This document shows positions 1 to 36,317 of a DNA stretch of 36,317 nt, in pieces; the stretch's first letter is position 1; each line of letters starts with the position of its first letter. The translations under genes were made by a program, and so were the position numbers. This DNA is from Acidimicrobiales bacterium (lineage in GTDB: Bacteria; Actinomycetota; Acidimicrobiia; Acidimicrobiales; RAAP-2): contig JADGOE010000030.1 in the NCBI GenBank assembly GCA_017883135.1, forward strand, positions 1-36,317, given 5' to 3'. The notes under the pieces are model-generated. The model was not told the DNA's origin and searched no databases. It saw only the letters and a list, made by a program, of their open reading frames with translations.

Positions 1-1
1 C

Positions 2-52
2 CACGACATCACCGGTCCCTGGGACCCCCGCCAGGCGGAGATTCTTAGTTGA
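2..52 (+). CDS. 3' end of an unidentified gene (partial)
   Basis: An open frame runs in from the left edge and ends at TGA 50-52, giving the tail HDITGPWDPRQAEILS. Its codons mostly end in G or C, like the genes nearby, so it may be the C-terminus of a real upstream gene. Sixteen residues are too few to name a family. Its only clear contextual value is that it would place the rpsA promoter in the 70-odd bases that follow. Confidence 0.3.
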   Translation, partial: HDITGPWDPRQAEILS

Positions 53-125
53 GGCAACGTATGGGGCTACGCGGAGGTTTCTAACGAGTCAATGCGGTCC
101 CGTCATGAGGTTCGGGCAGGTGGAG

Positions 126-131
126 TACCAT
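126..131 (+). promoter_or_regulatory. Candidate -10 box (TACCAT) for rpsA
   Basis: TACCAT fits the TANNNT pattern of actinobacterial vegetative promoters. The same hexamer precedes the genes at 7886, 20623 and 36230. Transcription would begin near 138, giving a leader of about 87 nt before the ATG at 225. No good -35 box is visible; TCATGA at 103-108 lies at the right distance but matches poorly. Confidence 0.4.
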
Positions 132-139
132 AGTTGGCC

Positions 140-188
140 GGTCACAACGGTGTGGCCCCTACCTTCACCGTCATGCCCCTGATGGGGC
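140..188 (+). promoter_or_regulatory. rpsA leader with two consecutive hairpins
   Basis: Hairpin 1 pairs GGTCACA (140-146) with TGTGGCC (151-157) around the loop ACGG: seven pairs, one of them G-U. Hairpin 2 pairs GCCCC (175-179) with GGGGC (184-188) around TGAT. Both lie between the predicted transcription start and the rpsA ATG, whose Shine-Dalgarno is weak and distant (GGAAAG, 204-209). In gammaproteobacteria the rpsA leader also folds into hairpins, lacks a strong Shine-Dalgarno and is autoregulated by S1. A similar role here is inference. Confidence 0.35.
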
Positions 189-224
189 TTGGCGGACCCG
201 TCCGGAAAGCGAGCTACCTACTTC

Positions 225-1820
225 ATGTCCGATACTCAAGTCGTACCCGAAGGCACCGCCCTGCTGTCTCCCGAAGCCATGGGCACCTTCGACGAGAACG
301 GTGTCTACATCCCCCGTCCGGTCACCGAGGACGACCTCGAAGGAGCGTCACTCGAGGACGCCATGGCCGGCACGATCGTCGAATTCGAGGACGGTGACCT
401 GGTCGAGGGTACGGTCGTCAAGATCGATCGGGACGAGGTGCTGCTCGACATCGGCTTCAAGTCCGAGGGCGTCATTCCGGTACGCGAGCTCTCGATCCGC
501 AACGACGTGGACCCATCGGAGATCGTAACGCTGGGTGAAGCCATCGAGGCCCTTGTCCTCCAGAAGGAGGACAAGGAAGGCCGTCTGATCCTCTCGAAGA
601 AGCGGGCCCAGTACGAGCGGGCATGGGGCACCATCGAGAAGCTGAAGGAGGCCGACGAAGTGGTCAGCGGCCCGGTGATCGAGGTGGTCAAGGGCGGGCT
701 GATCGTGGACATCGGGCTACGGGGTTTCCTCCCCGCGTCACTGGTGGAGCTGCGTCGGGTGCGCGAGCTCCAGCCCTATGTCGGTCGGACCATCGAGGCG
801 AAGATCATCGAGCTCGACCGCAACCGCAACAACGTCGTGCTGTCCCGCCGGGCGTGGCTCGAAGAGACCCAGAAGGAGCAGCGGGGGGAGTTCCTGGTCA
901 ACCTCAAGCCGGGCGAACGCCGCAAGGGCGTCGTCTCCTCGGTGGTCAACTTCGGTGCGTTCGTCGACCTCGGGGGGATGGACGGACTCGTCCACGTGTC
1001 GGAACTGTCGTGGAAGCACGTCGACCATCCGTCGTCGGTGGTGTCGGTCGGCGATGAGATCGACGTCGAGGTTCTTGATGTCGATCTCTCCAAGGAACGC
1101 ATCAGCCTGTCGCTCAAGGCGACCCAGGCCGATCCCTGGCAGGAGTTCGCCAACTCCCATCAGGTGGGTGAGCTGGTCTACGGCCGGATCACCAAGCTGG
1201 TGCCGTTCGGCTCGTTCGTCCAGGTGGGAGATGGAATCGAAGGCCTCGTCCACATCTCCGAGATGGCTGGCCACCATGTCGACCTACCCGAGCAGGTCGT
1301 CACACCCGGCGAGGAACTGTGGGTGAAGATCATCGACATCGACCTCCAGAGGCGTCGGATCAGCCTCTCGATCAAGCAGGCCGCCGAGGGCGGCGAGGTC
1401 TCCGAGGAGTACCGCGAAGCGTTCGGTGAGCATGCCTATGACGCCGAAGGTAACTACGTCGGGCCCTTCGAGGCCCTCGATGCCGAGTTCACACCCGAAA
1501 CCGAGGCCCAGGCAGCTTGGGCGGACTACGTCGCCGAGCACGGGACCGGCGAAGGCGGAACTGATGCCGAGCCTGCCGAGGCCGCTGTTCAGCCCGCCGT
1601 CGACACCGTGCCTGAATCCGCCGAGCCCGCTGAGCCTGTTGCCGCTGAGCCTGTTGCCGCTGAGCCTGGTGAAGCTGAGCCTGTTGCCGCTGAGCCTGGT
1701 GAAGCTGCTGTCCAGCCCACGGTCGACACTGTGACTGAGCCCACTGCTGAGCCTGTTGCTGTAGCCGGCGCTCCGGCTCCAGAGGCCAAGGTGGAAGCCG
1801 ACGAGGCCGCAGCCGGCTGA
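225..1820 (+). CDS. rpsA: 30S ribosomal protein S1
   Basis: RNA-binding ribosomal protein S1, 531 aa, which helps recruit and unfold mRNA on the 30S subunit. Four S1 (OB-fold) repeats are visible at about residues 57-130, 143-212, 229-298 and 315-385. The third and fourth are the most canonical, with VNFGAFVDLGGMDGLVHVSE and VPFGSFVQVGDGIEGLVHIS. Four repeats match the actinobacterial form rather than the six of E. coli. The last 140 or so residues are acidic, alanine- and proline-rich and probably disordered, and contain five tandem AEPVA/AEPGE units. I chose ATG 225 over the in-frame TTG at 189 because it gives an MSDTQ start and leaves room for a structured leader. The gene is monocistronic, facing the importer operon across a hairpin. 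Confidence 0.95.
   Translation: MSDTQVVPEGTALLSPEAMGTFDENGVYIPRPVTEDDLEGASLEDAMAGTIVEFEDGDLVEGTVVKIDRDEVLLDIGFKSEGVIPVRELSIRNDVDPSEIVTLGEAIEALVLQKEDKEGRLILSKKRAQYERAWGTIEKLKEADEVVSGPVIEVVKGGLIVDIGLRGFLPASLVELRRVRELQPYVGRTIEAKIIELDRNRNNVVLSRRAWLEETQKEQRGEFLVNLKPGERRKGVVSSVVNFGAFVDLGGMDGLVHVSELSWKHVDHPSSVVSVGDEIDVEVLDVDLSKERISLSLKATQADPWQEFANSHQVGELVYGRITKLVPFGSFVQVGDGIEGLVHISEMAGHHVDLPEQVVTPGEELWVKIIDIDLQRRRISLSIKQAAEGGEVSEEYREAFGEHAYDAEGNYVGPFEALDAEFTPETEAQAAWADYVAEHGTGEGGTDAEPAEAAVQPAVDTVPESAEPAEPVAAEPVAAEPGEAEPVAAEPGEAAVQPTVDTVTEPTAEPVAVAGAPAPEAKVEADEAAAG
1629..1703 (+). repeat. Five 15-bp tandem repeats in the rpsA tail
   Basis: Five direct units start at 1629, 1644, 1659, 1674 and 1689. 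They are either GCTGAGCCTGTTGCC (AEPVA) or GCTGAGCCTGGTGAA (AEPGE). The order is V, V, G, V, G. Codons inside the units end in T unusually often (GCT, CCT, GTT, GGT), unlike the GC-ending codons around them, which fits recent expansion by slippage. A larger duplication is also visible: QPAVDTV lies before the array and QPTVDTV after it. Confidence 0.9.
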
Positions 1821-1825
1821 ACGGC

Positions 1826-1847
1826 CTACCGGCTGCGGAGCCGGTAG
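1826..1847. terminator. Hairpin between convergent rpsA and oppF
   Basis: A perfect 9-bp stem: CTACCGGCT (1826-1834) pairs with AGCCGGTAG (1839-1847) around GCGG. It starts 6 bases after the rpsA stop and lies 31 bases beyond the oppF stop. There is no T-tract on either side, as is common for terminators in GC-rich actinobacteria, so it could serve both transcripts. Confidence 0.6.
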
Positions 1848-1877
1848 ACGGCGCCCGGCTGGCGCGGGTGGGAAAGG

Positions 1878-2918
1878 TCAGCCGGCAGGAACGGCTTGGT
1901 CCGGCGTGCCTGCCCTGTCCCCGACCAGCGGGAAGTGGCAGGCCACCTGATGTCCGGGTGCAACCTCTCGCAGCGGGGGTTCTTCTTCACCGCAGAGCTG
2001 GGTTGCATAGGGGCACCGGGTACGGAACCGGCACCCTGAAGGAGGGTCGAGCGGGGAGGGGAGCTCTCCCGCCAGGGCCTTGTGGGTGGACACATGTTCG
2101 GGGTCGGGCTCGGGGATCGACGCCAACAGCGCCTCGGTATAGGGATGGGCGGCCGACCGGTACAAGTCGTCGGAACCGGCCAGCTCGACCAGCTTGCCCA
2201 GGTACATCACCGCCACCCGATCGCTCACGTTCTTGACGACGGCCAAGTCGTGGGCGATGAAGACCATGGTGAGGCCGAATCGGGCCTTGAGGTCCGCCAG
2301 CAGGTTGAGGATCTGAGCCTGCACCGAGACGTCGAGGGCCGACACCGGTTCGTCACAGATGAGCAGATCGGGATCGGCCATCAGGGCGCGGGCGATGCTG
2401 ATGCGCTGGCACTGGCCGCCGGAAAACTCCTGTGGCCGCCGGTCGCCTGCCGTGTCAGGGTCGATGCCGACTGCTTCGAGCATCGTGTGGACCCTTAGGG
2501 CCCGTTCGGCCTTGGTGCCCCGTCCCCAGATGACCAAGGGCTCTGCCACGATGTCCTTCACCCGCCGTCGGGGGTTGAGCGAGGAGATCGGGTCCTGGAA
2601 GATCATCTGGATCTTGGTCCTGACCTTGCGAAGCTGCCGGTGGGACAGCGCACCCAGGTTCTGGCCGAGGTAGTTGACGCTGCCGGACGTGGGTGGCTGT
2701 ACCTGAACCAGTGCCCGACCGGTGGTGGACTTTCCGCAGCCCGACTCACCGACCAGCCCAAGCGTCTCGCCTTTCCTGACCTGGAAGCTGATGTCCGACA
2801 CCGCCTGCACCCGCTGCTTGCCACTCCGGAACTCCACGACGAGGTGGTCCACGCTGAGGACTACGTCGGAGCCGGAAGTTCGCGGCTGGACAGTGCTGTC
2901 GGTCGTGACGCCGCTCAT
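1878..2918 (-). CDS. oppF: Oligopeptide/dipeptide ABC importer ATPase (OppF/DppF-like)
   Basis: Cytoplasmic ATPase subunit of a peptide-type ABC importer, 346 aa. Walker A is GESGCGKS (about 57-64), the signature is FSGGQCQR (165-172, with the Cys that OppF proteins often carry) and Walker B is LLICDEP (about 185-191). The C-terminal oligopeptide-transporter extension has the pattern CRFRTRCPYATQLC, a cysteine set characteristic of OppD/OppF-type subunits. The start is the ATG at 2916-2918, which overlaps the TGA of oppD (ATGA), so translation is probably coupled. A frame extending upstream to 3110 has no support. It is the last gene of the minus-strand operon. The substrate cannot be read from the sequence: di/oligopeptides are most likely, with other small solutes possible. 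Confidence 0.92.
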   Translation of the reverse strand: MSGVTTDSTVQPRTSGSDVVLSVDHLVVEFRSGKQRVQAVSDISFQVRKGETLGLVGESGCGKSTTGRALVQVQPPTSGSVNYLGQNLGALSHRQLRKVRTKIQMIFQDPISSLNPRRRVKDIVAEPLVIWGRGTKAERALRVHTMLEAVGIDPDTAGDRRPQEFSGGQCQRISIARALMADPDLLICDEPVSALDVSVQAQILNLLADLKARFGLTMVFIAHDLAVVKNVSDRVAVMYLGKLVELAGSDDLYRSAAHPYTEALLASIPEPDPEHVSTHKALAGELPSPLDPPSGCRFRTRCPYATQLCGEEEPPLREVAPGHQVACHFPLVGDRAGTPDQAVPAG

Positions 2919-4069
2919 GGTGACTGCACCTCTGCTCCGGGGTCTATGGCGGTATCGGCGGCGGATGTCGGCGGCGGAGCGCTGCTGGAACCGTTGCCCG
3001 ACGAAGGGGCCGGCGGAGCGGTCGAGGTGCCGTGGACGAGGGGGAACCAGCAGGCGAAGAGGTGATCGGGCGAACCCGCCGTACGGAGGGGTGGGTCCGA
3101 CTCGCGGCACTTGTCCTGGGCATAGGCGCAGCGAGGCGCGAACCGGCAGCCCTCGGGAGGATGGATCAGATCGGGTGGCCGCCCGGCGATGGCCTGCAGC
3201 CGGACACCACTGGGGTCGGACAGACGGGGGATCGAGTCCATCAGCGCCCGGGTGTAGGGCATGTGGGTGTTGGCGAACAACGTGTGGGTCGGTGCCCGTT
3301 CGACCACGCGACCCGCGTACATGACCACGATCTCGTCAGCTCGGTTGGCCACTACCCCGAGGTCGTGGGTGACCAGGATGACCGCCATGTGGCGTTCCCG
3401 CTGGAGCTCACCGAGCAGGTCGAGGATCTGCGCCTGGACGGTGACGTCGAGGCCGGTGGTCGGCTCGTCGGCCATCACCAGGCGTGGCGCACAGGCCAGG
3501 GCGATGGCGATCATCACCCGCTGGCGCATGCCTCCCGACAGTTGGAACGGATACCACCGCACCCGGTCCTCGGGGGAGGGGATGCCCACCGACCGCAGTA
3601 GCTCGACCGCGGTTGCGTCGGCCTCGGCGCGGTTCATGCCCAGGTGGAGACGGAGGGACTCGGTGATCTGCCTCCCGATCCGCTTCACCGGGTTGAGGGC
3701 CGTCATCGGATCTTGAAAGATCATGCTCAGTTCGGCGCCCCAGACCTGGCGGAGCTGTGCTGGCTCCAACGCGGTCAGGTCGTGACCGGCGAAGTGCACG
3801 GTACCGCTCTTGATCACATCGCGTGTCGGCAACAACCCCATGATCGACCGCGACAGCACGGTCTTGCCCGACCCTGACTCCCCGACGATTCCGAGGGTGG
3901 TCCCCGCTTTGACGGTCAGAGATACCCCGTCGACAGCGCGGACCGTACCCCTCCCGGTCCGGAAGGACGTATGTAGGTCGTCTACCACCAACAGCGGCTC
4001 GGTCGGATCCCCGATATCACGGAACTCGAAGACCGGCTTGGCGCCCTTCGTACCACGCCGGCCGATCAC
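2915..4069 (-). CDS. oppD: Oligopeptide/dipeptide ABC importer ATPase (OppD/DppD-like)
   Basis: Second nucleotide-binding subunit of the importer, 384 aa, expected to pair with the OppF-like protein. Walker A is GESGSGKT (63-70), the signature LSGGMRQR (177-184) and Walker B VMADEP (198-203), followed by TTGLDVT. The C-terminal OligoHPY region carries [14 protein letters not shown]. The last 40 or so residues are Pro/Ser/Ala-rich and variable. The start is GTG at 4067-4069, overlapping the oppC TGA as GTGA. Its own stop overlaps the oppF start. The two 4-bp overlaps suggest tightly coupled production of the ATPases with OppC. Confidence 0.93.
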
Positions 4070-5025
4070 AGGAGGCCTTCCCGGATGTCGAAGCGCAGAC
4101 GCATGCGGTCACCGATCAGGTTGATCGAGAGCAACAGGAGGAACATGGAGAAGGCAGGCCACAACATGATGTACGGGTTGATGCTGAGGTTGCCGTTCGC
4201 GGTGCCTTCGGCGATGAGGTTTCCCCACGACGGAGTAGGAAGTGCCACCGACAGCCCGAGGAATGCCAGAGACCCCTCGAGCACGATCACCCCGGCCACC
4301 GTGATCAGGCCGAACGTCACCGCCACCGGCACGACGTTGGGGAGAATCTCACGGAACAGGATCCGCGGGGTGATGGCACCCATGGTGCGGGCGGCGATGA
4401 CGAAGTCGCGGTTGGCGAAGGACAAGCTCGATGCCCTCACCACGCGGAACATCAAGGGGATGGTGCCCACGCCGATGATGATGGTGATCTTCAGGAGCGA
4501 CTGACCCCAGAATGCGACGATCGCGATGACTGCGACGATGGCCGGAAAGGCCAGGATCACGAAGGATCCTGCGTTGAGCATGGAATCGAGCGACCCGCCC
4601 TTGAACCCCGAGACCAGGCCCAGCGTGCCTCCGATCGCCATGCCGATCCCGACCGATGCGAACCCGACGATCAACGACACCCGAGCGCCGAAGATCAGGC
4701 GGCTCAACAGGTCCCGACCGAGGTCGTCGGTTCCGAGCAGGTGGTGGATGTTCGGCGGCGAGTTGATGGCCGAGTAGTTCTGGAAGTTGGGGTTCGGAAG
4801 CGGGAGCACCTGTGCGAGCACCGCCAGCACGACCACCAGACCGAGCCAGCCGATGGCGAACCAGAACAGGGCGCCCAGGGGCTTGGTGACCAGGATGTCG
4901 TCCGAACTGAGCATCCCGCTCTGGCGAGAGACGACCATCTCGTCAACGGCAGCCTGCCCGGGGATCCTGTCGGTGAGCAGCTGGGTCGAGGCACGGGTGT
5001 TGCCGAGCTCGCGGTCGTCAGGCAT
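4066..5025 (-). CDS. oppC: Peptide-type ABC importer permease (OppC/DppC-like)
   Basis: Inner-membrane permease, 319 aa, of the BPD_transp_1 family. A cytoplasmic N-terminus of about 50 residues precedes the first membrane span (about LFWFAIGWLGLVVVLAVLA). Next comes the hallmark HLLGTDDLGRDLLSRLIFGA, which identifies the OppC/DppC branch. The cytoplasmic coupling (EAA-type) loop is RDFVIAARTMGAITPRILFR, which would contact the ATPases. The ATG at 5023-5025 follows the oppB stop by 3 bases. It should form a heterodimeric pore with the OppB-like protein. Confidence 0.93.
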   Translation of the reverse strand: MPDDRELGNTRASTQLLTDRIPGQAAVDEMVVSRQSGMLSSDDILVTKPLGALFWFAIGWLGLVVVLAVLAQVLPLPNPNFQNYSAINSPPNIHHLLGTDDLGRDLLSRLIFGARVSLIVGFASVGIGMAIGGTLGLVSGFKGGSLDSMLNAGSFVILAFPAIVAVIAIVAFWGQSLLKITIIIGVGTIPLMFRVVRASSLSFANRDFVIAARTMGAITPRILFREILPNVVPVAVTFGLITVAGVIVLEGSLAFLGLSVALPTPSWGNLIAEGTANGNLSINPYIMLWPAFSMFLLLLSINLIGDRMRLRFDIREGLL

Positions 5026-5028
5026 CGG

Positions 5029-5973
5029 TCACTCCCGGATCACTCTCGGATCGACCACGGTGAACAGGAAGTCGACCACGAATTGCAAGAACACATAGGC
5101 GATGGCCACCACCAGCGAGATGCCCTGGACCACCAGGTAGTCCCGCTGCTGGACGGAGACCACCAACGAGTACCCGAGCCCGCTGATGGCGAACAGCCAC
5201 TCGACGATGAACGTACCGGCAAGCAGTGCACCGATATTGACGCCGGCAGCAGCGAGTAAGGAGAAGGTCGACGGTCGGAAGGCGTGGCGAAGCATGATCC
5301 GACGGTTGGACAGGCCCTTGGAGCGGGCCATGGTGATGAAGTCTTCCTGCAGGGTGCTGATCAGGTCCGACCGGAGCAGGCGGTAGTAGACGGCGATCGA
5401 TCCCGCGGTGATGGCCAGCGCGGGCAGGACCATGTCGTGGAGGTTGGCCGCCGGGTCCTTGGTGAACGGCACGTAGCCGGTGGCCGGAAACCAGTGCAGT
5501 CCCACCGCGAACACCGCCACCATGATCGGGGCGATCACGAAGGGTGGCATCGCCAACAGTCCGAAGGTGCCGGTGGAGGCGACGTTGTCGAGCGGGCGGT
5601 TGGGCCGCCGCGAGGTGACCAGTGCCAGCGGGATGGCCACGGCGAAGGCCACGATCTGCGACAGGACGATCAACTCGATGTCGATGGGTGCCCCGGTGGC
5701 CAGAATGTGGGTGACCGATTCGTGGTTGAGGTAGGACTGCCCGAGGTTTCCATGGAACACCGCGGTGAGCCAGATCGTGTACTGGTTCCACAGCGGCTTG
5801 TTCAGCCCGAGCTGGTGAAGAAGGATCGTCCGGTTCTGCGCAGTGTCGTTGGGTCCGAGGATGGTGACCGACGGATCACCCGGAAGCAGGTGGACCAGCA
5901 GGAAGACCAGCACCGAGATGATGAACGCCACCACCACCAACTGGATGAATCGTCTGATGAGGTACTTGGTCAT
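5029..5973 (-). CDS. oppB: Peptide-type ABC importer permease (OppB/DppB-like)
   Basis: Inner-membrane permease, 314 aa. It begins MTKYLIRRFIQ with a first span through FIISVLVFLLVHLLPGDP, the usual N-terminus of OppB/DppB proteins. The periplasmic segment holds LGLNKPLWNQY and GNLGQSY. The coupling loop is EDFITMARSKGLSNRRIMLR, and the protein ends in TVVDPRVIRE. The frame is open to 6150, but those extra 59 residues overlap the binding-protein gene and resemble no family. ATG 5971-5973 lies 35 bases downstream of the binding-protein stop. Confidence 0.93.
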   Translation of the reverse strand: MTKYLIRRFIQLVVVAFIISVLVFLLVHLLPGDPSVTILGPNDTAQNRTILLHQLGLNKPLWNQYTIWLTAVFHGNLGQSYLNHESVTHILATGAPIDIELIVLSQIVAFAVAIPLALVTSRRPNRPLDNVASTGTFGLLAMPPFVIAPIMVAVFAVGLHWFPATGYVPFTKDPAANLHDMVLPALAITAGSIAVYYRLLRSDLISTLQEDFITMARSKGLSNRRIMLRHAFRPSTFSLLAAAGVNIGALLAGTFIVEWLFAISGLGYSLVVSVQQRDYLVVQGISLVVAIAYVFLQFVVDFLFTVVDPRVIRE

Positions 5974-6008
5974 GGGAGATCGAGACGTGGGACCGGTTGC
6001 CCGACCCG

Positions 6009-7694
6009 CTATCCGGCCATCCAGATCTGCGTCGGGAAGAACTGGCCTTCGTTGAACGAGTAGCCCGGCGATCCGTCGGGGAGGGTGACGTTGTTGAAGT
6101 TCTGGACCCGGTTCTGCGCCACCTCCGAGAAGAGGTACTGCTCGATCCACAGGTAGGGCAGGTCCTGGGACAAGCGCTGGTTGACCTTCTGGTAGGAAGC
6201 CACCCTGGTCTGCTGATCCGTGGCGGCCCTGCCGGCCAGCATGGCGGTTTCGATCTGGGGGTCATCGAGCCGGGTGAAGTTGAGGCCGATCCCTCCAACC
6301 GGCGAGATGGTGGTCGTGCTCCACCACACGTAGTTGAGGTCGGGGTTGACGGTTCCGAACTGGTAGGACGTCGCCGCCTGGAACGAGCCGGTGACGAACT
6401 CGGTGATGATGCTCGCCTGCTGCACCGTCTTGACGCTGATGTCGAACCCGACCTGGTTCCACATCTGCTGGACGATCTGCACCAGCTGGGCCAGGCGCGG
6501 ATCGGTGATCGTGATCAGCTGGAGTGTCGGTGTGCCGTGCTGGGCCTTGTACTCGTTGACAAGGGCCTTTGCCTCGGCCGGATCGTAGGTGGGGTAGTCG
6601 GTCTTGCTGTAGTAGGGCGATCCGGGCAGGAAGAGCCCGTTGACCGGCTTGGCGAACCCACCGCCGAAGATCTTCTGGATCTGTGCGGTGTCCAGGCCCT
6701 TGGCCAGGGCTTGGCGGATCCGGAGGTCGTTGGTCGGGGCCACCGCGGTGTTCAACATGATGAAGCCCGTGGTCGGCTCGCCGATCACTCCGGTGCGGCT
6801 GTCGACCAGCTGGTAACCCGACTGCCCGGAGAAGCGGTTGATGGTGCCGGGGTCGGTCGATTCGATCATGTCGACCCCGCCGGTCTTAAGGGTGGCCTCG
6901 CGCTGGACGGTGTCGGGGATCGGCTTGAACGTGATCTGGTCGAGATAGGGGAGTCCGCTGCGCCAGTAGTGGGGGTTGCGGGTGGCGGTGAAATGGTCGT
7001 TGGGCTGCCACTCGGCGAAGATGAACGGCCCGGTACCCACCGGCTTGGGTGTCGTGCCCGGTATGGACGCCTGCTGGATCATCGCCTCACCCACCACGTA
7101 GCCGACCTGCGAGGTGAGTCCCGCGGGGAAGGTGGGGTTGGGCCCGGTCAGGGTGAACACCACGGTCATGGCGTCCGGCGTGGTGACCGAGGCCACCTGT
7201 TTGAGGGCCGTGCCGGTGAGCGGTGAGCCCCGCAGGGCGTCGAAGTTGGCCTTGACCACGGCAGAGGTGAGTGCCGACCCGTCGCTGAACTTCACACCCG
7301 GGCGGAGGGTCATGGTCCAGGCGTCATAGGTGGAGTTGCTGGATATCGACTGGGCCAGGTAGGGCTTGATGGTCCCGTCGGCCCCAACCGCCATCAACGG
7401 GTCGTAGACCGCGTTGGCGTAGAGGTACCCGTTGGTGTCCCAGTGGTTCATGGGCGGGTAGAACCCGTCGATCTCGGCCACGGTGCCGACGGTCAGCGAT
7501 CCTCCCCTCACCGGGGTGCCGGTACCCACGCCGGGCTTGGAGCCCGAGGCCGTCGTCGAACTCGACGATCCCGAGTTGCCGGTCGAGCAGCCGGCCAGGG
7601 CGGTGGAGGCAGCGGCACCGAGCACGACCGCGCCCCCGGTGACCGCACCGCGGGACAAGAACGTACGGCGGCTGATCTCGTTACCCGATGCCAC
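6009..7694 (-). CDS. Peptide-type ABC substrate-binding lipoprotein with Tat signal (SBP_bac_5)
   Basis: Extracellular binding protein of the importer, 561 aa, of the SBP_bac_5 (OppA/DppA) family. The N-terminus has a twin-arginine motif (SRRTFLSRG, Arg 9-10), a hydrophobic stretch and the lipobox LAGC with Cys36. It is therefore probably folded in the cytoplasm, exported by Tat and lipid-anchored. A Ser/Thr/Gly linker follows. Family hallmarks include GVKFSDGSALTS, the G(T)GPFIFAEW region and a C-terminal LPYLWIEQY. The start is GTG 7692-7694, preceded on the minus strand by GGGGGA about 7 bases away. It heads the five-gene operon. The ligand is unknown. Confidence 0.92.
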   Translation of the reverse strand: MASGNEISRRTFLSRGAVTGGAVVLGAAASTALAGCSTGNSGSSSSTTASGSKPGVGTGTPVRGGSLTVGTVAEIDGFYPPMNHWDTNGYLYANAVYDPLMAVGADGTIKPYLAQSISSNSTYDAWTMTLRPGVKFSDGSALTSAVVKANFDALRGSPLTGTALKQVASVTTPDAMTVVFTLTGPNPTFPAGLTSQVGYVVGEAMIQQASIPGTTPKPVGTGPFIFAEWQPNDHFTATRNPHYWRSGLPYLDQITFKPIPDTVQREATLKTGGVDMIESTDPGTINRFSGQSGYQLVDSRTGVIGEPTTGFIMLNTAVAPTNDLRIRQALAKGLDTAQIQKIFGGGFAKPVNGLFLPGSPYYSKTDYPTYDPAEAKALVNEYKAQHGTPTLQLITITDPRLAQLVQIVQQMWNQVGFDISVKTVQQASIITEFVTGSFQAATSYQFGTVNPDLNYVWWSTTTISPVGGIGLNFTRLDDPQIETAMLAGRAATDQQTRVASYQKVNQRLSQDLPYLWIEQYLFSEVAQNRVQNFNNVTLPDGSPGYSFNEGQFFPTQIWMAG

Positions 7695-7733
7695 AGATAT
7701 CCCCCATCATCTTCTCCCCGTTGCCACTCGTCG

Positions 7734-7777
7734 GCCCGTTCGACCTACCAGAGTGCCCGTTCGACCGGCGCACTCTG
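7734..7777. promoter_or_regulatory. Paired-repeat candidate operator between divergent operons
   Basis: In the 191-bp gap between the importer and the glycan genes, GCCCGTTCGACC occurs twice in direct orientation (7734-7745 and 7755-7766), 21 bp apart, which is two helical turns. Overlapping it is an 8-bp inverted repeat, CAGAGTGC (7749-7756) and GCACTCTG (7770-7777), with 13 bases between the arms. This looks like a regulator site; which operon it serves is unknown. It does not have the GAAC-N4-GTTC spacing of an actinobacterial LexA box. Confidence 0.45.
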
Positions 7778-7872
7778 CCACGGGAGCGGCCTGCTGTGGG
7801 GGCACGTTACTGCCAAGCGGACCCCCGGTCCACGTAATCGGCCGGAGATTCCACCCGGCACGCAGCGCTGGG

Positions 7873-7878
7873 TACCAT
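7873..7878 (+). promoter_or_regulatory. Candidate -10 box (TACCAT), leaderless start for the GT39-like gene
   Basis: TACCAT ends exactly 7 bases before ATG 7886, the spacing expected if transcription starts at the A of the start codon. TTCCAC at 7849-7854 is a weak -35 candidate with an 18-base spacer. The alternative ATG at 7877 overlaps this box, which argues against it as the start. Confidence 0.45.
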
Positions 7879-7885
7879 GCGGTCC

Positions 7886-9640
7886 ATGGAAGTAGCTCCT
7901 CCTGGACCTGCCTCGGTAATCGGGCCGGGGGCCGTCGCCCGGTCGCCCCGTTCGACGCAGACCACCGCCGATCCACCAGAGGGAGCACCGGAACCCACCC
8001 CATCCGAACCCACCGCGGCCGGTCCACTCGAAGGAGCCCGACATCGAAACGGTGTCGGTGCGGGCAACCCCGAGGCGCCGACCGTTGACGAGGACCCCGA
8101 GGGGCGGCCGTTCAGCCGGACCTCTGTCCTGCTGCTCGCGGTGGCGACCGCGCTGGTGCTCGTGGCGTCACTTGTGCTTCGCTTCTGGACCAATTCGGAC
8201 CTGTGGCTGGACGAGGCCCTGACCGTCAACATCGCCCGCCATCCCCTCCACCAGATTCCCTCGCTCTTGCGGAACGACGGTGCCCCACCGCTCTACTACG
8301 TGCTGCTCCACGCGTGGATGGGTTGGTTTGGCACCTCGGATGTGGCGGTGCGGTCCCTCGCCGGTGTGATCGGCGTGATCACCGTCCCCTTCGCGTGGTT
8401 CGCCGGTCGTCGGCTCGGTGGTCGCACCGTCGGATGGGCCGCGATGTTGCTGGTGGCCACCTCGCCCTTTGCCATCCGCTACGACACCGAGACCCGCATG
8501 TACTCGCTGGTGGCACTGCTCACCCTGCTCGGGTTCCTCGCCCTCGACCGGGCGCTCCGCCGTCCGCGTCCCGGAAATCTCGTTGCGGTAGCCGCCGTGG
8601 CAGGACTGTTGCTGTACACCCACTACTGGTCCATCTACCTCATCGGAACGGTGTTCGCCTGGCTGGTGTGGCAGGCATGGCGGGGCCGGCCGGAGTGGAG
8701 GCCGGGGGCACGTGCCGCCCTGATGGCCGAGGTGGCCGGTTGCCTAACCTTCCTGCCATGGGTCCCGATCTTCGTGTTCCAGTCCCAGCACACCGGGACC
8801 CCGTGGGCCACACCAGCCAACTTCGCGGCCATGGTCAGCGCGGTGGCCTCCTTTGCCGGCGGCAGCACGAGCCAGGGCAGGGCGCTCGCGCTCATCTTCT
8901 TCGCGCTGGCCGGCCTGGGCCTCTTCGGGCTGGCCACCGATCGCAGGCACATCGAACTGGACATCCGAACCCGCTCCCTGGGTCGCCCCCTGGCCATCGC
9001 AGTGGCGGGGACCCTGGTCGCTGCCGTCGTCGGAGGGCTGATCACCAATAGCGCGTTCGATGCCCGGTATGCGTCGGTGGTATTCATCCCGCTGATCCTG
9101 TTGGTGGCCATTGGCCTCACCGTGTTCCGCGACCGGCGGGTACGCACCGGCATTCTGGCGGTCGCACTCATCGCCGGTCTGGCCAGCTCTGTCCCCAATG
9201 TCACCACCAACCGGACCCAGGCCGGACAGGTGGCGGCGGCCATCGCCGCCAAAGGCAGGCCGGGCGACATCGTGGCCTACTGCCCGGATCAACTGGGCCC
9301 GGCTGTCGACCGGCTGCTCCCTGCCGGCGGCTTTCGCCAGACCACGTTCCCCCGGGGCACCGGCCCGGCGCTGATCAACTGGGTGGACTACGCCTTCGCC
9401 AGCCGGGCTGGCTCAGCCCCAGCCTTTGCCCAGCACCTCGAGGTCATGGCCGCAGCCGCCGGCCGCCGGATCTTCGTGGTGTGGGCGCCCTCGTACCAGG
9501 CACTGGGGTTCAAGTGCCAGGGGATCGTGCAGACCCTGCAGGTCAATCCCAACTATCGCGTCAACGAATTGGTGGTCGGCAATGCCGACACGTTCTATCA
9601 ACCGATGTGGATGGTGGAATTCACACCCACCCACTCCTGA
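7886..9640 (+). CDS. GT-C membrane glycosyltransferase (GT39/ArnT-like)
   Basis: Multi-pass membrane glycosyltransferase, 584 aa, that probably moves a sugar from a polyprenyl-phosphate donor to an acceptor outside the membrane. A Pro/Ala-rich hydrophilic N-terminus of about 75 residues comes before the first span (about 80-98). Then comes the GT-C acidic loop DLWLDEALTV (105-114), with candidate catalytic Asp/Glu 109-110, and DGAPPLYYVLLHAW (131-144), typical of GT39/PMT_2 proteins. YDTETRMYSL follows in the next loop. About ten spans precede a soluble C-terminus. ATG 7886 is chosen from the promoter spacing; ATG 7877 is possible. The gene heads a plus-strand cluster of envelope-glycan genes, with the next gene 5 bases downstream. 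Sugar and acceptor are unknown. Confidence 0.8.
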   Translation: MEVAPPGPASVIGPGAVARSPRSTQTTADPPEGAPEPTPSEPTAAGPLEGARHRNGVGAGNPEAPTVDEDPEGRPFSRTSVLLLAVATALVLVASLVLRFWTNSDLWLDEALTVNIARHPLHQIPSLLRNDGAPPLYYVLLHAWMGWFGTSDVAVRSLAGVIGVITVPFAWFAGRRLGGRTVGWAAMLLVATSPFAIRYDTETRMYSLVALLTLLGFLALDRALRRPRPGNLVAVAAVAGLLLYTHYWSIYLIGTVFAWLVWQAWRGRPEWRPGARAALMAEVAGCLTFLPWVPIFVFQSQHTGTPWATPANFAAMVSAVASFAGGSTSQGRALALIFFALAGLGLFGLATDRRHIELDIRTRSLGRPLAIAVAGTLVAAVVGGLITNSAFDARYASVVFIPLILLVAIGLTVFRDRRVRTGILAVALIAGLASSVPNVTTNRTQAGQVAAAIAAKGRPGDIVAYCPDQLGPAVDRLLPAGGFRQTTFPRGTGPALINWVDYAFASRAGSAPAFAQHLEVMAAAAGRRIFVVWAPSYQALGFKCQGIVQTLQVNPNYRVNELVVGNADTFYQPMWMVEFTPTHS

Positions 9641-9645
9641 TCGGC

Positions 9646-10887
9646 GTGACCGGTGCCGGGCGACGCGTGATCGAGCCGGGCCCGCGGGAACGTTCGGAGG
9701 CGCCATCCGCTGAGGCGGTCGCACCGGCACCGGCCGGATGCGGCCCACCCGGTAGGGCCCGGACCTATGGCGTGGCAGTCCTCCAGGTGCTGCCGGCGTG
9801 GATCGTGGCACGCGTGCTGGTCGGCGGCGCCCTGGTGCTGGCCCGTTGGACCTACCCCCACCTGGTCGCGAGCTCTGCCCGGGCCGGCCTCCGGCTCCAT
9901 CAGGGCCTGCTGGCATGGGACGGCGGATGGTACGAATCGATCGCCGGCCACGGCTACGCCAGCTCTGGACTGCAGTCCCTGCGGTTCTTCCCGGCGTTCC
10001 CGATGGCCGCCCGCATCCTCGGTCGGGCTCCGGGGCTCGGTGTCGGCCCCGCGTTGGTGGTCATCTCCAATCTGGCTGCACTGGGCGCCATGGCTGCCCT
10101 CTTGGTGCTGGTCCGGCGGGATTTTGGCGACCCGCAGCTCGCCCGCCGCACGGTATGGCTGTTGGCCCTGGCCCCATCGGCCTACGCGTTGGTGCTGGGG
10201 TACGCGGACGCTGCGCTCTTGACCTGCTCGGTGGTGACCATGTTGGGTGCTCGGGCCGGCCGCTGGTGGTGGGCCGCCGGCGCCGGGCTCCTTGCCGGCG
10301 CTGTCCGCCCAGTAGGGGTCCTGTTGGTGGTGCCGGTACTGATCGAGGTGATCCAGAGCCGGCGGACTGCGTCCTCTGGGCCCGGCCGGACCACGTCCGG
10401 CCGGGCCGCCCGCGGCGCGGCAGTGGTGGCACCGCTGGTGGGGATGGGCGTCTACCTGGCCTGGGTCAGCGCTCACTTCGGCGACTTCTGGCTGCCGTTC
10501 CGCGTCCAACAGCAGAACGGTCATCGGGGACCGATCACCGCCCCGATCACCGCCATGTGGCACAGCGCGGTATCGGTAGTGCACGGCCACCACCTGGGTA
10601 GTGCCCTGCATATCCCCTGGGTGGTCCTGTGCCTGGTGCTGGTGGTCCTGGCGTACCGCCGGCTCCCCCTGTCGTATGCGGCATTTGCAGCTGCCGTGCT
10701 TGCCGTGTCCCTGACCACGTCGAACCTCGATTCGTTCGAGCGCTATGCCTTGGGGGCCTTCCCCCTGGTGGTGGCCGCCTCGACCCTCACCGCGAGGCGG
10801 TGGGTCGAATCGGCTGTCCTGGTGACAGCCGGGGGAGCGATGGTCGGCTACGCGTTCCTCGCGTTCAGCGGGGTGGTGGTGCCGTAG
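9646..10887 (+). CDS. GT-C mannosyltransferase-like membrane protein (PIG-V family-like)
   Basis: Multi-pass membrane protein, 413 aa. After a 45-residue hydrophilic N-terminus and a first span comes AWDGGWYESIAGHGYA (90-105) and then FFPAFPM (114-120). This WDGxWY...FFPxFP arrangement is characteristic of PIG-V-type mannosyltransferases, which use polyprenyl-phosphate-mannose. Actinobacterial relatives are annotated as mannosyltransferase family proteins. Several hydrophobic spans and LALAPSAYALVLGYAD follow. GTG 9646 lies 5 bases after the previous stop; GTG 9667 is an alternative. A hydrophilic loop around residues 240-260 is encoded by a strong DNA palindrome (10379-10407). Mannose as the sugar is a family-level inference. 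Confidence 0.75.
   Translation: MTGAGRRVIEPGPRERSEAPSAEAVAPAPAGCGPPGRARTYGVAVLQVLPAWIVARVLVGGALVLARWTYPHLVASSARAGLRLHQGLLAWDGGWYESIAGHGYASSGLQSLRFFPAFPMAARILGRAPGLGVGPALVVISNLAALGAMAALLVLVRRDFGDPQLARRTVWLLALAPSAYALVLGYADAALLTCSVVTMLGARAGRWWWAAGAGLLAGAVRPVGVLLVVPVLIEVIQSRRTASSGPGRTTSGRAARGAAVVAPLVGMGVYLAWVSAHFGDFWLPFRVQQQNGHRGPITAPITAMWHSAVSVVHGHHLGSALHIPWVVLCLVLVVLAYRRLPLSYAAFAAAVLAVSLTTSNLDSFERYALGAFPLVVAASTLTARRWVESAVLVTAGGAMVGYAFLAFSGVVVP
10379..10407. repeat. Perfect 13-bp inverted repeat inside a coding region
   Basis: GGCCCGGCCGGAC (10379-10391) and GTCCGGCCGGGCC (10395-10407) are exact reverse complements separated by CAC. The stem would be very stable. It encodes a Gly/Arg/Ser/Thr-rich loop of the membrane glycosyltransferase. 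Confidence 0.85.
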
Positions 10888-11124
10888 TGGGAGCGGTGAA
10901 CCTCTCCCCGCCGAGCGCGACGTCGAGGTTTCTCCCGGCGTGGATGAGGAGGAACTATCCTTCTCCGGCGGACCACACCCGAGCACCGGCACGTCGGGGC
11001 CGCCCTCGCTGCTCGGACCGGCACGGACGATCGACAACACCATCGACAGGGCCACAGCGCGCCGGGGACGTCCCGCGAGGGCGCCAGGGCGCCGCTGACC
11101 AGCAGAGAGAACGGATCACACCGA
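10888..11124 (+). other. 237-bp gap before the flavoprotein gene
   Basis: No convincing gene. A possible -10 box TATCCT lies at 10956-10961, without a clear -35. That would give the flavoprotein gene its own promoter and a leader of about 155 nt. A direct repeat of GGGCGCC occurs near 11083-11097. I see no terminator hairpin after the upstream gene, so read-through from it is also possible. Confidence 0.3.
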
Positions 11125-12726
11125 GTGGCATCACCCAAGCGCCGAGCAGCACTTCCCGACGAGGCGACCGCAAACGGCGTCGCGGCAGAGTCCGAGGCGA
11201 GGTCTGCGACGGGAGGCTTGCCGGTGGTGGTCATCGGCGGGGGACCCGCAGGGCTCACGGCAGCGTATCGACTGGCGGTGGCCGGCGACCCGGTGGTGGT
11301 GCTCGAACAGGACAGTGTGCTCGGAGGCATCAGCCGCACCGTGGAGCGGGACGGCTGGCGGTTCGACATCGGGGGGCACCGGTTCTTCACCAAGGTGAAG
11401 CCGGTCGAGGAGTTCTGGCACGAGATCCTTCCCCCCGAGGACTTCCTCCTCCGCCCCCGGATGAGCCGCATCTTCTACGGCGGCAAGTACTACGACTACC
11501 CGATCAAGTTGGGAAACGCCCTCTCCAACCTCGGCGTCGTCGAGGCCGCCCGGTGCGGGCTGTCCTTCCTGTGGGTGCGGATCCATCCACCCAAGGACCT
11601 CACCACCCTTGAGGGCTACATCGTCTCCAACTACGGGTGGCGGCTCTACCACCACTTCTTCAAGACCTACAACGAGAAGGTATGGGGCGTGCCGGCCTCC
11701 CAGCTCTCGGCGGACTGGGGAGCGCAGCGGATCAAGGGGATGTCCCTGTGGAACGCAGTGTGGGAGCCGATCCGGTCCTCGCTGGCGGGCAGGCGCCGCG
11801 ACAGCTCCAAGCAGGTGACCAGCCTCATCGAGGAGTTCCAGTACCCCAAGTACGGCCCGGGCATGATGTGGGAACGGTGCGCCGAACGGGTGACCGGATC
11901 GGGCGGCACCGTGAGGATGGAGACCACAGCCACCGCGGTGCACCTCGAGGACGGTGCGGCGGTGGCGGTCACCGTGGCCACCGGTGGCATCCAGGAGCGC
12001 CTCGGCGCCTCCCACGTCATCTCCTCGATGCCCTTGACCACCCTGGCCCGCATCGTGGACCCACCGGTGCCCCCCGAGGTGCTGGCGGCCGCCGACGACC
12101 TGCACTACCGCGACTTCCTGACGGTCGCCCTGGTGGTGCCCGAGGACCGGGGCTTTCCCGACAACTGGATCTACATCCACTCGCCCGACGTGCAGGTCGG
12201 GCGCATCCAGAACTTCGGTTCGTGGTCGCCCTACCTGGTCAAGGACGGCCGGACCTGCCTCGGGATGGAGTACTTCGTCTTCGAGGGCGACGAGCTGTGG
12301 GACTCCTCCGATGAGGAGCTGGTGGCGATGGCCACCAAGGAGCTGGCCACCATCGGGCTGGTCGATGCATCCGACGTGGAGGCCGGGTACGTGGTCCGGA
12401 TGCCCAAGGCCTACCCGGTGTACGACGACGTCTACCGCGACAACGTCGACGTGATCCGACGGTGGTTCGAGGAACACGCCCCGAACGTGCATCCCGTGGG
12501 CCGCAACGGCATGCACAAGTACAACAACCAGGACCACTCGATGTACACCGCCATGCTCACCGTCGAGAACATCCACGGTGCCCGCCACGACATCTGGTCG
12601 GTCAACGTCGAAGAGGAGTACCACGAGGCGGACGACGACCGGAGCGGGGGAGACACCGGTCGCACCGGCCGTGGGGCACCGACCCTTCCTCGCCCCACCT
12701 CCGGAGCCCGAAACGCCGCCGGCTAG
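11125..12726 (+). CDS. FAD-dependent oxidoreductase, UDP-galactopyranose-mutase/amine-oxidase-like
   Basis: Cytoplasmic flavoprotein, 533 aa. A 30-residue hydrophilic leader comes before the FAD-binding Rossmann motif VVVIGGGPAGLTAAYRLA (GGGPAG at 38-43), with Glu61 positioned to bind the ribose. Then come LGGISRT and DIGGHRFFTK (81-90), the pattern shared by UDP-galactopyranose mutases and the HemY-like (COG1232) family. The C-terminal part contains NGMHKYNNQDHSMYTAM, again like UGM-family proteins. It is much longer than true Glf (about 370-400 aa), so I call the family only. Position next to glycosyltransferases, a flippase and an AftD homologue suggests a role in making or modifying a sugar donor or lipid carrier. 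The start is GTG 11125. Confidence 0.75.
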   Translation: MASPKRRAALPDEATANGVAAESEARSATGGLPVVVIGGGPAGLTAAYRLAVAGDPVVVLEQDSVLGGISRTVERDGWRFDIGGHRFFTKVKPVEEFWHEILPPEDFLLRPRMSRIFYGGKYYDYPIKLGNALSNLGVVEAARCGLSFLWVRIHPPKDLTTLEGYIVSNYGWRLYHHFFKTYNEKVWGVPASQLSADWGAQRIKGMSLWNAVWEPIRSSLAGRRRDSSKQVTSLIEEFQYPKYGPGMMWERCAERVTGSGGTVRMETTATAVHLEDGAAVAVTVATGGIQERLGASHVISSMPLTTLARIVDPPVPPEVLAAADDLHYRDFLTVALVVPEDRGFPDNWIYIHSPDVQVGRIQNFGSWSPYLVKDGRTCLGMEYFVFEGDELWDSSDEELVAMATKELATIGLVDASDVEAGYVVRMPKAYPVYDDVYRDNVDVIRRWFEEHAPNVHPVGRNGMHKYNNQDHSMYTAMLTVENIHGARHDIWSVNVEEEYHEADDDRSGGDTGRTGRGAPTLPRPTSGARNAAG

Positions 12727-12780
12727 TGGGCGACCGGGCCGGTCAGTGACCAAACTCGACTGCAGTGCCCTGGTGCGGGC

Positions 12781-14343
12781 ATGACCGATCCGGACTCCCG
12801 GGCGGGAGCACAACGGGGGGCCCCGGGCGACGGGCGGGACCCGTCGACCGAAGACGGCCATGTACCGGCGCTCGACATGATTCTCGAGGAGATCGACGTC
12901 GTCGTCGACCCGGTCCACGATTCGATGTCGATGGCCCCTGCGGTCGGTATTGCCGTGGCCGGCGGGCCGATGATCACCGTGCCCGAAGGGGCGCCCGCTG
13001 CCGGGCTCGAGCCGAAGGGCGATTCGGTGCGTTCCGGGCTGAGCCAGGCCGGACCGGTGGCCATCGCCGGAATGATCGTCAACGCGGCCGGGGCGCTGGT
13101 GGTGGTCGCAGTGGCCCGCCTGGTCACCCCCCAGGCCTACGGCGACATCGCCCAGCTGCTCGGGCTCTTCTTCATCCTTTCGATGCCGGGCTCCGCCATC
13201 CTCGTCGGCGTGGTGCGCCGTGTGACCGCCCTGCAGGCTTCGGGCCATTCCGACCACATCAAACGGTGGGTGGCCAGGGTGCACCGGATCGCCCTCACCG
13301 CCATCGCCGTCGAAGTCGTGGTGGTGATGGTGCTCCAGGGCTGGATCGCCCGCCAGCTGTCCCTGCCCAACAGCCAGGGCGTGGTGCTCATCCTGGTGGC
13401 GGCCGGAATCTGGATCCTGCTCAGTGTGGATCGTGGCCTCCTGCAGGCCCACCGCAGCTACCGGTCGCTCGCCGGCAACCTGCTGATGGAGGGTGCCATC
13501 CGGACCCTGTTCGTCATCGCCCTGGTGGCCGGTGGCTTCGGCGTTGCCGGCTACGCGCTCGGCATCTTCATCAGCGAGGTGGTTGCCACCCTCCACGCCC
13601 ACTGGTTGGCGTCGAGGGCGTGGTCCGATCCGACCAAGCTCCCGATCAAGGGCGCCGCCGCCGAGGTCCGGGCGGACAGCGTCCTGGCCCGACGAAAGCT
13701 GCTGGCCGACGTTTCGGCCGCCTTCATCGGGCTGGCCCTGCTCGGGCTCCTCCAGAACGTCGACGTGATCCTGCTCGGTCGCCTCGATCACGCCAACGTG
13801 GGGCCCTACGCCGCAATCTCAGTGGCGTCGAAGGCCCTGGTGTTCGGCGCCCTCGCCCTCGGCGCCTATCTGCTCCCCGAGGCGACCATCCGGTGGAACG
13901 AAGGAGGTCACGCCATCCGACAGCTCGGGGTCACGCTGATCTTTCTGGCCGTGCCGGCCGTCGTCCTGCTCACCATCGCCGAGCTGGTTCCCCGCTGGTT
14001 CCTCACCGTGGTCTTCTCGGCCAAGCTGAGCTCGGGGGCACCGGCCTTCTCGACGCTGGTGGTTGCGATGATCTTCCTGTCGTTCTCGGTGTTGGTGACC
14101 AACTACCTCTTCGGAACCGGTTCACGTTGGATCGTTCTGCTGCTCCTCGGAGGCTCAGGGCTTGCGGTGGGCCTGATCGACGCCGCGCACGGCCAGATCA
14201 TGGCCACTGCGCGCGTCGACCTCGTGGTGCAGGGAGTGTTGGCGGTGGCCATGGGGATCGCCTTCGTTGCCATCCACTATCGCCACCGCGGCAGGCACTG
14301 GATCCACCGTTGGAGCGACCGCGGGCAATCGTCCGCCGGCTGA
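12781..14343 (+). CDS. Polysaccharide/lipid-linked oligosaccharide flippase (Wzx/MATE-like)
   Basis: Integral membrane protein, 520 aa, with about 12-14 hydrophobic spans beginning near residue 90 (GPVAIAGMIVNAAGALVVVA). The LVTPQAYGDIAQLLGLFFIL region resembles the first helices of Wzx-type polysaccharide transporters. Hydrophilic connectors such as LASRAWSDPTKLP and repeated small-residue helices support the MVF/MATE-like fold. Members move lipid-linked glycans across the membrane. The first 80 residues are hydrophilic and unlike the family core, so the true start could be a later ATG (for example codon 33). It lies 54 bases after the flavoprotein gene, probably in the same transcript, and ends convergent with the AftD-like gene. 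Confidence 0.78.
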   Translation: MTDPDSRAGAQRGAPGDGRDPSTEDGHVPALDMILEEIDVVVDPVHDSMSMAPAVGIAVAGGPMITVPEGAPAAGLEPKGDSVRSGLSQAGPVAIAGMIVNAAGALVVVAVARLVTPQAYGDIAQLLGLFFILSMPGSAILVGVVRRVTALQASGHSDHIKRWVARVHRIALTAIAVEVVVVMVLQGWIARQLSLPNSQGVVLILVAAGIWILLSVDRGLLQAHRSYRSLAGNLLMEGAIRTLFVIALVAGGFGVAGYALGIFISEVVATLHAHWLASRAWSDPTKLPIKGAAAEVRADSVLARRKLLADVSAAFIGLALLGLLQNVDVILLGRLDHANVGPYAAISVASKALVFGALALGAYLLPEATIRWNEGGHAIRQLGVTLIFLAVPAVVLLTIAELVPRWFLTVVFSAKLSSGAPAFSTLVVAMIFLSFSVLVTNYLFGTGSRWIVLLLLGGSGLAVGLIDAAHGQIMATARVDLVVQGVLAVAMGIAFVAIHYRHRGRHWIHRWSDRGQSSAG

Positions 14344-14349
14344 CCTTGG

Positions 14350-14370
14350 CCGGCTCCTCACCGGTGCCGG
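14350..14370. terminator. Weak hairpin between convergent flippase and aftD-like genes
   Basis: CCGGC (14350-14354) pairs with GCCGG (14366-14370) around an 11-base loop containing ACCGGT. Outer GC bases can add pairs with one bulge. There is no T-tract. It is the only structure visible in the 54-bp convergent gap. Confidence 0.3.
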
Positions 14371-14397
14371 GCCGTGATCCTGCGAACGACCGAGTGT

Positions 14398-17300
14398 TCA
14401 TCGGGCCTCGGAGACCGCCCCACTCGCTGTTCGGCGCTGCGATCGGCGCCGCTGGACCACCTCGACGACAGCGTCGGCTCCGAGGAAGACCACCCCTGCC
14501 CACGCCCACTTGCCGGCCGAGCCGAAGGAGACCGGCCACGCCCCGTCGGCGGGCAGGTGGAACTGGCCCTGATGGACCGCGGTGTAGGCGCCGGCGGCCA
14601 CGATGCTGGCAATGGCGATGAGGCCGAGCACGACACGCAGCCGCGGCACGAGGAGCACCACCGCTGTGGCGATCCCGACGGCGCCACCCGCGACCGGCGC
14701 GGCGATGGCACCCGCGACCGCACCGGTGAGCACGCCGGTGAGCAGGGCCACCCAGATCGGTGCCCGGGGCCCCTCGGGGCGGAAGGGCATGACCAGCGTC
14801 GGGGCCCTGCTGTCAGCCCGCTCGGGGATGCCAGCCTCCTTCTCCTCCTCCTCTTCCAAGGGGACCCCGACCGTGGCGGCGCCCACTGGGCCCGCGGCAC
14901 GTGCGGTCGTGCCGTGGCGTCCCGGTCTGCGCCGGCGCCGGCGGCGCGGGACGAAGGCCAGGACCAGGCAGCCGATGATGGCCACGGTGGAGATGACCAG
15001 TGCGACGTCCACCCGCCTCTGTGGCTCCCACCGCAGCACCACCGAAACAGCTCCGCCGTGTACGGCGCCACCCATGGTGGCCGGGTCGAGCCTCCACCCG
15101 TTGGCGAACCCGTCGATCAGCACCGGATGGCCCAGGCCGGCACCACCGCTAACCGTGGCCATCCACCCGGCGTTGATGCTCTCACCCAGGATCAGGTTGG
15201 CCGGGATGGCCTGGGCACCCGACCCCATGCCGGTGACCGACAGGTGGACGGTGGTGGGCGTCGATGAGTCGACGCGGACGGTGGGTGCTGCGGCTACGGG
15301 TGGCGCGGCCAGCGCGGTGGCCGAGGCCAATGGCTTGGGACCGCCGCCCGGGGCCGAGTCGAGGGCCAACTGGTCGATGTCGAACCCGCTGATCTGCCCG
15401 ACGGCGGAGCGCAGCGTGTGCTGCCCGGGCCCGAGCGCCAGACCATTGGCATCGGGACCGCACAGCGACACCGTCAGTGCCCTGCGGTCCAGCGCCGTGG
15501 CGGTGGAGCCGGTGATGGAGATCCAGAGCGGTCCACCGTCGACCGTCACCAGGTCGCCGCGACACGAGGTGGGGATGTCGGCCGGCAGTGCTGCTGCCCG
15601 TAGGCCGGGTATCCCGACCTCGGCGATGCCGATGGGCATGGCGATCGGAGTCTTCGAGCGGTAGTTAGGCGTGTTCTCGACCCGGACGGCGTCGAACTCG
15701 ATCTGGATGCTCTCGCCGCGCAGGGGTGCGAAGGAGACCGGCACGTCGACCACCGCGCCCGGGGTGTGGCTGTCGGCAATGGGCGGCAGCGAGACGGTTG
15801 CCTTGCCGCTGCCGGTCGAGATGGTGACCCGGGTGGGCACCGAGTGCTGCCCATCGGCAACCACCTGCAGGTCCACGCGGTCGAAGGTGATCGGCCTGGG
15901 CAGGTTGTAGTGCAGCCACTGCCCGGCCTGGTGGGCCACGCCGAAGCCCGGCTCCCACAGGGTGGTCGGGTCGCCGTCGACGGTGGCGATGGCTCCCGCC
16001 CGGAGGTCCCCGGGAAGCCGACCCTGTGAGTAGGCGACGATCCCGGTGTGGTTGGACCCCGGTCGCCCAACCAGCCGGTCGATCTGGTCGTCGGGGATGA
16101 GTGCCGAGATGCGCGCGGCACCGGTCAGGGAGAAGGTTCGCTGGGTGGGGAGCCAGAACGTCCGGGCCAGCGAGGTCTCGATGTCGGCCCGAGGCGGGGT
16201 TCCCGAGGAACGCAACCGGGTCATGATCAGGCTGACCCGGTCGACCAGCGAGGACGGTCCCGACGCCCGCAGCAGGTCCTCGGGCATGGCGATGGACTCG
16301 TTGACCGAAACTCCGGGGATCTCCACCTCGGCAAAGCCCACTGAGCTCCGCGAGCCCATCGGAACCCGCGGATCGGCGACGGCGACCCCGCTCACGGTGA
16401 TGCGCAGGGTGGTGAAGGTGCGCGTCGGGAACGTCACGCCTTGGCCGGTCGGCGTCCGCGATGCCGGACCGAGCGGAACGGTGATCGGGTGCCCACCATC
16501 GAAGGTCAGGGTCGCCGAGGTGATCCATCGATCGGGATCTCCGGTCTGGGGCTGGACCAGGGTGATGGAGCTCTCGGTGATCGGCTTGAGCAACACCACC
16601 TGCCACCACTGTCCGAGCTGCTGGGCGAAGGAGTCGGTCAGCCAGGGTGTCTGGGTGCTGCCGTCGAGGGCGGCCGGCGGGCGATCCTCGGGCAGGTAGG
16701 TGATGGAGGAACCGTAGGAGGAAGCGGTCACCGACGACACCCCGGCCAGAACGGAAGTGGTCTGGGCGTCAGCCGGGGCCCCGGGGAACAGGTTGATCGG
16801 CGCATCGCTCGGGTCCAAGGTGTTCGGCGGCTGGGTTGCCGTCTCGGTGTAGCCGGTGTTTTCGTTCAGCGAGTTCCACCGGAAGCCCTGCTTGCGATTG
16901 GTGTCGGTCACCACCAGGGTGGCCGGCTTCGTCAACGTCTGCTTCAGCAGTGCGGGGTGGGTGTCGAGTGTGCCCGCATACAGAACGGTCGGGTTGTTCT
17001 GCAACAACCCGACCGACGCGGCGTTGACGATGCCAGAGCCATCCCCGTCCACCACCAGGGGGGCCACGGTGGTCTCGGCCCGCGCGATCGGCCGGGGGTT
17101 GTTCACCGTGTAGGAGACCAGCGGGGCCGGCCAGGTCGAGTTGGGTGGCCGGGTCAGGGTGGCCTCGTCGAAATGGGGGATGAGGGGGACGTTGGGTCGG
17201 GGCGTCCCGTAGGGGACCGGATCGGACAGCCCGGGGGGGGTCACGGCGAGATCGGCCGCCACCTGTTGGGGGATCGGTACGTCGTAGCGCTCGTAGGCCT

Positions 17301-18966
17301 GGTCGTACTGGACCAGGACGTCCCCCGCACTCAGGAGGGACGACATCGGCCCGAGGGAACTCCAGTCCATGGTGCCGTCCTGCAGCGGTGAGTCGAGGGC
17401 CTGCAGTAGGTCGGCGGTGGCCAGTGAACCCATGATCTGCTGCTCGTGGGTCACGAAGGGCCGGGTCATCAGGCCCGGATAGACGGTGTCGATGGTGTCC
17501 CCCCACCGGTAGGCAGCAAAGTTGTTGCCGGGCAGTGCGTACACCCGGGTGCCCGGGTGGGTGGTGGCCAATGCGGTCGCGGCCTGTCGCACGTAGGCCG
17601 GCGGCACCGCCGGTTGGGTGAAGCCGTTGGCGATGACCGCCCCGGTCCACAGGGGGGTGGACGCGGCTGCGATGGCTGCGACCGCAAACCCGCCGACGAC
17701 CAGGCCGGTCCGACGCACCCGGTAGCTGAGGGCGCTGATACCGGCACCGAGGAACATGGCCAGGCTGAGGATGATGACCGGAGACGCCCGGTCGGTGGAC
17801 CGCATGGCCAGACCGGCCGTGGTGTCCACCATGATCGCCTTGAGGACCGATCCGACGCCGGACGGATGGCCGTAGGGGTTGGGACCTACCGCCAACACCA
17901 TGCCCACGACGGTGATCAGCACGAAGTAGGAGCGGTACCGCCAGCGGGAGAAGAAGGCGGCGGCGAAGGCCAGCACCGGGACGACGAAGCTCAGGTCGAT
18001 CAGGCGGAGGTTCTGGGTGTACGCGACGGAGGCCTGCGTCCAACTCCCCACCCGGTCGGACCCGTAGAAGTACCAGTACCCGAGCCCACGGATGATCTCC
18101 GAGGCCAGCGATGCCCCGCTGGTGGCCGGTACCGTCTCGGTGTACTTGAGGACATTGACCCCGTAGGCGGCCTCGACCTGCAGCCCGATGGCCCACCACA
18201 GGGAGACCACGGCGGTGAGGCCTCCGATCTTCCACGCCACGCCCCAGGCTTGGCGCCAGGTCGACTCCTTGGCCACCAGCACCGAGTAGGGGAGCCACAG
18301 CGCCGGGGCGATGCCCACGTAGAGGATCGAACTGGCATTGATGCCACTGACCAGGGCCACCACCAGGGCGAAGAGCGCCGGGTACTTCCAACCCCCTCGC
18401 CGCAGCGCCAGGATCACGAAAGCGACCATCCAGGGCAGTCCCGCCCATGGCATCAAGATGACCGAGATCCGCCCCGTGTACTGCAGCACGTAGGGCGTGA
18501 ACATGAACCCGACGGCGGTGATGTAGCGGCCGGGTCCGGTCAGTCCGATGGTCCGGCACAGGTAGAGGGCACCGGCGCCCGCGGCGAACAACAGGGTGCC
18601 CATCCACAGCCGTTGCGCGACCCACAGGGGCACGTGGAGCTCGGCCAGCACCCAGTAGAACGGCCCCATGGGCAGCAGGTACCCGATGTTCTCGTGGGTG
18701 ACCGTGCCCAACCCGACGCTGGGATCCCACAGCGACACCGCTTGACGCAGGTAGCGGCCCGGATCGAGATACAGGTACGTCTTGGTGTCGTCGGTCACCG
18801 TCCCCGGGCGGGATGCCACCATCGGCAGGAAGGCGAGCAGGGCGAGTACCGAGTAGTCGACCACCGCCCGGAGCCGGCCGGCTTCCCGCAGGGGCGCGTG
18901 GGCGGATCCGTCCGGGCCCGAGGCCCGGCCCGGGGGCGCGACTGAGGAAGGTTGGGGATCCGACAC
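14398..18966 (-). CDS. aftD: AftD-like arabinofuranosyltransferase-family membrane protein (DUF3367)
   Basis: Very large GT-C membrane protein, 1522 aa. Mycobacterial AftD, about 1400 aa, adds alpha-arabinofuranose from decaprenyl-phosphate-arabinose to arabinan. Early landmarks fit the family: a first span at about 37-51, DDTKTYLYLDP (59-69, with the GT-C acidic residues) and HENIGYLLPMGPFYW (91-105). About ten further spans reach residue 480 or so. A long extracytoplasmic part holds two discoidin/carbohydrate-binding-like modules at about 735-860 and 970-1100. A late span (about 1318-1338) is followed by RRRRRRRPGRHG, a glutamate run, two more spans and WAWAGVVFLGADAVVEVVQR. The start is GTG 18966 (VSDPQP); the open frame to 19164 overlaps the divergent gene. 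Donor and acceptor in this organism are unknown. Confidence 0.82.
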   Translation of the reverse strand: MSDPQPSSVAPPGRASGPDGSAHAPLREAGRLRAVVDYSVLALLAFLPMVASRPGTVTDDTKTYLYLDPGRYLRQAVSLWDPSVGLGTVTHENIGYLLPMGPFYWVLAELHVPLWVAQRLWMGTLLFAAGAGALYLCRTIGLTGPGRYITAVGFMFTPYVLQYTGRISVILMPWAGLPWMVAFVILALRRGGWKYPALFALVVALVSGINASSILYVGIAPALWLPYSVLVAKESTWRQAWGVAWKIGGLTAVVSLWWAIGLQVEAAYGVNVLKYTETVPATSGASLASEIIRGLGYWYFYGSDRVGSWTQASVAYTQNLRLIDLSFVVPVLAFAAAFFSRWRYRSYFVLITVVGMVLAVGPNPYGHPSGVGSVLKAIMVDTTAGLAMRSTDRASPVIILSLAMFLGAGISALSYRVRRTGLVVGGFAVAAIAAASTPLWTGAVIANGFTQPAVPPAYVRQAATALATTHPGTRVYALPGNNFAAYRWGDTIDTVYPGLMTRPFVTHEQQIMGSLATADLLQALDSPLQDGTMDWSSLGPMSSLLSAGDVLVQYDQAYERYDVPIPQQVAADLAVTPPGLSDPVPYGTPRPNVPLIPHFDEATLTRPPNSTWPAPLVSYTVNNPRPIARAETTVAPLVVDGDGSGIVNAASVGLLQNNPTVLYAGTLDTHPALLKQTLTKPATLVVTDTNRKQGFRWNSLNENTGYTETATQPPNTLDPSDAPINLFPGAPADAQTTSVLAGVSSVTASSYGSSITYLPEDRPPAALDGSTQTPWLTDSFAQQLGQWWQVVLLKPITESSITLVQPQTGDPDRWITSATLTFDGGHPITVPLGPASRTPTGQGVTFPTRTFTTLRITVSGVAVADPRVPMGSRSSVGFAEVEIPGVSVNESIAMPEDLLRASGPSSLVDRVSLIMTRLRSSGTPPRADIETSLARTFWLPTQRTFSLTGAARISALIPDDQIDRLVGRPGSNHTGIVAYSQGRLPGDLRAGAIATVDGDPTTLWEPGFGVAHQAGQWLHYNLPRPITFDRVDLQVVADGQHSVPTRVTISTGSGKATVSLPPIADSHTPGAVVDVPVSFAPLRGESIQIEFDAVRVENTPNYRSKTPIAMPIGIAEVGIPGLRAAALPADIPTSCRGDLVTVDGGPLWISITGSTATALDRRALTVSLCGPDANGLALGPGQHTLRSAVGQISGFDIDQLALDSAPGGGPKPLASATALAAPPVAAAPTVRVDSSTPTTVHLSVTGMGSGAQAIPANLILGESINAGWMATVSGGAGLGHPVLIDGFANGWRLDPATMGGAVHGGAVSVVLRWEPQRRVDVALVISTVAIIGCLVLAFVPRRRRRRRPGRHGTTARAAGPVGAATVGVPLEEEEEKEAGIPERADSRAPTLVMPFRPEGPRAPIWVALLTGVLTGAVAGAIAAPVAGGAVGIATAVVLLVPRLRVVLGLIAIASIVAAGAYTAVHQGQFHLPADGAWPVSFGSAGKWAWAGVVFLGADAVVEVVQRRRSQRRTASGAVSEAR

Positions 18967-18977
18967 GAGTGATCGGT

Positions 18978-19008
18978 AGTGTAAACAACCGACGGGTCGG
19001 GATGTCAC
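18978..19008 (-). promoter_or_regulatory. Candidate promoter for the aftD-like gene
   Basis: Read on the minus strand, GTGACA (19003-19008) matches the -35 consensus at five of six positions. TACACT (18978-18983) fits the -10 pattern, with a 19-base spacer. Transcription would start only a few bases before GTG 18966, giving a near-leaderless mRNA. The site lies in the 91-bp gap shared with the divergent methyltransferase gene. Confidence 0.45.
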
Positions 19009-19057
19009 CACTCCTGGCCAGGTTGGCAACGCACGAGGCCAGGTACAGGGGAGCCAG

Positions 19058-19915
19058 ATGAGCGAGAGCAGTTCCGGAACAGGATCGTCGGGCGGTCCGG
19101 CCGTGGTCGGGCGGGAGCGGTCCGGCAAGCGTCTCACCGGGGAGCGACCCATGGAGGGCGTCACCCCCGACTCGCTGCTGGCACTCCACGCGGCCGGCTA
19201 CCGGACGGTCATCGAGCGACTGGGCAAGGGCACGATGCTCGACGTCGGCTGCGGACAGGGGTTCGAGTCGGCCCGGTTCCTCGCCGGCGACCGGGTGGTG
19301 ATCGGCGCCGACTACAGCGCCGACGCCGTGGAGGCCGCCCGCCACCGGTGGGGTCCCTCGGGGCTCCAGGTGGCCCAGATGAACGCGTTGTCCCTGGGGT
19401 TCGCCCAGGGCAGCTTCGACTGGGCGTGCTCGTCCCACCTGATCGAGCACTTCGACGATCCCGAAGGACACGTGAAGGAGCTGTCCCGGGTGCTGTCGGA
19501 CCAGGGCACCGCCTTCTTCCTCACCCCGAACGCCCCGGCCGACTTCGAGAATCCCTTCCATATCCACCTCTTCGAGCCTCCCGAGCTCCGCGACCTCCTC
19601 GGGCGGCACTTCCACGACGTCACCGTCCAGGGCCTCGATGCCGTGCCCCACGTGAAGGCCGACTTCACCGCCCGCCGAGTCAAGGCCAACAAGGTCCTCA
19701 AGCTCGATATCCTCGACTTGAGGCACCGGATTCCGCGGTCGTGGTACATCGGGATCTACACCCGAGCCCTCCCCCTGGCCTACAAGGTCATCGCCCGGGG
19801 CGACTCGGGGGGCATGACCGGCATCACCGCCGACGACTTCTTCGTCACCGACGATCTGGACCGCACCACCATGGTCCTCTTCGCCACCGCCTCGCGACCC
19901 CGTCGACCGGCCTGA
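19058..19915 (+). CDS. Class I SAM-dependent methyltransferase
   Basis: Cytoplasmic methyltransferase of the Methyltransf_11/UbiE-like type, 285 aa. After a disordered Ser/Gly-rich N-terminus, motif I is LDVGCGQGFE (61-70) and the acidic end of beta-2 is GADYS (83-87). Motif IV is SSHLIEHFDDPEGHVKELSR (about 126-145). Then come FFLTPNAPADFENPFHIHLF and a C-terminal segment whose target cannot be named. ATG 19058 is preceded by AGGGGAG about 4-5 bases away. The gene diverges from the aftD-like gene and runs 12 bases ahead of coaE. The neighbourhood suggests methylation of a glycan or lipid carrier. In M. tuberculosis a methyltransferase gene (Rv0224c) also lies in the same broad region as aftD (Rv0236c), which is suggestive only. 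Confidence 0.8.
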   Translation: MSESSSGTGSSGGPAVVGRERSGKRLTGERPMEGVTPDSLLALHAAGYRTVIERLGKGTMLDVGCGQGFESARFLAGDRVVIGADYSADAVEAARHRWGPSGLQVAQMNALSLGFAQGSFDWACSSHLIEHFDDPEGHVKELSRVLSDQGTAFFLTPNAPADFENPFHIHLFEPPELRDLLGRHFHDVTVQGLDAVPHVKADFTARRVKANKVLKLDILDLRHRIPRSWYIGIYTRALPLAYKVIARGDSGGMTGITADDFFVTDDLDRTTMVLFATASRPRRPA

Positions 19916-19927
19916 CCCGCCGCCAGG

Positions 19928-20569
19928 GTGCTCACCATCGGGCTCACCGGAGGGATCGGTGCGGGCAAGTCGACCGTGGCCGACCTGTTGGTCGACCACG
20001 GGGCGGTACTGGTCGATGCCGACCTCATCGCCCGCGAGGTGGTGGCTCCGGGCGGCCCCGCCTATCAACCGCTGATCGACCGGTTCGGTTTCGGCATCGT
20101 GGAGGCGGGGGGGAGGCTGGACCGGGCGCGCATCGCCGAACTGGTCTTCGGGCACCCCGAGGCGCTGGCCGACCTCAACGCCATCACCCATCCGGCCATC
20201 GGCGTGGAGATGATCGGGCGCAAGGACCGCTACGCAGGCACCGACGAGATCGTGGTCCTCGACATCCCGCTCCTCAAGGAAGTCCACCGCGAGATGCTCG
20301 ACCTGGCTGCCGTGGTGGTGGTCGACACACCGACCGACCTGGCCCTGCATCGCCTGGTCGAGTTCCGGCACATGCCCGAGGCCGATGCGCGCGCCCGCAT
20401 CGAGTCACAGCCGGACCGCCGGGCACGCCTGGCCGGCGCTGACCTGATCGTCGACAACTCGGGGGACGAAGCGCACCTCCGAGGCGAGGTGGAACGGGTG
20501 TGGGAGGCACTGGTCGAACTCCGCGGGCAGGGTGACGCCCGAGCCGGGGTCCCGCACCCCGAAGGCTGA
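19928..20569 (+). CDS. coaE: Dephospho-CoA kinase
   Basis: Last enzyme of coenzyme A synthesis: phosphorylates the 3'-hydroxyl of dephospho-CoA with ATP. The protein is 213 aa, normal for the family. The P-loop is [12 protein letters not shown] (5-16), followed by [10 protein letters not shown] (29-38) with the conserved [10 protein letters not shown] lies mid-protein. The CoA-binding/lid part contains [20 protein letters not shown] and ends ADLIVDNSG, all typical. GTG 19928 follows the methyltransferase stop by 12 bases, so the two are probably co-transcribed. In mycobacteria coaE sits next to rpsA and near uvrB; here uvrB follows but rpsA is 18 kb upstream. Confidence 0.95.
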
Positions 20570-20609
20570 CCGCCCCCCACTGCCTGGCTCCGGCGACACA
20601 CCCGGCCGG

Positions 20610-20615
20610 TACCAT
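20610..20615 (+). promoter_or_regulatory. Candidate -10 box (TACCAT), leaderless start for uvrB
   Basis: TACCAT ends 7 bases before GTG 20623, the same geometry as at 7873-7878. The AGGAG at 20618-20622 abuts the start codon and is too close to act as a normal Shine-Dalgarno, which supports a leaderless reading. No LexA-type GAAC-N4-GTTC box is visible nearby. Confidence 0.45.
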
Positions 20616-20622
20616 CACAGGA

Positions 20623-22770
20623 GTGTCCACGTTCGAGGTCGTCTCGCCCTTCCGCCCGGCGGGGGACCAGCCCCAGGCGATCGCCGGCCTGGTGGAGGGT
20701 CTCGAACGTGGCGACCGGTACCAGACTCTTCTGGGCATCACCGGCTCGGGGAAGACAGCCACCATCGCCTGGACCATCGAGGCGGTGCAGCGCCCGACCC
20801 TGATCATCGAGCCCAACAAGTCGCTGGCAGCCCAGTTGGCGGCCGAGCTGAAGGAGTTCTTCCCGCACAACCGGGTCGAGTACTTCGTCTCCTACTACGA
20901 CTACTACCAGCCCGAGGCGTACGTGCCGTCGTCGGACACCTACATCGAGAAGGACTCGTCGATCAACGACGAGATCGACCGTCTGCGCCACGCGTCGACG
21001 TCCTCCCTGCTGCTGCGGCCCGACACCATCGTGGTCGCCTCGGTCTCGTGCATCTACGGGCTGGGCTCACCCGACGAGTACCGCGACCGGATCGTGGCCC
21101 TGCGCCCGGGCGACGTCCACGATCAGCGGTCCCTCCTCCGGCGCCTGGTGGACCTCCAGTACTCCCGCAATGACACCACGCTGCTCCGGGGGCAGTTCCG
21201 GGCGCACGGGGACACCGTCGAGATCCACGCCGCCTACGAGAGTAGTGCGGTCCGGATCGAATTCTTCGGTGACACCGTGGAGCGGATCCGGCCTTTCGAC
21301 GTGATGACCGGTGAGATCGGCGACGATCTCGAGGAGCTGGTGGTCTTCGCGAACACCCACTACGGCACCGGCGACGAGCGGATGCGCAGGGCCATCGTCG
21401 GTATCGAGAGCGAGCTGCGCAGCCGTCTGATCGAGTTGAACGACGCCGGCAAGCTGCTGGAGGCCCAGCGTCTCCGGATGCGCACCGAGTACGACCTCGA
21501 GATGCTGGCCGAAACCGGTGTCTGCGGGGGCGTGGAGAACTACAGCCGGCATCTCGACGGACGGGCCCCCGGCGAGGCACCCTTCACCCTGCTCGACTTC
21601 TTCCCCAAGGAGTTCCTGGTGGTGCTGGACGAGAGCCACGTAGCCGTGCCCCAGCTCCGAGGCCAGTTCGCGGGTGATCGGTCACGAAAGGAGACCCTGG
21701 TCGACCACGGCTTCCGCCTGCCCTCGGCCATGGACAACCGGCCGCTCCGGTTCGAGGAGTTCATCGAGCGGACCGGTCAGGTGATCCTGCTGTCGGCCAC
21801 CCCGGGCCCTTGGGAGCTCGAGCACAGCTCCAACATCGTCGAGCAGGTGATCCGGCCCACCGGGCTGGTCGACCCCGAAGTGGACATCCGACCCACCACC
21901 GGGCAGATCGACGACCTCCGCGAGCGGATCGACGCAACCGTCGCCGCCGGCTACCGGGTGCTGGTCACCACCCTGACGAAGAAGATGGCCGAGGACCTGA
22001 CCGAGTATCTCGCCGAGCAGGGGGTACGCGTCCAGTACCTGCACTCCGACGTCGACACCATGGCCCGCATCGAACTGCTGCGGGAGCTTCGGTTGGGGGT
22101 CTTCGACGTCCTGGTCGGGATCAACCTCCTCCGCGAGGGGCTCGACCTCCCCGAGGTGGCACTGGTGGCCATCCTCGACGCCGACAAGGAGGGGTTCCTC
22201 CGGTCGGCCTCCTCACTGATCCAGACCATGGGTCGGGCGGCCCGCAACGTCAACGGGCGGGTCGTCATGTACGCAGACCGCGTCACCGACTCGATGACCA
22301 CGGCCATCGGCGAGACCCAACGCCGACGGGCCCGCCAGATCGCCTACAACCAGGCCCACGGCATCGATCCCCGCACCATCACCAAGTCGGTCACCGACAT
22401 CCTCGAACGGGTGCGGGGCGGCTCCTTCGGGCCGGGCGGGTCGGCCCGCCCGGCCGGAACCGCGTCGGGAGCCAAGGCCCGGACCGGGTCGGGTCGAGGC
22501 CAACGAGGTCGGACCGGTGGGGTCGACCCGCGCGCGGTGGCAGCCGAGATGGCCCATGCCCTCGGCCCCGATGCCGACGAGCTGTCCAGCCTGATCCACC
22601 GGCTCGACGCCGAGATGGTCAAGGCCGCCGAGGAGCTGCGGTTCGAAGAGGCAGCCCTGATCCGCGACGAGATCTCCGAGCTCCGGTCGCTGCTCGTCCG
22701 CGACCCCGTGGACGGGTCGGCCGTGCTCCCCGGCGAGACCGCCGACATCGAGGTCCCCGTCCCGCAGTGA
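20623..22770 (+). CDS. uvrB: Excinuclease ABC subunit B
   Basis: DNA damage-verifying helicase-like subunit of nucleotide excision repair, 715 aa. Walker A is GITGSGKT (38-45). The damage-probing beta-hairpin region is [20 protein letters not shown] (87-106). The DEAD-like box is LDESHV (about 335), and later helicase motifs include [13 protein letters not shown] (about 499) and QTMGRAARN (about 534). The C-terminal UVR motif, which binds UvrC, is [20 protein letters not shown] (about 668-687). The protein is some 40 residues longer than usual because of a Gly/Ser/Arg/Ala-rich linker at about 600-636, which contains a DNA palindrome. The start is GTG 20623. uvrA follows closely, so the two repair subunits are probably co-expressed. 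Confidence 0.97.
22430..22455. repeat. Perfect 11-bp inverted repeat inside the uvrB linker
   Basis: GGCCGGGCGGG (22430-22440) and CCCGCCCGGCC (22445-22455) are exact reverse complements around TCGG. They encode part of the low-complexity linker before the UVR motif of UvrB. The base composition resembles the palindrome at 10379-10407. Confidence 0.85.
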
Positions 22771-22809
22771 CCGCCGGAGGTGTCCTCTCCCACCGGTATC
22801 CTCACCGCC

Positions 22810-25782
22810 ATGGCTGATCGACTGATTGTCCGGGGGGCGCGTGAGCACAACCTCCAGGATGTCTCCCTCGACCTGCCGCGCGATCGCCTGATCGTCTTCA
22901 CCGGGCTCTCGGGTTCGGGCAAGTCTTCGCTGGCATTCGACACCATCTACGCCGAGGGCCAGCGCCGCTACGTGGAGTCGTTGTCGGCCTATGCCCGCCA
23001 ATTCCTCGGGCAGATGGACAAGCCCGACGTCGACTTCATCGAGGGCCTGTCGCCTGCCATCTCCATCGATCAGAAGTCGGCGTCACGTAATCCGCGCTCC
23101 ACGGTGGGAACGGTCACCGAGGTCTACGACTACCTCCGGTTGCTCTACGCGCGGATCGGTAAGCCCCACTGCCCCGACTGCGGGCGACCGGTGGCCCGCC
23201 AGAGTCCCCAGCAGATCGTCGACCGGATTCTCGCCATGGACGAGGGAACCCGGTTTTTGGTGCTAGCGCCGGTGGTCCGTGGACGCAAGGGCGAGTACAA
23301 TGGCCTGCTGGACGACCTGGCCAAGCAGGGGTTCGCCCGGGCCCGCGTCGACGGCATCACGGTGGAGCTCGCCGACCGGGGCGGTCTGGACCTGGTCCGC
23401 TACGAGCAACACACCATCGAAGTGGTGGTCGACCGCCTGGTGCGCCGCGACGACATCCGCCGTCGGCTCACCGAGTCGTTGGAGACGGCGCTCTCCCTGG
23501 CCGAGGGTGTTGCGGAGATCGTGGTGGTCGACGCCGACGGCTCCGAGGAAGAGGCCATCACCTTCAGCCAGCATCTGGCCTGCACCCACTGCGGGATCAG
23601 CTTCGAGGACCCATCGCCCCGGAACTTCTCCTTCAACTCGCCCTATGGCGCCTGTCCGGTATGCACCGGGCTCGGTACACGGTTCGAGGTCGATGCCGAA
23701 CTGGTGGTCCCCGATCGGACCAAGTCGCTGGCCAATGGCGCCCTGGCGCCCTGGTCGGGTGCCCGCAGCGAGTACTTCTCGCGGCTGCTGGTCGCCGTGG
23801 CCGAGCTGGGCGGATTCTCGATCGACGACCCGTGGGACAACCTCCGCAAGGCGGACAAGAAGATGGTCCTGTACGGGGCGGGTGACAGACAGGTCCATCT
23901 CAAGTACCGGAACCGCTTCGGCCGGCAGCGGTCGTTCCACTCCCTCTACGAGGGCATCGTGCCCTGGTTGCAGCGGCGGCACTCCGAGGCGGAGTCGGAC
24001 TTCCTGCGGGACAACCTCGAGGGCTTTCTGCGGGAGGTGCCCTGCCCCGACTGTGGAGGGGCCCGGCTTCGGCCGCAGTCGCTGGCCGTCACCGTGGGCG
24101 GGTTCTCCATCTTTGCGCTGTGCTCGCTGCCCATCGGAGACGCGGTGGACGTGGTGGCCTCCCTCGACCTCTCCGATCGGGACCATCTGATCGCTGACAG
24201 GGTGTTCCGCGAGGTGCGCGAGCGGATGCAGTTCCTCTTGGACGTTGGGCTCGACTATCTGACCCTGGCCCGATCCGCTGCGACACTGTCGGGCGGCGAG
24301 GCCCAGCGGATCCGCCTGGCGAGCCAGATCGGCAGCGGCCTGGTCGGCGTCCTCTACGTGCTGGACGAACCGTCGATCGGACTGCACCAACGGGACAACC
24401 AACGCCTCATCGGAACCTTGAAGCGCCTTCGCGACCTGGGCAACACGGTCATCGTGGTCGAGCACGACGAGGAGACCATCCGCATAGCCGACCACGTGGT
24501 CGACGTGGGGCCTGGGGCAGGGGAGCACGGTGGCCGCATCGTCCACTCCGGCCCGGTGACCGGCCCGGGTGGCCTCGAGTCGAACCCGGACTCCCTCACC
24601 GGCATGTACCTCTCGGGAACACGGTCCATTCCCGTCCCCGCCGTCCGCCGGCCCGGCAGCGGTGAAGCGCTGACCATCGAAGGTGCCGGTGAGCACAACC
24701 TGAAGGACGTGAGCGTCGCCTTTCCGCTCGGGCGGTTGGTGGCGGTGACCGGGGTCTCCGGTTCGGGGAAGTCGACGCTGGTGAACGACATCCTGCTGCG
24801 CTCGCTGGCCAAGCAGGTCCACCGGGCCAAGACCCTCCCCGGGCTGCACCGCACCATCACCGGGGTGTCCCAGATCGACAAGGTGGTCGAGGTGGATCAG
24901 GCGCCGATCGGTCGCACGCCGCGTTCGAACCCTGCGACCTACACCGGGGTGTTCGATCACATCCGCAGGCTGTTCAGCCAGACCTCGGAAGCCAAGGTGC
25001 GGGGCTACCTGCCCGGTCGGTTCTCGTTCAACGTGAAGGGTGGCCGGTGCGACGCGTGCTCGGGGGACGGCACACTGCGCATCGAGATGCACTTCCTTCC
25101 GGACATCTACGTTCCGTGCGAGATCTGCCAAGGGGCCCGCTACAACCGCGACACGTTGGAGGTGACCTTTCGCGGCAAGACCATCGCCGAGGTGCTCGAG
25201 CTGTCGTGCGAGGAGGCCCTCGGGTTCTTCGCCAACCAACCCCCGATCGCCCGGCACCTGCAGACCCTGGTCGATGTGGGCCTTGGCTACATCCGCCTCG
25301 GGCAGCCTGCCCCCACCCTGTCCGGTGGCGAGGCGCAGCGGGTCAAGCTGGCATCGGAGTTGAGCCGTCGCTCGACCGGTCACACCCTCTATGTGCTCGA
25401 CGAACCGACCACCGGCCTCCACTTCGATGACGTCCGCAAGCTGCTCGACGTGCTCAATCGTCTCGTCGACCAGGGCAACACGGTGATCGTCATCGAGCAC
25501 AACCTCGACGTCGTCAAGAGCGCGGATTGGATCGTCGACATGGGACCCGAAGGGGGCGACCGAGGCGGGACGGTTGTGGCCGAGGGCACGCCCGAGGACG
25601 TGGCCGTGGTGGTCACCAGCTACACCGGCGCGGTACTGGCCCCACTGCTGGGCCTCGCCCGCTCCGGGCCGGACGCCAGGGGAGACTCCGACGATCCGGT
25701 GAGACCTCGGGCCAAGCCCAAGCCGAAGGCCACGGCCAAGCCGAAGGCCACGCCTCGTGCGCGGACGAAGATCCCGGGGTAG
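22810..25782 (+). CDS. uvrA: Excinuclease ABC subunit A
   Basis: Dimeric ABC-type ATPase that finds DNA lesions and loads UvrB, 990 aa. It begins [16 protein letters not shown], the standard N-terminus. Walker A motifs are GLSGSGKSS and GVSGSGKST. Both signatures are LSGGEAQR. The zinc modules show CTHC...CPVC and CDAC...CEIC, the second being the damage-contacting one. The N-terminal CPDCGRPV and middle [12 protein letters not shown] pairs are also present. The tail (about 965-990) is rich in Lys/Pro/Ala, with a repeated KPKAT unit, and may add non-specific DNA affinity. I prefer ATG 22810 to GTG 22780 because the conserved sequence starts there. It ends convergent with nadA. Confidence 0.97.
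25720..25752 (+). repeat. Direct repeat encoding the Lys-rich UvrA tail
   Basis: AAGCCGAAGGCCACG occurs at 25720-25734 and 25738-25752, a period of 18 bases. It produces the [11 protein letters not shown] segment at the C-terminus of UvrA. Confidence 0.85.
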
Positions 25783-25820
25783 CCGAGCAGCGGGTGCTGC
25801 CCGCATTCCGACCTTCGTTC

Positions 25821-25863
25821 CCGCCGGCGGCGGACTCGCTGCCGGCGGACCGGACCGGTCCGG
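25821..25863. terminator. Hairpins between convergent uvrA and nadA
   Basis: CCGCCGGC (25821-25828) pairs perfectly with GCCGGCGG (25841-25848) around a 12-base loop. Right after it is the 14-bp perfect palindrome CCGGACCGGTCCGG (25850-25863), ending one base before the nadA stop. A smaller GCAGC/GCTGC stem lies near 25787-25800. No T-tract is present. This is probably the two-way termination region for the convergent genes. Confidence 0.5.
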
Positions 25864-25864
25864 C

Positions 25865-26980
25865 TCAGACGGTGGCCAGCATCCTCTCGAGGGCGACGCG
25901 GGCCCAGGCTGCGGTCTCTTCGTCGACCGTGATCCGGTTGCGAACCTCACCGTTCACCAGGCCCTCCAGGACCCATGCCAGGTGGCGCGCGTCGATGCGG
26001 AACATGGTGGAACACGGACAGACCAGCGGGTCGAGCGAGAGCACCGTCTTGTCGGGTGTCTCGTCATCGAGTCGCTTGACCAGGTGGATCTCCGTTCCCA
26101 CTCCGATCACCGAGCCGGATGGTGCCTCGGCTACCGCACGGATGATGTAGTCGGTGGAGCCCACCTGATCGGCGGCCTCGACGACGTCGTGGGCGCACTC
26201 GGGATGGACCACCACGATGCCGCCGGGATGTTCGGCCCGGAAGGCCTCGATGTGCGCGGGGCGGAAGCGTTGATGGACCGAACAGTGGCCTTGCCACAAC
26301 AGCAAGGTTGACGACTTGAGGGTGACATCGTCGAGTCCGCCGCTGTCGAGTCGCGGATTCCACACCGCCATGTCTTCGCCGGTATAGCCGAGCTCGAACC
26401 CGGTGTTCCGCCCGAGGTGCTGGTCGGGGAAGAACAACACCTGGTCACCTCTGCTGTTACCTCCGGCGTCGTCAGCGAGCGCCCAGGTCAGCACGGCGCT
26501 GGCATTCGAGGACGTGCAGACCACACCCCCGTGCCGGCCCACGAACGCCTTCAACGCGGCCGAGGAGTTCATGTAGGTGACGGGGATGACCCGATCGATG
26601 TCGGTCACCGCTGCCAGGGTCGACCAGGCCTCCTCCACCGAATCGACGTCGGCCATGTCGGCCATCGAACATCCGGCATTGAGGTCGGGCAGGATGACCT
26701 GCTGGCCCGGTCCGGTGAGGATGTCAGCAGACTCGGCCATGAAGTGGACGCCGCAGAACACCACGAACTCCGCCTCGGACTGGTCGGCGGCGATCCGGGA
26801 CAGTCCGAACGAGTCGCCCCGTGCGTCGGCCCAGACCATGACCTCGTCACGCTGGTAATGGTGCCCGAGGATGATCAGCCGCGAGCCGAGCTCGACCTTG
26901 GCCTGTTCGATCCAGGTGGCGAGCTGGGAGGGACCCGCCGACGCGTAGCGAGTGGGGAGTGCCGTCTGAAGCCGGACCAT
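25865..26980 (-). CDS. nadA: Quinolinate synthase
   Basis: Iron-sulfur enzyme of de novo NAD synthesis, condensing iminoaspartate with dihydroxyacetone phosphate to quinolinate; 371 aa. Landmarks: LGHHYQRDEV (38-47), FCGVHFMAES (Cys76), LPDLNAGCSMAD (Cys104), YMNSSAALKAF (136-146), VCTSSNA (Cys155), HPECAHDV (Cys262) and CPCSTMFRI (Cys321/323). Cys76, Cys262 and one of Cys321/323 are the likely 4Fe-4S ligands. The frame is open to 27226, but between there and 26980 the region near the gene has no ATG, GTG or TTG in frame, so ATG 26980 is used. GGGGG lies about 13 bases upstream. No nadB or nadC is adjacent, so the gene appears solitary between uvrA and uvrC. Confidence 0.95.
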   Translation of the reverse strand: MVRLQTALPTRYASAGPSQLATWIEQAKVELGSRLIILGHHYQRDEVMVWADARGDSFGLSRIAADQSEAEFVVFCGVHFMAESADILTGPGQQVILPDLNAGCSMADMADVDSVEEAWSTLAAVTDIDRVIPVTYMNSSAALKAFVGRHGGVVCTSSNASAVLTWALADDAGGNSRGDQVLFFPDQHLGRNTGFELGYTGEDMAVWNPRLDSGGLDDVTLKSSTLLLWQGHCSVHQRFRPAHIEAFRAEHPGGIVVVHPECAHDVVEAADQVGSTDYIIRAVAEAPSGSVIGVGTEIHLVKRLDDETPDKTVLSLDPLVCPCSTMFRIDARHLAWVLEGLVNGEVRNRITVDEETAAWARVALERMLATV

Positions 26981-27106
26981 GTTGGGTATGACCCCCTTGA
27001 GGAGGCGCTCCGGTGATGGCCGGCGGGGACAGCCTGGTCGCCCATCCGCGGGGATGTCGGCCCCGAAGCGGTAGATGTCACCGGAAACCAGGCCGGCGTG
27101 GCTACC

Positions 27107-27112
27107 AGTGTA
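27107..27112 (-). promoter_or_regulatory. Candidate -10 box (TACACT) for nadA
   Basis: Read on the minus strand this is TACACT, the same hexamer as before the aftD-like gene. It would give nadA a leader of about 120 nt. A small CATCC/GGATG hairpin (27043-27056) lies within that leader. No -35 box is obvious. Confidence 0.35.
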
Positions 27113-27185
27113 CGGCCTCGGGGACCCGTCCGCGCGGTGATGCACCTCCGGCCGGGCACCGGCCTCGGTTGCCCGACGGACACGG

Positions 27186-27191
27186 CACACT
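27186..27191 (+). promoter_or_regulatory. Candidate -10 box (CACACT), leaderless start for uvrC
   Basis: CACACT ends 6 bases before GTG 27198. It is one base away from the TACACT boxes seen elsewhere in the window. No Shine-Dalgarno precedes the GTG, which fits a leaderless transcript. There is no clear -35 box. Confidence 0.3.
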
Positions 27192-27197
27192 GGTGGT

Positions 27198-29117
27198 GTG
27201 GTTACCCGTCCGCTCCCTGGGTCCATCCCCGATGCCCCGGGCTCCTATCAGTTCGTCGATGCCGACGGCCGCGTCCTCTACGTGGGGAAGGCCAAGTCGT
27301 TGCGCCAGCGGCTCAACTCCTACTTCCAGGACCCGTTAGGGCTGGCCCCCCGGACCGCCCAGATGGTCCAACAGGCCGATCACGTCGAGTGGATGGTGGT
27401 CGCCACCGAGTCTGAGGCCCTACTCCTCGAGCACAACCTGATCAAGCAGTTCCAACCGCGTTTCAACGTCCGGCTGAAGGACGACAAGAGCTACCCCTGG
27501 CTGGCGGTCACCGTCGGCGACCAGTGGCCGAGGCCCGCGGTCGTGCGGGGCCGCAAGCGGAGCGGGGTGCGCTACTTCGGTCCCTATGCCAATGTCGGCG
27601 CCATCCGCGAGACGCTCGACCTGCTGCTGCGGTCGTTTCCGGTGCGGACCTGCTCCGATACCAAGTTCCGTCGCCACGAGCGCCTGGGCCGGCCCTGCCT
27701 GCTCTTTCACATCGAGCGCTGTTCTGGCCCGTGCGTGGGAGCAGTGGCCAGCGCCGAGTACGACCGCATGGTGGCCGATCTGGTCTCGTTCCTGAGTGGT
27801 GACACCGGCCCCCTCGAGAAGGGGCTCGAGGCAGCCATGCGCGAAGCGTCGAGCGCACTCGACTTCGAGAAGGCCTCCGTGTTCCGGGACAAGCTCGCGG
27901 CGGTGCGGGCAGCGGACGCGGTGCGTCAGATGGAGCTCGAGCGCCCCGAGGACCTGGACGTGCTCGGCGTGGCCGAGGACGAATTGGAGGCCGCCGTCCA
28001 GGTCTTCCACGTGCGCTCGGGAAAGGTCGTGGGGCGCCTGGCCCTGTTCGTGGACAAGGTCGAGGACCTGACCGCACCACAGCTGATCGAGAGGATTCTG
28101 GTGGACGTGTACGCCGACTCGGCATCGGGGGTGCCGAAGTTGGTGCTGGTCCCGACGATGCCCAGCGACGCCGATGCGGTGATCGAGTACCTCACCGAGC
28201 GACGGGACGGCCCGGTCGCCCTGCGGGTCCCGCTCCGGGGACCCAAACGGTCGCTGCTCGAGACCGTGGAGCACAATGCCCGCGATGCGTTCCTTCGCCA
28301 CCGCATGCACCGCACGTCGGACCACAACAGCCGGGCCAGGGCACTCGAGTCGCTCCAGAGGGAGCTGGCACTGCCCGATGCCCCGCTGCGCATCGAGTGC
28401 TACGACATGAGCCACCTGCAGGGCACCGACTACGTCGGATCGATGGTGGTCTTCGAGGACGGACTTCCGAAGAAGAGCGACTACCGCCGCTTCCGGGTGG
28501 ATTCGGTGCCCGGAAACGATGACTACGCGGCCATGGAGGAAGTTCTCACCCGGCGGCTCACCGCCCTCGTCGCCGAGGGCACCGCCGATGCCGGGCACCC
28601 TCCCACTGAGGGTCCGGCCAAACGGCGATTCGCCTATCCGCCGCAGCTGCTCCTCCTCGACGGGGGGCTCGGCCAGCTCAACGTCGGCGTACGGGTACTG
28701 GCCTCGCTCGGGCTCACCGAGCGGATTCCGATCGCGTCGCTGGCCAAGAGCTTCGAGGAGATCTACCGACCGGGCAGCTCGGAGCCGATCCGGTTGTCCC
28801 GGCAGTCCGACGGGCTCTACCTGCTGCAGCGCCTGCGGGACGAGGCCCACCGCTTCGCCATCTCGTACCACCGCACCCTGAGGGGAAAGCGGATGACCGT
28901 GGGCGCACTGGACGGAGTCACCGGCCTGGGGCCGAAACGACGGGCACGACTGGTCGAACAGTTCGGTGGGTTGGCCGGCCTCCGCCGCGCATCGAAGGAC
29001 CAGCTGGTGGGCGTATCGTGGTTGCCGGCCGGTGTGGGGGTCGCCGTGTTCGACCGGCTGCATACGCCGCTGTCCCCGAATGGTTCCAACGAGATGCGTG
29101 CAAGGGTGGATGGATGA
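27198..29117 (+). CDS. uvrC: Excinuclease ABC subunit C
   Basis: Dual-incision nuclease of nucleotide excision repair, 639 aa. The N-terminal GIY-YIG nuclease is seen in GSYQFVDADGRVLYVGKAKS (about 15-34). A cysteine cluster, Cys152, Cys167, Cys175 and Cys179, corresponds to the 4Fe-4S ligands described for E. coli UvrC, with a slightly longer first spacing. The UVR motif is near SSALDFEKASVFRDKLAAVR (about 219-238). The RNase H-like nuclease has RIECYDMSHLQGTDYVGSMV and LLLDGGLGQLNVG. The helix-hairpin-helix end includes GVTGLGPKRRARLVEQFGGL. The start is GTG 27198. The stop overlaps the rapZ ATG (ATGA), so the three-gene operon is translationally coupled. Confidence 0.97.
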   Translation: MVTRPLPGSIPDAPGSYQFVDADGRVLYVGKAKSLRQRLNSYFQDPLGLAPRTAQMVQQADHVEWMVVATESEALLLEHNLIKQFQPRFNVRLKDDKSYPWLAVTVGDQWPRPAVVRGRKRSGVRYFGPYANVGAIRETLDLLLRSFPVRTCSDTKFRRHERLGRPCLLFHIERCSGPCVGAVASAEYDRMVADLVSFLSGDTGPLEKGLEAAMREASSALDFEKASVFRDKLAAVRAADAVRQMELERPEDLDVLGVAEDELEAAVQVFHVRSGKVVGRLALFVDKVEDLTAPQLIERILVDVYADSASGVPKLVLVPTMPSDADAVIEYLTERRDGPVALRVPLRGPKRSLLETVEHNARDAFLRHRMHRTSDHNSRARALESLQRELALPDAPLRIECYDMSHLQGTDYVGSMVVFEDGLPKKSDYRRFRVDSVPGNDDYAAMEEVLTRRLTALVAEGTADAGHPPTEGPAKRRFAYPPQLLLLDGGLGQLNVGVRVLASLGLTERIPIASLAKSFEEIYRPGSSEPIRLSRQSDGLYLLQRLRDEAHRFAISYHRTLRGKRMTVGALDGVTGLGPKRRARLVEQFGGLAGLRRASKDQLVGVSWLPAGVGVAVFDRLHTPLSPNGSNEMRARVDG

Positions 29118-29965
29118 GTGAGTACCTGGTGGTGACCGGAATGTCCGGAGCTGGGCGGTCGACGGCCGGGGCCACCCTGGAGGACCTCGGCTGGTTCGTC
29201 ATCGACAACATGCCTTCGGCACTGATCTCCAAGGTGTCCGAGTTGGTGGACGGCACGGGATCGGAGATGGAACGGGTGGCCTTCGTGGTGGGGCGGGGCG
29301 GGGGAGACCTCGATGACGTCCTGCCGGCAGTGGACGCTCTGGAAGCCGGGCGGAACCGGGTGCGCATCCTGTACCTCGACGCCGCCGACGACGTGCTCAT
29401 CCGGAGGTTCGAAGGTACCCGCCGCCGCCACCCCCAGGCTGCCCGCGGCGTGGTCGACTCGATCGCCGACGAGCGGCTCCTGTTGGGAGAGCTGCGTGAC
29501 CGTGCCGATCTGGTGATCGACACAGGTGAGCTGAACGTCAACCAGCTCCGCACCCGGCTCATCGAGGTGTTCGGTACCGAGGAGCCTGCGAACACCATGC
29601 AGACCTCGATCGTCTCGTTCGGGTTCAAGTACGGGGTGCCCCTCGACGTGGATCTGATGTTCGACTGCCGCTTCCTGCCCAATCCCTACTGGGATGAGAC
29701 GCTGCGCCATCACAGCGGGCTCGAGCCGGAGGTCAGGGCGTACGTCCTCGATCGTCCGGAGACGGCAGCCTTCCTCGACAAACTTGACGAGCTGTTCGTC
29801 ATGCTGATCCCCGCCTACATGCGCGAGGGGAAGTCGTACCTGACCGTGGCCATGGGCTGCACCGGGGGCCGCCACCGCTCGGTGGTGCTGGCCGAGGAGC
29901 TGGTGCGCCGGCTGGATCAGCACGGCATACCTACCGCGGTCTACCACCGGGACGTCGAGCGATGA
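29114..29965 (+). CDS. rapZ: RapZ/YvcJ-family nucleotide-binding protein (RNase adapter family)
   Basis: Cytoplasmic P-loop protein, 283 aa. In enterobacteria RapZ directs RNase E to the small RNA GlmZ and so controls amino-sugar synthesis. Its role in actinobacteria is less clear, though it binds and hydrolyses nucleotides. The P-loop is GMSGAGRST (9-17), with Arg where most P-loops have Lys; this is usual in actinobacterial RapZ. Then come VIDNMP (about 29-34), FGFKYGVPLDVDLMFDCRFL and the C-terminal GCTGGRHRSVVLAE. The start is ATG 29114, overlapping the uvrC stop; an upstream in-frame ATG at 29018 lies inside uvrC. The stop overlaps the yvcK ATG. Confidence 0.94.
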   Translation: MSEYLVVTGMSGAGRSTAGATLEDLGWFVIDNMPSALISKVSELVDGTGSEMERVAFVVGRGGGDLDDVLPAVDALEAGRNRVRILYLDAADDVLIRRFEGTRRRHPQAARGVVDSIADERLLLGELRDRADLVIDTGELNVNQLRTRLIEVFGTEEPANTMQTSIVSFGFKYGVPLDVDLMFDCRFLPNPYWDETLRHHSGLEPEVRAYVLDRPETAAFLDKLDELFVMLIPAYMREGKSYLTVAMGCTGGRHRSVVLAEELVRRLDQHGIPTAVYHRDVER

Positions 29966-30855
29966 CGCCCACCTCCGAGGCAGGCTCCGTGCGCCGACAT
30001 CCCCGTGTGGTGGCCATCGGTGGAGGCCACGGGTTGGCTGCCACGCTCCGGGCCGTTCGCTCCTACACCGATCGGGTCACCGCCGTGGTCTCCGTGGCCG
30101 ACGACGGCGGTTCGTCGGGCCGGCTCCGCGAGCTCCTCCAGATCATCGCGCCGGGCGATCTGCGCAAGTGCCTGGTGGCCCTGGCCGAACCTGGCTCGCC
30201 TCTGGCCTTGGCATTCGAACTTCGGTTCACCGAAGCGGAACTGGCTGGCCACTCCCTCGGCAACCTGGTCCTGGCCGGACTCATGGACGGGGCCTCCGAC
30301 CCGATCGAGGCCCTGGACGAGGCGTGCCGGCTGCTCCGGGTCAAGGGGAGGGTCCTGCCCGCAACGGTCGAGCCGGTGGTCCTCAAGGCCGATGCCGTCA
30401 GCGGCCAGGTGGCCGGACAGGTGGCGGTGATGGCCACCAACGACATCCGGAGCGTGTCCCTGGTGCCCGCCGACCCCAAGGCGCCTGCCCAGGTGCTCGC
30501 CGCACTGGCGGAGGCCGACCAGATCATTCTGGGGCCCGGCTCACTGTTCACCAGCGTGCTGGCGGCGATTGCCGTGCCGGAGATTCGCCAGGGGATCAAC
30601 CGGTCGGATGCCAAGACCGTCTATGTCTGCAACCTCCGTCCCCAGGTCGCCGAAACCCAGGCATTCGACGTCGAGATGCACGTCGAGGCCTTGCGGGTAC
30701 ACGGCATCTCCGTCGATGTCGCGGTCTGCGATACCTCGGGCCTTCCCCTCGGCAAGCCCGGCATTCCGGTGGTCGACGCCGACCTGGCCCGCCCCAGTGG
30801 GCTGGCCCACGATCCGGTCAAACTGGCGTCGGTGCTGGCCGATCTGCTCGGATGA
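29962..30855 (+). CDS. yvcK: YvcK/CuvA family protein (gluconeogenesis factor, CofD-like fold)
   Basis: Cytoplasmic protein, 297 aa, that binds UDP-sugars. In Bacillus and mycobacteria (CuvA) it is needed for normal growth and cell-wall synthesis on gluconeogenic carbon sources. Visible family features are VVAIGGGHGLAATLRAVR (16-33), VVSVADDGGSSGRLR (43-57), PGDLRKCLVAL, SLGNLVLAGL and LGPGSLFTSVLA. The ATG overlaps the rapZ stop (ATGA). In mycobacteria and Streptomyces the next gene is whiA; here the next gene is gap, 122 bases on. Confidence 0.94.
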   Translation: MTPTSEAGSVRRHPRVVAIGGGHGLAATLRAVRSYTDRVTAVVSVADDGGSSGRLRELLQIIAPGDLRKCLVALAEPGSPLALAFELRFTEAELAGHSLGNLVLAGLMDGASDPIEALDEACRLLRVKGRVLPATVEPVVLKADAVSGQVAGQVAVMATNDIRSVSLVPADPKAPAQVLAALAEADQIILGPGSLFTSVLAAIAVPEIRQGINRSDAKTVYVCNLRPQVAETQAFDVEMHVEALRVHGISVDVAVCDTSGLPLGKPGIPVVDADLARPSGLAHDPVKLASVLADLLG

Positions 30856-30878
30856 TGCCCCGAACCACGAGAATGCCC

Positions 30879-30884
30879 TAGCGT
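30879..30884 (+). promoter_or_regulatory. Candidate -10 box (TAGCGT) for gap
   Basis: TAGCGT lies 93 bases before the gap ATG; the same hexamer occurs before secG (34063-34068). TGCCCC at 30856-30861 has a 17-base spacer but is a poor -35. Two small stems lie nearby: ACCACG/CGTGGT (30864-30869 with 30882-30887, covering this box) and CTCCG/CGGAG (30895-30909). Confidence 0.3.
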
Positions 30885-30965
30885 GGTCGCCGGTCTCCGT
30901 TCGTCGGAGGGGCATCAGTCCAGACACCAACGTGCGACCGGTGCGCACGGACCGCTGAAAGGTGA

Positions 30966-32000
<1,035 letters not shown>

Positions 32001-32044
32001 GGGAAGCGAGAGGGTTCGGGGGAAGGATGAGGGGAGGAGCGACG

Positions 32045-33262
32045 ATGGGCGATGGTGGGGAGAATCCGTTACTGAGGGGGCTGCCGTTGCTCGGCGACCT
32101 TCCTGATCTCGACGGGGCCAGTGTGCTGGTGCGAGTCGACTTCAACGTCCCGTTGCGTCCCTGCGCAGGCGAGGCCTCGACGGTCATCGACGACTTCCGG
32201 ATCCGGGCAGCGCTCCCCACCCTCGACTACCTGCTCGGCCGTGGGGCGCGGGTCACCGCCTGCACCCATCTGGGACGGCCCAAGGGTGCGGCGGACGTGC
32301 GCTGGGAGCTCGGTCCCGTTCGTGAGGACCTCGCACGGCTGGCCCCCCGGGTCGAGTTGCTGGAGAACCTCAGGTTCGACCCGGGCGAGGAGCGCAACGA
32401 CCCGTCCTTTGTCGAGAAGCTGGTCAATGGCCACGATGCCTACGTGAACGATGCGTTCGGAGTGTCGCACCGTCGACATGCCTCGGTGGTCGGCCCTCCC
32501 ACCCAGCTGCCGAGCGCCGCCGGGCTGTTGCTCCAACGGGAGATCGAGGCCCTGGGCGGGCTCCTCGGTGCACCGGCTCGGCCGTTCGTCGCAGTGGTCG
32601 GGGGCGCCAAGGTCGCGGACAAGCTCGGGGTTCTCAAGGCGCTCCTCAGCCAGGTGGACGCCCTGATCGTGGGCGGTGGCATGGCCTTCACCTTTCTGGC
32701 TGCCGCGGGCCACGACGTCGGGGGTTCGATGGTCGATCCGGACAGGATCGACGAGTGTGCGGAGCTCCTCGAGTCCGGCACGCCCATCTTGTTGCCGACG
32801 GACATCGTTGTGCTCGAGCCCGGTGCACCCTTCGGCTGCGACTGCCGGGACGGACAGGTCCGGACGATCGGGGCCGACGTTCCCGATGGATGGCAGGGCT
32901 TGGACATCGGCCCGGACTCGGTTGCTGCGTACACGCGCCGGATCGCCACCGCAGGGACAGTCCTGTGGAACGGTCCGATGGGCGTCTTCGAGGACGCGAG
33001 ATTCAGTGCGGGAACCGCAGGGGTTGCACGTGCGGTGGCGGACTGTCCCGGTTTCACCGTCGTCGGCGGGGGAGACAGCGTCGCTGCGATCGACGAACTG
33101 GGCCTGGCCGATCGGATCAACTTCATCTCTACCGGGGGTGGCGCCTCGCTCGAACTGCTCGAATACGGCGATCTGCCAGGTCTGGCAGCACTCAGAGGCG
33201 CGGTGAATGCGCCCCGGGGCAACGGCGACGGCGACGGCCGCCTGGGCGCATCACAACGGTGA
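32045..33262 (+). CDS. pgk: Phosphoglycerate kinase
   Basis: Transfers phosphate from 1,3-bisphosphoglycerate to ADP; 405 aa. Substrate-site residues appear in VRVDFNVPL (29-37), THLGRPKG and NLRFDPGEERND. AYVNDAFGVSHRRHAS is a slight variant of the usual VNDAFG-AHRAHAS. The nucleotide-binding half has GGAKVADKLGVL, GGGMAFTFL, VLWNGPMGVFE and VGGGDSVAA. I chose ATG 32045 because GGGGAGGAG ends 5 bases before it; ATG 32027 is a less likely in-frame alternative. The tail has a Gly/Asp run (GNGDGDG). The stop overlaps the tpiA GTG (GTGA), so translation of the next enzyme is coupled. Confidence 0.96.
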   Translation: MGDGGENPLLRGLPLLGDLPDLDGASVLVRVDFNVPLRPCAGEASTVIDDFRIRAALPTLDYLLGRGARVTACTHLGRPKGAADVRWELGPVREDLARLAPRVELLENLRFDPGEERNDPSFVEKLVNGHDAYVNDAFGVSHRRHASVVGPPTQLPSAAGLLLQREIEALGGLLGAPARPFVAVVGGAKVADKLGVLKALLSQVDALIVGGGMAFTFLAAAGHDVGGSMVDPDRIDECAELLESGTPILLPTDIVVLEPGAPFGCDCRDGQVRTIGADVPDGWQGLDIGPDSVAAYTRRIATAGTVLWNGPMGVFEDARFSAGTAGVARAVADCPGFTVVGGGDSVAAIDELGLADRINFISTGGGASLELLEYGDLPGLAALRGAVNAPRGNGDGDGRLGASQR

Positions 33263-34056
33263 CCGACGCCGGCTCCAAGCGGCGACCGCTGGTCAGCGGC
33301 AATTGGAAGATGAACTTCGATCATCTCCAAGCCATTCACGCGGCGCGTGACCTCGGTCTCCGCGTGCAGCCTGCGGACGCCGGCCCAGTAGACATTTCGG
33401 TGCACCCGCCGTTCACCGATCTGCGTTCAGTGCAGTCCGTGATCGAGGGTGAAGGCCTGCCGATCGCACTCGGGGCCCAGAACTGCGCGGTGGAGGACTC
33501 AGGCGCCTTCACTGGAGAGGTCAGTGCAGCCATGTTGGCCAAGCTGCACGTCGAGTACGTCATCGTGGGCCACTCGGAGCGTCGCCAGCTGTTTGGAGAG
33601 TCCGACGAGGTGGTGGCAGCAAAGCTGAAGGCGGTCCTGCGTAACGGGATGACCCCCATCTTCTGCGTGGGTGAGACCGTCGACGAACGAGAGGTAGGTC
33701 TGACCAGGGATCGGCTGGCCAGCCAGGTCGAACATGGGTTGGGGGCGGTCCCCCAGGGGGCCGTGGCGACCATGGTCATCGCCTATGAGCCGGTGTGGGC
33801 GATCGGAACCGGGCAGCCAGCCACCCCCGAGGACGCCCAAGAGGCCTGTTCGTGGATCCGTGAGGTGGTCGCTCGCTCGGTCGGAGCGGACCCAGCCGGC
33901 CAGGTGCGGATCCAATACGGTGGTTCGGTGAACGCCGACAACACCGAGCCCCTGCTTCGCTGTGCCGATGTCGACGGCGTCCTCGTGGGAGGCGCCAGCC
34001 TCGATGCGGCTGCGTTCGTAGGCATCGTCCGGGCCGCCGCCATCGCGACCCGCTGA
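33259..34056 (+). CDS. tpiA: Triosephosphate isomerase
   Basis: Interconverts dihydroxyacetone phosphate and glyceraldehyde-3-phosphate; 265 aa, TIM barrel. Catalytic residues are seen in SGNWKMN (Asn15, Lys17), VIVGHSERR (His105) and AYEPVWAIGTG (Glu177). The phosphate-binding end has IQYGGSVNADN and GVLVGGASLDAAAF. The start is GTG 33259, four bases overlapping the pgk stop. The longer open frame from 32755 runs inside pgk and is not real. Confidence 0.97.
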   Translation: MTDAGSKRRPLVSGNWKMNFDHLQAIHAARDLGLRVQPADAGPVDISVHPPFTDLRSVQSVIEGEGLPIALGAQNCAVEDSGAFTGEVSAAMLAKLHVEYVIVGHSERRQLFGESDEVVAAKLKAVLRNGMTPIFCVGETVDEREVGLTRDRLASQVEHGLGAVPQGAVATMVIAYEPVWAIGTGQPATPEDAQEACSWIREVVARSVGADPAGQVRIQYGGSVNADNTEPLLRCADVDGVLVGGASLDAAAFVGIVRAAAIATR

Positions 34057-34062
34057 GTTTGG

Positions 34063-34097
34063 TAGCGTCTCCAACGGTCGTGAGCCAGAGGAGGAAG
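34063..34097 (+). promoter_or_regulatory. Possible secG promoter element and strong ribosome binding site
   Basis: TAGCGT (34063-34068) sits 6 bases after the tpiA stop and matches the -10-like box before gap. GAGGAGGAAG (34088-34097) is the strongest Shine-Dalgarno in the window, with AGGAGG ending 8 bases before GTG 34103. secG may therefore be made independently of the glycolytic genes. Confidence 0.4.
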
Positions 34098-34102
34098 ATC
34101 GC

Positions 34103-34333
34103 GTGCTGACCGCAGTCATTGTCGTTCTACAGGTGTTGGCATGCCTCGCGCTGATCTTCCTCATCCTCATGCACAGCGGCAAGGGTGGCGGGCTGTCCGA
34201 CATGTTCGGCGGCTCAGTCGGCTCGGCCGCCGCCGGCTCGACGGTGGTAGAGAAGAACCTGGACCGGATCACCGTCACCGTCGCAGTGATCTTCGCCTTC
34301 ACGAATCTGATCCTCATCCTGCGCCTGCAGTGA
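34103..34333 (+). CDS. secG: Preprotein translocase subunit SecG
   Basis: Small inner-membrane subunit of the Sec translocon, 76 aa. Two spans are visible, VIVVLQVLACLALIFLILM (5-23) and ITVTVAVIFAFTNLILIL (about 56-73). They are joined by the conserved HSGKGGGLSDMFGG and a small-residue loop. The start is GTG 34103. Placement after tpiA is usual in bacteria. Its stop overlaps the GTG of the following binding-protein-like gene (GTGA). Confidence 0.95.
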   Translation: MLTAVIVVLQVLACLALIFLILMHSGKGGGLSDMFGGSVGSAAAGSTVVEKNLDRITVTVAVIFAFTNLILILRLQ

Positions 34334-36120
34334 CCGATACCGGCGGCGAGCGCGTCAAGCGCCGCCCCCGCATCTCACTGCGCTGGCGCGAGTACCGGGC
34401 CCGGTGGACCCTTCCGCTGGTCATCATCGTCATCATCGGGGCGGTCGCCATCGTCGATCACCTCGGATCCCACCGGATCAGCCAGGTCGACCAAGTGGCG
34501 CCCCCGGCCCTCGTTGCGACGACCGGAGGAACGGCAGCCGTCAACGTCGACCGGTCATGGTACGGGTTCAATCCCAATACCCCTGCAGGGGCATCATCGG
34601 CAACGCCCATGCTGCTCACCTCGGTGCTGCCCAGCGCATACATCATCTCCCCCAAGCTGGTACCCCAGGTGAACAGCGACCTGCTGGTGAGTGTGGAGGC
34701 CACGTCGACCTCGCCGCTGACCATCCAGTACGTGATCGATCCCCACGCGGTGTGGTCTGACGGCGTACCGGTCAGTGCGGACGACTTCATCTATGCCTGG
34801 CAGTCGCAGCGAGGGAGCGGGGTGGACGTCGACGGACAGCCGGACCAGGTCGCCTCGACGCTCGGCTACCGGAACGTGGCCTCGGTCGTCGCCAGCCACG
34901 GCAGAAAGACGGTGACAGTGGTGTTCAACACGCCCTTCACCGATTGGCGGGCGATGTTCGACCACATGGTTCCGGCCCACATCGCCAAACGGGTGGGTTG
35001 GAACACCGGGTTCGATACCTTCACCCCCTCGATCGACCTCTCGGCGGGGCCGATGATCGTGCAGTCGGTCACGGGTGGAACCGAGGCGGTGTTGGTCCGG
35101 AACCCCAGCTGGTGGGGGACGCCCAGCGTGCTGAACCGGGTGGTCGTCTCGGTGGCATCGGCGCCATCCACCTGGATCGGTGCACTGGCCGGGAGCAACC
35201 ATGCCGTTGCCCAGCCGGCGACGTTCAACCTGGAGGCACTGAACGCAGTGTCGTCGTTGCCGAACACCCAGAGCTCGGTCAAGCCGTCACTGAACTTCCT
35301 CCAGGTGGAGTTCAATGTGAAATCGACGGTGACCGCCAAGGCCGCAATGCGTGAGGCGATCGCTCATTCCCTCGACCGACCCGCGCTCCTCGCCAGGACC
35401 TTCGCTCCCATCGAACCGGACCTGCTGGTCAGCCAAGACCACTTGGCTGCGCCATCGCAACCGAGCTACAGCCCGTCATCGGCGTCCGGCGAGTATCTGT
35501 CCGCCGATCCTGCGAGCACCGACCGGCTGCTCAAGAGCCTCGGGTTCCATCAGGACCAATCGGGGATCTACATCGATGCCGACGGGAAGCCGCTGACCCT
35601 CCGGATGGCCGTCGAAACGGGCGATCCCTGGGCCGCCAGGGTCGCCACGGCGATCAGCTCCCAGCTGCACGGTGCGGGTATGTCGGTCGTGACGATACCG
35701 GTGGCAGGGTCGGCGGGCCTGGCCGCCGCGGCAGCGGCCAACTTGTACGACATGGCCCTGGTCACCCGGGTCTCCAGCCCGTTCCAGACCGTGACGGAGC
35801 CGTGGTACTCGGATGGCCAAGGGCCCGCAGGTTCCGGTGGCTCGCAGGACTGGAGCAAGTTCGACGACCCCCAGGTCGACCAGCTCTTCCTACAGGCCGC
35901 CCAGGCCTTGAATCCGGTGTCGGGAAGTGCCATCTACGCTCAGATCGACGACCAGCTGTGGGATCAGATGGTTGCCCTGCCCTTGTTCGGGGAGCCGGCA
36001 CTGATCGCCAACGGCGTGCAGATCGACAATGCGCTGTACAACCCTTCGGTGGACGGAATCCTCTGGAACGTGGCCCTCTGGGCGACCCTCAAACCCGGCC
36101 CGAAGGCTGGGCAGGCATAA
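34330..36120 (+). CDS. Membrane-anchored SBP_bac_5 family protein, LpqW-like
   Basis: Extracytoplasmic protein, 596 aa, with the peptide-binding-protein (SBP_bac_5) fold. WSDGVPVSADDFIYAW, TPFTDWRAMFDHMVPAHIAK and AMREAIAHSLDRPALL are family landmarks. Residues 1-26 are basic and cytoplasmic; one span (about WTLPLVIIVIIGAVAIVDHL) follows. I find no cysteine anywhere, so there is no lipobox and the protein is probably anchored by its N-terminus. No permease or ATPase gene accompanies it. Mycobacterial LpqW has this fold and acts in lipomannan/lipoarabinomannan synthesis rather than uptake, so an envelope-glycan role is plausible. An orphan peptide-binding protein is the alternative. GTG 34330 overlaps the secG stop; the longer open frame from 34141 lies inside secG. 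Confidence 0.8.
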   Translation: MTDTGGERVKRRPRISLRWREYRARWTLPLVIIVIIGAVAIVDHLGSHRISQVDQVAPPALVATTGGTAAVNVDRSWYGFNPNTPAGASSATPMLLTSVLPSAYIISPKLVPQVNSDLLVSVEATSTSPLTIQYVIDPHAVWSDGVPVSADDFIYAWQSQRGSGVDVDGQPDQVASTLGYRNVASVVASHGRKTVTVVFNTPFTDWRAMFDHMVPAHIAKRVGWNTGFDTFTPSIDLSAGPMIVQSVTGGTEAVLVRNPSWWGTPSVLNRVVVSVASAPSTWIGALAGSNHAVAQPATFNLEALNAVSSLPNTQSSVKPSLNFLQVEFNVKSTVTAKAAMREAIAHSLDRPALLARTFAPIEPDLLVSQDHLAAPSQPSYSPSSASGEYLSADPASTDRLLKSLGFHQDQSGIYIDADGKPLTLRMAVETGDPWAARVATAISSQLHGAGMSVVTIPVAGSAGLAAAAAANLYDMALVTRVSSPFQTVTEPWYSDGQGPAGSGGSQDWSKFDDPQVDQLFLQAAQALNPVSGSAIYAQIDDQLWDQMVALPLFGEPALIANGVQIDNALYNPSVDGILWNVALWATLKPGPKAGQA

Positions 36121-36188
36121 GGGCAAGGTTGGAGCTCAGTCCGCCGTTGCGGCGCTCGGGCCTGAACCTCGGTTGCCTCAGGGCGCGC

Positions 36189-36194
36189 TACCAT
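36189..36194 (+). promoter_or_regulatory. Candidate -10 box (TACCAT) for tRNA-Leu
   Basis: TACCAT, the hexamer also found before rpsA, the GT39-like gene and uvrB, lies 35 bases before the mature tRNA 5' end. The nearest TTG-type hexamer, TTGCCT (36173-36178), is only 10 bases away, too close for a normal -35. Small stems, CGCCG/CGGCG (36142-36154) and CCTGA/TCAGG (36161-36182), lie upstream and could end the previous transcript. Confidence 0.4.
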
Positions 36195-36229
36195 GCCAGG
36201 CGCCCCGGTAGCGATATCGGTGCCACGTC

Positions 36230-36316
36230 GTCGGAGTGGCGGAATAGGCAGACGCGCTAGCTTGAGGGGCTAGTGCCCGAAAGGGCGTGGGGGTTCAAGT
36301 CCCCCCTCCGACACCA
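36230..36316 (+). tRNA. tRNA-Leu (anticodon GAG)
   Basis: Complete 87-nt class II tRNA. The acceptor stem GTCGGAG (36230-36236) pairs with CTCCGAC (36306-36312), followed by discriminator A and an encoded CCA. The D-arm is GCG/CGC. The anticodon arm is CTAGC-TTGAGGG-GCTAG with anticodon GAG at 36264-36266, reading CUC and CUU. The long variable arm is GCCC-GAAA-GGGC. The T-arm is GGGGG-TTCAAGT-CCCCC. All stems pair perfectly. Confidence 0.97.
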
Positions 36317-36317
36317 C

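Follow-up and report, generated by a model that had tools for sequence, protein, structure and literature searches.

An orphan OppA-type binding protein gene overlapping secG in Acidimicrobiales appears to be left over from an oppABCDF operon

Among described proteins, the points of comparison for the SBP_bac_5-type binding protein (SBP) considered here are EppA, LpqW and the OppA of Mycobacterium tuberculosis, Rv1280c. EppA is described in PMC7312458 as the EDTA-binding protein of an ABC-type EDTA uptake system. LpqW is presented in PMC12421883 as a lipoprotein with one disulfide that is essential in M. tuberculosis, and is reported to channel AcPIM4 to lipomannan synthesis (PMC3229680, PMC8972800). 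For the arrangement that is the subject of this report, a linkage of secG with oppA in Acidimicrobiia, we found no description in the titles and opening lines of abstracts of the literature searched.

We analysed a stretch of 36,317 nucleotides (the window) from an Acidimicrobiales bacterium, in which an OppA-type gene follows uvrC, rapZ, a cofD/yvcK-like gene, gap, pgk, tpi and secG. The features of this locus are:

30978–32000, forward strand: gap, conserved neighbour upstream
32045–33262, forward strand: pgk, conserved neighbour upstream (start set by eye)
33259–34056, forward strand: tpi, conserved neighbour upstream (start set by eye)
34103–34333, forward strand: secG, SecYEG translocon subunit, 76 aa (PF03840, E 8.9e-18)
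34330–36120, forward strand: orphan SBP_bac_5 (OppA-type) gene, GTG start, 596 aa, no Cys
34330–34333, forward strand: GTGA, the SBP start codon lying over the secG stop (TGA at 34331–34333), with 4 nt in common
36230–36316, forward strand: tRNA-Leu(GAG), which in relatives borders the former opp slot on its downstream side

Transport receptors of the OppA/DppA type in Gram-positive bacteria usually carry a lipobox cysteine. An earlier note on this DNA had described a cysteine-free SBP_bac_5 protein that has no lipobox, stands without a permease or ATPase and overlaps the secG stop codon, and each of these statements was borne out. The product matches SBP_bac_5 in Pfam (E 1.7e-33; 116.7 bits against a cut-off of 32.4), its 596 residues include no cysteine, and a lipobox is missing from it as from all 19 members of its clade (hereafter the window clade). 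One cysteine occurs in 3 of these 19 members, hence the clade is not wholly cysteine-free. In a lipoprotein sister group (L022, L025, L029, L031, L032 and others) we observed two conserved domain cysteines, a disulfide-like pair, which align with F80 and approximately F228 of the window protein; the window clade has neither.

Because only 197 nt follow the SBP stop before the window ends at the tRNA-Leu gene, the statement that no permease or ATPase accompanies the SBP is based on a search of the genome (G000). PF00496 has two matches there, the orphan SBP and the SBP of a second operon; the single PF19300 (OppB-type permease) match and both PF08352 (oligo_HPY ATPase) matches also sit in this operon, approximately 27 kb from the orphan SBP:

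1878–7694, reverse strand: ABC transporter operon of Dpp/Nik type, with genes for two ATPases and two permeases and an SBP of its own

This operon is complete, had been passed over in the earlier note, and is the one candidate of Opp type that we found in G000 for a partnership in trans. Across the ten loci compared, each protein neighbour downstream of the SBP recurred in two other loci at most.

The origin of the locus became apparent from relatives. The survey covered the window's genome and 60 relatives, 61 in all, and the SBP was matched in 50 of them; relatives with a name belong to Acidimicrobiaceae/Acidimicrobiales or are other actinobacterial MAGs. At 29 of 30 loci retrieved (window locus included), tblastn showed secG close upstream of the SBP gene, the exception being L028, where an opp operon sits between tpi and secG. 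An intact order of tpi, secG, SBP, oppB, oppC, oppD and oppF is found at six loci (L058, L133, L134, L135, L137 and L141). L142 and L101 have the order tpi, SBP, oppBCDF, secG, as does L060 but with a longer gap; on the cut contig L063 the order is SBP, oppBCDF, secG. Related arrangements occur in other families of the phylum (L191, L194, L197 and L210; oppB of L197 was unmatched). At L142, L101, L060, L063 and L210 the opp operon precedes secG, so either the operon or secG has moved. At L133, tandem SBP-like ORFs stand between secG and oppB.

In all seven intact loci with enough downstream sequence (L058, G039, G043, G045, G049, G050 and G054), a same-strand tRNA-Leu(GAG) gene follows oppF at a distance of 1.4–6.1 kb; none was seen in the available stretches of L060, L063, L101, L194 and L197. 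The same tRNA gene is no more than 0.4 kb from the SBP in the window and in 26 of the 29 distinct orphan loci examined; of the other three, it is 2.1 kb off in L155 and was not found in L143/L049 and L050. This tRNA gene is a handy marker of the secG–SBP slot.

No oppBCDF genes were found beside the SBP at the orphan loci, many of whose contigs end soon after the SBP. Among the approximately 20 distinct orphan loci listed with at least 4 kb of downstream sequence (5 of the window clade, 15 others), only L150 has ATPase matches, which are weak (182–1608, roughly 3 kb on) and may be remnants or unrelated genes. A partial ABC-ATPase match at L064 (8839–9006), approximately 1 kb past the SBP at a contig end with 1.25 kb downstream, may likewise be a remnant or unrelated. 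The permease and ATPase genes have thus apparently disappeared from a fixed slot in which the SBP was kept. From these gene orders, the linkage with secG appears to be old, and oppBCDF appears to be gone from the window branch with only the SBP left in the slot.

The overlap with secG has a narrower distribution than the adjacency. It is present at all 19 window-clade loci (window included) and at 24 of 33 other orphan loci, once as TTGA, which amounts to 43 of 52 orphan loci versus none of 14 outside the orphan branch (it is missing from all 8 intact loci with secG upstream and from all 6 loci of a distant family whose loci look orphan); these counts come from related loci and are not independent events, and a script took the first start codon from the secG stop onwards as the SBP start, so that individual calls may err. 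Chance overlap is ruled out by the same comparison. The GTG start of the window gene is supported by the conserved N-terminus of the window clade. No obvious Shine-Dalgarno sequence was seen by eye upstream of it. Most simply, the overlap would be derived and younger than the adjacency of secG and the SBP gene, and we infer that translation of the SBP is coupled to that of secG. Coupling to a Sec subunit had been called unusual, and so it is, but the adjacency itself has a plain origin in a full opp operon beside secG. The six loci of the distant family, f48 (L192, L193, L195, L196, L202 and L203), have secG and then the SBP with no opp genes matched nearby; the four aligned members keep a cleft tryptophan discussed below, and the family represents a second, separate orphan-looking state.

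The confinement of the 4-nt overlap to the branch without an importer could also be read as a sign that the SBP is a folding helper associated with Sec, its peptide cleft serving as a chaperone site for polypeptides leaving the translocon, and PMC7442780 reports chaperone-like behaviour of an OppA. We consider this very unlikely: the adjacency to secG need not mean a Sec function, because it was inherited from the opp operon beside secG.

Sequence comparison supports purifying selection on the orphan SBP. A rough dN/dS was 0.18–0.27 for the SBP versus 0.01–0.09 for SecG, the SBP dS being 0.7–1.2 and so near or above 1 in most pairs; among GapA rows only L153 and L033 were usable in this comparison, and the remainder, being fragments, were left out. 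The rough ratio rules out a pseudogene relic. An ordinary orphan of one genome was ruled out as well, the gene being conserved across the family. As for a viral origin, three stretches in viral contigs fit a pattern, and none was confirmed as a relative.

The N-terminus of the window protein, RW-TLPLVIIVIIGAVAIV-DH, contains a hydrophobic stretch:

34402–34464, forward strand: hydrophobic N-terminal segment, residues 25–45, predicted to be a signal anchor and conserved across the clade

Mean pairwise identity within the clade is 73% over this segment versus 57.5% for the domain, and 9% of domain windows equal it in conservation. W26, L28, P29, D43 and H44 are among the residues invariant in the N-terminus of the clade. 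Most other orphans have a lipobox, and by eye approximately 9 of 33 have neither a lipobox nor such a segment. The conservation of residues 25–45 favours a specific membrane anchor, which agrees with the membrane anchoring proposed in the earlier note as far as the conserved hydrophobic segment goes; anchoring is nevertheless a prediction, as A-V-A (38–40) is a possible signal peptidase I site with cleavage after A40.

An SBP without neighbouring permease genes may still be a transport receptor, handing its ligand to a permease whose gene lies elsewhere, here in the Dpp/Nik operon at 1878–7694. There is a precedent for delivery in trans in E. coli, where MppA uses OppBCDF. The Dpp/Nik operon of the window is complete, and PF19300 was found in 58 of the 61 genomes, the window's included, making use in trans possible in most. 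This operon has its own SBP, however, and the three genomes that lack a PF19300 match (G015, G021 and G026) retain the orphan gene: each has one PF00496 match, which is the secG-linked gene (loci L152, L124 and L145). PF08352 also gave no match in these three, and was present in 4 of 4 other genomes checked (seven searched). The three do have other BPD_transp_1 permeases; PF12911 was uninformative as a check for OppC, missing even the Dpp/Nik operon of the window. Persistence of this branch of SBPs without an importer is thus supported, and the evidence for persistence without an Opp importer in three relatives is strong but not final, because the genomes concerned are drafts, 91–95% complete; a congener of G015, G034, has an OppB-type permease.

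Changes in the binding cleft bear on the same question. The alignment covered 19 proteins of the window clade, 33 further orphans and, from operons, 14 proteins linked to secG/tpi and 20 others; L044 was left out as a duplicate. One column stands out:

35767–35769, forward strand: codon of Arg480, a column with Trp in operon proteins and Arg in the window clade

Tryptophan occupies this column in 29 of 34 transport-linked (operon) proteins versus none of the 52 orphans, and arginine is found in 19 of 19 window-clade members and 7 of 33 other orphans. The tryptophan is kept in LpqW (5/5), in the distant orphan-looking family (4/4), and in Rv1280c and its M. aurum homologue; EppA, a transport protein, has phenylalanine. 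Taking 21 EppA cleft positions from PMC7312458, we found that, of the 16 domain columns that operon proteins conserve and orphans have lost, 4 fall among them (p 0.003), as do 4 of the 9 domain columns specific to the window clade (A88, S90, P93 and R480; p 2.5e-4), in tests with cut-offs of our own setting that ignore kinship and omit column 44 and eight N-terminal columns. Conservation of the cleft positions overall in the window clade is not higher than that of the rest of the protein (0.68 versus 0.70). The conserved Arg480 suggests an anionic ligand.

These losses, which include several residues near-invariant in transport-linked relatives, speak against delivery in trans. The aspartate that anchors the peptide amino group in E. 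coli DppA, D436 as described in PMC12136057, is absent from the window protein but also from nearly all of its transport-linked relatives, and the alignment is uncertain at such distance.

The fold itself is that of a complete, ordinary SBP, as delivery in trans would have it. An alignment-based model (pLDDT 90.5, pTM 0.84) has the full-length two-lobed SBP fold; a single-sequence model gave a pLDDT of 34.5 and was set aside. EppA, the transport protein, tops both the sequence and the fold matches: it is the best hit in a sequence search of solved proteins (E 4.5e-45), superposes on the model with TM 0.81/0.90, comes first in Foldseek, ahead of LpqW and then M. tuberculosis OppA, and has the highest VIA Z (40.5, versus 36.3 for M. 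tuberculosis OppA). With the permease-less genomes and the altered residues set against these matches, we judge delivery to a permease in trans unlikely.

The other described role for such a fold is that of LpqW, and the window protein could be its functional counterpart, directing, on the outer face of the membrane, how phosphatidylinositol mannosides or lipoglycans are assembled. LpqW is second by Foldseek and, in sequence, within the top three of the solved proteins, but by VIA Z it ranks 16th (Z 32.8, rmsd 5.5), behind EppA, M. tuberculosis OppA and several transport SBPs. In a careful tree of 51 proteins, the orphans and LpqW form one clade (19 rows, 93/99; 18 rows, 100/99), outside which fall the Rv1280c OppA, Streptomyces-like proteins and EppA; this tree holds 51 of 77 rows, 26 having been dropped (three far outgroups, fast-evolving rows and near-duplicates) after the quick 77-row tree had been seen. 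Quick trees also placed LpqW with the orphans, save one 77-row quick tree with LpqW at the base. On the 77-row set, a tree constrained to hold orphans and LpqW together was 18.2 log units above the free quick tree (p-AU 0.8). LpqW further has the orphan-branch states 432D and 478V and has lost R435, but retains the operon-type residue at 4 of the 16 lost columns, the cleft tryptophan among them. In AU tests, neither a clade of orphans that excludes LpqW (p 0.231) nor a tree with LpqW joined to the Rv1280c group (p 0.345; 6.1 log units) was rejected.

Because the AU tests reject no alternative placement and the branch of LpqW is long (approximately 1.5), a grouping of LpqW with the orphan branch is favoured by sequence but not established, and the same is true of calling this branch LpqW-like rather than transport. 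The earlier note's LpqW-like assignment thus fared well in the careful and constrained trees, where the SBP is nearer to LpqW than to OppA/DppA, and less well in the AU tests, the one quick tree and the retained tryptophan. Placement among transport-linked OppA proteins together with conserved backbone-binding residues, which it had named as the contrary outcome, is not what we found.

The proposed link to glycan assembly concerned a module that includes the following gene, 15.2 kb from the orphan SBP:

14398–19164, reverse strand: AftD-like GT-C protein (PF11847, E 3.5e-73)

AftD is present in 35 of 37 orphan genomes versus 15 of 24 without the orphan (Fisher p 0.004, kinship ignored; the list of 37 was drawn up by hand, and G046, one of the 15, falls below the cut-off), and is missing from the orphan genomes G027 and G032. 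Confounded by kinship and with these two exceptions, this association gives a weak link for the suggestion that the SBP works with the AftD-like gene. A PatA-like acyltransferase family, in keeping with an LpqW-like role, was matched in 58 of 61 genomes, strongly in 56 and weakly in G005 and G012, but at 36 of 37 orphan genomes versus 22 of 24 others its co-occurrence is uninformative. Both families are too widespread to discriminate, and across the 61 genomes neither ties the orphan SBP to a glycan pathway. As LpqW is, moreover, a lipoprotein with a disulfide according to PMC12421883 and the window protein has no cysteine, we regard a functional counterpart of LpqW as possible but doubtful.

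The reading we prefer, and hold to be probable though by a fair distance not secure, is that a former OppA was cut loose from its importer and put to a new use, as a stand-alone, anchored binding protein outside the cytoplasm. An oppABCDF operon would have stood beside secG and upstream of tRNA-Leu(GAG); oppBCDF would have been lost in the orphan branch while the binding protein stayed; the stranded SBP would then have become translationally coupled to secG, residues in its cleft would have changed and, in the window clade, the lipid anchor would have been swapped for the conserved hydrophobic N-terminal segment. Operon loss, the overlap, the changes at cleft positions, purifying selection and persistence without a detected Opp permease are the parts that sequence supports. 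On the outer face of the membrane, the SBP would close on its ligand and touch a membrane or envelope partner, feeding no ABC importer; here we infer the anchored topology, the coupling of translation, the type of ligand, the partner and a regulator-like action. Counted against repurposing are the OppB-type permeases in 58 of 61 genomes, the draft state of the three genomes without one and the permease of the congener G034, the absence of the tryptophan from EppA, the lipobox in many orphans, the ATPase matches at L064 and L150, and the unremarkable conservation of the cleft.

A bolder and rather speculative extension is that LpqW and the window protein are two descendants of one SBP that escaped from a secG-side oppABCDF operon, the Acidimicrobiales member having remained at the ancestral position, made in step with SecG and bearing an arginine in a cleft remodelled for an envelope ligand, as an export-coupled envelope regulator. 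If the tie to LpqW is true, it would provide an origin for a protein reported in PMC12421883 to be essential in M. tuberculosis, as well as a simpler relative in which to search for the ligand. Under the preferred reading of a repurposed OppA, one genomic slot would form a stepwise record in which a receptor loses its importer, couples to a secretion gene and changes its pocket and, by prediction, its anchor.

Compared with known systems, the window protein shares its fold with M. tuberculosis OppA Rv1280c (8j5q–8j5u) at approximately 23% identity, but Rv1280c was solved within OppABCD, falls in a separate clade and keeps the cleft tryptophan. EppA (6wm6) is the best match in sequence and fold, yet it is described in PMC7312458 as part of ABC-type EDTA uptake and, unlike the window protein, stands among transport-linked proteins in the trees. 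LpqW (2grv of M. smegmatis; the M. aurum homologue at L117) likewise belongs to SBP_bac_5, and in the loci examined no opp genes were seen next to it. It differs in having no secG match in those loci, in keeping the cleft tryptophan where the window protein has Arg480, and in being, by the account in PMC12421883, a lipoprotein with a disulfide where the window protein has no cysteine. Finally, the secG-linked oppABCDF operons of relatives (L058, L133–L135, L137 and L141) differ from the window locus in their lipobox-bearing SBP, their full permease and ATPase set and their lack of the 4-nt overlap, but have in common with it the slot that runs from tpi and secG through the SBP gene to tRNA-Leu(GAG).
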